This document shows positions 1-64,000 of a DNA stretch of 64,000 nt, one piece after another. The translations under genes and the position numbers were made by a program. A model generated the notes under the pieces. That model saw nothing but the letters and a program-made list of their open reading frames with translations. It was not told the DNA's origin and did no database searches. Source of the stretch: Halobaculum limi (GTDB lineage: Archaea; Halobacteriota; Halobacteria; Halobacteriales; Haloferacaceae). How positions within the stretch are numbered: the stretch's first letter is position 1; each line of letters opens with the position of its first letter. The stretch is from NCBI RefSeq assembly GCF_029490015.1, contig NZ_CP120468.1, positions 1,302,001 to 1,366,000 on the forward strand. Reading direction: 5' to 3'.

Positions 1-301
1 GCTGGAGATCGAGGAGGTCGACCTCGAGGACGTCGCCCGGTTCCGCTCCCTCGACGTACACAGGACCCGTGAGCGGGTGGACTGGGTCGAAGCTCACGCC
101 CATCACGTCCTCAGCGGTGGTCTCGACATCAATCTGGCCGTCGACGGCGTCGCGACACTCGAAGCGAACCACGTCGCCGTCGGTGACCGTCAGCGCGGGT
201 TCCAACGAGTTGTCCCACGCCGAGTGGATGTTCCGGTCTGCATCCGAGAGGTGGTGGTCGACGGTGTAGCCAGGATCGCTGTTGTTGCTACTGTGTGACA
301 T
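1..301 (-). CDS. Acetamidase/formamidase family protein (3' end cut by window edge)
   Basis: The reverse strand encodes about 100 residues from an ATG at 301 and runs off the left edge. The text (YTVDHHLSDADRNIHSAWDN near residue 12, then a DGDVVRFECRDA stretch and GVSFDPVHPLTGPVYVEGA, ending in GDVLEVDLLDL) matches the N-terminal part of the FmdA/AmdA family, which hydrolyses formamide or short amides to ammonia and the acid. The catalytic half lies outside the window, so the substrate cannot be judged. It is divergent from the kinase gene that follows. Confidence 0.82.
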   Translation of the reverse strand, partial: MSHSSNNSDPGYTVDHHLSDADRNIHSAWDNSLEPALTVTDGDVVRFECRDAVDGQIDVETTAEDVMGVSFDPVHPLTGPVYVEGAEPGDVLEVDLLDLQ

Positions 302-422
302 AATCACAACCACCACGGCGCCGCGCATAAAGTTACAGGCGGATTCGCCTCGCTCGCCGATTATCCAATCCGAAACACAGGGTTGTGCCTTCTTGTATCT
401 CCAGGGCGTTGGCTATTCCCGA

Positions 423-1592
423 GTGAGTTCCCGCACGCTTCCCGAAGCCGGATTCGACGCTCTTCCCCTCCAAGTCGCGGTCGTAGACCAGAGCGGGGTG
501 ATCGTCGACACGAACCAGGATTGGCGACGCTACGTCGACTGGGAACCCGACGCAGATGTGGTCGACCCTGTCGGGCGCAACTATATTCGAGTGTGTCGTG
601 ACGCTGCGACCGACCCAAACGACGAGGATCGGTCACACGCCGTCGACGGTGGAGTGATCACGGCGGAAACGCCCGGTGACGGCTTCGACGGAAGCATCGT
701 CGCTGATGGACTCGAAGCTGTTCTCGCGGGCGACCGCGAGACGTTCGATCACGAGTACCCCTGTCACTCGCCGGAAGAACAGCGATGGTTCCTCGCGCGA
801 GTGTCCGGGTTCGAGTACGAAGGGACGACCCACGCGCAGGTGGTCCACCTCGACATCACTGAGCGAAAGCGGACCGAACAGCGATTAGAGGCACAGAACG
901 ACCGACTGGAGACGCTCGCAGACGTGCTCTCACACGACCTCAGAAACCCACTGAACGTCGTCCTCGGTCGCGTCGAGTTACTCGCAGAGCGGCTCGACGC
1001 GACTGATGACGGGTTGGAGGAGCAGTCACCTGGCGACCGCTCGGAAGCCACGGCCGCCGGAAACCTCGAGTCGATCAAGTCGTCCGCGACCCGCATCGAA
1101 GACATCATCACCGACGCGTTGCGTCTCGCTCGCGGCCGTATCACCGAAGACGACCCACCGACCGAAGTCTCGCTGCGCGACCGGGCACAGGCGGCGTGGG
1201 GACACGTTCAGGCCGATGATGCGCGTCTGCGGGTCGTCGACTCATTCTGCTTCACCGCACAGGAGGGACCGCTCGGACAGATGTTCGAGAATCTCTTTCG
1301 CAACGCTGTCGACCACGTCGGCGCGGACGTGACGGTGACCGTCGGTAGCATCGGCGATGGGAGAGCCGACGCACCGAACGCTGGGTTCTACGTCGCCGAC
1401 GATGGCCCCGGCATTCCACCAGACGACCGCGATCAGGTGTTCGAACCTGGCCATAGCACGCACGCGGACGGGACAGGCCTCGGCCTCGCCATCGTCGAAC
1501 GCTTCTCCGAGACGCAAGGGTGGCACGTCGACATTACTGCGGCCGCCGACGGCGGCACCCGCGTGGAAATACGCGGCGTCGACTCGGTCTAA
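423..1592 (+). CDS. PAS-domain sensor histidine kinase (soluble)
   Basis: About 389 residues from a GTG at 423. An open frame extends back to 282, but that part overlaps the start of the divergent amidase gene and is not kinase-like. Residues about 10-150 form a PAS/PAC domain ending in VVHLDITERKR. The HisKA H-box is ADVLSHDLRNPLNVVLGR with phospho-acceptor His171. The ATPase part shows the N-box FENLFRNAVDH, the G1 box VADDGPGIPPDD and the G2 box GTGLGLAIV. No transmembrane segment is visible, so it should be a cytoplasmic sensor kinase. No response regulator is adjacent, so its partner is unknown. Confidence 0.88.
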   Translation: MSSRTLPEAGFDALPLQVAVVDQSGVIVDTNQDWRRYVDWEPDADVVDPVGRNYIRVCRDAATDPNDEDRSHAVDGGVITAETPGDGFDGSIVADGLEAVLAGDRETFDHEYPCHSPEEQRWFLARVSGFEYEGTTHAQVVHLDITERKRTEQRLEAQNDRLETLADVLSHDLRNPLNVVLGRVELLAERLDATDDGLEEQSPGDRSEATAAGNLESIKSSATRIEDIITDALRLARGRITEDDPPTEVSLRDRAQAAWGHVQADDARLRVVDSFCFTAQEGPLGQMFENLFRNAVDHVGADVTVTVGSIGDGRADAPNAGFYVADDGPGIPPDDRDQVFEPGHSTHADGTGLGLAIVERFSETQGWHVDITAAADGGTRVEIRGVDSV

Positions 1593-1610
1593 CCCAACGA
1601 CGGAGTCCGT

Positions 1611-4600
1611 TCACGCGACGAGCGACCCGGTTCGGTCGCGGGTGGTTGCTCGTTCGACTGCGGTGTCGGTGTCGTTGGTTCCGTTCCCATTGCCGGAGTT
1701 GCCGTTTCCATTGCCGTTCCCGTTGCCGGAGTTCCCATTGCCGGAGTTGCCGTTTCCATTGCCGTTCCCGTTGCCAGCGTTGCCGTTCCCGTTACCAGCG
1801 GCGCCATCAGTTCCGTTGCCGTTCCCTGAACTGCCATTCCCAGTCCCACTCGTGCCGTTTTGACCGCCCCCTGAACTCCCAGACCGTGTTGAGTTCGTCG
1901 CGTTGGTAGTGGTGTCACTCTGGTTGCCGTTCCCGTTTCCATTCGCGGCGCCATTGCCGTTCCCATTTCCGTTGCCGTTGCCGGAGTTGCCGTTGGCGTT
2001 GCCGTTGCCGGAGTTGCCGTTGGCGTTGCCGTTGCCGGAGTTGCCGTTGGCGTTGCCGTTGCCGGAGTTGCCGTTGGCGTTGCCGTTGCCGGAGTTGCCG
2101 TTGGCGTTGCCGTTCCCGGAGTTACCGTTGGCATCATCGTTGCCATCACCATTGCCGTTCCCGGAGTTAGCGTTGCCATTCGCTGTTCCGTTGCTCGAGT
2201 TGCCGTTGGTGTTGTCGTCGTTCTCGGAATTCCCGTTCCCGTTTCCGTTCGCGGAATCGCTCCCGGTGTTGTCGTTGTTCCCAGAGTTGTCGTCGTTACT
2301 GCTGTCGTTGCCACCCGGGTTGTCGGCGCCGTTCCCGGAACTCTCGTTTCCATCGGCGTCGTCGTTCTCGTTGCTCCCTGAGTTGCCATTGCCAGCAGCG
2401 TTGCTGTTCCCGCTCCCGTTTTCGTCGGCTTCGCTGTCGCTGTTGTTTCCAGCAGCTCCGCTATCGTTGGCGTTGTCGTTGCTTCCGGCATTGTCGTTGT
2501 CACCAGCGCCCCCGCTGCTCCCACCGTCGCTGGCGCTCTCACCGTTCCCGTCCGCTTCGTCGTCGGTTCCGTTGCCAGCGCTATCGTTCTCGCTTCCGTC
2601 GCCGCCGGCACCCTCGCCGTCTCCACCCGAGTTGTCGCCGTCGGACTGCCCCTCGTTCGATCCTTGTCTGCCCTGGGAACCCGAGGCATCGTCTTCTGCT
2701 TGCTCGGAATCGTCGGTTTCGGTGCCGTTCTCGCCCCCGTTCGCGTTCGTCGACTCGGAGTCTTCCGAACCGGACTCTTCGTCGCCGCTCGCACGTTCGT
2801 CGTCGGGTTGTGACTCGGAGTTGCCCGCCGACTCGTTAGGCTGATCGCCCTCGGTGGAGTTCGACGCTCCGTCGTCACTCGCTTCGCTGGACTCGCCCTG
2901 GTCGTCGTCGGATTCGGACGTTCCGTCGTCGTCTCCTCCGTTGGAACTCTCTCCCGACGCTCCCTGATCACTTTCGCCGTTCTGCCCCTCTCCAGCGGTG
3001 TCGTTCTCCGATCCTTCCTCGGAGCCGTTCGACTCAGAATCGCCAGCAGCGTTGCCCTGTCCGCCGCTGTTCTCTGATTCACTCTCGTCTTCACTCTCGT
3101 CGTCTCCAGCCGTCTCGTCGGTTCCCTCGGAGTCGTCGCTTTCGTTGGTCGATCCCTCCGAAGCACCACTTTCGCCGTTCGACTCCCCGGAATCGCCGGT
3201 CTCCGTGTCGTCGGCCTCGCTCGACGACTCACTGCCGGATTCGTCGGCTCCGGATTGGCCATCCGACTCACTTGGCGGTGAGTTGTCCTCCCCTTCCTCG
3301 GATCCTTGGGATGACTCCTCGGAGTCGTCGCCCCCGGATCCGGCGCTCTCCTCGGCCGATGACTCGTTGGATTCGGATTCACCCGACTCGTCCTCACTCC
3401 CTGCCTCGTCGGACGGCGAGCCGGTGTTCGACTCATCACCGCGCTGTCCGTCGTTGGTACTGCCGCTCGACGCGCCTTCGCTGGGGTCGCTTTCCTCGTC
3501 TGCGTTGCCGTTCGTGTCCTCGTCTGTCGCGCTCTCAGACTCGCTCGACTCGTCGCTCGCGCCCTCGCCCCCGCTGTCACCACCGTTGTCGTCGTTCGGA
3601 GTCTCGTCGTTGGAGCTGTCGTTCTCTTGGTTCGACTCGTCTTCTGCATCGCCGTCTTCCGCATCGTCGCCACTCGCGTCCTCGGGTGGCCCGCCGTTCG
3701 TCTCGTCTCCGTCGTCACTCGTCCCTGTATCTTCGTCGCTCTCGGAGTTCGTCTCTGAACCAGCGTCGTTGCTGTCTGACTCGTTGTTGGACCCTGAACT
3801 TGGGGGGCTCTCGTTCGACTCGTCGTTCTCCGACGCACCGTCGGATGCTCCGCTCTCGTTGCCGTTCGCGTTGTCGTTCGCGTTGCCGTTCGAATTGTTG
3901 TTCGCGTTGTCGTTCGCGTTGCCGTTCGAATTGTTGTTCGCGTTGTCGTTCGCGTTGCCGTTCGAATTGTTGTTCGCGTTGTCGTTCGCGTTGCCGTTCG
4001 AATTGTTGTTCGCGTTGTCGTTCGCGTTGCCGTTCGAATTGTTGTTCGCGTTGTCGTTCGCGTTGCCGTTCGAATTGTTGTTCGCGTTGTCGTTCGCGTT
4101 GCCGTTCGAAGAGGAATCAGACTCGTCTCCGGTGGTCTCCCCGTTACCAGCGTCGCCAGACTCGTCGGCGTTCCCGCTGGACCCACTCGACTCCGACTCA
4201 CTTTCGGAGGCACCATCGGCAGTCGAGTCAGACCCTTCGCTCGATTCGTCGCCGCTTTGCGTCCCGGACGCTTGCTCGGAGGACGAACTGTCTCCCTCGT
4301 CAGGGTCGTCGGGTGAATCATCGCCGCTTTCTGTTCCAGTGTTTGCGTCGTCACCCGACGCTGACTCGTCGCTCTCCCCGGTATTCTCGGCTCCTTGTTC
4401 GTCTTCGGCATCGCCGCCCGCGTCACCGCTCTCGGAGTCGTCGCTTTCCGGAGCGTCACCACCGTCCGAGTCGTCGCCATCGTCGTCCGTCGCAGCATCG
4501 TCGTCGTTCGACTCCGCGGAGTCGCTGTCCGAGTCTGCGTCTTCAGACCCGTCGGGTTCGTCGTCAGTCGGGGCGTCGTCATCGTCCGCCTCGTCTTCGT

Positions 4601-6566
4601 CGACCTCGTCGTCTGATCCCTCGCTCTCAGCATCCGACTCGTCGTCGCCGGAGTCGTCGTTAGTAGACTCTTCGGCGGAGTCGTCGTTAGTAGACTCTTC
4701 GGCGGAGTCGTCGTTCGACGACGCACCTGAACTCTCGCTACTCGACCCAGTTGATCCACTGTCTCCGTTCGCCGTTCCCGACTCACTCGCCCCGGTAGAA
4801 CCACTCGAGTCGTCCTCACCACCGTTCGTTCCGCCCACGTTCGATCGGTCGTCGTTGGTATCCGATCCGCCTCCGCTTGCGTCGCTTTGGTCGTCGTCGC
4901 CCGCTTCCGCGGCGTCGTTCGCGTTCGCGTTCGGCGTACTCGCACTCTCGGCCGCCCCGCCGTCGGCAACGCCTTGCGCCTGGTCTGCACGAACCGCCCC
5001 GTCGGCGGTACAGTCGCCGTAGATGACGTACACCGCGCCAGAGTCGGTGCCGCCGTCGTCGTTTCGCGGCGCACCGATCACGACGTCCTCGCTGTCGTTA
5101 CCGCCGATATCGCCCACGGCAGCGACGTCGTATCCCGTCTCGTCGTTCTCTGCGTCACCGCTGATCCGAGCGTCTGCGTCCGATAGACTCAGCGTTCGCA
5201 GGTCAGATCCGCCGGAGACGAGATACGCCGCACCGCTATCGACGCTGGTGTCAGTGTCGTGATTCGGTGCGCCGACGAGAATGTCCGCGCGGACGCCACA
5301 GGCAGCGCCCGTGATGGCAACCGAGTAACCAGCGAGATCACCCGCACCGGCCCCGCGGAACGTCCGGTCTGCGGTCGCGAGTGACCGACTGGAAAGTGAG
5401 CGTCCGCCGAAGACGACGTACGCCGCACCAGAGTCGTCTCCGCTTGCGTCGGTGAATGGTGCGCCGATCACGAGGTCATCGACGCCGTCGCCGTTCACGT
5501 CCGCGCCACCAGCGATGTCGTAGCCGGCGAAGTCACCGGAGGCGGCACCGACGAGGCGCACGTCGGCGTCACTGAGACTCGACGTGTTCGTCGCGGCGAA
5601 GACGTCAGAAACGACGTACACCGCTCCATCATTCGACCTGTTTGCGCGGTCTACGTCGGCTGCGGGCGCTCCGATAGCTACGTCTGTCTGACCGTCGCCG
5701 TTCACGTCACCCACATTGGCGACCGCGTGCCCCGCTAGATCGTTGTCGTCCTCGCCGTGGAAGGTCGCATCGGCAGTCGACAGCGACTGCGTTCCGGTCG
5801 GCATCCCATCGGTCACAACGAAGTACGCTGCGCCCGTGTCCTCACCATCAGGTGTGTCCGCCCGCGAGGCACCAACGACAATTCCGGTCCCGCCACGCTG
5901 GTTGGTGCCGTCGGACCCGACGACATCGACCGCGGATCCTGCACCGTCACCAGGGGAGACACCCCTGAAGACAAGGTCTGAAGCCGCCGTGAGCGACCGC
6001 TCACCCGACAGTGACGGCCCACCGTACACGACGTAGACTGCACCAGCGTCCGTCCCAGCGGCGTCGTCACCGGGGACACCGATCACGAGATCACTGTGGC
6101 CGTCGCCGTCGAGGTCGCCGCCGGCGACCGACACGCCCGCCGTGTCGTTTGCACGGGCACCGGTGAGCGTCACGTCTGCGTTCGCGACGGAGGCGTTCTG
6201 CCCGTCGACCGGGCCATACAGGAGATAGACTGCCCCGGCGTTCTCGCCACCAGAATCGTTCTCGGGTGCCGCGATAACGAGGTCGTCGACGCCGTCACCG
6301 TTCACGTCGCCGACGCCCGCGACGACTTGTCCGGCGCGGTCGCGGGCGCCCGCACCCACGAGCAACGCGTCGGCACCGCTGACGCTACTGACGCCGGTCG
6401 CGGTGCGGTCGTCTGCCGGGACTGCCGTGGTTCCGCCCGTATCCGGACGGAGTGTACCGGTGAGTGTCGCCGTCTCGTCGACGGCGGTGAGGATCGGAAC
6501 CGTGACGACCGCGACGGTGACGAGGAGGACAACGAGAACACGAAGACCACGCTCCATACGACCCAC
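1611..6566 (-). CDS. Giant secreted FG-GAP beta-propeller protein with Asp/Ser/Asn/Gly low-complexity tail
   Basis: 1651 residues. A hydrophobic segment at residues 8-28 looks like a signal peptide. Residues about 75-520 hold seven FG-GAP blades with integrin-alpha-type calcium loops (GDVNGDGVDDLVI, GGDLDGDGHSDLVIGVPGDD, GGADVNGDGVDDLVIGAPF and degenerate ones), so a complete seven-bladed propeller is expected. The remaining roughly 1100 residues are low complexity: first Asp/Glu/Ser/Gly-rich, with a 12-residue Asn-rich repeat near residues 820-905, then a Gly/Asn repeat region near 1465-1640. No C-terminal membrane anchor is visible. The tail may form an extended, highly hydrated surface or matrix polymer; that is inference. 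It is a paralogue of the next gene on the same strand. An ATG three codons downstream is an equally possible start. Confidence 0.85.
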   Translation of the reverse strand: MGRMERGLRVLVVLLVTVAVVTVPILTAVDETATLTGTLRPDTGGTTAVPADDRTATGVSSVSGADALLVGAGARDRAGQVVAGVGDVNGDGVDDLVIAAPENDSGGENAGAVYLLYGPVDGQNASVANADVTLTGARANDTAGVSVAGGDLDGDGHSDLVIGVPGDDAAGTDAGAVYVVYGGPSLSGERSLTAASDLVFRGVSPGDGAGSAVDVVGSDGTNQRGGTGIVVGASRADTPDGEDTGAAYFVVTDGMPTGTQSLSTADATFHGEDDNDLAGHAVANVGDVNGDGQTDVAIGAPAADVDRANRSNDGAVYVVSDVFAATNTSSLSDADVRLVGAASGDFAGYDIAGGADVNGDGVDDLVIGAPFTDASGDDSGAAYVVFGGRSLSSRSLATADRTFRGAGAGDLAGYSVAITGAACGVRADILVGAPNHDTDTSVDSGAAYLVSGGSDLRTLSLSDADARISGDAENDETGYDVAAVGDIGGNDSEDVVIGAPRNDDGGTDSGAVYVIYGDCTADGAVRADQAQGVADGGAAESASTPNANANDAAEAGDDDQSDASGGGSDTNDDRSNVGGTNGGEDDSSGSTGASESGTANGDSGSTGSSSESSGASSNDDSAEESTNDDSAEESTNDDSGDDESDAESEGSDDEVDEDEADDDDAPTDDEPDGSEDADSDSDSAESNDDDAATDDDGDDSDGGDAPESDDSESGDAGGDAEDEQGAENTGESDESASGDDANTGTESGDDSPDDPDEGDSSSSEQASGTQSGDESSEGSDSTADGASESESESSGSSGNADESGDAGNGETTGDESDSSSNGNANDNANNNSNGNANDNANNNSNGNANDNANNNSNGNANDNANNNSNGNANDNANNNSNGNANDNANNNSNGNANDNANGNESGASDGASENDESNESPPSSGSNNESDSNDAGSETNSESDEDTGTSDDGDETNGGPPEDASGDDAEDGDAEDESNQENDSSNDETPNDDNGGDSGGEGASDESSESESATDEDTNGNADEESDPSEGASSGSTNDGQRGDESNTGSPSDEAGSEDESGESESNESSAEESAGSGGDDSEESSQGSEEGEDNSPPSESDGQSGADESGSESSSEADDTETGDSGESNGESGASEGSTNESDDSEGTDETAGDDESEDESESENSGGQGNAAGDSESNGSEEGSENDTAGEGQNGESDQGASGESSNGGDDDGTSESDDDQGESSEASDDGASNSTEGDQPNESAGNSESQPDDERASGDEESGSEDSESTNANGGENGTETDDSEQAEDDASGSQGRQGSNEGQSDGDNSGGDGEGAGGDGSENDSAGNGTDDEADGNGESASDGGSSGGAGDNDNAGSNDNANDSGAAGNNSDSEADENGSGNSNAAGNGNSGSNENDDADGNESSGNGADNPGGNDSSNDDNSGNNDNTGSDSANGNGNGNSENDDNTNGNSSNGTANGNANSGNGNGDGNDDANGNSGNGNANGNSGNGNANGNSGNGNANGNSGNGNANGNSGNGNANGNSGNGNGNGNGNGAANGNGNGNQSDTTTNATNSTRSGSSGGGQNGTSGTGNGSSGNGNGTDGAAGNGNGNAGNGNGNGNGNSGNGNSGNGNGNGNGNSGNGNGTNDTDTAVERATTRDRTGSLVA
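1981..2115 (+). repeat. 27-bp tandem repeat, five copies, inside the giant propeller gene
   Basis: Five essentially identical 27-bp units begin with ccggagttgccgttggcg. On the coding (minus) strand they encode a nine-residue Gly/Asn/Ala/Ser unit. The near identity at nucleotide level suggests recent expansion by slippage or recombination. The flanking sequence 1690-2200 continues with diverged versions of the same codons. Confidence 0.9.
3857..4110 (+). repeat. 36-bp tandem repeat (six full copies plus a partial), inside the giant propeller gene
   Basis: A 36-bp unit containing ttcgaattgttgttcgcg is repeated almost without mismatches. It encodes a 12-residue unit NGNANDNANNNS on the minus strand, six full copies followed by one variant. 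In-frame length (12 codons) means copy-number change would lengthen or shorten the protein without breaking it. Confidence 0.9.
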
Positions 6567-6584
6567 GGATGCGAGGAAGTCAGT

Positions 6585-6598
6585 TTGTTATCCACACC
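6585..6598 (-). promoter_or_regulatory. Shared upstream element of the first propeller gene
   Basis: The minus strand reads GGTGTGGATAACAA, 19-32 nt upstream of the start at 6566. The identical 14-mer lies upstream of the paralogous gene (10227-10240). GATAACAA sits where a haloarchaeal TATA box would be for a leaderless gene, and the GGTGTG just upstream could be a BRE or activator site. Function is inferred from position and conservation. Confidence 0.5.
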
Positions 6599-6881
6599 GA
6601 CGCAGGCCTGGCCATTGAGTAATCCCGTGTTACATCGCGTCGTCGACCGCACGCGAGAATGCCGTCGTCATCGCCGACTAGACGTGTTGGTTGGCTCCCG
6701 ACAGCCGCGAATCCAGTCTAGATGCCGAAATTCGGCTGGTACGGTGACCAAACCGAACGACGCCGTCGCGATCACCCCCACGTGTTGCGATATTATCAGA
6801 TTACGAACGAACTGATCGTGAGAACGGGGACGAACCGACGGCCGTGGATAGACACAGAGTGTATGCATCCAGAGTGGCGTG

Positions 6882-9800
6882 CTACGGAGAGATCAGTTCC
6901 GCCTCGCCATCGTCTTCCTCGTCTTCGCCGTTCTCTCCGTCTTCGCCATTCTCACCATCCTCCTCATCTTCGCCGTCTTCGCCGTCTTCGTCCTCTTCAC
7001 CATTCTCACTATCCTCGCCGTTCTCGCTGTTCTCGTCGTCTTCGCCGTCTTCGCCGTCTTCACCGTCTTCACCGTTCTCTCCATCTTCGCCGTTCTCGCC
7101 GTTCTCGCCCTCTTCGCCGTCTTCGCCGTTCTCGCCGTTCTCGCCCTCTTCGCCGTCTTCGCCGTTCTCGCCGTTCTCGCCCTCTTCGCCGTCTTCGCCG
7201 TTCTCGCCGTTCTCGCCCTCTTCGCCGTCTTCACCGTTCTCTCCATCTTCGCCATTCTCTCCGTCTTCACCGTTCTCTCCATCTTCGCCATTCTCTCCGT
7301 CTTCACCGTTCTCTCCATCTTCGCCATTCTCTCCGTCTTCACCATCCTCGCCGTCTTCGCCGTCTTCACCGTCTACTGAGACGGCGCACGCCACAACTAC
7401 GTCCTCGCTGCTGACTTCGCTCACTCCTTCATCGTCGGTGGTCAGGGTACGGACGGTGTAGGTGCCGTTTTGTAGGCTATCCAGTTGGAGTTCCTCACCT
7501 GGCTGAAGCGTGGCGCGTCGTTCCGTCTCACCCGGACCTTCCACGTCAACCTGCACTGCCACGTCGTTCGTGTTCGTCGCAACCAGGACGCCACCATCTT
7601 CAGCGCAGGTGACAGCCGTCTCGACCGGCAAGACTTCCTCTGCGTCGCCGTCGCCGGGTTCGTCGACATCCGGCTCACACTCGATTTCGACAGTGGTATT
7701 CCCGACTACCCGGACGTTCTCGTCTTCTGCGGTCAGTGTGCGGACGGTGTACGTCCCGTTTTCCAGTCCGTCAAGTCGGAGTTCGTCGCCGGGTTCCAGG
7801 GTTTCGCGGCGTTCGGTGTCGCCCGGTCCTTCCACGTCGACTTGCACCGCCACGTCGTTCTGGTTCGTCGCGACGAGTACGCCACCATCGTCTTCACAGG
7901 TGACGTTCGTCTCCACAAGTTCGATGTCGGGTTCGTCACCGTCGACGGGCGGGCAATCGACGGTGAGTCGTTCGCGGCCGACCTGTCGCGAGTCGTCGCC
8001 GTCGTCGGTTAGCGTCCGTACTGTGTACGACCCGTTCTCTAGCCCTGTGAGCTCTCGCGTGTCGTTCTCTTCTCCTGCGGGGTCCAGCGAGACGTTCCGT
8101 TCGAAGTCGTTCGGTCCGTCGACGACGACCCGGACGGAGTCGTTGTTCGGGTTCGCGAGTCGCAGGGTCGCGCCGTCGTCGGTACAGGTGACGTTCGTCT
8201 CGACGAGGTCGAAGACCGGTTCTCCATCGTCAGGTTCCTCGCAGTCGACGGTGACTCGCTCGCGACCGATCGATTCGCTGTCGTCACCGGTGGTTCGGGT
8301 TCGGACGGTGTACGCTCCGTTATCGAGTCCAGAAAGTCGAAGGGTGTCGTCATCGCCTTCGGCGTCGAGGGTCGCCCGACGCTCGTAACCATCGGGTCCG
8401 GTCACGATGACGCGAACGGCTTCGTCGTTAGGGTTTTCTAGCACGATGCGGCCGCCGTCGGCGGTACACCGAACCTCGATCGAGACTCGTCTCAGGTCTT
8501 CGTCCTTGTCCTCGTCGCGGTCTCTGTCTCGGTCTTTGTCTCGGTCCTTATCGCGGTCTTTGTCCCGGTCCCTGTCATCGTCCTTCTCGGTCTGTTCGTC
8601 CACACAGTCGCCGTGGACCACGTACGCTGCACCGCCAGGATCTGCACGAGGGGCGCCGACCACTACGTCGTCTGCGTCGCCGCCGCCCACGTCACCCACT
8701 CCTGCGACCGACCATCCTGCCTCGTCGCCCGGACTCTCACCGTGAAGCGTCGCGTCGGCGTCATCGAGGTTCGTCGACCCTCGGCGCACCTCGCCGTCGA
8801 TCAGGTAGACTGCGCCGCTGTCATTGCCCGCTACCGAGTCGGCTCGTGGCGCACCGACGAGGATGTCGGCCACGTCACCGCAACGCGCGCCGACCGTCGC
8901 GAGGGCGTAGCCAGCGAGGTCGCCCGCGCCCGCCCCGTACAGCCGTCGGTCGGCGTCGGCGAGACTTCCGGATTCGAGGTCGCCGCCGAAGACGACGTAC
9001 GCCGCCCCAGCGTTCTGCCCAGTCACGTCCGCGAAGGGTGCGCCGATCACGAGGTCGTCGACGCCGTCACCGTTCACGTCTGCGCCGCCTGCGAGCGCGG
9101 ACCCGGCCCGGTCCCGCGATTCGGCGCCGTCGAGGCGTACGTCGGCCGTGTCGAGGCTTCGGGTGCCACCCGAGAACACGTTCGAGAGGACGTACACCGC
9201 GCCGTCATTCGTGGCGTTGGCCCGGTCTGCGTCGGCCCCAGGTGCACCGACGCCAACTTCTTCGCGTCCGTCATCGTCGACGTCGCCGACGCCTGTGACG
9301 GCCAGTCCGGCGGCGTCGTTGTCGTCCTCGCCGAGGAACGTGCTGTCGGCGTCGGCAAGCGACCGTTCCCCGGTGAAGCCGTCACGAAGGTCAACGACGT
9401 ATACCGCCCCAGAGGAGTTACCAGCTGACGTGTCGGCCGCTCGTGCGCCGACAAGGACTGCGCCACCGTCGTCATAATCGCGGTCGTCAAGTTCGCCAGC
9501 GCGCACGATGCCCACTGCGTTTCCAGCGCGATCATTCGCGGACACGCCCTCAAGGCGAACGTCGGCCGCCGCGGTGACCGAGCGCTTCCCTGATAGCGAC
9601 GGCCCGCCGTAAACGACGTACGTCGCTCCAGAGTTGTTGGCCGCGGCGTCGTCGCCTGGCACACCGATCACGAGGTCGCTGTACCCATCACCGTCGACGT
9701 CACCGCCTGCGAGCGACGACCCCGCGCGGTCTCGCGCGTCGACGCCGTAGAAGACGGCATCAGCGTCAGCCGCCTCTACGTCGCCACGGTCAACCGGCCC

Positions 9801-10199
9801 GTAGAAGAGGTACACTGCACCGGCGTTCTCGCCGCGTGAGTCGTTGCGCGGCGCGCCGACGAGGAGATCAGCGTCGCCGTCGCCGTTCACGTCGCCCACG
9901 CGTGCGACCGACCGCCCGAGTCGGTCGCCGTCGCCCTCACCGCCGACTTTGGTGTCCGCGTCGCTGAGGTTCGTTCGTCCGCTCACGATGCCACGTCGAT
10001 CGGGTGTGGCTGAGTCGCCGTCGGCCGGCCCAATCGTGGGCGCGTTCGCCGTCGTCGGTCCCGTCGCCGTTGTGGTCGTCGCTGCGGGCTGCTGACTGGA
10101 CGCGGCACCGACGGAGACTGCCACTCCCGCAATCGGTGCCAGCACCATCAACAGCACCACAGCTACGACGGTCGCCGTCGCACTGTCACTTCGCACCAT
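6882..10199 (-). CDS. Secreted FG-GAP beta-propeller protein with four Cys-containing repeats and GED/GEN tail
   Basis: About 1105 residues from the ATG at 10199 (a TTG frame extends to 10220). The N-terminus has a hydrophobic segment at residues 10-32. Residues about 75-530 hold seven FG-GAP blades (GDVNGDGDADLLVGAPRND, GGDVDGDGYSDLVIGVPGDD, GGADVNGDGVDDLVIGAPF and others), again a complete propeller. An Arg/Asp/Lys repeat linker lies near 536-566. Four tandem repeats of about 90-95 residues follow (about 570-935), each with a VTC-like strand, a central GPxxxERxxxL segment and NGxYTVRT, and a second Cys near the end, perhaps an Ig-like fold closed by a disulfide. The last roughly 155 residues are GED/GEEGEN repeats ending in AELISP. 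Expected to be exported; function unknown. It is a paralogue of the gene at 1611-6566. Confidence 0.85.
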   Translation of the reverse strand: MVRSDSATATVVAVVLLMVLAPIAGVAVSVGAASSQQPAATTTTATGPTTANAPTIGPADGDSATPDRRGIVSGRTNLSDADTKVGGEGDGDRLGRSVARVGDVNGDGDADLLVGAPRNDSRGENAGAVYLFYGPVDRGDVEAADADAVFYGVDARDRAGSSLAGGDVDGDGYSDLVIGVPGDDAAANNSGATYVVYGGPSLSGKRSVTAAADVRLEGVSANDRAGNAVGIVRAGELDDRDYDDGGAVLVGARAADTSAGNSSGAVYVVDLRDGFTGERSLADADSTFLGEDDNDAAGLAVTGVGDVDDDGREEVGVGAPGADADRANATNDGAVYVLSNVFSGGTRSLDTADVRLDGAESRDRAGSALAGGADVNGDGVDDLVIGAPFADVTGQNAGAAYVVFGGDLESGSLADADRRLYGAGAGDLAGYALATVGARCGDVADILVGAPRADSVAGNDSGAVYLIDGEVRRGSTNLDDADATLHGESPGDEAGWSVAGVGDVGGGDADDVVVGAPRADPGGAAYVVHGDCVDEQTEKDDDRDRDKDRDKDRDKDRDRDRDEDKDEDLRRVSIEVRCTADGGRIVLENPNDEAVRVIVTGPDGYERRATLDAEGDDDTLRLSGLDNGAYTVRTRTTGDDSESIGRERVTVDCEEPDDGEPVFDLVETNVTCTDDGATLRLANPNNDSVRVVVDGPNDFERNVSLDPAGEENDTRELTGLENGSYTVRTLTDDGDDSRQVGRERLTVDCPPVDGDEPDIELVETNVTCEDDGGVLVATNQNDVAVQVDVEGPGDTERRETLEPGDELRLDGLENGTYTVRTLTAEDENVRVVGNTTVEIECEPDVDEPGDGDAEEVLPVETAVTCAEDGGVLVATNTNDVAVQVDVEGPGETERRATLQPGEELQLDSLQNGTYTVRTLTTDDEGVSEVSSEDVVVACAVSVDGEDGEDGEDGEDGENGEDGENGEDGENGEDGENGEDGENGEDGENGEDGEEGENGENGEDGEEGENGENGEDGEEGENGENGEDGEEGENGENGEDGENGEDGEDGEDGEDDENSENGEDSENGEEDEDGEDGEDEEDGENGEDGENGEDEEDDGEAELISP
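6990..7378 (+). repeat. GED/GEN-encoding tandem repeats
   Basis: The stretch consists of 18-bp and 36-bp repeats built from tcgccgtct, ccgttctcg and ccctcttcg blocks. They encode (minus strand) GENGED, GEDGED and four copies of a GEDGEEGENGEN unit. All units are multiples of three. The resulting acidic tail is about 130 residues of only Gly, Glu, Asp and Asn. Confidence 0.85.
7380..8500 (-). repeat. Four tandem protein repeats (about 90-95 aa each) within the second propeller gene
   Basis: Four homologous units of roughly 285 nt can be aligned by eye through ETNVTC (or VRC), DDGG, a GPxxxERR segment, LENGTYTVRTLT and a final Cys. Copies three and four are the most similar (VLVATNxNDVAVQVDVEGPG in both). 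The order of similarity suggests successive duplication. I do not recognise a named domain. Confidence 0.75.
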
Positions 10200-10226
10200 A
10201 TCCACTGGGCACGCTCTCAACTGTTC

Positions 10227-10240
10227 TTGTTATCCACACC
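10227..10240 (-). promoter_or_regulatory. Shared upstream element of the second propeller gene
   Basis: The minus strand reads GGTGTGGATAACAA, 28-41 nt upstream of the ATG at 10199, identical to the element upstream of the first propeller gene. The shared 14-mer suggests the two paralogues are co-regulated. Confidence 0.5.
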
Positions 10241-10571
10241 CGGCGTTCGTCGGAGCTGCCGTAGCGCGGCGTTACACTGGACGTGTACCGACGTGCTGGA
10301 GAAAATCGAAAGACGAAAGCGAGATTCACGACCCACGCTCTGCTTCGGTCCACGACTCGAGGTGTGGCAGGGCGGCGTCGTCGGGTGGTACGGACGGCCC
10401 AGTCCCGGACGGCACCGGGAGCGGCCCCCCGTGTATCACTATGACTCGGTTACAGGTGGTTCGCTCAGCTTACGCTTTGTCGAACTCCGAAAATCGGATA
10501 GTTCCGCGTTTGAAACCGGCTTACGCCTCGTCAAACAGCGCGGAGTAAAGCTCCGCAGATTCGACCTCGGC
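10241..10571. other. Intergenic region with duplicated 3' ends of the dehydratase gene
   Basis: No gene is supported here. Near the right side the last codons and stop of the neighbouring dehydratase gene recur. The string cttacgcctcgtcaaacagc is present at the true gene end (10572) and again near 10523, and a diverged form (cttacgctttgtcgaactc) lies near 10469. A small hairpin (CGGAG/CTCCG) lies between two copies at about 10541-10558. The rest (10241-10460) shows no recognisable feature. Confidence 0.6.
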
Positions 10572-11810
10572 TTACGCCTCGTCAAACAGCGTCTCGCCGT
10601 CGACCATGTGCTCCTCGACGACGTCCATATCGAGGGTGACGCCGATGCCGGGTTCCTCGGGGATAGTGATGTAGCCGTCCTCGATGACGTCCTCCTCGAC
10701 CAGGTCGTCCCACCAGCCGAGTTCGTACGAGTGGTACTCGACGGCCAGCGAGTTGGGGATAGCCGCGCCGACGTGGGCGCTCGCCATCGTCGCCACCGGT
10801 GAGGAGACGTTGTGCATCGCGACCGGGACGTAGTACTGGTTCGCCACGTCTGCGATCTTGCGGGTCTCGCGCATCCCGCCGACCTTCGGCATATCGGGTG
10901 CGATGATGTCGACCGCCTGATTCTCGATGAGACGGCGCTCTTCGGTCACGCGGTAGCGGTTCTCGCCGACCGTGATCGGCGTGACGGTGGACTTTGTGAC
11001 CTCCTCTTGGACTTCGAGGTTCTCCGGGGGAACGGGGTCTTCGAGCCACCAGACGTCGTAGTCCTCGATGGCGTTGGCGAGGCGCTTTGCGCTGCCGCCG
11101 GAGAACGTCCAGTGGCAGTCGAACGCGACGTCCGCGCGGTCTTTCACGCGCTCGGTCACCGCCTCGACGATCTCTGCCTTGTGGCGGATCTCGCCGGGTC
11201 GCAGGTGCCGGTTTGCGCGGTCCTTCTCGAAGCCAGAGGGCACGTCCAGGTCGAACTTCAGCGCGTCATAGCCGAGTTCCTCGACGACGCGTTCGGCCTC
11301 GTCGGCACACGCCTCAGGGTCGGCCTCTTCTTCGGTGTGACAGTCACAGTAGACACGCATCTTGTCACGGTACTTCCCGCCGAGCAATTGGTAGGCCGGA
11401 ATCTCGAGGATCTTGCCTGCGAGGTCGTGAAGCGCAATCTCGATGCCGGAAATGGCGGTGACGGTGACGCCTTCGACGGTCCCCTCGCCGGACATCTTCT
11501 GGATGAGGTGCTCGTACAGGCGGTCGATGTCGAGGGGGTTCTCGCCGACGATCATCGGCTTCATCCGCTCGATGAGTTCGGGCACGCCCGCGCCCCAGTA
11601 CGCCTCGCCAGTGCCGACGATGCCCGCGTCCGTATAGACGCGCACGAGCGTCCACGGGAAGTTGCCGTCGACCATCGTACACTGGACGTCGGTGATCTCC
11701 ACGTCGCGCCCGCCGCCGCGCTTAGCCGTCACGCCCATCGTCTCGCTGGACAGTTCCCGCATCGTGTACTCCGCGTTGGGGTCGTGCAGCGAGTCGTAAT
11801 TCCTGCTCAT
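10572..11810 (-). CDS. Enolase-superfamily sugar-acid dehydratase (gluconate/xylonate dehydratase-like)
   Basis: 412 residues, the usual size of haloarchaeal gluconate and xylonate dehydratases. N-terminal capping domain followed by a TIM-barrel: LKFDLDVP in the second-strand region, metal ligands in VAFDCHWTFSG (Asp), WWLEDPVPPENL (Glu) and TVGENRYRV (Glu), then IIAPDMPKVGGM and VAMHNVSSPVATMAS. These are mandelate racemase/muconate-lactonising family signatures. The likely reaction is dehydration of D-gluconate, D-xylonate or a similar aldonate to the 2-keto-3-deoxy acid, feeding a semi-phosphorylative Entner-Doudoroff or pentose pathway in the cytoplasm. No dehydrogenase or aldolase partner is adjacent, so the exact substrate is open. 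Confidence 0.85.
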   Translation of the reverse strand: MSRNYDSLHDPNAEYTMRELSSETMGVTAKRGGGRDVEITDVQCTMVDGNFPWTLVRVYTDAGIVGTGEAYWGAGVPELIERMKPMIVGENPLDIDRLYEHLIQKMSGEGTVEGVTVTAISGIEIALHDLAGKILEIPAYQLLGGKYRDKMRVYCDCHTEEEADPEACADEAERVVEELGYDALKFDLDVPSGFEKDRANRHLRPGEIRHKAEIVEAVTERVKDRADVAFDCHWTFSGGSAKRLANAIEDYDVWWLEDPVPPENLEVQEEVTKSTVTPITVGENRYRVTEERRLIENQAVDIIAPDMPKVGGMRETRKIADVANQYYVPVAMHNVSSPVATMASAHVGAAIPNSLAVEYHSYELGWWDDLVEEDVIEDGYITIPEEPGIGVTLDMDVVEEHMVDGETLFDEA

Positions 11811-11908
11811 AGATCGTCGTTTACTCGTGTTAGTGTAAAGGTTTGGAGTCGTTCGCGTCGCGGGCGGCGTTCACGGTGCGACGTGGGGCTGTTTGGTGTT
11901 ACTTCCGG

Positions 11909-12133
11909 TCAGCGACCGCCCGACGAGCGGACGAGTTCCACTGCCCGGTAGGAGCCGTACGAGAGACCAACGAAGCCGACGACGAACACGAGTACGCCGA
12001 CCACGAGGCCGTAGTCGCGCCACGCGACGTTGACCGCAACGAGGAGGAAGTACACCAGTCCCGCCAGCGCTGGCACGCCGAGAATGATGGCGATCAGCGA
12101 CTTCGTATCGTCGTACGGGCGGTGTCGTGACAC
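11909..12133 (-). CDS. Small two-TM membrane protein
   Basis: 74 residues with a short charged start (MSRHRPYDDTKS) and two hydrophobic helices at about residues 12-34 and 41-62, ending in a charged tail VELVRSSGGR. Codon use is like its neighbours. Family unknown. It lies between the dehydratase and the wHTH regulator on the same strand. Confidence 0.6.
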   Translation of the reverse strand: MSRHRPYDDTKSLIAIILGVPALAGLVYFLLVAVNVAWRDYGLVVGVLVFVVGFVGLSYGSYRAVELVRSSGGR

Positions 12134-12220
12134 GTCGTTGACTGCGTTGGCGACCGGTAAAACCTCCTCGGCTTCTGAACCTCGCCGGAATACGTTGGAT
12201 ACCGCGTGGTCACTTCTTGA

Positions 12221-12826
12221 TCAGCGAGCAGTCGGTGGCTCCGTGTTGGCGCCAAGCCGGTTCCGTCGCGAGCGAGCAAGGTGAACGACGCTGGTCAGTG
12301 TGAACATACCGACGATGAGTGCGGCGTACGCGGCATCGCCGCCGATTGAAAAGGGGTAGATATCAAGCCACGCAACCGTGATGAGTGCTGCTGCGAACGC
12401 CGATAGCCCGAGATAGAATTCGCTCCAGGGGATGTCGTTGCCTTGTACGACGTCCATATACACCTGGAGATTCTCTCCAATTTCGGTCAACTCGATCTCA
12501 TCACGGGTTGACTCGTAGCTCAATACGCCAGCATCGTCAAGACGTGGGAGGTGCGTCTGGTGGAGTGCGACGTACGCCCGCCGACGCTGGCTGGAGTCGA
12601 CCTCCTTGAGGTCGATATTGTTCTCCCACGCGGCGACGTGTTCTGCGAGTTCGCTAATCTCGGCGCTCTTTGCCCGCATCAGATGGTGGAGTGTGTACCG
12701 CCGCCGATCGTTACCGAGCAGCTCGAACACCTCCGTCCGGTCCAACTCCCCGGGTCCGTCGTCATCGGGGCTGAACGGTCCATCTGGCCCGACGTCACCC
12801 CCCGTATCACCCGATTGTGTTGACAC
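12221..12826 (-). CDS. DUF7344-type winged-helix regulator with C-terminal membrane anchor
   Basis: 201 residues. An acidic, Gly/Pro-rich N-terminus (1-28) is followed by a wHTH domain (about 29-120: EVFELLGNDRRRYTLHHLM, then ISELAEHVAAWEN, RRRAYVALHQTHLPRLDDAG and GVLSYE), the arrangement of the haloarchaeal DUF7344 family. Two hydrophobic segments at about 138-157 and 162-183 should tether it to the membrane. It is divergent from the TasA-like cluster across a 356-bp AT-rich region, so it is a candidate regulator of that cluster. The function is inferred from context. Confidence 0.75.
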   Translation of the reverse strand: MSTQSGDTGGDVGPDGPFSPDDDGPGELDRTEVFELLGNDRRRYTLHHLMRAKSAEISELAEHVAAWENNIDLKEVDSSQRRRAYVALHQTHLPRLDDAGVLSYESTRDEIELTEIGENLQVYMDVVQGNDIPWSEFYLGLSAFAAALITVAWLDIYPFSIGGDAAYAALIVGMFTLTSVVHLARSRRNRLGANTEPPTAR

Positions 12827-13080
12827 TAATAACAGTTCATTTGTCAGATACTTAGATATTTGGCTCGGTTCCCAGCAGTTTCATATTATTTTAGATACAC
12901 AACAACTCGAATATTGTAGCGTGCGCACAAACGCGAATCAGGATCATTCGGATAACTCGCCGTTACCTTCCCTCCGTACGGAATCAACTGGCGATATTTC
13001 GATTCTTTTAGATCGTGTCTAGAGCGGCTAAGACGCCGTGTAGGGGTCACTATACAAGGTGTATGTATTATGGTACAATG

Positions 13081-13100
13081 CTGTAGGCCAGTCGCTACAG
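13081..13100. promoter_or_regulatory. Inverted repeat CTGTAG-8nt-CTACAG
   Basis: Perfect 6-bp arms with an 8-nt spacer, 16 nt upstream of the TATA-like box that should serve the first TasA-like gene. The position fits an activator or repressor site. Confidence 0.45.
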
Positions 13101-13115
13101 ACCTGTATGCAGCAC

Positions 13116-13122
13116 ATAAATA
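13116..13122 (+). promoter_or_regulatory. TATA-like box of the TasA-like cluster
   Basis: ATAAATA lies 61-67 nt upstream of the ATG at 13183. A start site about 25 nt downstream would give a 5' UTR of roughly 35-40 nt containing the direct repeat GCGCGGTGTG. Genes nearby are mostly leaderless, so this would be a comparatively long leader. Confidence 0.45.
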
Positions 13123-13182
13123 CTACCCCCCAGTTCGTTGCCAATTGTGTGCGCGGTGTGGTTCCGCGCGGTGTGCAAACCT

Positions 13183-14373
13183 ATGTCCGACGACGACAAA
13201 AACAGCGGCTCGACGATCGAACTGAATCGCCGCCGGGTGCTCGGCGCGCTCGGCACTGTCGGTGTGGCCTCCGCGGGTGCGGGTGCGGGGACGTTCGCAC
13301 TCTTCAGCGACACCGAGACGAGTAGCGGGAACAGCGTGCAGGCAGGGACGCTCGATCTGACACTCGGCAATGGTGGGAGTGCGACGCTCACGGCTTCCGA
13401 GGTTGCCCCCGGAGATTCTGGAGTCAGCGCGCTTCAGGTGAATAACGACGGGAATCTCGATGGTTCGCTTGACGTGAACGTCTCGAACGTCACCCCTATC
13501 GACCGGAATCCGGAGCCGGAGCAGTCGCTGGACGACACTCGTGAGTTCACGATCGATTACGGGTTCGACAACGGGAGCCCCCAGAATCAGGTCTCACTTC
13601 AGTCGGAGTTCGGCGAGGTCGCTAATGTCGAGATCGATCTGAGTTCGGATCCAGTAGTGATCACCGCAGATCTGCCGTACGCGCTGGACCCGAACGGTCA
13701 GTTCGACGACTCGATCACGTTCGCGTTCGACGCAGACAACGACGGTGTCGAGGACTTCCAACTAGCGGCTCGGGACTACGACGACGACGACAGCTTGGAG
13801 ACGGTTTACGACGACGCAAGCAGTCTGCCGTCCGGCTCTCGGAACCGGAATCAGTCAGTACCGTCCGGCTACGACGTCCGTCTAGAGAACGGCAACACTC
13901 GGTTCGTCGTTGAGGTGCCCGCTGGGGACCTCTCGGATCCGTTCGCGGTCACGGGGCAGGCGAACCTCGCGGCTTACAACCCCTCCACTTCGGGGTCCAA
14001 CCTCGATATCCCGCTTATCCCCGGATTCGGGTACAACAATCCGCCGGTCGCCGGGACGAGTGCGTTCGACGGCACCGCGACGAAAATGGTCGAGATCCAG
14101 TCCGGCGAACTTCGGACGCTCGCGGATATGCTCGACCTGACAGTGACGATCAGTTCCGACAGTTCCCAGAGTTCGGGGGACACCTTTGTCGCCTCCGGCA
14201 AGGTCAATCGGCTCCCAATGGTCGATGCCGAGCCGAACAAGCCGCTCCCCGCGGGCGCGACGAACTACGTCCTTGTGGAGTACGATCTGTCCCCGAACGT
14301 CGGAAACGCGGTCCAGAAGGACGCCGTGGAGTTCGACATCGAAGTCGATCTCAACCAGGAGGACTCGCAGTAA
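13183..14373 (+). CDS. TasA/SipW-type secreted fibre-like subunit 1
   Basis: 396 residues from the ATG at 13183 (an upstream in-frame ATG at 13138 adds an implausible leader). The N-terminus has NRRRVLGALGTVGVASAG, then GAGTFALFSDTETSSGNSVQ and AGTLDLTL: the SipW-cognate signal peptide and the start of the camelysin/TasA fold, with cleavage expected before the AGTFALFSDTE region. The mature part is beta-rich and acidic, with a large insertion (about 95-290) compared with the shortest family members, and ends in VQKDAVEFDIEVDLNQEDSQ. In bacteria, TasA-type proteins polymerise into extracellular fibres after cleavage by SipW. It is the first gene of the cluster, with the next gene 19 nt downstream. 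Confidence 0.85.
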   Translation: MSDDDKNSGSTIELNRRRVLGALGTVGVASAGAGAGTFALFSDTETSSGNSVQAGTLDLTLGNGGSATLTASEVAPGDSGVSALQVNNDGNLDGSLDVNVSNVTPIDRNPEPEQSLDDTREFTIDYGFDNGSPQNQVSLQSEFGEVANVEIDLSSDPVVITADLPYALDPNGQFDDSITFAFDADNDGVEDFQLAARDYDDDDSLETVYDDASSLPSGSRNRNQSVPSGYDVRLENGNTRFVVEVPAGDLSDPFAVTGQANLAAYNPSTSGSNLDIPLIPGFGYNNPPVAGTSAFDGTATKMVEIQSGELRTLADMLDLTVTISSDSSQSSGDTFVASGKVNRLPMVDAEPNKPLPAGATNYVLVEYDLSPNVGNAVQKDAVEFDIEVDLNQEDSQ

Positions 14374-14392
14374 CCCCACCGAGTGACCACCG

Positions 14393-15562
14393 ATGCGCGA
14401 TGACACCAGTAGCTCGTTCGAGCTCTCCCGCCGCGGAGTGCTCGGCGGCCTCGTGACGATGGGCGCGGCATCGGCAGCCGCGGGTGCGGGCACGGTGGCG
14501 CTATTCAGCGACGAGGAGACCAGCGCGAACAACACGGTGCAGGCGGGCACGCTTGACCTGACGGTGAACGGGAGCGGATCGAATGCCGTCATCGATGTGT
14601 CGAACGTCGTCCCGGAGGGGAGCGGAAGCGACTCAACGACGCTTCGCAACGCCGGCACGCTCCCGGGGTACCTGACGTTCGGGATCAAAGGGTTCCGAAC
14701 ACCGGAGAACGGGGTCAACGACCCCGAGAGTGATGCCGACGACGAAGGAGATTCGTTTGGTCAGAATTCTGGCGGGTCACACACGGGCGAATTGGCCCAG
14801 AACCTCGAACTCCGGGTCAAGCTCGTAGTCGACGGGAACGACGAGTACCTGATCGGCCATCAGCCGGTGAATGGCGACGATGGCTACGTACTCGCGTCCG
14901 CGATTACGCTCGGCTCGTACGACCTTGGCAACTTGCAACTGTCGTCGGGCCAGTCTGTCGAATTCGTAACCGACTACCGTGTGTACAACGCGGGAAACGA
15001 GATTCAAAGCGACAGCGTCGAGATCGAGGCCGCGTTCGCGCTGACCCAAGAGGCCGGGCAAGTCACGCTCCCACAGACACAGACGGTGTCTGCGGACGCA
15101 GTCGGTCACCAAGACGACGATTACGACGCCGGCATCGAGTTCGACTACACCAACTCGCTGGGGCAAGAAGCGACGATCAACGATATCCACGTTCAACCGG
15201 CAGACACCGACTTGATCCTCCTCAGTGACCAGCGGGGTGGCACGAACTATGACGAATTTAGCTACAATTCTGACGTCCACGTGGAGACTCCGAGTGGTGA
15301 CAACGACGGCTGGGTTGATGGTGACGGCGACAAGTTCGACGTGCCTGGCTGGGTTGATCTCGGGTCCGATGGATGGAACGACAGTGCCGATCAGGAAGCG
15401 GTTCTATCAGCGGGAAGCACAGCGACGGTGAACCTCTATGCGTTCCGTAACCAGAGTGGGAATAAAGAGGATATGACGGGCAAGCAGGTCCGCGTCACGC
15501 TAGACGTGACGCTCGCCGACGGCACCGAAACGTTCGTCCCGCTCGTGATGACGCCGGTCTGA
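14393..15562 (+). CDS. TasA/SipW-type secreted fibre-like subunit 2
   Basis: 389 residues. The N-terminus FELSRRGVLGGLVTMGAAS is followed by AGAGTVALFSDEETSANN and VQAGTLDLTVNGSGSN, the same SipW-type signal and mature start as subunit 1. A TasA-like core (VVPEGSGSDSTTLRNAGTL, then a block resembling LELRVKLVVDGNDEYLIG and SVEIEAAFALTQ) occupies residues about 35-215. A second beta-rich region (about 220-389) begins VTLPQTQTVSADAVGHQDDD and ends in VRVTLDVTLADGTETF. Expected to be exported and cleaved by the signal peptidase encoded downstream. Confidence 0.85.
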   Translation: MRDDTSSSFELSRRGVLGGLVTMGAASAAAGAGTVALFSDEETSANNTVQAGTLDLTVNGSGSNAVIDVSNVVPEGSGSDSTTLRNAGTLPGYLTFGIKGFRTPENGVNDPESDADDEGDSFGQNSGGSHTGELAQNLELRVKLVVDGNDEYLIGHQPVNGDDGYVLASAITLGSYDLGNLQLSSGQSVEFVTDYRVYNAGNEIQSDSVEIEAAFALTQEAGQVTLPQTQTVSADAVGHQDDDYDAGIEFDYTNSLGQEATINDIHVQPADTDLILLSDQRGGTNYDEFSYNSDVHVETPSGDNDGWVDGDGDKFDVPGWVDLGSDGWNDSADQEAVLSAGSTATVNLYAFRNQSGNKEDMTGKQVRVTLDVTLADGTETFVPLVMTPV

Positions 15563-15578
15563 CCCGCGGCACGGCTAC

Positions 15579-15626
15579 GACCCACGCGGGCGCCTTGCGG
15601 CGGTTCGACTCCGCCGGTGGGTCTTT
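15579..15626 (+). other. tRNA-minihelix-like stem-loop between TasA-like genes
   Basis: GACCCAC (15579-15585) can pair with GTGGGTC (15617-15623), a 7-bp stem like an acceptor stem. Immediately inside the 3' strand is GGCGG-TTCGACT-CCGCC (15599-15615), matching a tRNA T-arm with the loop consensus TTCRANY. Only 13 nt separate the two parts on the 5' side, so D and anticodon arms are absent and it is not a functional tRNA. TTT follows. It could be a tRNA remnant, a structured terminator or a processing signal. Confidence 0.5.
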
Positions 15627-15653
15627 CAAACGAAGACATATGTGGGACCTCTC

Positions 15654-15661
15654 GTAAATAT
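15654..15661 (+). promoter_or_regulatory. TATA-like box for subunit 3
   Basis: GTAAATAT lies 25-32 nt upstream of the ATG at 15686, the standard distance for a leaderless haloarchaeal transcript. It suggests that the third subunit gene also has its own promoter, downstream of the hairpin at 15579-15626. Confidence 0.55.
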
Positions 15662-15685
15662 CGGACAAGCAAAAGACACGAACTG

Positions 15686-16585
15686 ATGCAGGATCCTACC
15701 CGTTCGATTGGCCGTCGCCGCCTGCTGTCGAGTCTCGGCGTGATCGGCGCCACCAGCGCTGCGTCCGGCCTCGGCACGTGGGCACTTCTCTCAGACACAG
15801 AGCAAACTACTGGGAGCGTCACCACAGGGACGCTCGACCTCCGGGTGGGTGACGACGGCACGGCGACAATCGCGATCGAGGATGTCGAACCGGGCGACGC
15901 TGGCATCTCCACTGTCCCGGTATCGAACCACGGCACTGTCGCCGGCACGCTCGGCCTGACGGTTGTAGACGTTCGCCCGAACGATTCAGACGGCGACTCC
16001 AACCCAGATACGGACAAATCCGGTGGCCCCATCGCCGGGATCGAATTCAATGGGTGCGGTACTGCCGACGTAGAGTTCGCCGCTGATGCGGCGTTCCCGA
16101 TTTCCATTGAGGTGCACACACGAACCGGGGAAAGCAACACGTCGGTCGAGACGCGTACGATTGAGAAGTCGGACACAAAATCGAAGACTGGTGGACGACC
16201 GACGACCAAACTGAACGGGAACGGCGGCCTCGTCGCCGTCTCGATCGATGGTCAGACCTGGGCGAACCCGAACCCTTGTGTGAACGATGATGCCAGGAAC
16301 GACGCGGCGTCAGTTGCCCTCGCGAAGGCCCTGACAGTCGACATCGGCTACGCTGACGACAAGGCGGCGGCTGGGACCGCCCCGCTCGTTGAGGCGGACC
16401 CTGTATGGGACCTAGCGGTTCCCAAAACGGCAGAAAGCGACCGAACACTCTCTCCCGGGGGCGAAGACGACGCCCCGGGCTCGCACGCGGTGTTGTACGT
16501 CGAGTGGTCGGTGGATGCCGACTCGGAGGAGTCTATCGCAGATGGAACAGTTGAGATCGAATTGCAGCCAGTGATTCACACATGA
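15686..16585 (+). CDS. TasA/SipW-type secreted fibre-like subunit 3
   Basis: 299 residues from the ATG at 15686, chosen because it places the signal at the N-terminus and fits the TATA-like box. Signal RSIGRRRLLSSLGVIGATSA, then GLGTWALLSDTEQTTGSV and TGTLDLRVGDDG. The mature domain has DVEPGDAGISTVPVSNHGTV and a C-terminal strand VLYVEWSVDADSEESIADG, then VEIELQPVIHT, typical of the camelysin/TasA fold. It carries two Cys (about residues 123 and 202) that could form a disulfide. Expected to be cleaved by the adjacent signal peptidase. Confidence 0.83.
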   Translation: MQDPTRSIGRRRLLSSLGVIGATSAASGLGTWALLSDTEQTTGSVTTGTLDLRVGDDGTATIAIEDVEPGDAGISTVPVSNHGTVAGTLGLTVVDVRPNDSDGDSNPDTDKSGGPIAGIEFNGCGTADVEFAADAAFPISIEVHTRTGESNTSVETRTIEKSDTKSKTGGRPTTKLNGNGGLVAVSIDGQTWANPNPCVNDDARNDAASVALAKALTVDIGYADDKAAAGTAPLVEADPVWDLAVPKTAESDRTLSPGGEDDAPGSHAVLYVEWSVDADSEESIADGTVEIELQPVIHT

Positions 16586-16634
16586 CAGTGCACGCAGACG
16601 ACGAACGGACGGGCAGTGCGACGGGTGAGCAGCA

Positions 16635-17153
16635 ATGAAGACGCCGAAACCGCGAACGATTGGTGCAGTCGCTTTGGTCCTCGTACTCGTGCCGTTCGTC
16701 GTGTTCGCGGTGCCGCAGGTCGTGGGCGCAAGCCACTCGTACGTCGTTCTCTCTGACAGTATGTCGCCGGAGATCAATGCAGGTGACGTGGTCATCGTCG
16801 ATGACGCTCCTGTCGACACCATCGAGAGGGGTGATGTGATCACCTATGAGCGGCCCGGCGGCGATCAGCTCGTTACCCACAGAGTGATCGAAGTTCGTTC
16901 GGACGGCGACAGCACGTCGTATCGTACCAAAGGCGACGCCAACGAGGACCCAGATCCCACACCCATTCCTGCGAGTAACGTGATCGGCGTCGTCGCATTC
17001 CATATCCCGTTGATCGGACACGTGATCTCTTTCGGTGGCTCTGATCTCGGCATCGTCGTGTTCATCATCATCCCGGCGGTCGGTCTCGCCGTCGGAGAGG
17101 TGTACGATCTCTATCAAGAAGCGACGACCGACGGCGACGGGGGTAATGGGTGA
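16635..17153 (+). CDS. SipW-like signal peptidase I (S26 family)
   Basis: 172 residues with an N-terminal TM helix (about 9-31), the catalytic Ser in SDSMSPEINAGDVVIV (Ser42), the conserved His in LVTHRVIEV (His82) and Asp in RTKGDANEDPDP (Asp101), the Ser-His-Asp arrangement of archaeal/ER-type and SipW signal peptidases. A second TM helix lies near 138-157. Its place inside a cluster of SipW-type precursors makes it the probable dedicated peptidase that matures them. Its stop overlaps the start of the next gene by one base (TGATG). Confidence 0.88.
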   Translation: MKTPKPRTIGAVALVLVLVPFVVFAVPQVVGASHSYVVLSDSMSPEINAGDVVIVDDAPVDTIERGDVITYERPGGDQLVTHRVIEVRSDGDSTSYRTKGDANEDPDPTPIPASNVIGVVAFHIPLIGHVISFGGSDLGIVVFIIIPAVGLAVGEVYDLYQEATTDGDGGNG

Positions 17154-17461
17154 TGTCCGGCGGCTCACTACGAACGGTCGCCGCGGTGACGCTCCTAGTC
17201 GCGGCGGCGGTATTCGTGGGTGTCACTGGCGATATGCGCACTGACGCGGCACTCTCGGACAGCGAGCGTGTCGACGTCTCGGTTGGTGCTGCCGAGGCGT
17301 CGCCAGACAACGGGTCCGGAGACGGGTCGACCCTCGACAACACGTCGACACCGATTCCGAATTCTACTTCGACGGCCACCCCGACCTCAACGCCCACCTC
17401 CACGGCCACGACGAACCAGACGGCGACGACAAACACGACGACCGGAGGTGGCGGCGAGTGA
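17153..17461 (+). CDS. Small SipW-associated exported or anchored protein
   Basis: 102 residues from the ATG at 17153, overlapping the signal peptidase stop. A hydrophobic N-terminal segment (about 7-25) is followed by RTDAALSDSERVDVSVGAA, which resembles the AxFSDTE junction of SipW substrates, and then a Thr/Ser/Asn/Pro-rich tail to residue 102. The tail carries several N-x-S/T sequons and could be glycosylated. It may be a truncated TasA-like accessory protein, comparable in position to TapA; this is inference. It is coupled to the next gene by a GTGA overlap. Confidence 0.65.
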   Translation: MSGGSLRTVAAVTLLVAAAVFVGVTGDMRTDAALSDSERVDVSVGAAEASPDNGSGDGSTLDNTSTPIPNSTSTATPTSTPTSTATTNQTATTNTTTGGGGE

Positions 17462-18717
17462 TCGGCGATCTGCTTAGCGGCCTCACGGTGACCAAACAGA
17501 CGGTGCTCGTCGCTATCGTTGGCAGTGTCGTCCTCACTGGTGCCGGTCTCGGTGCACTCGGACCTGAGTTTGGACTGACGCAAGAAGGCGGTGAGAGTCA
17601 GACGACCGAATCCACGCTGACTGAGACTGCAACACCGACGCCGCCGCCTGTCTCGGTGACGCCGCCGTCGACGGACACTCAGCGGTCTACTGCTGTTGGT
17701 GGCGTGGATAGCACTCCCACGTCGACTCCCTCATCGACGACAACTACGCCGACACGGACACCAACCGTGGTAACGGAGGCTGCGGACGACGACAGAGACG
17801 ATGAGGATGGAGACGATTCTGTTCGGACGGAGCAACCGTTCGCCGACCCAACCCTCTCGCTGTCAGTTGCCGCTCCAGCGGATGTGTCAAACGACACGGG
17901 GGCGGTCGGCGCCATCGGTGGTGATGTGACCGCGCAGGCGTCGTGGACGGGTGACGCCGACAGCGTGGTGTTCGTCATCCGGGCCAGCCAACCTGACGGC
18001 ACGTGGCACGAACTTTCTCGCGAGGCGACAGTCGTCGGCGACGACACCGCTGTTGACCTCGCGGCCGCGGTCGAGAACACGTCGTACACCTACGTCGACG
18101 CCGAAAACTCCTCTGCACTGGATAACCCGACCAACGCGACGGTCGTCGCTCGCTCGGGTGCCGTCGCCGTCACAGCGGTGTTCTTCGACGACGGCGAACA
18201 GGTCGGGATGGTACAGCGCGTTCGCACGTACTCGTTCGATGTGACGAACACAGGCACTATCGATCTCGCGATTGACGAGCAGGACGCCCGTGGTCTATCT
18301 GTCGACGACGTCGCGCCTGGAAACACGGTTGAGCGCCGGCTTCGTGTCCGAAACGGTGCCGCCGCTGATGGGACGCTGCAGCTCACATTCACTAATCAGA
18401 CAGCAGCAGAGAACGGTCTCGCGGAGCCGGAAGTGGCCACTGATGATCCTGGGCGAGTCGAACTTCGTGACGCACTCGAACTCCGCATTTCGATCACTGA
18501 TGGCGACGGAGAGCGGACGTACATTGTCGGCGACACACAGCAGTTCGTCAGCTACGATATTATTGCCGACAGGCTTGGCTCGGTCCCGTTGTCGGGTAAC
18601 CGCACTCGAACAATTGTTGTCGAATGGCGTGTCCCCCGTGACGCCGACAACAGCATTATGACTGACTCGGTCAGCTTCGACGTGCAACTGACGCTGTTAA
18701 GCGACGGGCGCACGTAG
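17458..18717 (+). CDS. Membrane-anchored protein with Thr/Pro stalk and TasA-like C-terminal domain
   Basis: 419 residues from a GTG overlapping the previous stop (GTGA). One TM segment (about 15-35) is followed by a long Thr/Pro/Ser-rich, then acidic stalk (about 45-125), a beta-rich domain (about 130-250), and a C-terminal region (about 255-415) with SVDDVAPGNTVERRLRVRNG, a LELRISITDGDGERTYIVG block and VPRDADNSIMTDSVSFDVQL. These match the layout of the TasA-like subunits in this cluster. It lacks the RR-type SipW signal, so it probably stays anchored and could serve as the base or nucleator for the fibres. The role is inferred. Confidence 0.75.
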   Translation: MIGDLLSGLTVTKQTVLVAIVGSVVLTGAGLGALGPEFGLTQEGGESQTTESTLTETATPTPPPVSVTPPSTDTQRSTAVGGVDSTPTSTPSSTTTTPTRTPTVVTEAADDDRDDEDGDDSVRTEQPFADPTLSLSVAAPADVSNDTGAVGAIGGDVTAQASWTGDADSVVFVIRASQPDGTWHELSREATVVGDDTAVDLAAAVENTSYTYVDAENSSALDNPTNATVVARSGAVAVTAVFFDDGEQVGMVQRVRTYSFDVTNTGTIDLAIDEQDARGLSVDDVAPGNTVERRLRVRNGAAADGTLQLTFTNQTAAENGLAEPEVATDDPGRVELRDALELRISITDGDGERTYIVGDTQQFVSYDIIADRLGSVPLSGNRTRTIVVEWRVPRDADNSIMTDSVSFDVQLTLLSDGRT

Positions 18718-18741
18718 TTGGATGCCGCGTCTCCGGTCGAT

Positions 18742-19143
18742 TCAACCGATCAACAGCCGGATGTTCAACGCCGTCGTGAATGCGCCGACGAATGACAACA
18801 CCACTGGTGGGAGGTAATAGCCAAGGCGATCGCCCGCACGGGCGCTGGAGAGGCTGATTGCGAGACATACGCCGAACACTGCTAACTTCACGGCGATCAG
18901 CCCAGCTTCGCCGTACCCGCCGACCGCGGCGGCAATCAGTGCGTTCGCCTCGTTTACCGTATTGGAGTAGCCGATGAGCGCGAGCGTGGTTACGACGTCG
19001 CCGACGCCATACGTTAGGGTCGCAACGAACCACAGCCGCGAGAACTCGACGACGCCGAAGGGTGTTTCCGACAGCGAGAACCAGCTGGTGAGGCCGGTCA
19101 CATCAGCACCACCTTCTGTCTCGCTTCCGGCGTCTCCAGTCAT
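18742..19143 (-). CDS. Four-TM membrane protein (DUF5658-like)
   Basis: 133 residues with about four hydrophobic helices (around 35-58, 64-82, 84-102 and 110-131). The sequence TYGVGDVVTTLALIGYSNTV followed by NEANALIAAA resembles the D...T..E.N motif seen in DUF5658-type proteins; that assignment is tentative. It is convergent with the TasA-like cluster (24 bp between stops) and may or may not belong to it. Confidence 0.6.
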   Translation of the reverse strand: MTGDAGSETEGGADVTGLTSWFSLSETPFGVVEFSRLWFVATLTYGVGDVVTTLALIGYSNTVNEANALIAAAVGGYGEAGLIAVKLAVFGVCLAISLSSARAGDRLGYYLPPVVLSFVGAFTTALNIRLLIG

Positions 19144-19542
19144 ATTGGTGACACAGCGCCGATGAGTGAAAACACTCCCGGGGCGCGACTGTGGTCATAG
19201 TTGCGGTCCCGGCTACTCCCTGGCCAGATTGGCCGGAGTCCGTTCGCAGCGGCGACCGGGGTCACCACAGGAACGTCTGTGTTGCGGAGGGCGTCAAACG
19301 TATTCGTCGAAGGATGGTCTGATGCGGCTTCGCCGTCTAAGTCGTCCCGCGGCTCACTTTGGGATGTGAAGGTTTGTGAATTCGCCACCATCCACTGAGG
19401 GACGAGTCCGAGGGCTGGATATACGACGCGTTCGCACACTCAGGAAGAATCCTGCCAAGCCCGATACCCCTTGTCGGGGAAGCCTCACTGTTCACTGGAG
19501 ATTTTGAGAACACCCCCGAGTGTGAACCAAACTGTCGTCGCG
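19144..19542. other. Intergenic region between the membrane protein and the methyltransferase
   Basis: No convincing gene. A 99-codon minus-strand frame (19140-19439) lacks recognisable motifs and a plausible start. A small hairpin CCCGA/TCGGG (19460-19478) lies 3' of the methyltransferase gene and could help terminate it. Composition is less GC-rich than the flanks. Confidence 0.5.
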
Positions 19543-20592
19543 TTAGGCCTGTCGAGTGGGCGTCGCAGTAGTTGAATCAGTCATCGCGTCAATATCAGCG
19601 CGAATCGCCTCCGCAATCACCCGGCCAAGTTCCACAGGGACGGCATTACCGACGACTTTCAGCTGCTTGCTCTTGGGGCCCTGGAACTCATAGTCATCAG
19701 GGAAGGTCTGGAGGACTGCACACTCGCGAACAGTCCCGACGCGGTCCTCGACGGGATGGATGAACGGCGCGTTGTGATTCTCTTTGACCGTCAGCGAGGG
19801 TTTGTCCATCTCGAGTCGTCGCCAGCTGTCACCGAAGCTCTCGTAGAGGCTCTCGCCAGGTTCGACCTCGGAGATGCGCTCCATCATCTCCTCGCTGTGA
19901 TTCGTCTTGTCGTGATTCGGTAGCCCCGTGAAGTCTTTCTCGACGAGCGCTTCGCGAACTGTCGCGTGCGGCTCTAAGGTCGCACCAGACAGCGTCGATT
20001 GCTTGGAGGGACGGTGCGTTCGCTCGGGGAAGGTTGGGACCTCACCGTCAGCACGCCCGATGAACACGACGCGTCGGCGAGCCTGTGGAACGCCATAATC
20101 TGCGGCATTGAGCGTGTCGTGCTTGACGGAATAGCCGATTTCATCATACCGCTGGCGAATCTTGCGCATCACCTCGCCATCTTCCATCGATTTGATCCCC
20201 GGGACGTTCTCCATCACGAAGACCTTCGGCTTGACGTAGCCGACGTGGTCAATGAAACTCCCGACGAGTGAGTTCCGCTCGTCCTCGGGGTCTCGCTTGC
20301 CAGCGATCGAGAAGCCCTTGCACGGTGGCCCCCCAATCACGACGTCTATCTCGTCGGTGTCGATATCGTGTTCGTCATAGAACTCTGCAGGGTCAACCTC
20401 GGCGAGGTCCGCTTGAATTGCGAGTGAATCGTCGTGATTGTGCTCAAACGTATCGAGAAAGTCCTGATTGACGTCAATTCCCGCAACGATATCATACCCC
20501 GCCTGCTCGAAGCCTGTCGATAATCCACCGCCACCACAAAAGAGGTCCAGCGTCTTGACCGTCGAGTCACCTTCCGGCGTATCTTCTGGCAT
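19543..20592 (-). CDS. DNA (cytosine-5) methyltransferase
   Basis: 349 residues from the ATG at 20592. Standard C5-methyltransferase motifs occur in order: I LDLFCGGGGLSTGFEQAG (15-32), IV VVIGGPPCKGFSIAGKRD with nucleophile Cys91, VI FVMENVPGIKS, VIII GVPQARRRVVFIGR, a target-recognition region with GDSWRRLEMDKPSLTVKENH, and X KQLKVVGNAVPVELGRVIAE. It should methylate a specific DNA sequence using S-adenosylmethionine and protect it from the endonuclease encoded just upstream (132-bp gap, same strand). The recognition sequence cannot be read from the protein. Confidence 0.93.
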   Translation of the reverse strand: MPEDTPEGDSTVKTLDLFCGGGGLSTGFEQAGYDIVAGIDVNQDFLDTFEHNHDDSLAIQADLAEVDPAEFYDEHDIDTDEIDVVIGGPPCKGFSIAGKRDPEDERNSLVGSFIDHVGYVKPKVFVMENVPGIKSMEDGEVMRKIRQRYDEIGYSVKHDTLNAADYGVPQARRRVVFIGRADGEVPTFPERTHRPSKQSTLSGATLEPHATVREALVEKDFTGLPNHDKTNHSEEMMERISEVEPGESLYESFGDSWRRLEMDKPSLTVKENHNAPFIHPVEDRVGTVRECAVLQTFPDDYEFQGPKSKQLKVVGNAVPVELGRVIAEAIRADIDAMTDSTTATPTRQA

Positions 20593-20724
20593 TGTGGAGT
20601 CCTTATGACTGAAGACCCTGCCGCACACTAAACACCTTTCGACCCACATACTGCTGTGAAATCCACGCTACGCGCTCCAATTTCTAGGTGGGTTCACAGA
20701 GCTGCAAGGAGAACGCCAACTGCC

Positions 20725-21648
20725 TCAGTCGTCAGTGACTGGCAGCTGCGAGTGATCGATGATCTCGTTCACTGCGGCACGCCACTTGTGTGGGTTATAC
20801 CACCCACAGCCTTCACAGCCAACCTCCTCAGTATACGCTTCACCCCCCTCATAGTAGAAGTCAATTCCATAGAAGGTTGGGCGTTTCCCGCGTTCGACAC
20901 ACTGCTCGCATTTCCGGCTCTTCAACAAATTGTTCTTGCCCGAAAGGATCTGAAAGTGTTCTTTGGCCTCTTCGTCCGACATCGCCTCATAGTCGAAGTC
21001 TTCCGGCTCGTCCCACCGAATCCGTGGCCGTCGGTGATCGACCTCGGGTGTACCTCCGGGACTGGATAAATCGAAGGCGTCGCGGTGGTCATACAGGTCT
21101 CGCACCCGTTGCTTGAATGCCTCGGGCATCTCCTGGCGAGTGATCGGTTTCGCGCTTGGGAAGGCATACTTGAGCTTCCGATGCGTTGTCTCATCATCGC
21201 AGGTCTCACAGTATCGCCGGTCATACTCGCCTTTCCCACCAACGTTACTCACGAACTCGAAGCCTTCATCGCGGAAATCACGGATGTATGCTGCCGGCTG
21301 TGATCCAGATAACTCACACTCAGAGCAGTGCCACTTGCGGTCAGAGAGGACGTCAAATGTCCGCCCCTTCTTAGTGCTCATCGAAGATGGATTCCAGTCT
21401 TCGACGAGGACGAACTCTTCAGCCCGTGCTCCCCACTCTGTGAGCGTGAGGCGATTGTCCTCCACTCGCTGGAATAATTCTTGCTCCAAGCCAGTCTCCA
21501 AGAGGGGAGTGAGTTCTTCAGTGCTCAATCCTGTCTGCGCGACTATCTCTTGGGCTGTGGTACCGTCGTCAGCAAGCAATCGAACGATTCGCTTTCTGGC
21601 GTCGTCTTCACGGAGAGAACTGATGAGTTGAGCCGTTTTGTCATCCAT
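20725..21648 (-). CDS. Probable type II restriction endonuclease, wHTH-zinc-HNH architecture
   Basis: 307 residues. Residues about 15-78 look like a winged helix (ARKRIVRLLADDGTTAQEIV, TGLSTEELTPLLE, DNRLTLTEWGARAEEF). A four-Cys zinc site follows (WHCSEC 106-111, RYCETC 145-150). The HNH core is EVDHRRPRIRW (Asp204-His205), GKNNLLKSRKCEQCVERGKR (Asn240, Cys247, Cys250, Lys255), with a further CEGC pair at 278-281. Adjacent to a C5-methyltransferase, it is most simply the cognate endonuclease. The N-terminal wHTH could aid specificity or autoregulation. Assignment rests on motifs and gene order. Confidence 0.78.
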   Translation of the reverse strand: MDDKTAQLISSLREDDARKRIVRLLADDGTTAQEIVAQTGLSTEELTPLLETGLEQELFQRVEDNRLTLTEWGARAEEFVLVEDWNPSSMSTKKGRTFDVLSDRKWHCSECELSGSQPAAYIRDFRDEGFEFVSNVGGKGEYDRRYCETCDDETTHRKLKYAFPSAKPITRQEMPEAFKQRVRDLYDHRDAFDLSSPGGTPEVDHRRPRIRWDEPEDFDYEAMSDEEAKEHFQILSGKNNLLKSRKCEQCVERGKRPTFYGIDFYYEGGEAYTEEVGCEGCGWYNPHKWRAAVNEIIDHSQLPVTDD

Positions 21649-21947
21649 TGATCTTGCTCGTCCTCCGACAGTGGCGTGCCAGGGGTCTTAATCCCGACCC
21701 CACTGTTGAGGGCCACCGATACAGCTCGGACGACTGCACTAGCAGCTCGCTGAACGACTGCACACGCAGCGGAGTGGAGTGATGCGTAGTTCGTGCGGAT
21801 AGCAATCGAATCGACTGCTTGGGTTGTGACTGCGAATGTCGATGTCAATGACGAACATTTTTAGCACGACACGACCCGCACTCAGTTGTTCATCGACCGG
21901 ATTCGCTCCTGGTCGTCGATTGGCCCCGCGACAAAGAGCCACCCCTA
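21649..21947. other. Intergenic region between the restriction operon and the FtsX-like permease
   Basis: It should contain the promoters of the two divergent genes. A minus-strand frame (21543-21848) overlaps the endonuclease start in another frame and has no recognisable motif, so I do not call it. An A/T patch near 21850-21862 (gaacatttttagcac) is the most TATA-like spot. Confidence 0.4.
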
Positions 21948-24914
21948 ATGACATATCGACGCGTCCTCCTCGGTCGTTGGTCTCGCCGCGATAGACTCGC
22001 GGTTCTCGTTGTCGCCGTCGGCGTCGCCTTCCTCTGTGGGACAGCGCTGTTGGTGCTCATTGCTGGTGATCAAACCACAACGCTTGCGGCTGACTATGGT
22101 GCGACCGCGACCATCACGACCCATCCATCGGTTGAGGCGGCTGCTGCTGCAGCCCCATCTGGCGCAGCAGTACTTCCATTTGCGGTTGTGACCGGCCCTG
22201 AGGGTGCAGAACAGACCGTCCTTGCGCGACCCGCCACTGATGGCGACGCAATTGAGGCTGAGTTCCTGCTTGGCGATGGCGCTGGTGTCTCTCTTGGTGG
22301 GATTCGTGATGCACAAACGCACACGCTCTCGGGAACCCGCGCAAGCGTCACGGTGACTGCCAATCCACGCTCCCGCTCGTCACCACTGCCTGATGGGTGG
22401 TATCTCACAGACCGCGACACTGTCGACCGCCTCGGCCCATCCGGCGCATTTGTCGTACACCCAGTTCCCGCTGACTCAGTCCCGGACACAGGCGTCCCAT
22501 TCCGGGCAGCGCTTGCCTTCTTCGTCTTCGGGACGAGAGAAGCGCTGACTGCGCTCGTGACAGTCGTCGCCGGCAGTGCGGTGCTCATCGGCGTTGTTGT
22601 CTACAGCGTTACCCGGATGACAATCCACGACCGCCGTGAGACGATTCGCGTTGTCCGCGCAACTGGTGGGCAGTCGTGGAGCGTCCTTGGGTTGTTTGCC
22701 GCACGAGCTGGACTTCTCACACTGACCGGCAGTGCATTGGGATATGCCCTTGGCGTGATCGGCGTCAACGCAGCCGTCAACGCTGCAGTGTTTCTGGGCC
22801 TTCCAACCTCGCTATCGCCAACGGTCACTCCCGCCGTCGCGGGCGTTCTCGCCGCGATCGTCGGGAGCGTTGTCGCACTCGGGGTTGTAAGTGGGATTCT
22901 CGCTGCGCTTCCAACCGTCCGTCGCGCACCGTTTCAGGCTGGTGACCGGACGCCTGCCGAGCCAGCAGGCTCTCGTCTCCGCGCGCTTGTAACGCCCGCA
23001 ATCCTTGACCCTCGAGCTGTTGTGCCGACAGCAGCGACGCTTACGACGTTTGTTGCGTTTGCAGTCCTCGTCGCAGCAATGGGTGGCGTTGTCGGGCCGC
23101 TATCAGGCGGCGGTGGTGCGACGATTACCGAACCCGGCGCTGTCCATCCAATTGCGAGTAACATCCCTGAAACGTACGCCGATGCACTCCGCTCACAAGG
23201 GATCGCTGCGAGCCCAGAAATCTTGGCCTTTGAGTCACGCGATGGGCAGCCATTCACCGTCCGTGGTGCGAATTACACCGCGTTCTCTTCGATTACTGCG
23301 ACGACACTCGTTGAAGGCCGTCAACCAACCACACGTGATGAGGCTGTCATCGGTGCTGATCTCGCCCGAACACTCGAGGTCGGTGTTGGTGACCACGTGA
23401 CGCTTGGGGGGACGACTCGCCGTGCAGTTGATAGAGTCGATATTGTTGGCGTCTATCGCGCACCGGGCGTCTATGATGACCAACTCCTCGTTTCACTACA
23501 GACAGCGGGACACCTTGCTGGAAAGTCGCCGGGCAGAGTCCAATTCATCCGCGCTGCACGCCTCCCAGCAAATGCAGTCGCTAATGACTCTACCCGTGTG
23601 GTAGACGTTTCCGCGCCTGAAACTGTCGCCGTCGGCGAGACCGTCCAAGCCTCCGTCACCGTCGAAAACCGTCGTGATCGAGACGTGACGACGGCTGTTT
23701 CGATCTCCTTCGGCTCCCAGACGACTGAGCGATCGGTTACACTCCCGGCGGGCTCCACACAGAGCATTGCTGTTGAGTTCACTGCGAACACGACTGGCCC
23801 CGTCGCACTCCAAGCAGGAGGTATCACGCAAACGGTCCGTGTTGGGTCGACATCTGGAGCTGGAACGCTCGCGATTGGGCCACTCCCAGACCGTGGGCCG
23901 CCAAATGCAACCATCGCAGTCCGCGTCCGAGATGAGGCAGGGACTGCAGTCGCGAATGCAACTGTGAATGCCGGTGATACCACGGTGCAAACAAACGCTG
24001 ACGGTGTCGCGTACGTGCCGACAGGCGCTCCAGGAATGCGCACAATTACAGCGTCGAGCGAGAATCAAACTGGACAAGCACAGCTTGCCGTTATCCGAGG
24101 GGCGCCACGACAGCCAATCGTACAGCTTGCAGTAGCCCCTGACTCGCCAGACCTCTTCACCCCCACGACGGTCAGCGTGACGCTGTCGAATCCCTGGAAC
24201 CAGACACTGAGTGAGCTTCCGGTCACTCTGCTGTCCGCTGGACAGACCACTGATCAATCTGTCACACTCGCACCCGCTGGACAACAAACGCTCCGGCGTG
24301 ATATTGGCCGACAACCCCCCGGAACGTACGAGGCGGCAGTTCAGGTGGACGGCACACTGCTGGCGAGCGAGCAATTTCGCGTCCGCGGCGACGAACGGGT
24401 TGCTGCCGCGCTTGCTGCCGGTGGGCGTGAAGGTACCTCCGGGATTGGCCGTGCACTTGAGACTGCCTTTGGTAATTTACAACTCGTCCTTGGCGTCGTC
24501 TTTGGCCTGGCTGCGGCACTTACCATCGGTGGGACGACAGCCACCTTCGCACGAGCCGTCCACGCTCGCCGCCCCACAATCGGCGTCTACCGAGCAACAG
24601 GTGCCGCACCGACGCAAATCCTCAGGCTTGTCTTCGTTGATGCGCTGCGAATCGGGGCGGGAGCCACGATGCTTGCAGTGCCAGCAGGCCTTGCGGGACT
24701 CCAGCTTGCAGCTGCATTGGGGTATTTGACGGTGTTCGGCGTCCGTATCTCTCCGACTGCCTCACCGGCGCTGCTTGGCGGTGTGACACTCGCGGGGATT
24801 GGACTGACACTCATCGGGGCGATGCTCGCAACTGGCTCACTGCTTCGAGCATCGCCCACAGCATTGATCCGCGATCAACAACCGACGAACGCGCAAGATG
24901 GTGATGAGCGATGA
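21948..24914 (+). CDS. FtsX-like (MacB-type) ABC transporter permease with large extracellular domains
   Basis: 988 residues. TM1 lies near 15-37; a first FtsX permease block (about 200-330) contains DRRETIRVVRATGGQSWSVL; a further TM lies near 360-385 and a second permease block (about 845-970) contains RRPTIGVYRATGAAPTQILR. Between them is a large extracellular part: a MacB-like periplasmic region and three beta-sandwich stretches (VAVGETVQASVTVENRRDRD, NATIAVRVRDEAGTAVANAT, SPDLFTPTTVSVTLSNPWNQ) resembling CARDB or Ig-like domains. Such permeases usually pair with a LolD-like ATPase, but none is encoded nearby. It overlaps the next gene by 4 nt (ATGA). Confidence 0.85.
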   Translation: MTYRRVLLGRWSRRDRLAVLVVAVGVAFLCGTALLVLIAGDQTTTLAADYGATATITTHPSVEAAAAAAPSGAAVLPFAVVTGPEGAEQTVLARPATDGDAIEAEFLLGDGAGVSLGGIRDAQTHTLSGTRASVTVTANPRSRSSPLPDGWYLTDRDTVDRLGPSGAFVVHPVPADSVPDTGVPFRAALAFFVFGTREALTALVTVVAGSAVLIGVVVYSVTRMTIHDRRETIRVVRATGGQSWSVLGLFAARAGLLTLTGSALGYALGVIGVNAAVNAAVFLGLPTSLSPTVTPAVAGVLAAIVGSVVALGVVSGILAALPTVRRAPFQAGDRTPAEPAGSRLRALVTPAILDPRAVVPTAATLTTFVAFAVLVAAMGGVVGPLSGGGGATITEPGAVHPIASNIPETYADALRSQGIAASPEILAFESRDGQPFTVRGANYTAFSSITATTLVEGRQPTTRDEAVIGADLARTLEVGVGDHVTLGGTTRRAVDRVDIVGVYRAPGVYDDQLLVSLQTAGHLAGKSPGRVQFIRAARLPANAVANDSTRVVDVSAPETVAVGETVQASVTVENRRDRDVTTAVSISFGSQTTERSVTLPAGSTQSIAVEFTANTTGPVALQAGGITQTVRVGSTSGAGTLAIGPLPDRGPPNATIAVRVRDEAGTAVANATVNAGDTTVQTNADGVAYVPTGAPGMRTITASSENQTGQAQLAVIRGAPRQPIVQLAVAPDSPDLFTPTTVSVTLSNPWNQTLSELPVTLLSAGQTTDQSVTLAPAGQQTLRRDIGRQPPGTYEAAVQVDGTLLASEQFRVRGDERVAAALAAGGREGTSGIGRALETAFGNLQLVLGVVFGLAAALTIGGTTATFARAVHARRPTIGVYRATGAAPTQILRLVFVDALRIGAGATMLAVPAGLAGLQLAAALGYLTVFGVRISPTASPALLGGVTLAGIGLTLIGAMLATGSLLRASPTALIRDQQPTNAQDGDER

Positions 24915-26581
24915 CGAGGACTCGCCGAACAGGCCGTGTGCTTGCAATCCTTGCGTGTCTCACACTCGGGATGGGGACGCGGCTCTTCCCACTGTGGTGG
25001 AGTCACCTCCCTGCGACGCTTGACGGATTCGTGTACGCTGGAGATGCCCTTTCTGTCGTCCAGACAGGGCAGCTCTCACTTGCTGGGTTTCGAGCCGACG
25101 CACTCGTCTCTACGTCATTGCTGTCAGTTGGGAGCAGCGTCACCGGTATCACGCCATTATTGCTAGCTCAACCGCTGTACGCCGTAATTGGCTCAACAGG
25201 AGTCCTGCTTGGTGCGGTGTTTGCTCGCCGACTTGGGCTGGGATTGGGCTGGTCACACTCGCGGACGCAGCGTGCAGTCATCCTTGCAGCATTTGCACTT
25301 GCTGTTGAGGGTGTGTACCTTCGCCGAACCGGTGTCCCCGACGATGATGCAATCACACTAATCACGATCCCCCTCATCGCGCTTGCAATCCACACGTACG
25401 TCCGGACCGAACGCCTCTCGTGGCTTGGTGTGGCGACTGTATTGCTCGTTGCCCTGCCGCTGACGCACACGTTCAGCACGCTCGTCGCCGCGTTCGTCAT
25501 CGCAGGCCTCCTCGCTGGGACGTTTGTCGGCCGCCCACTCACACGCGGTCGGGTCGTTGTAGTTGGCTTGTTTGTCGGCTTTTGTGCGTATTTCGCTGGC
25601 TACTATGCGTGGGCATCTACTGTGTCACTCGTTGTTCCGTATGTTGACCGCGTCCAGGGTGCCCCAGGGCTCTTTGTCGCGTGGATTGTCGTCCTTGTCA
25701 TCTGCATCCCGTGGTTTGTCCGGACCACAACGACCGCACGACAAGTCACGGCAATCGTTCCACTTGCGTTTGTGTTTGCTGCGATCGCGATCAACAGCGT
25801 CGTCGTTGTCTTCCCTGGAACCGCTGCAACCCCGCAAATCGTCTTGCTGTTGGTACTCCCGTTTGCGATTCCTGCACTTCTCGGAGCTGCAGGCGGGCAT
25901 TGGCTTGGCAACGACGGTCCTGCTGCGTTGCCGCTGTTAGCACTATTCGTCGGCCCTGTGATTTTGATCTGTTATTCGTTCACTGCGGGGCTAACCCCGG
26001 AATATGTCGCAACCGCATTACGCGCACAAACGCATCTCCACCTTTCGGTGCTCGTTGTCGCTGCGGGGGTCGCAGCACGGATGGACCCACCTCACTGGCT
26101 AGTGAGCAACACGCCTGTCCGCTCGCTACCGGCCAAGGTCCGTCCTGTGATCCTTGCGATATTGGTTGTGGCGGTGCTTGCAACCCTCCCACTTGGATAT
26201 GTGAATCTCGATACTGGCTCATATCCAAGCACAACGACCGAATCTGAGTTTGCTGCAGCGTCATACAGCGTTGACCACATCGCTGGCCAGTGGACGAGTT
26301 CTCACACGCAGGTTCGAGTCGCAGGCAACTACTACGATGGTGCACGCGGGGCGGTCTCGCCAACGGCGTCGTGGCTCCAAGGCGGCGCTCCGCCCAACTG
26401 TCCGGTTGTCTCACAACGCTCGTGGACGACGACCGGTGCACATCTGTTCCCAGCTGCGCCTGCAAGTGTCTCTGCGTCTACATACGAAGCGTTCCTCCAA
26501 GATCGATTCCGTGTGTACGATGCTGGGGGATATGACCCGACGATCATCACAATCGCACTCGAAAACCGGGAGACGTGCTGA
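24911..26581 (+). CDS. Polytopic membrane protein, possibly GT-C-like
   Basis: 556 residues with about 11-13 hydrophobic helices over residues 8-440 and an extracytoplasmic C-terminal domain (about 445-556) containing several Cys. The first loop FPLWWSHLPATLDGFVYAGD, with acidic residues after TM1, and RRTGVPDDDAITLITIPLIA resemble GT-C glycosyltransferases, but no diagnostic motif is certain. It is translationally coupled to the FtsX-like permease, so the two probably act together in envelope transport or glycosylation. Confidence 0.6.
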   Translation: MTRTRRTGRVLAILACLTLGMGTRLFPLWWSHLPATLDGFVYAGDALSVVQTGQLSLAGFRADALVSTSLLSVGSSVTGITPLLLAQPLYAVIGSTGVLLGAVFARRLGLGLGWSHSRTQRAVILAAFALAVEGVYLRRTGVPDDDAITLITIPLIALAIHTYVRTERLSWLGVATVLLVALPLTHTFSTLVAAFVIAGLLAGTFVGRPLTRGRVVVVGLFVGFCAYFAGYYAWASTVSLVVPYVDRVQGAPGLFVAWIVVLVICIPWFVRTTTTARQVTAIVPLAFVFAAIAINSVVVVFPGTAATPQIVLLLVLPFAIPALLGAAGGHWLGNDGPAALPLLALFVGPVILICYSFTAGLTPEYVATALRAQTHLHLSVLVVAAGVAARMDPPHWLVSNTPVRSLPAKVRPVILAILVVAVLATLPLGYVNLDTGSYPSTTTESEFAAASYSVDHIAGQWTSSHTQVRVAGNYYDGARGAVSPTASWLQGGAPPNCPVVSQRSWTTTGAHLFPAAPASVSASTYEAFLQDRFRVYDAGGYDPTIITIALENRETC

Positions 26582-26616
26582 ACGTCACACCTTTGTATCA
26601 ACTCTCGTGGCGTTAG

Positions 26617-26630
26617 TTATTCAAGAATAA
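26617..26630. terminator. Perfect inverted repeat TTATTC-AA-GAATAA
   Basis: A 14-nt palindrome 36 nt after the stop of the membrane-protein gene, followed by the AT-rich tract gtatataataatcagatacatatatatt. It could terminate the upstream operon or act as an operator for the HTH gene starting at 26693. Confidence 0.4.
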
Positions 26631-26692
26631 GTATATAATAATCAGATACATATATATTCAGAGTGTTACCTCCCCTCAAGCGAGGGTTCGGA
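26631..26692 (+). promoter_or_regulatory. AT-rich promoter and 5' hairpin of the HTH gene
   Basis: Two TATA-like stretches (GTATATAATA at 26631-26640 and CATATATATT at 26649-26658) precede a CCCTC-AAGC-GAGGG stem-loop at 26673-26686, which ends only six bases before the ATG at 26693. The hairpin could affect translation initiation. Confidence 0.5.
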
Positions 26693-27967
26693 ATGAGCCA
26701 AGGGGAGGATACACGTAGCACATCACCGCAGCGGTCGATTCCGCGGGCGATGATTCACAAGAAGATTCTTGATCGAGCTGAAGAAGACCCGTCACTGTCA
26801 ATTCAGGCGCTTGCTGACGACATTTCAGGCGCGTCTGCGGAGTTAATCGAGGCGGTGCTTGAGGAGTATGGTGACCCAGCTGTTGAAGATCCTGATGAGG
26901 CTGCTGGTGACTCTGAGTCGACTGAGAGCTACGCAGAATCTCACCACCCAGATGTTGATGATGCTACTAATCCAACACATCCCGATCATTCCGACTCATC
27001 AGCATCACCCGATGGAGGCGCAGAGTCACACGACACCGCTCAGACTGACCGTTCAGATTTGCACGCGAATGGGGGAGCTGAGACGAGCACGCTCGGCGGC
27101 ACAGCTACTAATGAGGGTGAAGACGGCACTCAACGACACACTGAGCACGATGATGAACGCTCACACGACCCTGCACGTATTGATGGCCGCGAGGGGTCGG
27201 ACGATCAGTCAGCTACACACGTTGTTGATTCGCCCGCCACCGCCGCAGGGGCTAGTCCAGAGGCTGGAAGTGTGGCTGTGCCCGTTGTTGACTCCACTCC
27301 AGATACTGACAGCAGTGCATCCGCTGCAGAGTGCGACGGTCCAATTACTCAGAGTGAGCAGAGTGATTCCACGGAATCACGAACGGTCGACGCTGACAAC
27401 GACAGCTCAAATGACAACGAGCGGGTGGCTCCATCGTCGCTTTCGGAATTCTCACAACAGCAGCGGCGAACGCTGACCGCAATCAGAAAGCGCCCGCAGG
27501 CAACGCAAGCAGCTATCGCCGATGAACTCGGTGTGAGTCGAGCAACGGTCTCGTTGCGAGCGAAGGCTATCCCGGGCTTGGAGTGGAGCGCACGTGAGCA
27601 GTTCATCTTAGACCTGTTCGATCAGGCTGATCCACCTTCTGAGGGTTCGCAGACTACTGTGACGTCGACTCAGACATCTCCCGCTGCAGAACCGACGAGT
27701 CAGGATCAGACAGCCGGCGAACAACGACAAAAGATGCCTTCCGACCAAGGTGTAGCTGAGATCACGCGCCGGTTGGATACCCTCTCAACACAACTCTCGA
27801 AGAAAGGCCGCCCAGACGAACGTGAGCACACTACTCCAACCGCATCGCTCCGTCACCACCCGGAACTCCTACATAAAGTCCTTCGATGCTGTATGGACGC
27901 AGATGACTTTTCGGAGGAAGAAGAGCAGCAGCTCGTGGCGTGTCTCGTCACCTCTGGGCAGCAATAG
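26693..27967 (+). CDS. HTH-domain protein with long acidic linker
   Basis: 424 residues from the ATG at 26693. Residues about 15-62 (IPRAMIHKKILDRAEEDPSL, IQALADDISGASAELIEAVL) look like an N-terminal helical, possibly HTH, domain. Residues 65-255 are an Asp/Glu/Ser/Thr/His-rich linker. A clear HTH lies near 260-310 (QQQRRTLTAIRKRPQATQAA, IADELGVSRATVSLRAKAIP). The C-terminal part has another low-complexity stretch and ends in LHKVLRCCMDADDFSEEEEQ. Probably a DNA-binding regulator; target unknown. Base composition is lower in GC than genes after 29850. Confidence 0.65.
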   Translation: MSQGEDTRSTSPQRSIPRAMIHKKILDRAEEDPSLSIQALADDISGASAELIEAVLEEYGDPAVEDPDEAAGDSESTESYAESHHPDVDDATNPTHPDHSDSSASPDGGAESHDTAQTDRSDLHANGGAETSTLGGTATNEGEDGTQRHTEHDDERSHDPARIDGREGSDDQSATHVVDSPATAAGASPEAGSVAVPVVDSTPDTDSSASAAECDGPITQSEQSDSTESRTVDADNDSSNDNERVAPSSLSEFSQQQRRTLTAIRKRPQATQAAIADELGVSRATVSLRAKAIPGLEWSAREQFILDLFDQADPPSEGSQTTVTSTQTSPAAEPTSQDQTAGEQRQKMPSDQGVAEITRRLDTLSTQLSKKGRPDEREHTTPTASLRHHPELLHKVLRCCMDADDFSEEEEQQLVACLVTSGQQ

Positions 27968-27968
27968 C

Positions 27969-28011
27969 ACTCCACCAGGCGCAGACCACAGTGTGGATCC
28001 CAGTGTGGAGT
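27969..28011. terminator. Nested inverted repeat after the HTH gene
   Basis: ACTCCAC (27969-27975) pairs with GTGGAGT (28005-28011), enclosing a second palindrome CCACA-G-TGTGG (27986-27996), two bases after the stop. There is no T-run, so it may be a processing or terminator structure, or a binding site. Confidence 0.35.
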
Positions 28012-28664
28012 TACCGAGGCTTTTGTGAAGAGAGATGAGGTAGACGGTTAGCCACGCTGTGGTGTTTGACCAGTCGGATCTGCATTCGGGAAACCTCAAT
28101 GGTGTATTCGGGTTGAGATCGGTGGAGAAGGTGTCTTAGCCTGTCTCGTGTGTTTAAACGGTGATCACAATCGGCTCTATCCCCCGCAAGTTGGGAGTTG
28201 AACGGCCTCCGCGGCTGTGTGTGGGTGGGCGTGACTGGTGAGACTCGGCGACCCGCATACAGGCTACTGCTGCGCTACAGGCGTTCAATCGTCATCTTAC
28301 GAGCGATCAGCAGTCCGAGCGATTGCACACGCGCACCACGAGTTGACTCCATCGCACCGGTCCACACTGAAATCGGCAGACGCAAGCCGTGTGTGAGTGG
28401 GCTTGCGAACCAGTCTAGTCAAAGACCACACGACGAGTTGAGTTTGGGTTGCGCCCTTCTGCGGGCTTTACCCTCCGATTTCGATGGATGACGCCGACTC
28501 TCCGAGTTCACAAACCTCGTTTCGTTATTCCTCACAACTGCATACCGGACGCTAGTACTGCTCATTTCCGGGGGATTCAGCCGATTGTGAACTCACGAGC
28601 GATTGGTCGCGATCGTTCCAGGGTCCGGAGTACACATACTCCAGCACTGTTCTCTTTATAAGGG
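28012..28664. other. Long intergenic region without a supported gene
   Basis: About 650 bp with moderate GC and no recognisable ORF, tRNA or repeat. A 97-codon plus-strand frame (28198-28491) is Arg/Ser/Cys-rich and unlike a haloarchaeal protein. The stretch may be decayed sequence. Confidence 0.5.
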
Positions 28665-29741
28665 TCAATCGTTGACCGTCGCCCGCGACCGCTCTGCACC
28701 TAATAGCCGCGGAAGTGCAGTCTCAGCGAATGTGAGACCGATAACGAGGACAATTGGTGCGAAGAATAAGCCATAGAAGCCCAAGACAATCGGTCCAAGG
28801 GTGTATGCAAGCATCAACAGACCGACGTGCGTGTTGTCTCCACTCAACAGCGGTCGTAGCACAAGGTCCGGAATTGTGTCAACAACGACAATTGCAATCC
28901 CAAGAAATGCGATAATGTATCCGATCAGCAACGGATTCCCCGAGGAAACTGCAGGGACCGCAGTGATCACAGTGAGTGGAACGTACACCACTTTCATTCC
29001 CACAATCGGAATCAGACTTGCGACGCCTGTGAGCGCGCCAGCAAGCGCTGGGTATGGAACCTGAGCGCTGGCTGGTGCAATGGCGTTGTATCCACTGAAG
29101 GCGGCGATAGCGATCAATGAGATTGCGAGAACATTGAGCAAGTTCCCGAATAAGACGGATTCTAATTCCTGATCAACAGCTTCCAGATACTCTCGAACGA
29201 TTGCATCATCATCAAATCGCAGCAACCACTCCCGGATTCGATACCCATCGACGAGGAGATAGTACGTAACAATCACGACGATAAATAGACTGAGGAAAAA
29301 CTCCGAGACCAATGACGTCAGCAGGGACGCGTGGTCACTTGCAAACTCAATAAATGGGGCGAGGTCGCCTGCCTGATACGCCGCATATAACCCAGTAATC
29401 GAAAGCTCCGGTATTTGTGTGATACCTCCAAACCAGTCGAGGTTCGCTGCGGCAATATCTACAAGTGGAGAGTCTCGCACGAATCGTCGAGCCTCGACGA
29501 TTAACAACACCGTTGCATAGCTGACGAGCAGAACGAGCGGGATAGCAAGCGATCCTAACACGATTGCGGCACGGGCACGTTTGGAGAGCCTGAAGCGCGC
29601 AAGCGTGCTGTGATATCGTCGTGTTGAATAATAGAGGAACACCGAGATGGTCAATGGTGCGATGAACTGATACGCAAGATAGCTAATAACCACAGTCACC
29701 GCAAGACCAAATCCAGCGACTACAACCCGCTTCTCGTTCAC
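28665..29741 (-). CDS. AI-2E family transporter (TqsA/PerM-like)
   Basis: 358 residues with about eight TM helices: two at the N-terminus (5-35), one near 57-82, a middle extracytoplasmic segment, then four or five after residue 145. Family features include FFLSLFIVVIVTYYLLVDGY, FGNLLNVLAISLIAIAAFSG, the glycine/proline-rich LAGALTGVASLIPIVGMKVV and a long hydrophobic tail with LVLRPLLSGDNTHVGLLMLA. Members are proposed permeases or exporters for autoinducer-2, Na+ or other small solutes; the substrate here is not known. Confidence 0.85.
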   Translation of the reverse strand: MNEKRVVVAGFGLAVTVVISYLAYQFIAPLTISVFLYYSTRRYHSTLARFRLSKRARAAIVLGSLAIPLVLLVSYATVLLIVEARRFVRDSPLVDIAAANLDWFGGITQIPELSITGLYAAYQAGDLAPFIEFASDHASLLTSLVSEFFLSLFIVVIVTYYLLVDGYRIREWLLRFDDDAIVREYLEAVDQELESVLFGNLLNVLAISLIAIAAFSGYNAIAPASAQVPYPALAGALTGVASLIPIVGMKVVYVPLTVITAVPAVSSGNPLLIGYIIAFLGIAIVVVDTIPDLVLRPLLSGDNTHVGLLMLAYTLGPIVLGFYGLFFAPIVLVIGLTFAETALPRLLGAERSRATVND

Positions 29742-29822
29742 GTGTCTACGTGTTATACTTCCTATACTAAATATATTGCATTCGCTTGACTAGCGACGTA
29801 GCTCAGCCAAGAGTCAACCTTC

Positions 29823-29828
29823 TTATAG
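29823..29828 (+). promoter_or_regulatory. TATA-like box of the UDP-glucose dehydrogenase gene
   Basis: TTATAG lies 23-28 nt upstream of the ATG at 29851, consistent with a leaderless transcript. The 109-bp region is shared with the divergent transporter gene, whose own box is probably TACTAAATAT near 29763-29772. Confidence 0.55.
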
Positions 29829-29850
29829 CCGCAGTCGACCCAACAACATA

Positions 29851-31155
29851 ATGTTCATCTCTGTCATCGGATCGGGGTACGTCGGGACGACAATTGCGGC
29901 GTGTTTCGCAGAGATTGGCCACGACGTCGTCAATGTGGATATCGACGAGGACATCGTCGCGACAATCAACGCTGGCGAGGCACCCATCCACGAGGATCGG
30001 CTTCCGGAACTAGTCGCCGCACACGCTGGTGAGGACGGCACGGGGCGACTCCAGGCGACGACCGACTACAAGGCAGTCCTCGACACAGAGGTTACATTTC
30101 TGTGCTTGCCGACGCCCCAACACGATGACGGGAGCATCGACCTATCCATTATGGAGGCGGGCGCCGAGCAACTCGGTTCGACGTTGGAGGCGAAAGCTGA
30201 CCGCCACACCGTCGTCGTCAAGAGTACGGTCATCCCGGGGTCGACGGCCGACGTGATCGGTCCGGCCATCGAGTCGACGAGCGGGAAAGCCATCGGGGAG
30301 GAGATTAGTATCGGGATGAATCCCGAGTTCCTCCGCGAGGGGACGGCGGTTCACGACTTCCTCGACCCCGACAAGGTCGTCCTCGGCGCTGATGACGATC
30401 ACGCCCTCGCAGATATGCACACCGTGTTCGACCCGCTCGTCGAGCGGACGGACGCACCGGTCGTCGAGACGGACACGAAAACGGCCGAGATGATCAAGTA
30501 CGCGAACAACGGCTTCCTCGCGGCGAAAGTGAGCCTCATCAACGACATCGCGAACATCTGCAAGGAGTTCGGCATCGACTCCTACGAGGTGGCCGACGCG
30601 ATGGGTCTGGACGACCGCATCGGCGCGAAGTTCCTCCGCAGCGGTCTCGGCTGGGGCGGGAGTTGCTTCCCGAAGGACACGAACGCCATCATCAACGCCG
30701 CCCGCGAGGCGGAGTACGAACCCGAGATGCTTGCCAGCGCCGTCTCGGTGAACGACCTCCAGCCGAAGCGACTCCTCTCGCTGATGGACGACCACGCAGA
30801 CGTCGACGGCAAGCGAGTCGCAGTCCTCGGACTGGCGTTCAAACCCGGCACCGACGACGTTCGCAACTCACGCGCCATCGACGTGATCGAGGGCCTGCAG
30901 GACCGCGGTGCGACCGTCGTCGCGTACGACCCCGTCGCCGCAGAGAATATGCGAGCGCATTTCCCGGACATCGAGTACGCCGACTCGGCCGCCGAGGCTC
31001 TCGTCGACGCCGGTGCGGCCGTCGTCGCGACCGGGTGGGACGAGTTCGCCGCACTCGACGCGGAGTTCGACGAGATGGCGTCGCCCATCGTCGTCGACGG
31101 TCGTCGCGTCGTCGAGCGTCGCGACGGAATAACCTACGAAGGCCTCACCTGGTAA
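29851..31155 (+). CDS. aglM: UDP-glucose 6-dehydrogenase
   Basis: 434 residues. N-terminal NAD-binding fold [20 protein letters not shown] (GxGxxG at 7-12), the central helix with [20 protein letters not shown], the catalytic cysteine in [15 protein letters not shown] (Cys272), and the C-terminal domain [20 protein letters not shown]. It oxidises UDP-glucose (or a related UDP-hexose) to the uronate using two NAD+. In Haloferax the homologue AglM supplies glucuronic acid for S-layer N-glycosylation; that role is assumed here, since no other agl genes are in the window. Confidence 0.9.
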
Positions 31156-31289
31156 CGGTCGACGGCGGGGGTTTGTGGACACGTGATCAGCGCAGTCTCT
31201 TAGGTGTATTAGGCCCGTAATATGGTACAGAGTGACTAAGGTCGGGTTATGCAACGCTGAAATACTCCGACGTTCTGTGTACGGCTACG
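31156..31289. other. Short intergenic region after the UDP-glucose dehydrogenase
   Basis: No gene is seen. A TATA-like gtattaggcccgtaatatgg lies near 31206-31225, upstream of the small ORF at 31290. Confidence 0.4.
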
Positions 31290-31421
31290 ATGACACAGCG
31301 CACCATGCGAGAAGTCAGCCATACACCGCCGCACGGCGCATCGGCGGACCCGGTCTGGGAACGAGGAAACGAGAAAGCAGACGTGCGAACCGACGGCGGC
31401 CACGAAGACGACGACGAGTAA
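31290..31421 (+). CDS. Possible 43-residue acidic small protein
   Basis: An ATG at 31290 opens a 43-codon frame that begins MTQRTMREVSHTPPHGASAD and ends TDGGHEDDDE. It is hydrophilic and acidic, with haloarchaeal codon use, but has no recognisable domain. A competing frame (31232-31561) is Arg-rich over the same bases; its end (YHEPTRATVAEQPVWLPV) also looks protein-like, so the assignment is uncertain. Confidence 0.35.
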   Translation: MTQRTMREVSHTPPHGASADPVWERGNEKADVRTDGGHEDDDE

Positions 31422-31674
31422 CTGGAACCGACGGACGTTCTACAGAAGCCACACCGCCGAGCGACAGCTATGCGGTCGAGTCGCGGACGCCGCGTTACCA
31501 CGAACCTACGAGAGCGACCGTCGCGGAGCAACCGGTGTGGCTCCCGGTGATAGATTCCTGATAGCCACCCGGTACCGATGCTTCACCACCCTGCACGCAA
31601 TCTCGACAAATCTTAACTCACTTTCGAGTAACGAATAAGAAACGTATTTACGCGCCGAATAGACATATTAAGGT
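31422..31674. other. Intergenic region between two small ORFs
   Basis: No supported gene. An AT-rich stretch gaataagaaacgtatttacg near 31632-31652 lies 24-44 nt upstream of the ATG at 31675 and probably carries its promoter. Confidence 0.4.
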
Positions 31675-31875
31675 ATGAGCCAACAGACGACGTTCAGTTC
31701 CTACGGTGCGGCGGTCGCGAGCGGTGCCGACGACGGGTGGCAAGCCGACCGGAGTACGACGGAGATGTACCCCGCCGACCTCGCTCTCGCGGCCAGACCG
31801 GCGTCGCCCGGTGACGACCGCGAACCGACGAAGTACGTGACGTTCGGGTGCGTCGAGTACACGCCGCAAGAGTAG
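31675..31875 (+). CDS. 66-residue small hypothetical protein
   Basis: The frame starts MSQQTTFSSYGAAVASGADD, continues with WQADRSTTEMYPADLALAAR and ends in KYVTFGCVEYTPQE. Composition and codon use look genuine, and an AT-rich promoter-like stretch precedes it. One Cys, no TM segment, no domain I recognise. It sits 113 bp upstream of the ABC exporter operon, same strand. Confidence 0.5.
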   Translation: MSQQTTFSSYGAAVASGADDGWQADRSTTEMYPADLALAARPASPGDDREPTKYVTFGCVEYTPQE

Positions 31876-31988
31876 TCGAGTCGGACCCACTCCGTCGTCT
31901 TTCGTCTGCAGTCTCTCGTCTCCTGTGCCGTTCTCACCGCCGATAGCCGCGGCGACGCTCTCTTATTCCCGCCCGCGAACGTGCGCGT

Positions 31989-32957
31989 GTGATAACCGTC
32001 GACGGCTTGCGGAAGGTGTACGGTGACTTCGTCGCCGTACACGGGAGTACCTTCGACGTGGACCCGGGGGAGATATTCGGCGTCGTCGGCCCGAACGGGG
32101 CGGGCAAGACGACGACGCTGAAGACGGTGGCTGGCCTCATCGACCCGACGGCGGGGACCGTCCGCGTGGCGGGCGCACCCGCCGGCGACCCGGAGACACG
32201 AACCGCGCTGGGCTTTCTCCCAGAGGAGTCGCCGCTGTACGAGGACATGACTGCGCGGGGGTACCTCCGCTTTTTCGCCGACCTGTACGAGGTTCCCCGC
32301 GAGACGGCGAACCAACGGATCGAGACGACGCTCGACGATCTAGAACTGGAGCATCGTGACCGTCGCCTCGGCGATATGTCGAAGGGGATGAAACGGAAGG
32401 TCGCCATCGCGCGGTCGCTCGTCAACGACCCCGACGTCCTCGTGTACGACGAACCCGCGTCGGGGTTGGACCCGCTGACGACCAACTACGTGTTGGAGTA
32501 CGTACGCGAGTTGGCGGCGGCGGGCAAGACCGTCCTGTTCTCCGCGCACAACCTCTACCACGTTGAGTCGGTGTGCGACCGCGTCGTCATCATGAACGAG
32601 GGGGAAATCGTCGCTCGGGGCACCGTCGAGGAGATCCGGGCCGAACACGGCGAGACCGCCTACCGGGTGTTCACGACCGTCCCCGTCGAAGGGAGCGACC
32701 CCGACGGCGACCGTCACCGCTCGGTTGTCGACTCGATGGACGAGGTGGAGGCTATCCGCGAGGCGGCCGCAAACGCGGGCGGTGAGGTGGTCGACATCCG
32801 CACGCGCGAGTCCACGCTCGAAGAGATATTCCTCGACGTGGCCGGCCAGCCGATGCCGGGGAGCCGTCGGGTGACGCCGGGGGAAGAACATCGGGCGACC
32901 GACGAAGCCGAAGACCCTGAGGAACTGACCGCCGACGGCGGAGGCGCCGAGCCGTGA
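31989..32957 (+). CDS. ABC transporter ATP-binding protein
   Basis: 322 residues from a GTG at 31989. Walker A GVVGPNGAGKTTTLKTVAG (about 32-50), Q-loop region LGFLPEESPLYEDM, signature LGDMSKGMKRKVAIARSL (SKGMK in place of LSGGQ, common in ABC-2 exporters), Walker B DVLVYDEPASGLDPLT and switch His in LFSAHNLYHVESV. The C-terminus after about 235 is an acidic extension. It should power the two permeases that follow; its stop overlaps the next start (GTGA). ABC-2 systems of this type include the Nat Na+ exporters and peptide or drug exporters. Confidence 0.92.
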   Translation: MITVDGLRKVYGDFVAVHGSTFDVDPGEIFGVVGPNGAGKTTTLKTVAGLIDPTAGTVRVAGAPAGDPETRTALGFLPEESPLYEDMTARGYLRFFADLYEVPRETANQRIETTLDDLELEHRDRRLGDMSKGMKRKVAIARSLVNDPDVLVYDEPASGLDPLTTNYVLEYVRELAAAGKTVLFSAHNLYHVESVCDRVVIMNEGEIVARGTVEEIRAEHGETAYRVFTTVPVEGSDPDGDRHRSVVDSMDEVEAIREAAANAGGEVVDIRTRESTLEEIFLDVAGQPMPGSRRVTPGEEHRATDEAEDPEELTADGGGAEP

Positions 32958-34759
32958 GGCTCTCTCCCCGGAAACTCCTCCGGGTGGCGCGGTGGGAGGT
33001 GTCCCGAACCGCGGGGACGCTCGACCGACGCACCGCCGTCCTCGGTGTGGTCGCGTTGCTGCTCACCGTCGGCGTCGCCGCCGGCGGTGTCCTTGGTGGC
33101 GGTGTCGCCCTCGATGAGGACATCTACACGGTCGCAGTCGACGAGGAGAGTCCGTACTACGACCCCGTCGCGGCGTCGACGCCGCTCGAGGCCGTCCCGG
33201 CCGGGGCACCCGGCGCGGACGTGTACGTCGACGACCGCGACACGAGCGACCGCGAGGCGACGGTGTCCGTCGCGAACTCACGCAAGGGACAGGCCGCACT
33301 CGGTGCGTTCCGGTCTGCGGTCGAACGTCACAATGGTCGATTACTCGCCGCCGAACAGAACCAGTCTGCGGCGTTCCCGGTCGGTGTCACGCTCACGTAC
33401 GTCGAACGCGGCGTCGACCAGATCGGTGCGAGCGACGGAAGCATCGGCGTCGGCGGCGGAGCGGGCGACGGATCGGCCGGCGGCGACGATTCCAGTAACG
33501 GCGGCGCGGCAGGCGGTGACTCCGACGGCGACGCTGCCGGTTCGGGCGACGGCGGCGCACTCGGCGTCCCCGACTTCGGCGGCGTGGCCGGACCGCTGTT
33601 CGGCGGCCAGCCGACCGGGTCGCCCGCCGAGATATCCCCGCCGTTCCCGTTCTCGTCGCTCGTGCTCGCGTTCGCGTTCCTTGTCCCGATGAACTTCGTC
33701 ATCCAGGCGTACGGGTCGACCATCCTCAACGAACGCGTGAACCGCCGGGGCGAACTCCTGCTGGTCGCGCCGCTGTCGCAGACGGACATCGTCGCGGGCA
33801 AGACGCTGCCGTACGCCGCCGTCGCGTTCGCCGCGACGACGCTCATCGCCGTCGGCGTCGGCGGCGGTGTCCTCTCGGTCGCGGCGGTGTTCCCCATCGC
33901 GCTGGTCTTCCTCGCGGCGACGTTCGTGGGCGCGATGTTCGCGCGGTCGTTCAAGGAACTCACCTTCGTCACCGTTACCGTCTCGGTGACGCTCACCACC
34001 TACGCGTTCGTCCCGGCCATCTTCGCGACGGTGACGCCCGTGGCGCTCATCTCGCCGCTCACGCTCGTCGTCCGCGACCTGCAGGGCGAGGCGGTCGCCC
34101 TCGGCGAGTACCTGTTCTCGACGGGGCCGTTCTACCTCACCGCGGGGACGCTGTTCGCGATGGGTATCGGCGTCTACCGCGAGGAGGACATGTTCACCCA
34201 GCGGGCGGTGCCGCTGAAGTTCCTCGACGCCCTCGCGGTGCGACTGCACCGCCCGCGCGACGTGGCGATACTGGCGGCGCTGTCCATCCCGTTCGTGCTC
34301 GTCGCGGAACTGCTCGCGGTGGCGTTGCTGTTCGCGCTCCCGCAGGCGACGGCCATCGTCGGCCTCCTCGTCGTCGTTGCCGTCGTCGAGGAGGTGGCGA
34401 AAGGCGTCGGCATCTACGCCGGCTTCCACGAGTCGCGCTTCGAGCGTGACCTGCCGACGGCGCTGAAACTCGGGGCGCTCGCCGGCGCGGGCTTCTTCGT
34501 CGCCGAGAAGGGGACGGCCATCGTGCAGGTGGTCGGCCTCGGATCGCTTCCGCTGGGTGAGGCCGCGTTCGCCACCTCTGGCGTTGGGCCAGGCTTCGGT
34601 CTCATCCTCCTCGCCCTCCCGTTGGCGCTGCACGTCGTCACCGCGGCCGTCGCCGCGGTCGGCGCGACGCGGGGATTCCGCTCGTGGCTGGCGACGCTGA
34701 CGGTCGCGATGGCGATTCACTTCGTCTACGACTACACGGTGGTGAGCACCCTTGGGTGA
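32954..34759 (+). CDS. ABC-2 type permease fused to a PrsW-like membrane protease domain
   Basis: 601 residues from a GTG. The N-terminal half is an ABC-2 permease: TM1 (about 28-50), a long extracytoplasmic Gly/Asp/Ser-rich loop (about 55-235), then TMs with LNERVNRRGELLLVAPLSQT, typical of NatB/ABC-2 proteins. After about residue 440 the sequence carries PrsW-family motifs: EEVAK with Glu479, Glu480 and Lys483, FFVAE with Glu518, His560 in LHVVTAA and His589 in IHFVYDYT. In PrsW these acidic and His residues are proposed to be catalytic for intramembrane cleavage. The fusion would couple export with proteolysis; activity is inferred. Confidence 0.78.
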   Translation: MRLSPRKLLRVARWEVSRTAGTLDRRTAVLGVVALLLTVGVAAGGVLGGGVALDEDIYTVAVDEESPYYDPVAASTPLEAVPAGAPGADVYVDDRDTSDREATVSVANSRKGQAALGAFRSAVERHNGRLLAAEQNQSAAFPVGVTLTYVERGVDQIGASDGSIGVGGGAGDGSAGGDDSSNGGAAGGDSDGDAAGSGDGGALGVPDFGGVAGPLFGGQPTGSPAEISPPFPFSSLVLAFAFLVPMNFVIQAYGSTILNERVNRRGELLLVAPLSQTDIVAGKTLPYAAVAFAATTLIAVGVGGGVLSVAAVFPIALVFLAATFVGAMFARSFKELTFVTVTVSVTLTTYAFVPAIFATVTPVALISPLTLVVRDLQGEAVALGEYLFSTGPFYLTAGTLFAMGIGVYREEDMFTQRAVPLKFLDALAVRLHRPRDVAILAALSIPFVLVAELLAVALLFALPQATAIVGLLVVVAVVEEVAKGVGIYAGFHESRFERDLPTALKLGALAGAGFFVAEKGTAIVQVVGLGSLPLGEAAFATSGVGPGFGLILLALPLALHVVTAAVAAVGATRGFRSWLATLTVAMAIHFVYDYTVVSTLG

Positions 34760-35957
34760 CGACCGCCGCGTGACGGACGGCGGAGACGCCGGCCCCGCGA
34801 GCGACGGCGACGGGCCTGCGAACGTCCCGGCTGACGCGCCGAACCCGGTTCCGGGGACGGTCGCCGCGAGCGACCGCACCGGACGCGACCCACGCTGGAC
34901 CATCGCCAAGCGCGAACTCGCGTCGCTGCGGGCGGAGAAGACCATCGTCCTCGCCCTCCTCATCCAACTGTTCGTCGCGGCGTTCTCGTCGTTCCTCGTT
35001 GTCGGCCTCGTCTCACTGTACGACCCCGGCGGGGCCGCCGCCTACTCGGTCGACACCGCGGTCGCCGGCGACGACGCGTCCGACCTCGTGACTGCCATCG
35101 AACGCACGGACGGGATGAACGCACGCGAGTTCCCGAGCAGACAGGCCGCAGTCGACGCCTTCAGTGCGGGCCGCGTCGACGCGGCGATGCTCGCGACGGC
35201 GACCGAACGGGGGACCGTCGAAGTTCGGGTGCTCGTCCCTGACGGGAACGTCGGTACCACCTTGGTCGTCGTGCGCGCACGCGAGGCACTCAGAGCGTTC
35301 GAGCGCCTCGAACGCGACCAACGGTCGGCGTCGCTGACGACCGAGACGCTTCAGTTGCCGCCACAGGCGTCGTCGTCGCCGTACTTCGGCTTCACGTACA
35401 CGGTGCTCGTTCCGCTGCTGCTGTTCCTCCCGGTGTTCATCGCCGGGTCGGTGACGGTCGACTCCCTCACCGAGGAACTCGAACGTGGGACGCTGGAACT
35501 TCTCCGCGTCGCCCCTGTGACGATGACCGATATCGTCGAGGGGAAACTGCTCGCGGCCGCCGGCCTCGCGCCGATTCAGGCGGCGCTGTGGCTCGCGTTG
35601 CTCTCGGCGAACGGGACCGTAATCGCGCCCGGCCCCGACACGCTGTCGACCGTCGTCGGAGTGCTCGGATTGCTCGGACTCACCACGGGTCTCGCCGCGC
35701 TAGTGACGGCGCTTGGTGCGGCGCTCGCGCTGACTGCGCCCGACCGCCGGGCCGCGCAGACAGTGTACTCGCTGGGCGTCCTCGGTCTGTTCGGGGCCGC
35801 GGCGCTGTCGCCAGTCAACCCCGCGAACGTCGCGGCGAAACTCGCTGTCGGGAGTGCAGACGCCGCCTCCTACCTCGCAGTGGTCGTGGTCTGTCTGCTC
35901 GGCGGTACGGCGGTCGCACTCGCGCGGGTCGGTGTCGAGCGATACGGACCGGGATAA
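34752..35957 (+). CDS. ABC-2 type transporter permease
   Basis: 401 residues if the TTG at 34752 is used, or 395 from the GTG at 34770. A disordered N-terminus (1-45) precedes RWTIAKRELASLRAEKTIV and TM1 (about 62-87), an extracytoplasmic domain (about 90-210), then five TM helices with VDSLTEELERGTLELLRVAP, the ABC-2 signature between TM2 and TM3. It overlaps the preceding permease by 8 nt with the TTG start. It should form the exporter together with the preceding two genes; substrate unknown. Confidence 0.87.
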   Translation: MGDDRRVTDGGDAGPASDGDGPANVPADAPNPVPGTVAASDRTGRDPRWTIAKRELASLRAEKTIVLALLIQLFVAAFSSFLVVGLVSLYDPGGAAAYSVDTAVAGDDASDLVTAIERTDGMNAREFPSRQAAVDAFSAGRVDAAMLATATERGTVEVRVLVPDGNVGTTLVVVRAREALRAFERLERDQRSASLTTETLQLPPQASSSPYFGFTYTVLVPLLLFLPVFIAGSVTVDSLTEELERGTLELLRVAPVTMTDIVEGKLLAAAGLAPIQAALWLALLSANGTVIAPGPDTLSTVVGVLGLLGLTTGLAALVTALGAALALTAPDRRAAQTVYSLGVLGLFGAAALSPVNPANVAAKLAVGSADAASYLAVVVVCLLGGTAVALARVGVERYGPG

Positions 35958-35983
35958 GATCGGAATTCGTCGCTTCGGCCCGC

Positions 35984-37411
35984 TCAGACGGCGACGACGT
36001 CCACGACCGTCTCTTTCCCACACACGAGGTTGTACGCGCCCTCGTCGTCGTTCCAGAGGACGAGGACGTTCTCCACCGAGAGGATGGAGCCGTACGGGGC
36101 CGTTGCGAGGTCACGGTTCAACACGGACTCGCCGGTGACGACGAGGTAGTGTTCCAACTGCTCGGAGCCGTCACCGATCTTGTACAGCGGGTTGGCGTCG
36201 CCGCCCGGCGAGAGGTCGTCCGACAGTTTCACCGCGAGGAGGTTCACCCGGTCAGTGACGTGCTCTTCGGAGTCCGCGAGACGGGCGTGACGCTCCGCGT
36301 TCGCGACGACCGGGTGGCGACGCTCGCCGTCCGGCCGGAGGAGTACCCACGAGAATTTTACGTCCGTGTTGACGTACGTGCCGGGTTCCTCGTCGTACGC
36401 CCGGGTCGCCGCTTCGTCGAGTTTTCGCTGGAAGGAGGGCGTCGCCAGGTCCGGGCGTTCCTCGAACGACCACCCGCGGTCGTCGGGCGTGTCGTCGGGC
36501 CACAAGCGAAGATCCGGCGCGTACACGCTCACGTCGCCGTTGGACGGGGTGAGCGCCCGCTCGACGCGCCGCAGTTCCGTCGACGTGTTGAGGTCGGCGG
36601 GCGCGAGGAGGAGACACGAGCCGTCCTCTGCGAGCGCATCGAGATACCGGGAGACGACCGCCTCGGGGTCGTCGAGTTCCGAGAGGACGTTGCCGAACAG
36701 CAGGAGGTCCACCTCGCCGACCGATTCGGGGTCGAACTCCTCGGCCCTCTCGCGGTGGACGGCCGTGCGGAAGTTCTGTCGGGTGTCGTCGAGGGCGTCG
36801 TCGAGGATGTCGGCGTTCGCGCTCGGTTCCAGCGCGTGGTAGTCGACGAGGGCGTCGTCGGGGAGGTAGTCGTGGAGGCCGAGGGCGGGCCCGCCGGTGC
36901 CCGCGCCCACGTCGAGGACGCGGAGGCGACGCGGCAGGAGGCCACGGTCGGCGAGGCGGTCGAGGACGTAGCCGACGGCGGCGTAGAAGTCGGGCTGGTG
37001 GTACAGCGCGTACGCGAGGGCGGCGTCGGCGTCGTACTCGACGGGGTTGCCGCGGTAGTAGTCTTCCTTCAGGCGGTCGACGGTTTCCCGGAGGGTGTCT
37101 CCGGTGTCGCCCTCGTGCCAGTCGAGGCCGTACGCGTCGAACAGGAGGTCCTCGATGGTCGCCTCGTACTCGTCGGGGAACGCCTCGGGGCCCCAGCCGG
37201 GTGGGTCGACGGGCTCGTCGTCGACGGGGACGAACGTCCCCCCGTCGGTCTCGAACAGGCCGAGGTCGTACGCTTCTTCCCGGAGGGCCGTGCGGACGAC
37301 CGCCTGATGTGGCTGGCCCGGCAGGTACTCGTACACCTCGTCGGGGTCGATCGGACGGACGTTTCGGAGGTACTTCGCGGTGTCGCGGAGCGCCTCCCGG
37401 TCGACACTCAT
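35984..37411 (-). CDS. Rsm22-family small ribosomal subunit methyltransferase
   Basis: 475 residues. A helical N-terminal region (1-160) is followed by a Rossmann methyltransferase fold: SAM motif RRLRVLDVGAGTGGPALGLH (161-180), acidic motif YHALEPSANADILDDA, LLLFGNVLSELDDPEAVVSR and a motif with GSCLLLAPADLNTSTEL. This layout fits the Rsm22-like family associated with the small ribosomal subunit. The Cys ligands of some family members are not evident, so the function may differ. The next gene on the same strand is tyrA (75-bp gap). Confidence 0.8.
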   Translation of the reverse strand: MSVDREALRDTAKYLRNVRPIDPDEVYEYLPGQPHQAVVRTALREEAYDLGLFETDGGTFVPVDDEPVDPPGWGPEAFPDEYEATIEDLLFDAYGLDWHEGDTGDTLRETVDRLKEDYYRGNPVEYDADAALAYALYHQPDFYAAVGYVLDRLADRGLLPRRLRVLDVGAGTGGPALGLHDYLPDDALVDYHALEPSANADILDDALDDTRQNFRTAVHRERAEEFDPESVGEVDLLLFGNVLSELDDPEAVVSRYLDALAEDGSCLLLAPADLNTSTELRRVERALTPSNGDVSVYAPDLRLWPDDTPDDRGWSFEERPDLATPSFQRKLDEAATRAYDEEPGTYVNTDVKFSWVLLRPDGERRHPVVANAERHARLADSEEHVTDRVNLLAVKLSDDLSPGGDANPLYKIGDGSEQLEHYLVVTGESVLNRDLATAPYGSILSVENVLVLWNDDEGAYNLVCGKETVVDVVAV

Positions 37412-37486
37412 CGTCGTCGCTTCGCCAGCGAGTGGGGTAACGGTTCTGTCTCGCGGCCGAGGCGGCCGCGCTCCGATGGGCCTCGC

Positions 37487-38284
37487 TCAGTCGCCGTCCG
37501 TGGTCGCCTCGTCGGTGTCGTCACCGATCCGTGACTCGGTTCCGATGGCCTCCCCCGCACGGTCGTACAGCGCCGCGAACTCGTCGGCGTCGGCGTCCGC
37601 CAGCGCCCGTGCCGCCTCCGCGACCGCATCCGCACCGTCGAACGCCTCGCGGATGTCTGCGTACACGCGCGGTTCGCCCTCGGTGACGGTCCGCGCCAAC
37701 TCTGCAAGCGGCTCCGAGACGGTCGTGTGGAACCGTTCGTCCACGTCGCCGGCGGCCAGCGCGTACGCGAGGAGGGCGGTGTGTGCGCCCGTCTGGACCG
37801 ACGCCATCGCGTCGTCGTGTTCTGCGGCGGTCGTCTCGAACACCTCGTTGCCCACCTCGCGGAAGCGGTCGCGGACCTTGGTGACGACTGGGCCGGTCTC
37901 GCCTGGAACATACGCGATGCGGCCTGGCCCGCGCGGCGGCGCGAACAGGGGGTGAAAACTGGCGTACTCGCCGGCGGCGTGGTCGGCCATCGCCGCCAGG
38001 GGGTCGGCCATCACGCCCGACACGTCGACGAGAGCGCCGTCGGCGGCGTTGGCGGCGTACTCCGCGACCGCGTCGGCGACGACCGGGATGGGAACCGCGA
38101 GGACGACGCAGTCGAACGACTCGTCGGTGTCGAGGGGCACGACCCACCCGTCGACCACCTCCTCAGCGGCGTCCATCGCAGTCTGTGGGTTCGTGTCGGT
38201 TAGGGCGACCCGCTCGGCGACCGGGCGGAGGGTGCGGGCGGCCCACCGGCCCATCTCTCCGGCACCGACGACGAGCAACTTCAT
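37487..38284 (-). CDS. tyrA: Prephenate dehydrogenase
   Basis: 265 residues. N-terminal NAD(P)-binding motif MKLLVVGAGEMGRWAARTLR, VVLAVPIPVVADAVAEYA, then the catalytic region LVDVSGVMADPLAAM and YASFHPLFAPPRGPGRIAYV, with the His of the FHPLFAP block. The C-terminal helices include HDDAMASVQTGAHTALLAYA. It converts prephenate to 4-hydroxyphenylpyruvate in tyrosine synthesis. aroA and aroC of the same pathway lie within 8 kb. Confidence 0.88.
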   Translation of the reverse strand: MKLLVVGAGEMGRWAARTLRPVAERVALTDTNPQTAMDAAEEVVDGWVVPLDTDESFDCVVLAVPIPVVADAVAEYAANAADGALVDVSGVMADPLAAMADHAAGEYASFHPLFAPPRGPGRIAYVPGETGPVVTKVRDRFREVGNEVFETTAAEHDDAMASVQTGAHTALLAYALAAGDVDERFHTTVSEPLAELARTVTEGEPRVYADIREAFDGADAVAEAARALADADADEFAALYDRAGEAIGTESRIGDDTDEATTDGD

Positions 38285-38341
38285 AGCACCCGCTATCGGT
38301 GTGGCGACCGAAAGCGTATCGGTCGGAGGTCCGCTCGGCCG

Positions 38342-38860
38342 CTACTCCACCGCGGCGATGCGGAACGATTTCGAGGAGAGTGTCTCGCCAGCGTGGTCCT
38401 CTGCGCCGACCAGGCGCATCCGCACGTCCGCGAGCGGAATCGGCTCGGCGAAGCGGACGCCGACGAGCGTCTCCGCCTCGACGTGGCGGGCCTCCCCTTG
38501 GAAGTCGACGGCGCGGACGGTGACGTGGTCGTCGCCCTCGCCGCCGTCGACGACTTCGAAGTGGGCTTCGAGGAGGCCGGGCGCGACCTCGGTTATCTCG
38601 CCGCCTTCGGCAGTCACGGTCAGCGTGTAGGTGCGGATTCCCTCGGGCGCGCGCTGACACACCGCGACGACCGCGTCCGTCAGGTCCTCGTCGCCGTCGT
38701 GGGCGTCGCCGCCGTCAGACACGGTCGCTCCCTCCGTGTGTCCCGACCCGCTGGTCCTGTCGGCTCCGTCGGTCGTGCCGTCGTCCGCGCCGGGTTCCCG
38801 AAGCGCGGCCGCGATTCGCTCGAACAGGCTCACAGGGAGTCTGTGGGTCGCCACGGTCAA
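38342..38860 (-). CDS. Conserved-looking hypothetical protein
   Basis: 172 residues. MTVATHRLPVSLFERIAAAL is followed by an acidic, Gly/Thr-rich linker (22-60) and a beta-rich domain (about 62-172) with AVCQRAPEGIRTYTLTVTAE and VTVRAVDFQGEARHVEAETL, ending SSKSFRIAAVE. I do not recognise the family. It lies between tyrA and the M24 peptidase on the same strand, 57-bp gap to tyrA and 33 bp to the peptidase. Confidence 0.65.
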   Translation of the reverse strand: MTVATHRLPVSLFERIAAALREPGADDGTTDGADRTSGSGHTEGATVSDGGDAHDGDEDLTDAVVAVCQRAPEGIRTYTLTVTAEGGEITEVAPGLLEAHFEVVDGGEGDDHVTVRAVDFQGEARHVEAETLVGVRFAEPIPLADVRMRLVGAEDHAGETLSSKSFRIAAVE

Positions 38861-38893
38861 AGCCGCGTCGCCGGGTACGTCGCGCCGGCACGC

Positions 38894-40084
38894 TCACTCC
38901 ACGATCAGCTCGACGGGGTAGTCGGTGAAGTTCTCGTAGCCGTCCTCGGTGACGACGACGATGTCCTCGATGCGGACGCCGCCTACTTCTGGGTCGTACA
39001 GGCCGGGTTCGATGGTGACGACGTGGCCCGGCTTCAGTTCCTCCCCGCGGGGGTTGACCCCGGGCTGTTCGTGGACGTCGAGACCGACGCCGTGGCCCGT
39101 CGAGTGGATGAACCCCGTCTCCGTGTCGGGGTCCGAGCGAAGCGTCGGGTGGCCCGCCTCCTCGTACACGTCGCAGACGGCGGCGTGGACCTCCGCGCCG
39201 GTCGCGCCGGGTTCGAGGGCGTCGAGCGCTGCGTCGAGTGCCTCGTGGGTGAGGTCGAACCACTCGGCCACCGTCTCGCTGGGCGCACCCTTCGAGAAGG
39301 TGCGCGTCATGTCCGAGTGGTACTTGCTCGACTTCTCGCGGGGGAAGATGTCGATGATGATGCTCTCACCCGCTTCGAGCGGGCCGCTCCCGCGGTCGTG
39401 GGGGTCGGCGGCGTCCGCGCCACAGGCGACGATGGTCTCGTCGAGCGCACAGCCGTGGCGCAGCAGTGTCACCTCTATCTCCTCTTTTACACGCTCGCTC
39501 GTCAGCGGGACCGTCTCGCCGTCCTCCTCGATGGTGAGCGTGCCGTCGTCGTCGACGGCGGCCGATTCGATGAGCGCCTCGGCGGCGGCCATCGACGCCT
39601 CGTTGGCGTCGGTCGCTCGGCGAATCGCGTCGAGTTCTTCCTCGGTCTTGGTCGCACGAACCGTCTCGATTACGTCGTCGTGGTCGACGCCAACGGCGAT
39701 GCCGGCGTCGCGGAGACCGTCGGCGACGCCGACGGGGAATCGCTCGGGGACGAGCGTCGACTCGACGCCCAGATCCGCGAGGAAGTCGGCGTACACGCCC
39801 GTGAGGGCGCTCGCACGCCCCTCCTCGGCGGCCCGCTGTTGGTAGTCGTACGTCGACAAACGGGCGACCGTGTCGGCGTCCGACTCCTTCTTCGCGCGGC
39901 CGTACTCCAACCCCGAGACGAGGACGGCGAGTTCGTCGCCGGTGTAGGCAGTGAAGAACGGGTCCGGCGCGTCGAACCCCGAGAGGTACAGTTGGTTCGA
40001 GTCGGTGCTGCCCGCCTGGAGGCAGTAGGCGTCGGCGTCGGCCGACGCGAGGCGGGTATCGAGTGCGGAGAGGCTTCGTGACAC
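38894..40084 (-). CDS. M24 family aminopeptidase (Xaa-Pro dipeptidase-like)
   Basis: 396 residues. N-terminal creatinase-like domain (1-150) and C-terminal pita-bread domain. Metal ligands are in [20 protein letters not shown] (two Asp), the His in [16 protein letters not shown], Glu in [14 protein letters not shown] and Glu in [15 protein letters not shown]. It should remove an N-terminal residue ahead of proline or cleave Xaa-Pro dipeptides in peptide turnover, using Mn2+ or Co2+. Divergent from the Bat-like regulator across 95 bp that contains a palindrome. Confidence 0.9.
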
Positions 40085-40144
40085 GTGTTCGCGTGGGTGG
40101 ACCCGCGGGATAGTCGTTTTCGTCCCGGCGTGTTCGGGGCGGCG

Positions 40145-40159
40145 GCAGATTCAATCTGC
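40145..40159. promoter_or_regulatory. Perfect palindrome GCAGATT-C-AATCTGC
   Basis: A 15-nt palindrome with 7-bp arms lies 21-35 nt upstream of the Bat-like gene ATG (40180), in the position of its core promoter, and about 60 nt from the divergent peptidase start. It is a strong operator candidate, possibly for autoregulation. Confidence 0.55.
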
Positions 40160-40179
40160 GCACCGTCGTATATCAACAA

Positions 40180-40836
40180 ATGACTGTACTCGCACGCATT
40201 AGCATCGACGAGGACGACTTCGAACTGGGGCGAGCGCTCCAAGGCGTCGACGATGCGGTCGTGGAGTTGGAGCGAGTCATCCCGACCCCCGACGAGGCGG
40301 TGCCGTACTTCTGGGTGCGCAACACGACTGCCGACGCGGTCGCGGACGCCCTCGCCGACACGAACTACGTCTCCGATGTGGCACTCGTCGACGAGTTGGA
40401 CGAGACGCTGTTGTACCGCTGTCACTACCAACTGCTGGAGGAAGGTGTCGTCAGCGGGTTCGTCAAGTCGGGACTGACGATTCTCTCGGGCGTTGGGCGC
40501 AACGGCGTCTGGACGTTCGACGTTCGAACCGAAGAACACGACAACCTCGGTACCTTCCAGCGGTACTGCATCGAACGCGGAGTCGACCTGCGTCTCGAAT
40601 CACTCACCGAGGACGTGTTGCCCGACCCCTCGATAGCCGGTCTGACGGACGCTCAGCGGCAGGCACTGACGACGGCGCTCGCTACCGGCTACTACGACAC
40701 ACCGCGAACCGCCACGCTCGACGACGTTGCCGACCACCTCGGCATCACGAGACAGTCCGCGTCCGAACGCCTCCGCCGAGGGACACGAAACATCCTCGAG
40801 GACGAGTTCGGCGCGGAGGCGGCGCGGTTAGTATAA
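40180..40836 (+). CDS. Bacterio-opsin activator (Bat)-type HTH regulator
   Basis: 218 residues. The N-terminal domain (1-155) has ISIDEDDFELGRALQGVDDA, VPYFWVRNTTADAVADALA and RTEEHDNLGTFQRYCIERG. The C-terminal HTH_10 domain (about 160-215) shows LTDAQRQALTTALATGYYDT, ATLDDVADHLGITRQSASER and RRGTRNILEDEF. This fits the numerous haloarchaeal Bat-like transcription factors. Target genes are unknown; the palindrome upstream and the HalOD1 gene 61 bp downstream are candidates. Confidence 0.88.
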   Translation: MTVLARISIDEDDFELGRALQGVDDAVVELERVIPTPDEAVPYFWVRNTTADAVADALADTNYVSDVALVDELDETLLYRCHYQLLEEGVVSGFVKSGLTILSGVGRNGVWTFDVRTEEHDNLGTFQRYCIERGVDLRLESLTEDVLPDPSIAGLTDAQRQALTTALATGYYDTPRTATLDDVADHLGITRQSASERLRRGTRNILEDEFGAEAARLV

Positions 40837-40840
40837 AAAT
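40832..40840 (+). promoter_or_regulatory. TATA-like box overlapping the stop of the Bat-like gene
   Basis: TATAAAAAT overlaps the TAA stop and lies 58-66 nt upstream of the HalOD1 gene ATG (40898). A GGGGGT-8nt-ACCCCC stem-loop at 40855-40874 follows in what would be the 5' end of the transcript. Confidence 0.45.
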
Positions 40841-40897
40841 AGCCTCCATATGCAGGGGGTGGAGCCATACCCCCGTTGCTCGTTTCGGGGTGTAGGG

Positions 40898-41224
40898 ATG
40901 AGGCCCGGAGACACGACAACTGGCGCAATCTCTCGCGAGAGTACCGCAGTAGCCGACCATAGCAAGACGCATTACACGACGTTCGAACCGACGTCGCCTG
41001 ACATCTGCGTCGACATCGCCCGGGAGGTTGCACTCTCCGTCGGCGAGGACCCGACCGAGATCGAGCCACTTGCGACCGCCGTCGATCCAGACTCGGTCAA
41101 CGCCCTCGTCGGCGGCAATCGGTCGCCGGGCGCAGGGTGGACTGAACTCTCGTTCGAGTACATCGGGTACATCGTCACCGTCTGTAGCGACGGTGTCCTC
41201 ACTATCGACGCCGCCGACGACTGA
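40898..41224 (+). CDS. HalOD1 (halobacterial output domain) protein
   Basis: 108 residues from the ATG at 40898 (an earlier in-frame start at 40850 would include the hairpin region). The core [20 protein letters not shown] and [20 protein letters not shown] matches the HalOD1 domain, often found alone or as the output of signalling proteins in haloarchaea. The biochemical role of the domain is not known. Same strand as the Bat-like gene. Confidence 0.82.
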
Positions 41225-41322
41225 CCAGCGAGCGACTGCCGTCTCATTCGTCCGACACCGCACGACCAGCGAACGCTGTCGCGGTCGGTACACACTTGAT
41301 GCGTGGCGCGTTTCTCCGGAGC

Positions 41323-42615
41323 ATGGACGCACACGTCTCGCCGTCGCGCGTCGCCGGACGCGCCCGCGCACCGCCCTCGAAGAGTTACACACATCGCGCG
41401 ATCCTCGCCGCGGGGTACGGCGAAGGAACGACCGTCACCGACCCCCTCGACTCTGCAGACCCACGCGCTACGGGTCGTGCGGTCGAGGCGTTCGGCGGCG
41501 ACGTCTCGTGGGCCGAGGACGCGAGCGCCGTTGACGTCTCTGGATTCGGCGGGCGACCCGGCACGCCGGACAACGTCGTCGATTGCGCCAACTCGGGGAC
41601 GACGATGCGACTCGTCACCGCCGCGGCCGGCCTCGCTGACGACCTTGTGGTGCTCACCGGCGACGAGTCGCTTCGCTCGCGCCCACAGGGGGCGTTGCTC
41701 GACGCAGTCACGTCGCTCGGTGGCCGCGCGGAGTCGACCCGACGAAACGGACAGGCACCGCTCGTCGTCGGCGACGGGATGACGGGCGGCACGGTCGCCA
41801 TCCCCGGCGACGTCTCCTCGCAGTTCGTCACCGCCCTCCTGATGGCCGGCGCCGTGACCGACGAGGGCATCGAGGTCGAACTGGAGACGGAACTCAAGTC
41901 CGCGCCGTACGTCGAGATTACGCGCGAAGTGCTGGCGGACTTCGGTGTCGACACCGAGCGAACGGAGACGGGGTTTGCGGTGCCCGGCGGGCAAACGTAT
42001 GCCGCCGACGAGTACGCGGTTCCGGGCGACTTTTCGTCGATGTCGTACCTGCTGGCGGCGGGTGCGGTCGCCGCCGAAGACGGCGAGGCAGTCGTCGTCG
42101 AGGGCGCACGCCCGAGCGCACAGGGCGACTCCGCCATCGTCGACGTTCTCGACCGGATGGGTGCAGACATCGAGTGGGACGAGGACGCCGGCGAGATTAC
42201 CGTCCACCAGTCGTCGCTGTCGGGCGTCGAGGTGGACGTGGGCGACACACCGGACCTGCTGCCGACCATCGCGGTGTTGGGTGCGGTCGCTGACGGCGAG
42301 ACGCGCATCGTCAACGCCGAACACGTCCGGTACAAGGAGACGGACCGCGTGGCAGCGATGGCGGAGTCGCTGGAGCGGATGGGCGCGTCGGTGACGGAGA
42401 CACAGGACTCGCTGACCGTCCACGGCGGGGACTCGGACCTCTCGGGCGCGACCGTGCAGGGTCGCGGCGACCACCGACTGGTGATGGCGTTGGCCGTCGC
42501 CGGTCTCGTCGCCGACGGCGAGACGACCGTCACCGGCGCAGAACACGTCGACGTGTCGTTCCCCGACTTCTTCGAGACGATGGAGCGACTGGGCGCGGGC
42601 GTCGCCGTCGAGTAG
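41323..42615 (+). CDS. aroA: 3-phosphoshikimate 1-carboxyvinyltransferase (EPSP synthase)
   Basis: 430 residues from the ATG at 41323, which gives the usual haloarchaeal start ([20 protein letters not shown]). Substrate-binding motifs [100 protein letters not shown] and [20 protein letters not shown]. It joins shikimate-3-phosphate and phosphoenolpyruvate in the shikimate pathway. Confidence 0.93.
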
Positions 42616-42719
42616 CGGCGAAGATACGACGGACGCGCGGTGATTCACGGGTAGCGCGGTCGCGTCTGGATGGTTCCGCCGCCGCTACCGTTACCACCGG
42701 GGCGAGCGACGGCCGACGT

Positions 42720-43913
42720 ATGCCCCATCTCGACACGCCGCCGTTCGCGTTCGACTACGATCCCGGCGCGATCCACTACGGTCGTGGCTGTATCGCCGAC
42801 ATCGGCGACGCCCTCGCCGACCGCGGCCTCGACACCGCACTCATCGTCTGTGGCTCCAGCGTCGGTGGCAACGCCGACCTGATGGACGCCGTCGAGGCCG
42901 GACTCGGCGACCGTCTCGTGGAGGTGTTCGCGGGGACGACGCCCGAGAAGCGACTGCGCGAGGCCGCCCGCGCGGTCGAACGCGCCGACGACCTCGGCGT
43001 CGACGCCTTCGTCCCCGTCGGCGGCGGGTCGAGTCTCGACGTGGCGACGGTGGCCGCGGTCCTCCGCGCTCGGGGGCTCTCGCTCGAGGACGCCCGTGCA
43101 GAGGTGCGCGACACCGGCGGCATCGCGACGCCCGACGACCCCGCGTCGCTGACGCCGCTCGTGCCGGTGCCGACGACGCTCGCGGGCGCGGACCTGTCCG
43201 TTATCGCCGGCATCTCCGCAGAAATCGACGACGGCGAGGGCGGCACGGAAGTCGTCTCCTCGGGCGTCGGCGGTACGGCGCTGATGCCGACGGCGCTGTT
43301 CTACGATCCGGCGCTGTTCGAGACGACGCCAGCGGGCGTTCTCGCGGGGTCGGCGATGAACGGCTTCGACAAGGCCATCGAGTCGCTGTACTCGTGCAAC
43401 CGAACGGCCGTCACCGACGCGACGGCGACGCGGGCGATTCGGCTCCTCGCGGATGGCCTCCCCGCGATGACCGACGACGAGACGGCGATGGACCGCGCCG
43501 TCGCCGGCATCGTCCTCGCGCAGTACGGCATCTCTCGACCCGGCGAGATGACCATCAACGTCGTCCACGCCTACGGTCACGGCCTGCGCGACGCTTTCGG
43601 CATCCAACAGGGTCTCGCGCACGCGACGGTCGCCCCGCACGCAATCCGGGCGATGGCGGACGCGGGCGTCGACCTGTCGATACTGTCGAGTGCGTTCGAG
43701 GTCGACTCGGTCGAAGACGCCGTCACGGAACTCGAACGTGTGCGCGACGAACTCGGCTTGCCCGCTCGGCTCTCGGAGGTCGAGGGTGTCGACGAGGCGG
43801 GACTCGACGAGGCCGCCCGCGTGACCGCGGAAGACTCCCTGCTCGCGTACGGTCCCGATGGGTACGACCTCTCCGAGGCCGACGCGCGGGCGGTGTTGGA
43901 CGACGCGTTCTGA
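42720..43913 (+). CDS. Iron-containing alcohol dehydrogenase family protein
   Basis: 397 residues. NAD(P)-binding GGSS region FVPVGGGSSLDVATVAAVLR, PTTLAGADLSVIAGIS, and the metal-binding block with Asp in GSAMNGFDKAIESLYS and His in NVVHAYGHGLRDAFGIQQGL. These are hallmarks of the iron-type (group III) alcohol dehydrogenases, which reduce or oxidise short alcohols, glycerol or hydroxyacids. The substrate cannot be told. It lies between aroA and the cytochrome P450 gene. Confidence 0.87.
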   Translation: MPHLDTPPFAFDYDPGAIHYGRGCIADIGDALADRGLDTALIVCGSSVGGNADLMDAVEAGLGDRLVEVFAGTTPEKRLREAARAVERADDLGVDAFVPVGGGSSLDVATVAAVLRARGLSLEDARAEVRDTGGIATPDDPASLTPLVPVPTTLAGADLSVIAGISAEIDDGEGGTEVVSSGVGGTALMPTALFYDPALFETTPAGVLAGSAMNGFDKAIESLYSCNRTAVTDATATRAIRLLADGLPAMTDDETAMDRAVAGIVLAQYGISRPGEMTINVVHAYGHGLRDAFGIQQGLAHATVAPHAIRAMADAGVDLSILSSAFEVDSVEDAVTELERVRDELGLPARLSEVEGVDEAGLDEAARVTAEDSLLAYGPDGYDLSEADARAVLDDAF

Positions 43914-43940
43914 ACCGTCGCCCCTGACTTGCCCATCGTT

Positions 43941-44045
43941 TCAGTCCTCGTGGATCGCACGCCACACGCGCGGCGGCGTGACCGGCACATCGACGTGGTC
44001 GACGCCGAGACAACCCCGACCAACAGACTCGCCGTTCACCAACTG
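43941..44045 (-). pseudogene. Possible C-terminal remnant of a molybdenum hydroxylase large subunit (CoxL/xanthine dehydrogenase type)
   Basis: The minus strand encodes a 33-residue frame, NGESVGRGCLGVDHVDVPV followed by TPPRVWRAIHED and a stop. The GVDHxDxPxTPxRVWRAI pattern matches what I remember of the C-terminus of CoxL-type Mo hydroxylase subunits. An in-frame TAG lies just upstream, so only this tail is left. No other part of such an enzyme is nearby. Identification is tentative. Confidence 0.4.
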
Positions 44046-44074
44046 CTATGACTCGGGGCGACGAGCGTGTTCGT

Positions 44075-45451
44075 ATGAGCGACACCGCCGACACCGCCCT
44101 CCCGCCCGAGGCCGCGCCCGGTCCCGACGGCCTCCCCGTCCTCGGCTCGTATCTGGAGAGTACGCGCGACTTCTTCACCTTCCGCGACCGCGTCGCCCGC
44201 GAACACGGCGGCGTCGCGCGCTATCGCGTGCTCGGCCAGGACGTGTTCCTGCTGACCGACCCCGACGCAATCCAGCAAGTGCTGGTCACGGAGAACGAGA
44301 AGTTCGTCAAAGGCGAGTTGTTCCAACAGCAACTGCGGCCGATTCTCGGCAACGGCCTCCTCAACAGCGAGGGCGAGTTCTGGCGACGCCAGCGGCACCT
44401 CATCCAGCCGGTGTTCACACCCCGGCGCATCGCCGACTACGCGGAGATGATGGTCGATCGAACGTCGGCGACGGCCGACGGCTGGGCCGACGGCGAGGTG
44501 CGAGACGTCCACCGCGATATGATGGGGCTGACGCTGGACATCGTCGCCCGTGCGCTGATGGGCGTCGACATTCGTGACCGCACGCCCGCCATCGGCGCGG
44601 CCCTCGACACTGTGATGGAGGCGTCCGCCGGCGGCACCCTGCTCGACTTACTCCCGCAGCGCCTGCCGACGCCGTCGCGCCAACGGATGTCAGAGGCCAT
44701 CGCGTCGCTGGACCGCATCGTCGACGAACTCGTCGACGAGAAGCGGCAGGCGCTCCGGGCGGGCGACATCGAACCCGACGCCGACGTGGTGTCGGCGCTG
44801 TTGACTGCCGAGGACGACGACGGCGACCGGATGGCGGCCGAACAGGTGCGCGACGAGGTGAAGACGCTCCTACTGGCCGGCCACGAGACGACGGCGCTCG
44901 CGCTGACGTTCACACTCCACCTCCTCGCGCACAACCCCGAGGTAGAGGAGACCCTGCTCGCGGAACTGGAGGCGGAACTCGGCGACGACGACGCCGGCTT
45001 CGACACGGTTCGCGACCTGGAGTACCTCGACAAGGTCGTCACCGAGTCGATGCGCCTGCTCCCACCGGTCCACGGCATCCTCCGAGAACCGACCGAGGAC
45101 GTGACCATCGGCGGCTACCGCGTGCCCGAGGGGACGCCGCTGTCGATCAGTCAGTGGACCGTCCACCGCGACCCTGCTCACTACGACGACCCGCTGACGT
45201 TCCGCCCCGAGCGGTGGACCGACGAGTTCGAGGCCGACCTCCACCCGCTGGCGTACTTCCCGTTCTCGTCGGGGCCGCGGCGGTGCGTCGGCGACCGCTT
45301 CGCGCTGCTGGAGGCGAAACTCGTCCTCGCGACGCTGTTGCGGCGTTACTCGTTCGAGGCGGTCGACCCGGTCGACTTGGAGTCACATCTGGAGGCGAGT
45401 ATCACCACCCGGCCGACGGTTCCGGTGCAGATGCGACTGCACGAGCGCTAG
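44075..45451 (+). CDS. Cytochrome P450
   Basis: 458 residues from the ATG at 44075 (in-frame alternative at 44048). I-helix LLLAGHETTALALTFT (AGHETT at 268-273), K-helix ESMR (324-327), PERW region FRPERWTDEF and heme loop FPFSSGPRRCVGDRFALLEA with the proximal Cys404. No membrane anchor. A soluble haloarchaeal monooxygenase; the redox partner is probably ferredoxin and the substrate is unknown. It sits between the dehydrogenase and aroC on the same strand. Confidence 0.92.
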   Translation: MSDTADTALPPEAAPGPDGLPVLGSYLESTRDFFTFRDRVAREHGGVARYRVLGQDVFLLTDPDAIQQVLVTENEKFVKGELFQQQLRPILGNGLLNSEGEFWRRQRHLIQPVFTPRRIADYAEMMVDRTSATADGWADGEVRDVHRDMMGLTLDIVARALMGVDIRDRTPAIGAALDTVMEASAGGTLLDLLPQRLPTPSRQRMSEAIASLDRIVDELVDEKRQALRAGDIEPDADVVSALLTAEDDDGDRMAAEQVRDEVKTLLLAGHETTALALTFTLHLLAHNPEVEETLLAELEAELGDDDAGFDTVRDLEYLDKVVTESMRLLPPVHGILREPTEDVTIGGYRVPEGTPLSISQWTVHRDPAHYDDPLTFRPERWTDEFEADLHPLAYFPFSSGPRRCVGDRFALLEAKLVLATLLRRYSFEAVDPVDLESHLEASITTRPTVPVQMRLHER

Positions 45452-45500
45452 GCGTCGTCGCGTCCGGATCGTACGAGCACACTCGCCACCTTCGCCGCAT

Positions 45501-45506
45501 TTTATA
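45501..45506 (+). promoter_or_regulatory. TATA-like box of aroC
   Basis: TTTATA lies 24-29 nt upstream of the ATG at 45530, fitting a leaderless transcript. Confidence 0.55.
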
Positions 45507-45529
45507 CCGCCGAACCACCGAGTGCGTCT

Positions 45530-46717
45530 ATGAATGGCAACGAGTTCGGCCGGCTGTTCCGGCTGACGACCTACGGCGAGAGCCACGGCCCCGCGATGGG
45601 CTGTACGGTCTCCGGAGTTCCTGCGGGCGTCGAACTGGACGAAGAGCGCATCCAGCGCGAACTCGACCGGCGCAAACCGGGGCAATCGATGATCACGACC
45701 AGCCGTGGGGAACCGGACGAAGTCACCATCAACTCTGGAGTGCAGGACGGCTACACCACGGGCACGCCCGTCGGGATGGTCATCCAGAACAAAGACGCCC
45801 GCTCGGGCAAGTACGAACCGTTCGTCACCGCGCCGCGCCCGAGTCACGGCGACTACACCTACTCCGCGAAGTTCGGCACGCGCAACTGGGGCGGCGGGGG
45901 GCGCTCCTCTGCCCGGGAGACGGTGAACTGGGTCGCCGGTGGCGCGATTGCGAAGGCGATTCTGGACCAGAGCGAGTACGACGTGCAGATCAAAGCGCAC
46001 GTCAACCAGATCGGTGACATCGTCGCGCCCGACGTGACGTTCGAGGAGATGCTCGAACACAGCGAGGACAACGAGGTGCGGTGTGCCCACCCCGAGACGG
46101 CCGAACGGATGCGCGACCGCATCGACGAGTACCAGCAGGCGGGCGACTCCATCGGCGGCGCCATCGAGTTCGAGGCGCGCGGCGTCCCCCGCGGCCTCGG
46201 TGCGCCGCGTTTCGACTCGGTTCCGGCGCGACTCGGGCAGGCGATGATGGCCATTCCCGCGACCACCGGCTTCGAGTTCGGCCTCGGTCGCGACGCCCGC
46301 GAGGTCGCAGGAATCGACCGCAACGAGGACTGGGAGTTCGACGACGGCGACCACCCCGAGACGGTCAGCGAGGAGGGTGACCCCGTCCCCGTCGGCAACG
46401 ACCACGGCGGCCTCCAGGGCGGCATCACGACCGGCGAACCTATTTACGGCGAGGTGACGTGGCACGCGCCCACCTCCATCCCGAAAGAGCAGACGACGGT
46501 CGACTGGGAGACGGGCGAGGAGAAGCAGGTGCAGGTCGTCGGCCGACACGACCCCGTCCTCCCACCGCGAGCGGTTCCGGTGGTCGAGGCGATGCTGTAC
46601 TGCACGGTGCTCGACTTTATGCTGCTCGGTGGTCGGATCAATCCCGACCGACTCGACGGGCAGGTCGGCCAGTACGACACCGATTACCACCCGAGCAGTC
46701 CCGAGAACGAGGAGTGA
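45530..46717 (+). CDS. aroC: Chorismate synthase
   Basis: 395 residues. Signature GRLFRLTTYGESHGPAMGCT at the N-terminus (flavin/EPSP binding), PRPSHGDYTYSAKFGTRNWG, GGGGRSSARETVNWVAGGAI, RFDSVPARLGQAMMAIPATT, VGNDHGGLQGGITTGEPIYG and RHDPVLPPRAVPVVEAMLY. It converts EPSP to chorismate with reduced FMN, completing the shikimate pathway. Confidence 0.95.
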   Translation: MNGNEFGRLFRLTTYGESHGPAMGCTVSGVPAGVELDEERIQRELDRRKPGQSMITTSRGEPDEVTINSGVQDGYTTGTPVGMVIQNKDARSGKYEPFVTAPRPSHGDYTYSAKFGTRNWGGGGRSSARETVNWVAGGAIAKAILDQSEYDVQIKAHVNQIGDIVAPDVTFEEMLEHSEDNEVRCAHPETAERMRDRIDEYQQAGDSIGGAIEFEARGVPRGLGAPRFDSVPARLGQAMMAIPATTGFEFGLGRDAREVAGIDRNEDWEFDDGDHPETVSEEGDPVPVGNDHGGLQGGITTGEPIYGEVTWHAPTSIPKEQTTVDWETGEEKQVQVVGRHDPVLPPRAVPVVEAMLYCTVLDFMLLGGRINPDRLDGQVGQYDTDYHPSSPENEE

Positions 46718-46750
46718 CCGACGGCTGTCGCCGCGGGACGAGGCGCGTGG

Positions 46751-47944
46751 CTACCTGCCGGCGACGGAGCGGTCTGGTGTCTGCGCAGACGACGACAGGT
46801 CGACCGTCGCGGGCGCCGTCGACCGCGGTAGCGTCACGGTGACTGTCGTTCCCTCCGGCCCCGTCTCCGCCACCTCGACGTCGCCGCCGTAGCGGTCGAC
46901 CAGACGAGCGACGATCGTGAGGCCGAGTCCGTGGCTGACGCCCTTCGTGACCGCCGTGTCGAATATCCCAGCGCGGTCCTCGGTCGGGATTCCCGGTCCG
47001 TTGTCTCGGATCGAGGCCGTCACCCGGTCCGACTCGGTTGTGATACGCACGTCGACCCGCTTGCGGTCGCTGTCGTTGTGTTCGACGGCGTTCATCAGGA
47101 TATTGGAGAACACTCGCCGAAGCAAGTAGTCGCCTCGGACGCACACGTCTTCCGTGGAGTCGAGGGTGGTTTCGAGCGTCGAGTCGGTCGACCCGTGTCG
47201 ATCGTGGGTGTTTCGCAGTTCCTCCTCCAGCACCGCGTTGAGGTCGACGGACTCGAACGTCTCCTGTTCGGTGTCGATCTGCGTGAGTAGTCTCGCGTCT
47301 TCGATCACCGTTGTGAGTTCGTCCGTCTGTCGCCGGATGACCTCGACAAACTGCTCGACGTCGGGGTCCGAATCGCGGTCGGCGTCGGTCGCGAGAAGTT
47401 CGGCGTATCCCTCGATCACGTTCGCCGTGTTCAACACCTCGTGGCGCAAGAGCGCGTTCATGTACTCGAGAAACTCTTGGTTTCGTTTCGCTTCTGCCGC
47501 CCGAACATCCGCCCGTTCGGCCGTGACTGCGCGCTCGATGCCCCGTGCGTTCAACACGCCCACGAGGAGGCCAGCGCCCGCGCCGACCGAGACGCCCCAG
47601 CGGACCGACGAAAGCTGTGCCCAGAGGAGCTCCGGAAAGAAGGTCACGCCGGTTATGACGGAGAACAACCCCAAGAAGACGGTCCCGCCGAGCGTCCACG
47701 CGGCGATACCGTGGTAGCGGTCGTCGGAGATTCCAACTCGGGGAAGATACCACCCGACGCCGATTAGGAGGGCGTTCGCGGGGATACTGAAAACCAACCC
47801 CGCGATCAACGAGATGTCGACGTACGAGAACACGACTCCCCAGACGTACAGTTCGACGGCGGTGAACGCGAGGAAGCAGACGCCCGCCGCGACGAGCGCC
47901 GTCGGAAGCCGCCTGCCTGACGTAAGCATCTCCCGTTCGAACAT
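46751..47944 (-). CDS. Membrane-bound sensor histidine kinase
   Basis: 397 residues from the ATG at 47944. About four TM helices occupy residues 14-135, with no large external domain. The H-box is YMNALLRHEVLNTANVIEGY (His168), the N-box VFSNILMNAVEHNDSDR, the G1 box SIRDNGPGIPTEDRAGIFD and the G2 box GVSHGLGLTIVARLV. It probably senses a membrane or small-molecule signal; no response regulator is encoded adjacent. Confidence 0.9.
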   Translation of the reverse strand: MFEREMLTSGRRLPTALVAAGVCFLAFTAVELYVWGVVFSYVDISLIAGLVFSIPANALLIGVGWYLPRVGISDDRYHGIAAWTLGGTVFLGLFSVITGVTFFPELLWAQLSSVRWGVSVGAGAGLLVGVLNARGIERAVTAERADVRAAEAKRNQEFLEYMNALLRHEVLNTANVIEGYAELLATDADRDSDPDVEQFVEVIRRQTDELTTVIEDARLLTQIDTEQETFESVDLNAVLEEELRNTHDRHGSTDSTLETTLDSTEDVCVRGDYLLRRVFSNILMNAVEHNDSDRKRVDVRITTESDRVTASIRDNGPGIPTEDRAGIFDTAVTKGVSHGLGLTIVARLVDRYGGDVEVAETGPEGTTVTVTLPRSTAPATVDLSSSAQTPDRSVAGR

Positions 47945-47968
47945 CTTCGTCTGGTATCTCCATTGTCG

Positions 47969-47978
47969 TTATTTAATA
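47969..47978 (-). promoter_or_regulatory. TATA-like box of the membrane histidine kinase
   Basis: The minus strand reads TATTAAATAA, 25-34 nt upstream of the ATG at 47944, the expected spacing for a leaderless transcript. Confidence 0.55.
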
Positions 47979-48050
47979 CTAATTAGTAATCCATCGCACA
48001 GTTGTCCGGCGATTATTCGGTGTGGTTGGTCGAACCGTCGAGTGAGTCGG

Positions 48051-48765
48051 CTACGCCCGGTCTTCGAGGAACGCCCGCAACTCCGCCGTCGAGTCGGCGT
48101 CGATGGGATCGAGTCCCCAGCGGAACGCCGGGAGGTCGTCGTCGGTAACGTCTGTGTCGCGGCCGAGCGCTCGGTCACCGAGCGCCTGATTGCGTCGCCG
48201 TCGCTCGCGCGCGTCCGTCACCACCTCGTCGCCGTCGACGCCGACCGTCGACGCGAGGTCGCGAAGCAGGTCGAACGAGTAGTCCGGGACGGCCGCGACC
48301 AGCCCCTCGTGGAACGCCCACGCGTCGGCGCGCGTCGTCCGGACGCGAACTTCGAGCAGCGCACACGGAAGCAGCATCGACCACTCGTTGACGGGAACGG
48401 GGAACATCGTCAGCGTCGGGCGGAACGCGCCGTCCGCGAGCAGATCCGAGAATTTCGGGAACTCCTCGCGCCACCAGCGAATCGACTCCCGGTGTGCGTA
48501 ATCGAAGTAGACGAGGACGAGCGTGCCACCGCCGTCGTATATCTGCCCGACGCCCGAGTACGGCGTCCGCTCGACAGTCTGTCGGCTGAACGGTTCGGTT
48601 GGCTCAGCCGTCGTGAACGATTCGGTGTGCCACCCAGGCGCGGGTTCGTCGGCCGACTCCCCACACGAACAGTCCGAGACACCCCGCCGTCGCGGTGAGC
48701 GTCGACGCACTGGCCGCTGCGAGGAACCGACGGCGATCAAACGTGGGTCGCTGGTCGCTCGACAC
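48051..48765 (-). pseudogene. DsbA-like thioredoxin-fold lipoprotein gene, frameshifted and lacking the CxxC motif
   Basis: A GTG at 48765 opens a frame encoding a Tat/lipobox signal: TFDRRRFLAAASASTLTATA then GCLGLF (lipobox Cys codon 48679-48681), which stops near 48604 after unrelated sequence. The neighbouring frame, one base shifted, carries the rest: PAPGWHTESFTTAEP, TLVLVYFDYAHRESIRWWRE, FPVPVNEWSMLLPCALLEVR and PDYSFDLLRDLASTVGVDGD, a DsbA-family layout down to the stop at 48051. Restoring one reading frame needs one base skipped, perhaps in the C-run at 48659-48662. The active-site CPxC of DsbA is replaced by AHRES, so it would be redox-inactive even if repaired. Confidence 0.65.
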
Positions 48766-50936
48766 TACTCGTTCCTCGGTGGGGTCGTCGTGGCGGCTGT
48801 AAAGGCGGCCAAAGACCGTCGAAATCGAGGGACGGAACGTAGGTAAGCGTGCATAACACGAGTTTCGAAGTGGCTGAGCATCGCCGGACGCCCGTTGTCT
48901 GCCCGAACGTCGACTGTGCGACCGGTGTACACCGTCCCTGAGTCGTGGACCGTATGTCTGTCCCAGCCGACACCGTCCGGGCGCGTCGCTGCGACGACGC
49001 GCTGGTGGCTCTCGCGTTCGACTTCGTAGCGGTACTGCACGTACGTCTGTGGCTTCACCTCGACGACGACGCGCTTGACCGCCTCGCCTTTCGGACCCTG
49101 CGTCGAGACGAGCGTGACCGAGTAGGTTCCGGGGTGGCCGTAGGTGTGCTGGAAGCCGACCGTCTGCGGGCTTCCGGATCCCTTCAGCGTCGAGCCATCG
49201 CCCAGTTCGATTCGGTAGTTCGCGTACGACCCGACCGCGAACTCGACGGCGGTTCCGGGCGGGACAGTGATCGAATCCGTCGGGGCGTCGTCTCCGGGCT
49301 CGACTGCGTAGAAGACGACGTCGTCGTGCGTTGCAATCGACTGCACGCGGTTCACCCATCGCTTCCTGGACGTGTCGCCGTCGGCGTCGACCGCCTCGAC
49401 GACGACCGCTCGCGAGACGGGACCGCCGCTGGTCGAGGTGAAGGTGTGATTCACCGAACTGGACCGCGTGCCGGTGAACCGGCCGAGCGTGTCGGTCATG
49501 ATGGTTCTCGGTGTGTCGTTGAACGTCCACGTGACGCGGACTAACTCCTCGCCGAGATACGACACCGGCGCGGTGAACCCGTAGCGCCCGAACGAGACGA
49601 TGTCTCTGTCCGAGGTCTCGGACGGTCGGTCGGGGTCGTGCTCCGAGAAGATGCCCGACACGAACGGTGCGTACAGCTGCTGTGACTGCTCACTAGTCGC
49701 CGAAACGTCGACACGCTTCACGACCGTCACCGTCTCCCCCTCGTCGTCGGTGACCGTCACGGTGACGCGTACCGTATCGCCGACTGCCCCCTCCACCGGG
49801 ACGGTGTTGACGAAGCGTGAGGCCGACCGCTCCAGTTGTGACTGCGTCGGACCCCAGGTGATGGTCAACTGGCCGCCGTCGGGGTCGTGTGCGTCCAGCG
49901 TGAACGTCCCGGCGGACCCGTTCTCGACGACTGAGGGGCCGGACAGGTGTACGACCGGCGACCCTGAGTCGTACACCTCGATGGTTCGCTCGGCCGACGT
50001 GCTCGCGTTGCTGTCGTCGACGACGGTTCCGCTGACAGTCACCGTTCCGGGCGTCTCGAACGTCCGGCGCAAAACGACGCCGGAGGCGTTCCCCGGTCCG
50101 TCCCATCTCGTCTGGACGATGACGCCGTCCGGGTCGGTCGCTCGGAGGACAAACACCGCCTCCTCGCCGACGGCGACGCGGTCGGGACCCTCGAGTCGGA
50201 CCGACGGCGCGACGTTCCCCTCGTCGCCCGGGTCGCTCGTCGCGTCGGCCGCACGCACCAGCACGGACTTCGTGAGCGTCCGCGTCGCCCCGTCGTCGTC
50301 GGTGACGCGGACGCTGAAGGTGAACGTCTCCCCCGCAGGCACGTCGAACTGTCGCGTCAGACTTCGGCCAGTCTCGCCGTTCGACCACGCGAACGACGTG
50401 ACGCTCCCGTCAGGATCGGAAGCCGACGCGGTGAACGTCGCTCGCTCACCGCGAACGACCGCGTCGGGACCCGTGATTCGACCGGTCGGCGGCGCGTTCG
50501 TGGGACCGTCGGTGCTGTCGCCGGACGTGTTCGATCCGATCGTTCGATTCGACGCCGGGTCGTCGCTCGGCGGGTCCGTTCCGACGTCGACGTACAGCGT
50601 GTCGCTCCGGGTAGCACCGTCGTCGTCCGTGACAGTCAGCGTGACGAGGTAGCGGCCGACCGCGGCAGCGACGAAGGAGGTCGTCGCCGCCGTCGGCGAG
50701 GCGGAGGAAACGACGGTTCCGTTCGGCGCGGTGACGGTCCACTCGTACCCGACCACGTCGCCGTCGAGGTCGAGCGACCCGCCGCCGTCCAGCCAGACGA
50801 CCGCCCCTCGTTCGACCCGTTGGTCGAGACCGGCGTCGGCCAACGGCGGCGCGTTCTCGGCGACGAAGCCACCGGCGGGCACGGTGACGGCCGCCACCAC
50901 GAGGAAGAACGCGACGACGAACGAGACGCGGTGCAT
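48765..50936 (-). CDS. Secreted PKD-repeat surface protein
   Basis: 723 residues. A signal peptide (about 1-25, MHRVSFVVAFFLVVAAVTVP) precedes four or more PKD-type domains: NAPPLADAGLDQRVERGAVV with YLVTLTVTDDDGATRSDTLY, GPDAVVRGERATFTASASDP, GPDRVAVGEEAVFVLRATDP, GPSVVENGSAGTFTLDAHDP, and a last one near 570-640 (YGHPGTYSVTLVSTQGPKGE). The C-terminus shows no clear anchor. PKD repeats occur in archaeal surface and adhesion proteins. Its stop codon shares a G with the start of the DsbA-like gene (TAGTG), so the two were translationally coupled. Confidence 0.85.
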   Translation of the reverse strand: MHRVSFVVAFFLVVAAVTVPAGGFVAENAPPLADAGLDQRVERGAVVWLDGGGSLDLDGDVVGYEWTVTAPNGTVVSSASPTAATTSFVAAAVGRYLVTLTVTDDDGATRSDTLYVDVGTDPPSDDPASNRTIGSNTSGDSTDGPTNAPPTGRITGPDAVVRGERATFTASASDPDGSVTSFAWSNGETGRSLTRQFDVPAGETFTFSVRVTDDDGATRTLTKSVLVRAADATSDPGDEGNVAPSVRLEGPDRVAVGEEAVFVLRATDPDGVIVQTRWDGPGNASGVVLRRTFETPGTVTVSGTVVDDSNASTSAERTIEVYDSGSPVVHLSGPSVVENGSAGTFTLDAHDPDGGQLTITWGPTQSQLERSASRFVNTVPVEGAVGDTVRVTVTVTDDEGETVTVVKRVDVSATSEQSQQLYAPFVSGIFSEHDPDRPSETSDRDIVSFGRYGFTAPVSYLGEELVRVTWTFNDTPRTIMTDTLGRFTGTRSSSVNHTFTSTSGGPVSRAVVVEAVDADGDTSRKRWVNRVQSIATHDDVVFYAVEPGDDAPTDSITVPPGTAVEFAVGSYANYRIELGDGSTLKGSGSPQTVGFQHTYGHPGTYSVTLVSTQGPKGEAVKRVVVEVKPQTYVQYRYEVERESHQRVVAATRPDGVGWDRHTVHDSGTVYTGRTVDVRADNGRPAMLSHFETRVMHAYLRSVPRFRRSLAAFTAATTTPPRNE

Positions 50937-51014
50937 TGCTCTGAACGCTCTGTCTCGGTATGCGTGATAAACATACGGGTGTACCGACAGATGTACCGAC
51001 AGAATGCACCGAAG
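50937..51014. other. Upstream region of the PKD-protein gene
   Basis: No feature beyond an AT-rich segment near 50966-51000 (gataaacatacgggtgtaccgacag) that should hold the promoter. A 9-nt direct repeat (gtaccgaca) occurs at 50983-50991 and 50993-51001. Confidence 0.35.
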
Positions 51015-51272
51015 TCAGCGGGTTTCTGAATCGTGATCGCTCCGTCGGTCACAGTCTCCACGTCTATTGACGTCGTCGTCCCCGTCACTACCGCGGTTCA
51101 TCCGGTCGTACGCGGCCGCCGCCGCCCGAACGTTGGGTGTCGTCTCCGGGCCGCACTCGCTCGCTTCGACCGGTCGCCTGTTCGGGAGTCGTGGACCGCC
51201 CGGTTCGGTGTGCACACGCCGGCGAAGTCGTGACGCGAACGCCGCGACCGCCGAAGAATACTCGCGTGACAT
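51015..51272 (-). CDS. Possible small hypothetical protein
   Basis: An ATG at 51272 gives 85 residues beginning MSREYSSAVAAFASRLRRRV, continuing with PETTPNVRAAAAAYDRMNRG and ending in an Asp/Arg-rich tail. Composition is plausible but not decisive, since the tail is Arg/Asp-rich and other frames are open too. A TTG at 51314 could extend it. No domain recognised. Confidence 0.35.
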   Translation of the reverse strand: MSREYSSAVAAFASRLRRRVHTEPGGPRLPNRRPVEASECGPETTPNVRAAAAAYDRMNRGSDGDDDVNRRGDCDRRSDHDSETR

Positions 51273-51466
51273 ATCGGGGTCGTCCGCTCCCACTGTTATG
51301 AAAATTGCTACCAAAAGACACGTTATCAGAACGGCGTGATCGATCGTGGTCCGAACCGCTAGACTGCGAAACCCTCACGATCGTCCCTTTGCGAACCCAT
51401 AGCAAGGCATTTGACCCGGGGAACTAAACCAATCAATACTGCCCATCGGTGGGCTGATCAGTACCT
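51273..51466. promoter_or_regulatory. Upstream region of porAB
   Basis: No gene. A GCCCA-TCGG-TGGGC hairpin (51441-51454) lies 13-26 nt upstream of the porA ATG and could be a 5' leader element. A TATA-like box is not obvious; AACTAAACCAATCAATAC (51422-51439) is the most AT-rich spot. Confidence 0.4.
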
Positions 51467-53359
51467 ATGTCAGCCGACGAACTCATCTGGCGGATCGCTG
51501 GCGGGTCCGGGGACGGTATCGCCTCGACCAGTCAGAACTTCGCCAAGGCCCTCATGCGAGCAGGGCTCCACGTCTTCACGCATCGTCACTACCCATCTCG
51601 GATCCGCGGCGGCCACACGTACGTCGAGGTCCGTGCCTCCGCCGACCCCGTCAAGTCGCGGGGCGACGGCTACAACTTCCTGCTGGCGCTGGGTGACTCG
51701 TTCGCCCGCAACCCGCAGGAGAACGCCTACTACGGCAACGAGGAGGTCAAGCCGCTGTCGGAGAACCTCGACGAACTCCGCGAGGGTGGAGTCATCGTCT
51801 ACGACTCCGGCCTGCTCGACACCTCCGAGATTCCGGACTTCGAGCAGCGGGTCGAAGAGAACGACTGGCACGTGTACGACCTCGACCTGCGCTCGCTGGC
51901 ACGCGAGCACGGTCGCGAGGTCATGCGCAACACCGCTGGCGTCGGCGTCACCTGCGCCATCACTGGCATTCCGCTCGCCGCCATCGAGGAGTTGATGCGC
52001 GACGCGATGCCCGACAAGATCCTCGAGCCGAACCTCGAGATTATGCAGGAGGCGTACGACATCGTCTCCGAGGAGTACGACGTCGACGCGCCCGACGTCT
52101 CCGTGCCGACGGGCGAACACGACGAAGAGCAGGTGCTCATGTCGGGGTCGGACGCCATCGCCTACGGTGCCATCGACGAGGGCTGCCGGTTCATCGCTGG
52201 CTACCCGATGACGCCGTGGACGGAAGTGTTCACCATCATGTGCCAGAACCTGCCCGAACTGGGCGGGATCTCCGAACAGGTCGAAGACGAGATCGCGGCC
52301 GCCGCGCTCGCCATCGGTGCGTCCCACATGGGCGTGAAGTCGATGTCCGGGTCCTCCGGTGGCGGGTTCGCCCTGATGGGCGAACCGCTCGGTCTCGCGG
52401 AGATGACCGAGACGCCGCTGGTGCTCATCGAGGCGATGCGTGCGGGTCCCTCGACGGGGATGCCGACCAAGCCCGAACAGGCCGACCTCGAACACGTCCT
52501 GTACACCTCGCAGGGTGACTCCCAGCGGGTCGTCCTCGCGCCTGGCACCGTCGCGGAGGCGTACGACGCCTCTCGCCGCGCGTTCCAGTTGGCGTACGAG
52601 TATCAGATCCCGACGATGCTCATCTACGACCAGAAGCTCTCGGGTGAGTTGACGAACGTCCCGGCGTCGCACTTCGACCGCGAGGCGAACGCGGACATCG
52701 GGATGACGCTGACCGAGGAGGAACTGGCCGAACAGCCCCACACGGAGGACGGCAAGTTCCACCGCTTCCAGCACGAGGGCGAGAACGGCGTCTCGCCGCG
52801 CTCGGTCCCCGGTCAGAAGGGTGGGCGCTACCTCGCGACCGGCAACGAGCACAACCCCGCCGGTCACATCAGCGAGGACCCCGACAACCGCGTCGCACAG
52901 ATGGACCGCCGCGAGCGCAAACTCGACGCGATCCGCGCGGACCTAGACGACGACGGCTTGCTCGTCGAACACGGCCCCGAGGACGCCGACTACGGCATCC
53001 TCACGTTCGGCTCCCAGCAGGGAACCGTTGAGGAGGCGGTCGGCCGCCTCAACGACGATGGTCACTCCGTGAAGGTGCTGACCGTCGGCGAACTCGCGCC
53101 GTACCCGACCGACACGGTCCGCGCGTTCCTCGACTCCGTCGACGAGGCGCTGGTCGTCGAGATGAACGCGTCGGCGCAGTTCCGTGGGCTGACGCAGAAG
53201 GAACTCGGCACGCACGGGGAGAAACTCTCCTCGCTGCTGAAGTACAACGGCAACCCCTTCGAGCCGCGCGAGATCGTGGAGGGGTTCACGACGAAGGTCG
53301 TCGACGACGGGGACCTCCCCGGCAACGAGACCAAGTTCGTACCCGCGGCAGGTGACTAA
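51467..53359 (+). CDS. porA: Pyruvate:ferredoxin oxidoreductase alpha subunit
   Basis: 630 residues. The gamma-type domain comes first (ELIWRIAGGSGDGIASTSQN, HYPSRIRGGHTYVEVRAS), then the alpha (pyrimidine-binding) domain with GSDAIAYGAIDEGCRFIAGY, YPMTPWTEVF, VEDEIAAAALAIGASHMGVK and MSGSSGGGFALMGEPLGLAE, and a C-terminal transketolase-like domain. Haloarchaeal POR has this gamma-alpha fusion plus a separate beta subunit. The lengths of 630 and 312 residues match Por rather than the shorter 2-oxoglutarate enzyme Kor as I recall them. It oxidises pyruvate with CoA to acetyl-CoA, CO2 and reduced ferredoxin. Confidence 0.88.
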   Translation: MSADELIWRIAGGSGDGIASTSQNFAKALMRAGLHVFTHRHYPSRIRGGHTYVEVRASADPVKSRGDGYNFLLALGDSFARNPQENAYYGNEEVKPLSENLDELREGGVIVYDSGLLDTSEIPDFEQRVEENDWHVYDLDLRSLAREHGREVMRNTAGVGVTCAITGIPLAAIEELMRDAMPDKILEPNLEIMQEAYDIVSEEYDVDAPDVSVPTGEHDEEQVLMSGSDAIAYGAIDEGCRFIAGYPMTPWTEVFTIMCQNLPELGGISEQVEDEIAAAALAIGASHMGVKSMSGSSGGGFALMGEPLGLAEMTETPLVLIEAMRAGPSTGMPTKPEQADLEHVLYTSQGDSQRVVLAPGTVAEAYDASRRAFQLAYEYQIPTMLIYDQKLSGELTNVPASHFDREANADIGMTLTEEELAEQPHTEDGKFHRFQHEGENGVSPRSVPGQKGGRYLATGNEHNPAGHISEDPDNRVAQMDRRERKLDAIRADLDDDGLLVEHGPEDADYGILTFGSQQGTVEEAVGRLNDDGHSVKVLTVGELAPYPTDTVRAFLDSVDEALVVEMNASAQFRGLTQKELGTHGEKLSSLLKYNGNPFEPREIVEGFTTKVVDDGDLPGNETKFVPAAGD

Positions 53360-53361
53360 CA

Positions 53362-54300
53362 ATGAGCGCATTCAGTGCTATCGGTGAGGAACGCGAGATC
53401 GACCGTAACGAGTACACTCCCGAGATCGAACCGCAGCCGACGTGGTGTCCGGGCTGTGGTGACTTCGGCGTCCTGAAGGCGCTGAAGGGCGCGCTGCCCG
53501 ACGTCGGCCGCTCGCCCGAGGAGACGCTGCTGGTGACCGGGATCGGCTGTTCGGGGAAGCTGAACAGCTACCTCGACAGCTACGGGTTCCACACCATCCA
53601 CGGCCGCTCGCTGCCGGTCGCCCGCGCGGCGAAACTCGCCAACCCGGACGTCGAAGTCATCGCCGCTGGCGGTGACGGTGACGGCTACGGTATCGGCGGG
53701 AACCACTTCATGCACACCGCCCGGGAGAACCACGATATGACGTATATCGTGTTCAACAACGAGATCTTCGGGCTGACGAAGGGGCAGACCTCCCCGACCA
53801 GTCCGAAGGGGCACAAGTCGAAGACCCAGCCCCACGGCTCGGCAAAGTCGCCGATCCGGCCGCTGTCGCTGGCGCTGACCTCGGGCGCGTCGTTCGTCGC
53901 CCGCACCGCCGCGGTGAACCCGAACCAGGCCCAGCGCATCCTCGCGGAGGCGATGGCCCACGACGGGTTCGCGCACGTCGACTTCCTGACGCAGTGCCCG
54001 ACGTGGAACAAGGACGCCAAGCAGTACGTCCCGTACACGGACATCAACGACTCCGACGACTACGACTTCGACCCGACGAACCGGGCCGACGCGCAGAAAC
54101 TGATGCGCGAGACGGAGGACAAACTGTACGAGGGCGAGGTGCTCACCGGCGTCTACTACCGCGACGAGGAGCGCCCCTCCTACCAGCAGGAGAAGCAGAC
54201 CGTCGGCGAGATGCCTGACGAACCGCTCGCCGAGCGCTACTTCGACGACGACTACGAGTGGGAGCGCTCGTACGATCGGTTCATCGACAAGCACAAGTGA
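53362..54300 (+). CDS. porB: Pyruvate:ferredoxin oxidoreductase beta subunit
   Basis: 312 residues, starting 3 nt after the porA stop. Cys motif TWCPGCGDFGVLKALKGALP (an Fe-S ligand region), GIGCSGKLNSYLDSYGFHTI, thiamine diphosphate motif AAGGDGDGYGIGGNHFMHTA with YIVFNNEIFGLTKGQTSPTS, and DFLTQCPTWNKD. It carries the TPP site of the enzyme and pairs with PorA. A hairpin terminator follows. Confidence 0.9.
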   Translation: MSAFSAIGEEREIDRNEYTPEIEPQPTWCPGCGDFGVLKALKGALPDVGRSPEETLLVTGIGCSGKLNSYLDSYGFHTIHGRSLPVARAAKLANPDVEVIAAGGDGDGYGIGGNHFMHTARENHDMTYIVFNNEIFGLTKGQTSPTSPKGHKSKTQPHGSAKSPIRPLSLALTSGASFVARTAAVNPNQAQRILAEAMAHDGFAHVDFLTQCPTWNKDAKQYVPYTDINDSDDYDFDPTNRADAQKLMRETEDKLYEGEVLTGVYYRDEERPSYQQEKQTVGEMPDEPLAERYFDDDYEWERSYDRFIDKHK

Positions 54301-54309
54301 ACTGATCGG

Positions 54310-54340
54310 CGGCGTTCGTCGCCGAAACTCCCGTTTTCAG
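54310..54340 (+). terminator. Terminator-like hairpin after porB
   Basis: CGGCG-TTCGT-CGCCG (54310-54324) followed by AAACTCCCGTTTT. The position 9 nt after the porB stop fits the end of the porAB transcript. Confidence 0.45.
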
Positions 54341-54435
54341 CCCGATCCGTCGCCCTCGACCCGAGGGTCACGTGACCACGAATCCTGTTTTCTTCTTCGG
54401 AAGGTATTTTTTCCGTGCGGCGAAACCAACCGGTA

Positions 54436-54864
54436 ATGAGTACCTCCTCGACGGCCGACCGCATCCTCGAAGTGTTAGAGCAGGATGCGCAGGCCTCCTA
54501 CGCGGACATCGCCGAACGGGCCGGCGTCTCCAAGCCGACCGTTCGAAAGTACATCAACCAACTCGAAGACGAGGGCGTCATCGTCGGCTACTCTGCGGAG
54601 GTCGACCCGAAGAAGCTCTCGGGCAAGACCATCGCCCTCGTCGGCATCGACGTCGACAGCGAACGCTACGTGGCGGCGACGCGCGCGCTGAAGGAACTCG
54701 ACTCGGTGGAGTCGCTGTACAGTTCCTCCGGTGACCATATGTTTATGGCCGAGGTGCGTGCGAGCGACGGCGACGAACTCGGCGAGGTCATCTCCGACGA
54801 GATCGGCGGCGTCGACGGCGTTACCGCCGCCCACCCGTCCGTCCTCCAGGAGCGACTGAAGTAA
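54436..54864 (+). CDS. Lrp/AsnC family transcriptional regulator
   Basis: 142 residues from the ATG at 54436, with a TATA-like GTATTTTTT about 30 nt upstream. N-terminal HTH (ILEVLEQDAQASYADIAERA, GVSKPTVRKYINQLEDEGV) and C-terminal RAM-like domain (IALVGIDVDSERYVAATRAL, VESLYSSSGDHMFMAEVRAS). Lrp-type proteins bind effectors such as amino acids and control metabolic genes. Its place directly after porAB suggests it may control that operon; inference only. Confidence 0.88.
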   Translation: MSTSSTADRILEVLEQDAQASYADIAERAGVSKPTVRKYINQLEDEGVIVGYSAEVDPKKLSGKTIALVGIDVDSERYVAATRALKELDSVESLYSSSGDHMFMAEVRASDGDELGEVISDEIGGVDGVTAAHPSVLQERLK

Positions 54865-54969
54865 CGGCTGTCCGCTCGCGGCTCGTCGCGTCTCGCTATC
54901 GTCTCGGTAGTCGACTATCGACCGACCGACCGTAGTGGCCCGAACGGAGCCATCAGGGAAGTTGCCTGC

Positions 54970-55308
54970 TCACGGAATTTTCACGTAGTTGAACCCCTCA
55001 GATTGGAGACGGACTAGCTCCGCGACGCCACTCGACACCGTGTCAACACCGGCCAGCGTCTCCCCAGTGAGGCCGAGTCGTCGGAGACACGACTCCCCGA
55101 CCGTCACCGACACGCCTCGCGTCAGGAGGTCGGCCACGTCGTCCGCGAACGGGGAGTCGGGGCCAGCGAGTCGGGCCCCAGTTCGGTGGAGCAACAGCGT
55201 CACCGCGTCGTGGTCGAGCCACTCGTGGCCAGCGAGGAGTCGAGCAGACCTGACCGCGTGGCTGCAGTCGGCTTCCTCCGCGGTCGTCAGGTGGATGACG
55301 GTGTTCAT
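54970..55308 (-). CDS. DsrE-like family protein
   Basis: 112 residues from the ATG at 55308 (a longer frame reaches 55356 but adds a basic leader). MNTVIHLTTAEEADCSHAVR, ARLLAGHEWLDHDAVTLLLH, DDVADLLTRGVSVTVGESCL and a tail SEGFNYVKIP resemble the DsrE/DsrF-like fold, with Cys residues in CSHA and ESCLRR. Members take part in sulfur transfer or are of unknown function. Convergence and divergence with neighbours give no further clue. Confidence 0.72.
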   Translation of the reverse strand: MNTVIHLTTAEEADCSHAVRSARLLAGHEWLDHDAVTLLLHRTGARLAGPDSPFADDVADLLTRGVSVTVGESCLRRLGLTGETLAGVDTVSSGVAELVRLQSEGFNYVKIP

Positions 55309-55425
55309 CCCACGAGTACGCCGTCCGTGACCGAATACGTTCCGCTGGAGCAACACGACGGCGTCGCCGCTTCACTTTCACCGCGGACGGGCAACGTTGA
55401 CGGTCGTCGACGACAGATCGCGAGT

Positions 55426-56796
55426 ATGGAGGAGACGCTCCCCGGCGCACCGACCGACGAGGGTGGGGAGCGCGTGATCTTACACGTCGATATGGACTGC
55501 TTTTACGCCTCGTGTGAGCGCCTGAAAGAGCCGGTACTCGCGGGAGCGGCTGTCGTCGTCGGGATGGGCTACGAACCCGGCGACACTATCGGCGCGGTCG
55601 CGACCGCCAGTTACGAGGCCCGCGCGTACGGCGTCGAGTCGGCCCAGCCAATCTCGCAGGCGCTCGAACGCCTCCCGCGGATGGCGGACGCCGACGCCGC
55701 CGCCGCCGCCGCTCCGGACCCGGCGGACGCGGGCTACTACCGCCCCGTCGATATGGACTACTACAAAGAGGTCGCGGCGGAGGTGAAGGCCGTTCTCCAC
55801 GACGTCGCCGACACGGTTCGGGAGGTGAGCATCGACGAGGCGTACCTCGACGTGACCGACCGCACGGCGTGGACGGTCGTCGACGACGACGCCGGCGGGG
55901 AGCGAACGCTCGCGGAGGGGTTCGCCCGGCACGTCCGCGAACGGATCGAACGCGAGGCGGGCGTCCCCGCCAGCGTCGGCGTCGCGCCGAATATGGCGAC
56001 CGCGAAAGTCGCCTCCGACTTCGACAAACCGGATGGGCTCACGGTCGTCCGTCCCGGCGAGGTGGCCGAGTTCCTCGCACCCCTCCCCGTCTTGGACATC
56101 CACGGCGTCGGCCCCGTCACCGCGAGCGACCTCGCCGAGATGGGCATCGAGACGGCGGGCGACCTCGCCGCGGCCGACCCTGCAGAACTGGAAGCACGAT
56201 TCGGCTCTCGGGGGCGGGAGTTCCACGACCGCGCGAACGGCCGCGACGACCGCGAGGTGACGCCCACGGGCCGCCCCAAGTCGCTCTCGCGGGAGTCGGC
56301 CGGGCGAACCGACGACGAGGAGACGAAACGCGAGACGATCCGGACGCTCGCGGCGGACGTGGCCGACCGCGCCCGGTCGCGCGGGGCGATGTACCGCACC
56401 ATCGGGGTGAAGGTGGTGCGCCCACCGTTCGACGTGAACACGCGGGCGGAATCGCTGTCGGGGCCCGTGGACGATCCCGACCTCGTCGAAGCGGTGGCCC
56501 TCGACTTGCTCACCGAGTTCGAGGGCGAGGAGGTGCGGAAACTCGGCGTCAGGGTGTCAAATCTGTCGTTCGCCGCCGAAGATCAGGCGACGCTCGGCGG
56601 GTACGAGGATGTGTCGGCGGCGGGCGAGGCGGACGAGACTGGAGACACCGAAGATGCGGGCGAAGGCGTGACCCGCCGGGCCGTCGACGGTGACACGACC
56701 CTCGACGAGTGGGCCAACGAGGGCGACCCGGACGCCTGGCGCGAGCGGCGGGACCGTCGCCGTCGTGGGCAGGTCGACCTCGACGCGTTCGAGTGA
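55426..56796 (+). CDS. dinB: DNA polymerase IV (Y family)
   Basis: 456 residues from the ATG at 55426. Catalytic palm motifs ILHVDMDCFYASCERLKEPV and REVSIDEAYLDVTDRT, finger-like SYEARAYGVESAQPISQALE, helix-hairpin-helix VLDIHGVGPVTASDLAEMG, little-finger domain with MYRTIGVKVVRPPFDVNTRA. An inserted acidic/Ala-rich segment near 86-105 and a charged C-terminal tail ending QVDLDAFE, which resembles a weak PCNA-binding box. It copies damaged DNA with low fidelity. Confidence 0.93.
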   Translation: MEETLPGAPTDEGGERVILHVDMDCFYASCERLKEPVLAGAAVVVGMGYEPGDTIGAVATASYEARAYGVESAQPISQALERLPRMADADAAAAAAPDPADAGYYRPVDMDYYKEVAAEVKAVLHDVADTVREVSIDEAYLDVTDRTAWTVVDDDAGGERTLAEGFARHVRERIEREAGVPASVGVAPNMATAKVASDFDKPDGLTVVRPGEVAEFLAPLPVLDIHGVGPVTASDLAEMGIETAGDLAAADPAELEARFGSRGREFHDRANGRDDREVTPTGRPKSLSRESAGRTDDEETKRETIRTLAADVADRARSRGAMYRTIGVKVVRPPFDVNTRAESLSGPVDDPDLVEAVALDLLTEFEGEEVRKLGVRVSNLSFAAEDQATLGGYEDVSAAGEADETGDTEDAGEGVTRRAVDGDTTLDEWANEGDPDAWRERRDRRRRGQVDLDAFE

Positions 56797-56851
56797 GCGG
56801 TTAGATGCGGGCACGCGGGACCGCGGGCGTGGGTTCCCCATCGGTCGTCGG

Positions 56852-58054
56852 TCACGACCCGGAGATTCGACTGGGAAGCACCGCCGTGATCCGGTCGGCG
56901 TTGCGCATCAACACCGTTCCGAGGACACTCGTCACCAGCACGTAACCGACGGTGAAGGACGGGATGGTGTCTCTGAGCGCCGGCGTGGTTCCAGCTGTCA
57001 CGAGAAACGCCGCGATTACGAGCGAAAACTCCCCACGCGGGGTCAGCGCACACCCTACCCTGACAGCACGACGGGTGTCGAGGCCGTACGCCCGCCCGGC
57101 GAGGGTGCCGCTCACGAGTTGGCCAGCTGTGGTGACGACGGCAGCGATGAGGACCGGCACGAGCGTCGCCGCGAGTAGTCGGGGGTCGGTTTGGAGGCCG
57201 ATCACGACGAAGAACACTGCCGCGAAGAGGTCGCGAATCGGGGCGAGTAGCCGGCGGACCCGCCCGACGTGGCTCGTCCGACCGAAGGCGGTACCGACGA
57301 GGAACGCCGCGACCGCCTCGCTCACGCCGACGAGGAGGCCTGCGCCGGCGACGAGTGCGCCGACGCCGAGGACGCCCAGCAGGAACAACTCGCCGGACGC
57401 AGCCTCGAACGCCCGGTCGAGAGCGGCGGCGCCGTAGTACGCGGCGGCGACGAGCGCGATCAAGAACGCCGTCGACAGTCCGATGGAGACGACCAGTCCG
57501 GACAGGTCGGTCCCGCCGGCGAGGAGTGCCGACAACACCGCGAACCCGAGGGCGGTCGCCACATCTTCGATCACGACCACGCCGAGGATCGCCCGGCTCT
57601 CGACGTCGGCGATCCAGCCGAGGTCGACGAGCGACTTCGCAATGATCACCGTCGAGGAGTTGAAGACGATCAGCGCGAGAAAGCCCGCCTCCAGCCACGT
57701 GAATCCGAAGGCGATCCCGAGCAAAAACCCCAGCGGGAGGCTGATGCCGACGTCGGCGACGCCTGCACGGAGGAACCGTGTTCGGTTCGAGAACAACTGT
57801 TCGAGGCTCAACTCTACCCCGACGAAAAAGAGGAGTAGCACCACTCCCAGATCCGCCAGGAGTCGCAACGGTTCTGCGCTCGGAAGGAGCGCGAGCGAGC
57901 GGCCGGCGACCGCTGGAGCGGCGGGGCCGGCGAGCACTCCCACGAGGATGTACGCAGGGATGACCGACTGGCCCACCCGCTGTGCGATCGCGCCAGCGAG
58001 CGCCAGCGCCGTGAAGAGGATGCCCACCGTGAGGAGGAGGCCGAGTCCGTCCAC
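56852..58054 (-). CDS. Cation:proton antiporter (CPA2 family, KefB/KhtU-like)
   Basis: 400 residues from a GTG at 58054 (the open frame continues further upstream, but only into the partner gene). Twelve or so TM helices. Typical features are IPAYILVGVLAGPAAPAVAG, LGVVLLLFFVGVELSLEQLF, IVFNSSTVIIAKSLVDLGWI, GVVVIEDVATALGFAVLSAL (the ED pair in the ion path), and RVGCALTPRGEFSLVIAAFL. It should exchange K+ or Na+ for protons. The TrkA-C protein encoded immediately upstream is its likely regulator. Confidence 0.88.
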   Translation of the reverse strand: MDGLGLLLTVGILFTALALAGAIAQRVGQSVIPAYILVGVLAGPAAPAVAGRSLALLPSAEPLRLLADLGVVLLLFFVGVELSLEQLFSNRTRFLRAGVADVGISLPLGFLLGIAFGFTWLEAGFLALIVFNSSTVIIAKSLVDLGWIADVESRAILGVVVIEDVATALGFAVLSALLAGGTDLSGLVVSIGLSTAFLIALVAAAYYGAAALDRAFEAASGELFLLGVLGVGALVAGAGLLVGVSEAVAAFLVGTAFGRTSHVGRVRRLLAPIRDLFAAVFFVVIGLQTDPRLLAATLVPVLIAAVVTTAGQLVSGTLAGRAYGLDTRRAVRVGCALTPRGEFSLVIAAFLVTAGTTPALRDTIPSFTVGYVLVTSVLGTVLMRNADRITAVLPSRISGS

Positions 58055-58122
58055 GTATATGCCCCGACGGCGGGGGTGGAATAGCTGTCGGCGATCGGCC
58101 CGTTTCGACGTGGCGTCGACTT

Positions 58123-58599
58123 CTAGCCGGAGAGGAAGCGGCTGAGTTCGTCGTACGCGTCTCCGGTGCCGACGACGACGAGCGTATCGCCCCCTTCGAT
58201 CCGCGTGTCGGGGTCGGGGTTCGAGATCAGTCCGTCGTCGCGGCGGATTCCGAGGACCGACACGCCCGTTTCTGTGCGGAGCCGCGCCTCGCGGATCGTT
58301 CGGCCCGCGAGCGGCGAGTCGGCGCCGACTTCGACCCACCTGATCGGGGCGTCCTCGAACGCCTCGTCGAGGTCTGCCGCCACTGGGGTGAAGTAGCTTC
58401 CCTCGAACAGTTCGGCTACCTTCCGCGCCTGTGACTCGGTGAGTTCGAACAGCGGTTCGCTGTCGCCGTCCCGGTCGCCCCGCCAGTAGGTCCGACGGCG
58501 GCCGTCGTTCCCGTGAACGATGACGAACTGACTGCCGTCGGGAAACGACGCGGTGTAGCGCCGACCGACGCCGGGGAGTTCCGTCTCGGTGATCCGCAT
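58123..58599 (-). CDS. Antiporter regulatory subunit (KhtT-like, TrkA-C domain)
   Basis: 158 residues from the ATG at 58599 (an in-frame start at 58641 is less likely). N-terminal region MRITETELPGVGRRYTASFP and FVIVHGNDGRRRTYWRGD, then a TrkA-C domain with IRWVEVGADSPLAGRTIREA, TGVSVLGIRRDDGLISNPDP and GGDTLVVVGTGDAYDELSRF. KhtT in Bacillus regulates KhtU by binding nucleotide. The 68-bp gap to the antiporter and shared strand support a KhtTU-like pair. Confidence 0.87.
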   Translation of the reverse strand: MRITETELPGVGRRYTASFPDGSQFVIVHGNDGRRRTYWRGDRDGDSEPLFELTESQARKVAELFEGSYFTPVAADLDEAFEDAPIRWVEVGADSPLAGRTIREARLRTETGVSVLGIRRDDGLISNPDPDTRIEGGDTLVVVGTGDAYDELSRFLSG

Positions 58600-58728
58600 A
58601 CTCGTGGATCGTCGCCGGACCACATCGCTGTTCGGGTCCACGGCGTCCGCTTGGACATCCCAATTATGTCTGACGTATGTCTGACGGAGGCGGCGGGATT
58701 AAGCCGAGGTAGTGGCGACACATGTGTA

Positions 58729-60540
58729 ATGAGCGAGGAGACTATCACCGTCGCGGACGTGAGCGACGGGGTCGGCGGGGAGTCGGGTCTGTCCGCCGGC
58801 ACGCCGATTTCGCTCCCGGTGGTCGAGATTCTGACCGGCCGGGGGTTCATCACGGGCAAGTCAGGCAGCGGGAAGTCGAACACGGCGTCGGTCGTCATCG
58901 AGAAACTGCTGGAAAACAACTTCCCCGTTCTCATCGTCGACAGCGACGGCGAGTACTACGGGCTGAAAGAGGAGTTCGAGGTGCTCCACGTCGGCGCCGA
59001 CGAGGAGTGTGACATCCAAGTGTCGGCGGAACACGCCGGGAAGATCGCGTCGCTGGCGCTCGAACAGAACGTCCCCATCATCCTCGACGTCTCGGGCTAC
59101 CTCGACGAGGAGGAGGGATCGAAACTCATCCGCGAGACGGCGCGGCAACTGTTCGCGAAAGAGAAGAAACTGAAGAAGCCGTTCTTGATGCTCGTCGAGG
59201 AGTGCCACGAGTACATCCCCGAGGGTGCAGGGATGGACAAGACGGGCAAGACCCTCATCAAGATCGGCAAGCGCGGCCGCAAACACGGCCTCGGTATCGT
59301 CGGCATCTCCCAGCGCCCCGCCGACGTCAAGAAGGACTTCATAACGCAGTGCGACTGGCTCTGTTGGCACCGCCTCACCTGGGACAACGACACGAAAGTC
59401 GTCTCTCGTATCCTCGGCAGCGAGTACGGCGACGCAGTCGAGGACTTAGACGACGGTGAGTCGTTCCTGATGACCGACTGGGCAGAGTCCATCCGACGGG
59501 TGCAGTTCCACCGCAAGCAGACGTTCGACGCGGGCGCGACGCCCGGCCTCGACGATTTCGAGCGACCGGACCTCAAGTCGGTGTCGGGCGACCTGGTCTC
59601 GGAACTGAAGACCATCACCGACGAACGCGAGCGGACCGAGTCGGAACTGGCGGACCTCCGGCAGGAACTCGACAAGAAGAAGCAGCGCATCACGCAGTTG
59701 GAGCGAGAACTGGAGGAGGCGCAGGATATGTCGGAGATGGCCGACACCTTCGCGCAGGCGCTGCTCCAGAAAGCCGAGGCCCCGTATCGCGGCGGCGGCG
59801 GGCGCAACCTCGCTCGTGAGGCGAACGGCGTCAGCGGGTCGGACGACTCGGCCCCCGAACCCCAACGCCGCGACGACGACCCCGGCGAGGAGGGGAGACT
59901 GGCGGACGACCAGTCGGAACTGTACGACTACGAGCGACCCGAGGCCACCGCTGGCGACGGCGAGGACGTCGGCGTCGGTGGCGGAGCCGTCGCAACCGCG
60001 GCGACCAACGGCGAGTCGGCGGCCGAGGTCGAGGCGTCCGACGGGTCTAGTGAATCGGATGCAAACGTCGGCGCGAGTCCCGACCGCGTCGCGGCGGCGG
60101 TCCCCGAGACCGACGGCGTCGACATCTCCCCCGCGCGGTCGCGGTCGGGGTTCAACGAGATAGAGGACGCGACGGCGTTCCTCGACGGCGACGAACTCCG
60201 ACACCGGAAGGCGGTGGTCGCGGGGTTCGTCCGTGCCGTCGAGTCGCTGGAGGGCGTGACCCGCGAGATGCTCGCCGCTTATCGGCGCGCTGGGCGCACG
60301 ACACCCGTCGAGGCACACCTCTCGGCCGACGGCTCTGGTGACCGCCGGTACGCGTACGCCCGCAACAAGGTGCTCCGCCGGGCGGGGTTCGTCGAACATC
60401 GGAGCAAAGGCGAGTACGAGTACGTCCTGCCCGACCTCGTGCGTCGGGTGTACGGCGACCACACTGACGAACAGGACCTCGTCGAGGTCGTCGCCGAGAT
60501 TGAAGCCCGCGCGGGGCTGAATCCGGATCTGTCGCCGTGA
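58729..60540 (+). CDS. HerA-like P-loop ATPase with coiled coil and C-terminal wHTH-like domain
   Basis: 603 residues from the ATG at 58729 (the upstream in-frame extension crosses the divergent gene). Walker A FITGKSGSGKSNTASVVIEK (about 42-61), Walker B PFLMLVEECHEYIPEGAG (about 157-174), an arginine-finger region GIVGISQRPADVKKDFITQ, then a coiled coil (about 288-345), an acidic linker (350-480) and a C-terminal domain (about 485-600) with RHRKAVVAGFVRAVESLEGV and RRAGFVEHRSKGEYEYVLPD. DUF87/HerA-type ATPases move DNA; this copy has no NurA partner nearby, so its process is unknown. The next gene overlaps by 4 nt. Confidence 0.82.
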   Translation: MSEETITVADVSDGVGGESGLSAGTPISLPVVEILTGRGFITGKSGSGKSNTASVVIEKLLENNFPVLIVDSDGEYYGLKEEFEVLHVGADEECDIQVSAEHAGKIASLALEQNVPIILDVSGYLDEEEGSKLIRETARQLFAKEKKLKKPFLMLVEECHEYIPEGAGMDKTGKTLIKIGKRGRKHGLGIVGISQRPADVKKDFITQCDWLCWHRLTWDNDTKVVSRILGSEYGDAVEDLDDGESFLMTDWAESIRRVQFHRKQTFDAGATPGLDDFERPDLKSVSGDLVSELKTITDERERTESELADLRQELDKKKQRITQLERELEEAQDMSEMADTFAQALLQKAEAPYRGGGGRNLAREANGVSGSDDSAPEPQRRDDDPGEEGRLADDQSELYDYERPEATAGDGEDVGVGGGAVATAATNGESAAEVEASDGSSESDANVGASPDRVAAAVPETDGVDISPARSRSGFNEIEDATAFLDGDELRHRKAVVAGFVRAVESLEGVTREMLAAYRRAGRTTPVEAHLSADGSGDRRYAYARNKVLRRAGFVEHRSKGEYEYVLPDLVRRVYGDHTDEQDLVEVVAEIEARAGLNPDLSP

Positions 60541-60821
60541 CGCTGAAACTGCCGCCCAGCGGCGACGACCGCTGGCGGCTGGCACCACACGCTCGCGTCA
60601 TCGTCTACGAGACGGACGACGGCAACGAACTCCTCACCATCTACGACTGCGGTGCGGCACAGAAGCCACCAACGGCGCAACTGATCGGGAATCTCGTCCG
60701 GGTGAACGCGGCACACGAACTCGAACGGAGTCCGACCGGTTACGTCGTGAGTATGCGCGAGACGGCAGACCTCGTCCGACAGGACGCCGAACACTACCGG
60801 ATCGACGCGGTCGACGAGTAG
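60537..60821 (+). CDS. Small hypothetical protein coupled to the HerA-like ATPase
   Basis: 94 residues from a GTG overlapping the ATPase stop (GTGA). LAPHARVIVYETDDGNELLT, IYDCGAAQKPPTAQLIGNLV and AHELERSPTGYVVSMRETAD suggest a compact alpha/beta domain without TM segments. I do not recognise the family. Coupling suggests a role with the ATPase. Confidence 0.65.
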   Translation: MTLKLPPSGDDRWRLAPHARVIVYETDDGNELLTIYDCGAAQKPPTAQLIGNLVRVNAAHELERSPTGYVVSMRETADLVRQDAEHYRIDAVDE

Positions 60822-60878
60822 AGACCGAGAGCGGACGGGGCGGTCACGCCATTACTTGTTGGTGCCCTTCGACTTCGG

Positions 60879-62324
60879 TTACTCCCTGCCGTTCCCGTCT
60901 GCGGCACGCACGAGCGCTTCCAGATCGAGGTGACCAGCGCCGTGGTACCGCTCGCCTTCGTCGGGCATACTGGCGGTCTCTTGGATGAGCCCCTCCACCT
61001 CGTCGGGGGTCGCGTCGGGGCGCAGCGACTTCACGAGTGCGACAGCGCCGGCGACTTGTGGTGCGGCCATCGAGGTGCCCGCTTTCCAGCCGTACCCGGC
61101 GACGACGTTCCCGTCCTGGTCGGTCGTGTTGATCGTCGAAAACACGAGGTCGTTGTACGCTTTCGTGTTCCCCGCTTGGATCTCCGCCAGGTCGTAGTTG
61201 CCGCCACCGGCGCTGACGTCGACTGCATCGCCGTAGTTCGTGTAGACGGCAGGCTCGCTCGTCGGCTCTTCGAGTGCGTTCCCCTCGAGCCACTTCTCCT
61301 CGTTGTCGTCGTGTTTATTCCCCCAACTGAACCCAATCGGGCCGGTCGCAGCGACGCCGAACACGTCGTCGGCCTCTGTCGGGAGGCTGAGTTGGTTCGG
61401 GGCGTCCATATCGAGCGCGGCGTTACCCGCGGAGTTGACGATAATCGTCCCCTCGGATCGGACCGCAGTTGCGACTTGACTGATGATCTGTTCTAGTTGT
61501 AGCAGTCCCGGATACTTTTCTGTGTCAGAGACGGTGTAGCCGACGCTGTAGTTGATCGCGTCACAACCGATCTGAGCGGCATACTCCCACGCGGCCAATC
61601 CGTCGCCGACGTATCCTTCCAGCCCAGAGAACATCCGCAGTGAGACAATCTCCGTGTTTGGTGCGGTGCCGAGGACGCCGCCGCCTGGGCCGTCGTTGCT
61701 GTTCGTCGCCGCGATAGTCCCGGCGACGTGCGTGCCGTGGTTGCCGGCACCGCTGGGCCGCCAGTCGAACGAGTCAGTGGTGAAGTTCGCCGAGAGGTCC
61801 TCGTTGACCACGTCCACGAGGTCCGGGTGGCCGTCGTATACGCCAGAATCGACGACCGCGATCCGTGTTCCCTCACCCGTCGACACGTCGTGGACGACGC
61901 GACCGTTGCCGGGCTTGTCGGTCTGGTCGTTGCTCAGATTCTGTACGCGTTTGTCCCACTGGAGTTCCGTGTTACTCGCTGGCCCGTCGTGGTTGTGGCT
62001 CGCGCCCGACCCGGACGCCTCCGGGCCGTCTTCCTCGACAACCGCGCCGGTATCGTCGTCGCTCAGGTCGATCCGCAGGTCCGATGCCGTCGCCGTACTC
62101 GTCCCGACGTCTGTCTGGTCACCGCGTGCGACGAGGACGTTCGACAGCGAGAGGTCGTGGATGATCTCCACGTCCTCGGGAACCTCACTTCGGGAGACTT
62201 CGTCGAGGTCGATCAGAAACCGTTCGTCCGCCGTCGACGCACTCGCCGATCCCACGCCAAGAGAGACACCCGCGGCCGTTGCACCGATCCCTTTCAGGAC
62301 CCGTCGCCTGCTGTGGTCTGCCAT
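60879..62324 (-). CDS. Tat-exported subtilisin-like serine protease (halolysin type)
   Basis: 481 residues. N-terminal Tat signal DHSRRRVLKGIGATAAGVSL with an AxA-like cleavage near 29-30, a propeptide-like region (30-150), and the S8 catalytic triad: Asp159 in RIAVVDSGVYDGHPDL, His196 in GAGNHGTHVAGTIAATNS, Ser418 in WKAGTSMAAPQVAGAVAL, with oxyanion Asn301 in VNSAGNAALD. The C-terminus ends soon after the catalytic domain. It degrades or processes extracellular proteins. No inhibitor gene is adjacent. Confidence 0.92.
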   Translation of the reverse strand: MADHSRRRVLKGIGATAAGVSLGVGSASASTADERFLIDLDEVSRSEVPEDVEIIHDLSLSNVLVARGDQTDVGTSTATASDLRIDLSDDDTGAVVEEDGPEASGSGASHNHDGPASNTELQWDKRVQNLSNDQTDKPGNGRVVHDVSTGEGTRIAVVDSGVYDGHPDLVDVVNEDLSANFTTDSFDWRPSGAGNHGTHVAGTIAATNSNDGPGGGVLGTAPNTEIVSLRMFSGLEGYVGDGLAAWEYAAQIGCDAINYSVGYTVSDTEKYPGLLQLEQIISQVATAVRSEGTIIVNSAGNAALDMDAPNQLSLPTEADDVFGVAATGPIGFSWGNKHDDNEEKWLEGNALEEPTSEPAVYTNYGDAVDVSAGGGNYDLAEIQAGNTKAYNDLVFSTINTTDQDGNVVAGYGWKAGTSMAAPQVAGAVALVKSLRPDATPDEVEGLIQETASMPDEGERYHGAGHLDLEALVRAADGNGRE

Positions 62325-62639
62325 TCCATATCAATCACACAAACATTATGTCTTAGTTGTTTGTAAATTTCAGAAAACTACATTGATGTTTGCACGTTGT
62401 AGCCGAGAGAAATATGAGATGATGACTCACACCGGGGGAATTCTCTTGTGCTGTCACAGCGACCTGTCGACAATGGAGCCCACTTCTCTGTCCCGCTGAC
62501 TGTCGCGTCGGCGAGGACGCGGCGGTCGGTGCGGCGGGGGTCGCCCCCGTGAGGTACGACTGACCGACGGATCGGCCGCGGACCCGCCCGCGTCGGGACT
62601 CCCCTTCCGACGGCGGCGGACGCGCGGTCACGACACACA
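62325..62639. other. Intergenic region upstream of the subtilase and hflX
   Basis: The left third is AT-rich and holds a TATA-like CATAATG (minus strand, 62344-62350) about 20-26 nt upstream of the protease ATG. The rest is GC-rich without a supported gene. A strong stem-loop CGGGGG-TCG-CCCCCG lies at 62535-62549, about 90 nt upstream of hflX. Confidence 0.5.
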
Positions 62640-64000
62640 GTGAACACACGAGACAGACTGACGGGCGGGCGAGCGGTGATCGCCGCCCGCGACGCGGATA
62701 CGACACCCGACACGACAGAGATACGGCGACTCGCGGCGGCCGCCGGCTACGACGTGGTCGGCGAGGTGACACAGCGACGCGCCGAGGACCTCCGGTACAA
62801 CCTCGGGACGGGCAAGACGAAGGAACTCGCAGCAGCAGTGAGCGACGCCGACGCGGATGCGGTCGTCTTCGACGGGTCGCTCTCGCCGGGGCAGTACGCC
62901 GACCTCCTCGGCGTGCTTCCGACGGGGACGACGCTCGTCGATCGGTATCGACTGGTACTGGACATCTTCGCCGAGGGCGCCGGCTCTGCGGCCGCACGGA
63001 CGCAGGTTCGACTCGCGACCCTCCGGTACGAACTCCCGCGACTGGAGCGGATGGAAGGCGAGTCGGCGCTGAACCGGGCGTTCTTCGAGAAGGGGTCGCC
63101 GGTGCTGGACGCGAAGCGCCGCATCGACGCCCTGGAGGCGAAACTCGCGGACCTCACCGACGCGGCGGCCGACCGCCGCCGCAAGCGTCGTGAGGAGGGG
63201 TTCGACCTCGTCGCACTCGCGGGGTACACGAACGCCGGGAAGTCGACACTGTTGCGACGACTCGCCGACGACCTCGACAGCCCGGAGTCGGACGGTGACG
63301 CCGGTGGCGACGGCGATGCGGGAGGCGACGATGACGACGCGGCGGGCGGCGGGGAGAGCGACCACGCAGACCTCGCCACGACCGCGAGCGTCGAGGATCG
63401 CCTGTTCGAGACGCTAGAGACGACGACGCGGCGGGCGACCGTCGACGGGCGGCGAGTGCTGCTCACAGATACGGTCGGCCTCGTCGCGGACCTGCCGCAC
63501 GACATCGTGCGGTCGTTCTCGGCGACGCTCGACGAGATTGGCACGAGCGACGTCGTCCTCGCGGTCGTCGACGCCAGCGCCGACGCCGAGACGCTCGAAC
63601 GCAGACTGGCGACGACCGTGGACGTCCTCGCCGCGGACGCGAGCGGTCCGGTCATTCCGGTCGTGAACAAAGTCGACCGCCTCGACGCCGACCAACGGGC
63701 CGCCGCACTGGAGACAGTCGAGACTGTCCTCGCGGCGGCCGAGGTAGACACGCGCGACCCGGTCGCCGTCAGCGCTCGTGACGGCGACGGCTGTGACGCC
63801 CTCCGTACGGCGCTCATTGACGCGCTTCCGAGCGAGATGGCCGAGTTCGTCGTCCCCAACTCCGGCGAGACGCAGGCGCTCGTCTCGTGGCTCCACGAAC
63901 GCGGGGACACGGCGGTCACCTACAGTGGTGAGACGGTCGAGATACGGTTCTCCGGACGGCCGGCCGTCGTGGAGGAAGCCCGTCGACGCGCGGGCAACCT
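62640..64000 (+). CDS. hflX: GTPase HflX (3' end cut by window edge)
   Basis: The frame opens at a GTG (62640) and runs to the right edge, so the C-terminus is missing. HflX N-terminal domain: EVTQRRAEDLRYNLGTGKTK, LSPGQYADLLGVLPTGTTLV, DRYRLVLDIFAEGAGSAAAR and the coiled linker ALNRAFFEKGSPVLDAKRRI. G-domain: G1 LAGYTNAGKSTLLRRL, G3 LTDTVGLVADLPHDIVRSF and G4 PVVNKVDRLD. Between G1 and G3 is an acidic Gly/Asp-rich insertion of about 30 residues. HflX binds ribosomes and splits stalled ones. Confidence 0.93.
   Translation, partial: MNTRDRLTGGRAVIAARDADTTPDTTEIRRLAAAAGYDVVGEVTQRRAEDLRYNLGTGKTKELAAAVSDADADAVVFDGSLSPGQYADLLGVLPTGTTLVDRYRLVLDIFAEGAGSAAARTQVRLATLRYELPRLERMEGESALNRAFFEKGSPVLDAKRRIDALEAKLADLTDAAADRRRKRREEGFDLVALAGYTNAGKSTLLRRLADDLDSPESDGDAGGDGDAGGDDDDAAGGGESDHADLATTASVEDRLFETLETTTRRATVDGRRVLLTDTVGLVADLPHDIVRSFSATLDEIGTSDVVLAVVDASADAETLERRLATTVDVLAADASGPVIPVVNKVDRLDADQRAAALETVETVLAAAEVDTRDPVAVSARDGDGCDALRTALIDALPSEMAEFVVPNSGETQALVSWLHERGDTAVTYSGETVEIRFSGRPAVVEEARRRAGN

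Follow-up and report, generated by a model that had tools for sequence, protein, structure and literature searches.

A putative TasA-like surface fibre gene cluster with its own signal peptidase in Halobaculum limi and related Halobacteriales

Organisation of the gene cluster

The window, i.e. the whole analysed stretch of 64,000 nucleotides of Halobaculum limi, contains a TasA-like gene cluster at 12221-19143, and every gene described in an earlier note on this DNA was found again in its place. Three consecutive plus-strand genes encode secreted proteins, here called subunits. Subunit A (13183..14373) has an RR-type signal, a SipW-type maturation site FA/LFSDTE (the slash marks cleavage) and a TasA-like core with a large variable insert. 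Subunit B (14393..15562) has a TasA-like domain at about residues 21-222 followed by an extra C-terminal domain, and subunit C (15686..16585) is a SipW-type secreted camelysin-family protein. The start codon of A is likely ATG at 13183, not TTG at 13138, and that of C is likely ATG at 15686, not GTG at 15617, because the sequence of C from Halobaculum litoreum starts at the same point.

On the same strand follow the genes of a dedicated SipW-type signal peptidase (16635..17153), a small SipW-type protein (17153..17461) and a membrane anchor (17458..18717). The small gene is coupled to the peptidase gene, as had been claimed before, by an overlap of either 1 nt (TGATG, ATG at 17153) or 4 nt (GTG at 17150), and the small gene in turn shares 4 nt with the anchor gene (GTGA at 17458). 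Two minus-strand genes, for a DUF7344 protein (12221..12826) and a small membrane protein (18742..19143), flank this set.

Subunits and signal peptidase

All three subunits exceeded the gathering score of 22.5 bits for the camelysin/M73 family (Pfam PF12389; A 37.1, B 39.8, C 35.2 bits), with the match of B spanning profile positions 11-194 of 196. They also exceeded the cut-off of 19 bits for cognate_SipW (NCBIfam TIGR04088; A 32.6, B 27.3, C 26.9 bits), which confirms that three consecutive secreted proteins carry SipW-type signals. With scores of 22.0 and 24.3 bits, the threshold of 450 bits for the Bacillus TasA equivalog (NF046066) was not reached, as for relatives but not for orthologues. 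RRxV/L motifs are present in the signals of A, B and C, and 163 of 179 subunits bearing the maturation motif have an RRx-hydrophobic motif. Scores for TAT_signal (TIGR01409) were 11.8 and 13.1 bits at a cut-off of 16.7 bits. Sequence searches against the PDB with a profile of A and single sequences of B and C gave chance matches only, mostly of Ig type.

The peptidase matched sigpep_I_arch (TIGR02228) with 121 bits (4e-35; cut-off 51.85 bits) and contains Ser42, His82 and Asp101, in line with its former description as a Ser-His-Asp signal peptidase. It also matched SEC11C in the PDB (1.8e-8) and Bacillus SipW (NF046067) with 103.7 bits (8.5e-30), below the equivalog threshold of 190 bits. Judged from these scores, it is of the Bacillus SipW kind, but of a different orthologue group. 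In the genome of 3.48 Mb, no proteins other than A, B and C matched cognate_SipW, and none other than the peptidase exceeded the sigpep_I_arch cut-off; these four proteins are encoded together in one operon.

Small protein and flanking genes

The small protein consists of a signal, a short donor-strand-like segment ALSDSERVDVSVGA and a Thr/Ser-rich tail (51% Thr+Ser), without a folded body. It is very variable in sequence and reached the cut-off of no family in Pfam or NCBIfam. In many compact clusters among 80 sampled from Halobacteriales, the peptidase gene is likewise followed by one for a coupled SipW-type protein. Besides A, B and C, the peptidase seems to have the small protein as a fourth substrate, and we propose that this protein serves as cap or starter of a fibre.

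The DUF7344 protein was recognised with 96 bits (Pfam, 1.7e-27; cut-off 27.8 bits). It has a cytoplasmic DNA-binding-type domain followed by two transmembrane segments, which were located by hydropathy at the C-terminal end (residues 138-156 and 165-183), as expected for the divergent membrane-tethered protein postulated earlier. A divergent DUF7344 gene lies less than 900 bp upstream of a subunit gene in 53 of the 80 clusters, and the protein probably regulates the divergent operon. Genome-wide, DUF7344 had 20 matches.

The small membrane protein has about three transmembrane segments and belongs to no Pfam family. It is a conserved neighbour of compact clusters: it was found near the cluster in 18 of the 80 loci, and of four other Halobaculum genomes the two that have clusters encode it and the two that lack them do not.

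Predicted folds

Fold evidence was obtained for the core of A and the end domain of the anchor. The AF2 model of the A core matched the TasA fibre (8aur) in Foldseek (E 4.5e-4, prob 0.99) as its sole significant PDB fold match; a second-look list also included AbpA (7ueg) and TasA. Outside the core the model is poor (mean pLDDT 57.8), and the VIA Z values of A (6.7-7.8) tie with those of unrelated Ig/PapD folds.

The anchor, modelled with a pLDDT of 90, consists of an N-terminal transmembrane segment, a Thr/Ser/Pro linker, an Ig-like domain and a TasA-like domain. Its predicted end domain matched TasA structures 5of1, 5of2 and 8aur with Z values of 8.9, 8.8 and 8.5 (rmsd 2.9-3.4 over 129-139 residues), which agrees with the TasA-like end ascribed to this coupled membrane-anchored protein. 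In the alignment with 5of1, model residues 145-294 correspond to TasA residues 45-235 (rmsd 2.9 over 129). The donor strand of TasA comprises residues 28-38 (PMC9674648), and since the matches begin past it, at TasA residue 44-45, the domain of the anchor is predicted to have no donor strand. By sequence, the camelysin match of the anchor was below cut-off (15.9 bits, E 0.012), while a family profile led by the anchor found AbpX (4e-5) and, weakly, TasA in the PDB. The top fold match of the anchor, RbmA, was rejected as a homologue, as the rmsd over both domains was 24-25 Å; this match reflects two tandem Ig-like domains.

The earlier note had stated that structures unrelated to the TasA/camelysin fold, or subunits found without this peptidase in other genomes, would speak against it. 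Both predicted structures, the A core and the anchor end domain, relate to TasA, and subunits and peptidase occur together in other genomes (see below), so that neither test refuted the note.

Distribution and variability in Halobacteriales

Cognate_SipW proteins were detected in 116 of 293 sampled Halobacteriales genomes (about 40%), including that of Haloferax volcanii, a named control. Subunits and peptidase do co-occur: in 68 of the 80 clusters a peptidase gene lies within 3 kb of a subunit gene and on its strand. With three S26 genes per 3.48 Mb, such a gene is expected in only about 2% of 20-kb stretches, so this pairing is not due to chance. A neighbourhood search for the gene order of the cluster found exactly this order in H. 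litoreum. A search of the available literature for SipW or TasA together with haloarchaea or Haloferax retrieved no paper, in line with the view that no such haloarchaeal system is known to have been characterised. The gene set is not unusual, however. Such gene sets are widespread in Halobacteriales and apparently unstudied.

Between matched subunits the signal-plus-donor segments are about 90% conserved, and the maturation/donor-strand segment is the most conserved part, whereas the bodies are mosaic. B is the best conserved subunit, being 80-81% identical in two other Halobaculum; identities were 35-65% for C and 27-33% for the bodies of A. The body of A, whose nucleotide sequence was compared with two Halobaculum copies by blastn, is replaced relative to other Halobaculum, and A resembles a subunit from another family. 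Other Halobaculum hold different surface modules at the same chromosomal site; a reading of this site as empty in G260 and G266 was dropped, as it is occupied by another module. Subunit bodies look as if they were swapped between strains at a variable site, an aspect absent from the earlier note.

Discussion

The cluster probably builds a surface fibre of the TasA/AbpA type by donor-strand exchange, with the small protein as cap and a membrane anchor, and we hold this explanation with moderate confidence. From the earlier proposal of a fibre-building cluster with three subunits, its own peptidase and an anchor, the gene set and the TasA fold were found as described, and the fibre is what we infer from them. 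In the proposed mechanism, A, B and C would be exported folded via Tat, and their signal sequences would keep them in the membrane until the dedicated peptidase cleaves past the conserved Ala (FA/LFSD...). The N-terminal donor strand released in this way would fill the groove of an adjacent TasA-like domain. Having a donor-strand-like segment without a body, the small protein could donate but not accept and may start or cap the fibre like TapA in Bacillus. The anchor, with a TasA-like domain but without a free donor strand, could accept but not donate, and would be the acceptor-only base that fixes the fibre in the membrane. DUF7344 would control the operon. Shared signal-plus-donor segments would allow co-polymerisation of subunits with very different exposed bodies, and these bodies may be exchanged between strains. 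The fibre might function in biofilms or adhesion. Against this model count the poor prediction of A beyond its core, the ties of its Z values with unrelated folds, the TAT_signal scores below cut-off, and a small protein that is variable and has no sequence homology to TapA.

Alternatively, the subunits could be SipW-processed surface or secreted adhesins which do not polymerise, the TasA fold being used singly and the peptidase serving release or maturation only. Large bodies with big inserts and the vWA-domain genes within a related cluster on a Halorubrum megaplasmid would suit adhesins, and the fold match covers the TasA monomer as well as the fibre. We regard this as unlikely, however, as the donor-strand/maturation segment, needless for a monomer, is the most conserved part and exactly this segment is missing from the anchor; in these single-chain predictions, both features are consistent with donor-strand exchange. 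Moreover, those relatives whose structures have been solved, namely TasA, AbpA and AbpX, form donor-strand fibres (PMC11952670). Secretion of camelysin-type metalloproteases for nutrition, suggested by the Pfam family name Peptidase_M73, is highly improbable and was rejected, since a sequence check found no HExxH zinc-binding motif in A, B or C; moreover, TasA and AbpX, family members of solved structure, are structural proteins. A division of labour, with B as fibre shaft and A and C as variable tip or decorating adhesins on the same fibre, refines the donor-strand fibre model and does not oppose it. The high conservation of B compared with A and C makes this a serious possibility, towards which we nevertheless remain somewhat reserved, as the extra C-terminal domain of B is untypical of a minimal shaft pilin.

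Like the cluster, the tapA-sipW-tasA genes of Bacillus subtilis encode a peptidase of the SipW type and substrates that have the TasA fold and the same maturation/donor segment, and an accessory gene overlaps the peptidase gene; in B. subtilis this overlap is between tapA and sipW, and TasA filaments are initiated by TapA (PMC10151520). Where B. subtilis has one subunit, the haloarchaeal cluster has three, which are large and differ from each other. It also has RR-type (Tat-like) signals, a dedicated transmembrane-anchored acceptor-like protein, the order subunits-peptidase-accessory, and a divergent DUF7344 gene in place of SinR control. Its small accessory protein has no sequence homology to TapA and lacks a TapA-type Ig domain, so the likeness is one of position and donor-like segment only. 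The sipW-calY1-bc_1280-calY2 genes of Bacillus cereus likewise combine more than one camelysin with their own SipW (PMC10151520), but in a Gram-positive host with small subunits, where a comparable membrane anchor has not been described. AbpA of Pyrobaculum calidifontis (7ueg) and AbpX of Pyrodictium abyssi (9sj2/9rhp), the latter a donor-strand fibre (PMC11952670), are TasA-like archaeal subunits as well. Compared by subunits, these hyperthermophile pilins have about 160-180 residues, whereas the haloarchaeal subunits are large and multi-domain; their operon also encodes the peptidase, the small protein and the anchor. Haloarchaeal genes annotated in RefSeq as 'SipW-dependent-type signal peptide-containing protein' belong to the same family, by automatic annotation and with no function assigned; one on the Natrarchaeobaculum plasmid pAArc1-02 adjoins signal peptidase I. 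These annotated examples belong to clusters of the big type, which have more subunits and whose peptidase is 300-400 aa long. The kind of fibre is thus already known, while its haloarchaeal form is new and uncharacterised.

The surface filaments known from haloarchaea are mainly type IV pili and archaella. Our data indicate a second fibre class, unrelated to these, in about 40% of the sampled Halobacteriales genomes, and with H. volcanii among the carriers genetic testing is possible at once. If Tat indeed exports folded donor-strand subunits, no usher-type periplasmic chaperone would be required and cleavage would be the trigger. Possible, though rather doubtful, is the more far-reaching idea of a Tat-exported donor-strand pilus with donor-only cap and acceptor-only anchor, whose strongly diversified bodies are swapped one by one between strains at a dedicated chromosomal site thanks to conserved donor strands; this would be the archaeal equivalent of antigenic variation in pili. 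That the subunit bodies are mosaic suggests that selection acts on surface identity, a property relevant to virus attachment, mating and biofilms.

Gene content, family assignment and export

The cluster lies within a 3.05 Mb contig of the 3.48 Mb genome. A DUF7344 gene on the minus strand (12221–12826) is followed on the plus strand by the genes of the three secreted subunits A (13183–14373), B (14393–15562) and C (15686–16585), a peptidase (16635–17153), a small protein (17153–17461) and a membrane-anchored protein, here called the anchor (17458–18717). Since the last three genes overlap by 1–4 nt, they are probably translationally coupled. A small membrane protein gene on the minus strand (18742–19143) encodes a product of about 133 aa with roughly three transmembrane segments and without a Pfam family, which is conserved beside compact clusters. 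The minus strand further encodes, at 6882–10220, a secreted protein with FG-GAP/integrin-like repeats and a long tail of Gly-Glu-Asp-Gly-Glu-Asn repeats; H. litoreum has a relative at the corresponding position.

In profile searches, A, B and C exceeded the curated cut-offs for camelysin/M73 and cognate_SipW, and genome-wide no other protein did so for either family. Family membership and the gene set of the cluster can be stated with very high confidence. The peptidase belongs to the archaeal/ER type (Ser42, His82, Asp101). It matched the Bacillus SipW model (8.5e-30) better than the general model of bacterial signal peptidase I (5e-8), while staying below the curated cut-off for the Bacillus SipW orthologue. 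Because it is the only gene of the genome above the sigpep_I_arch cut-off, with two further S26-like genes scoring below, it is probably a dedicated enzyme.

The hydrophobic stretch of the subunit signals is preceded by RRRVL in A, RRGVL in B and RRRLL in C, and an RRx-hydrophobic motif was present in 163 of the 179 relatives whose maturation motif could be recognised. Scores of the Tat model in the profile search were under the cut-off. Judged by these motifs, the subunits would likely be exported by Tat in folded form.

Predicted structures and proposed fibre assembly

Subunit A was modelled without its signal and the anchor as ectodomain. The core of the A model was good (pLDDT block means 77–89, residues 11–70 and 311–350) and the insert poor. 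Its sole significant Foldseek match in the PDB was the TasA fibre (E 4.5e-4, probability 0.99); in a second structural comparison AbpA (Z 7.8) and TasA (Z 6.7) were level with unrelated Ig/PapD folds. The anchor model (pLDDT 90) comprised an Ig-like domain (model residues 1–140) and a TasA-like domain (145–295), the latter fitting monomeric TasA with Z 8.9 (rmsd 2.9, 129 residues) and TasA in its fibre form with Z 8.5 over 139 residues. As this fit starts at TasA residue 44–45 and the TasA donor strand comprises residues 28–38 (PMC9674648), the anchor as modelled is without a free donor strand. AbpX, which like AbpA and TasA forms donor-strand fibres (PMC11952670), was matched by the family profile (4e-5). 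Together, models and profiles lean towards a cluster that builds a fibre via donor-strand exchange.

The small protein consists of a signal, a ALSDSERVDVSVGA segment and a Thr/Ser-rich tail (Thr+Ser 51%, several N-glycosylation sequons), without a folded body. Genes coupled downstream of the peptidase in many compact clusters share this plan (e.g. loci L061, L066, L112 and L116). In Bacillus, tapA and sipW overlap, and TapA is a filament starter that donates a strand and cannot accept one (PMC10151520). Based on this precedent, the missing body and the donor strand lacking in the anchor, we tentatively propose that the small protein may likewise act as a donor-only cap and the anchor as an acceptor-only base, a division of roles that is conceivable rather than probable.

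Conservation of the cluster

Of 293 genomes sampled from the order, 116 encode proteins of the cognate_SipW family. From positive genomes, 80 clusters were fetched for neighbourhood maps and counts, using our own gene calls and HMMs; as these loci were selected for having subunits, the informative figures are the partner rates only, namely a same-strand peptidase no more than 3 kb from a subunit in 68/80, a divergent DUF7344 gene less than 900 bp upstream in 53/80 and the small membrane gene nearby in 18/80. Among 39 non-haloarchaeal loci found via the peptidase alone, subunit-type genes adjoined it in 34. In this set (L149–L186), SipW-type peptidases with such neighbours come from Dehalococcoidia, Patescibacteria and further bacterial and archaeal lineages.

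Two layouts occur. Compact clusters contain 1–3 subunits, a peptidase of about 180 aa, a coupled small protein and an anchor. Large clusters (L025–L057, L083 and others) have mostly 4–7 subunits, and a SipW-type peptidase of 300–400 aa, whose C-terminal extension has extra hydrophobic segments. All eight genes are present in the same order in H. litoreum (NZ_CP126156), the nearest locus with a species name, where the neighbours on the DUF7344 side also match. Homologues of the 18742–19143 gene were found in the two other cluster-bearing Halobaculum genomes and were absent from the two without clusters. Haloarchaeal plasmids bear clusters too, i.e. pAArc1-02 (L196) and the Halorubrum ezzemoulense megaplasmid (L197), the latter a large cluster with vWA-domain genes inside; plasmid location could be a means of spread.

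Probable exchange of subunit bodies and surface modules

Compared with the syntenic A proteins of H. litoreum and genome G210, A has a head (signal plus donor segment, residues 1–62) of 90–93% identity and a body (63–345) of only 33% and 27%, respectively. For that body, A of locus L059 (G017), a genome from another family, gives 76% identity; the peptidase there is 58%, B 49% and the anchor 37% identical. By blastn, the shared stretch stops at 13358–13361 and, against H. litoreum, resumes at 14349. Across 72 pairs of related clusters, mean identity was 90% for heads, 60% for bodies and 89% for the peptidase; since the pairs are non-independent and heads are short and constrained, fast divergence of the bodies is not fully separable from their replacement by these figures. 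Individual bodies of one pair (L027/L057) are 89, 41 and 83% identical. Replacement is favoured over fast divergence by the mosaic pattern and by the match to L059. On balance, exchange of subunit bodies by recombination appears the likelier course.

The racemase-family gene adjoining the cluster shares 94–98% identity with each of the five other copies from Halobaculum. Beside it are compact TasA-like clusters in the window, H. litoreum and G210, and a large one in G158. In G260 and G266 the position is taken by a DUF7344 gene, a different signal peptidase-like gene and other secreted Tat-type proteins, which in G260 partly belong to the DUF1102 family. These gene sets, from two genomes without SipW-type subunits (L193:9829–16020, DUF1102 family, and L192:10264–15928), are perhaps parallel peptidase-and-surface-protein modules. 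The racemase-adjacent site seems to house exchangeable surface modules.
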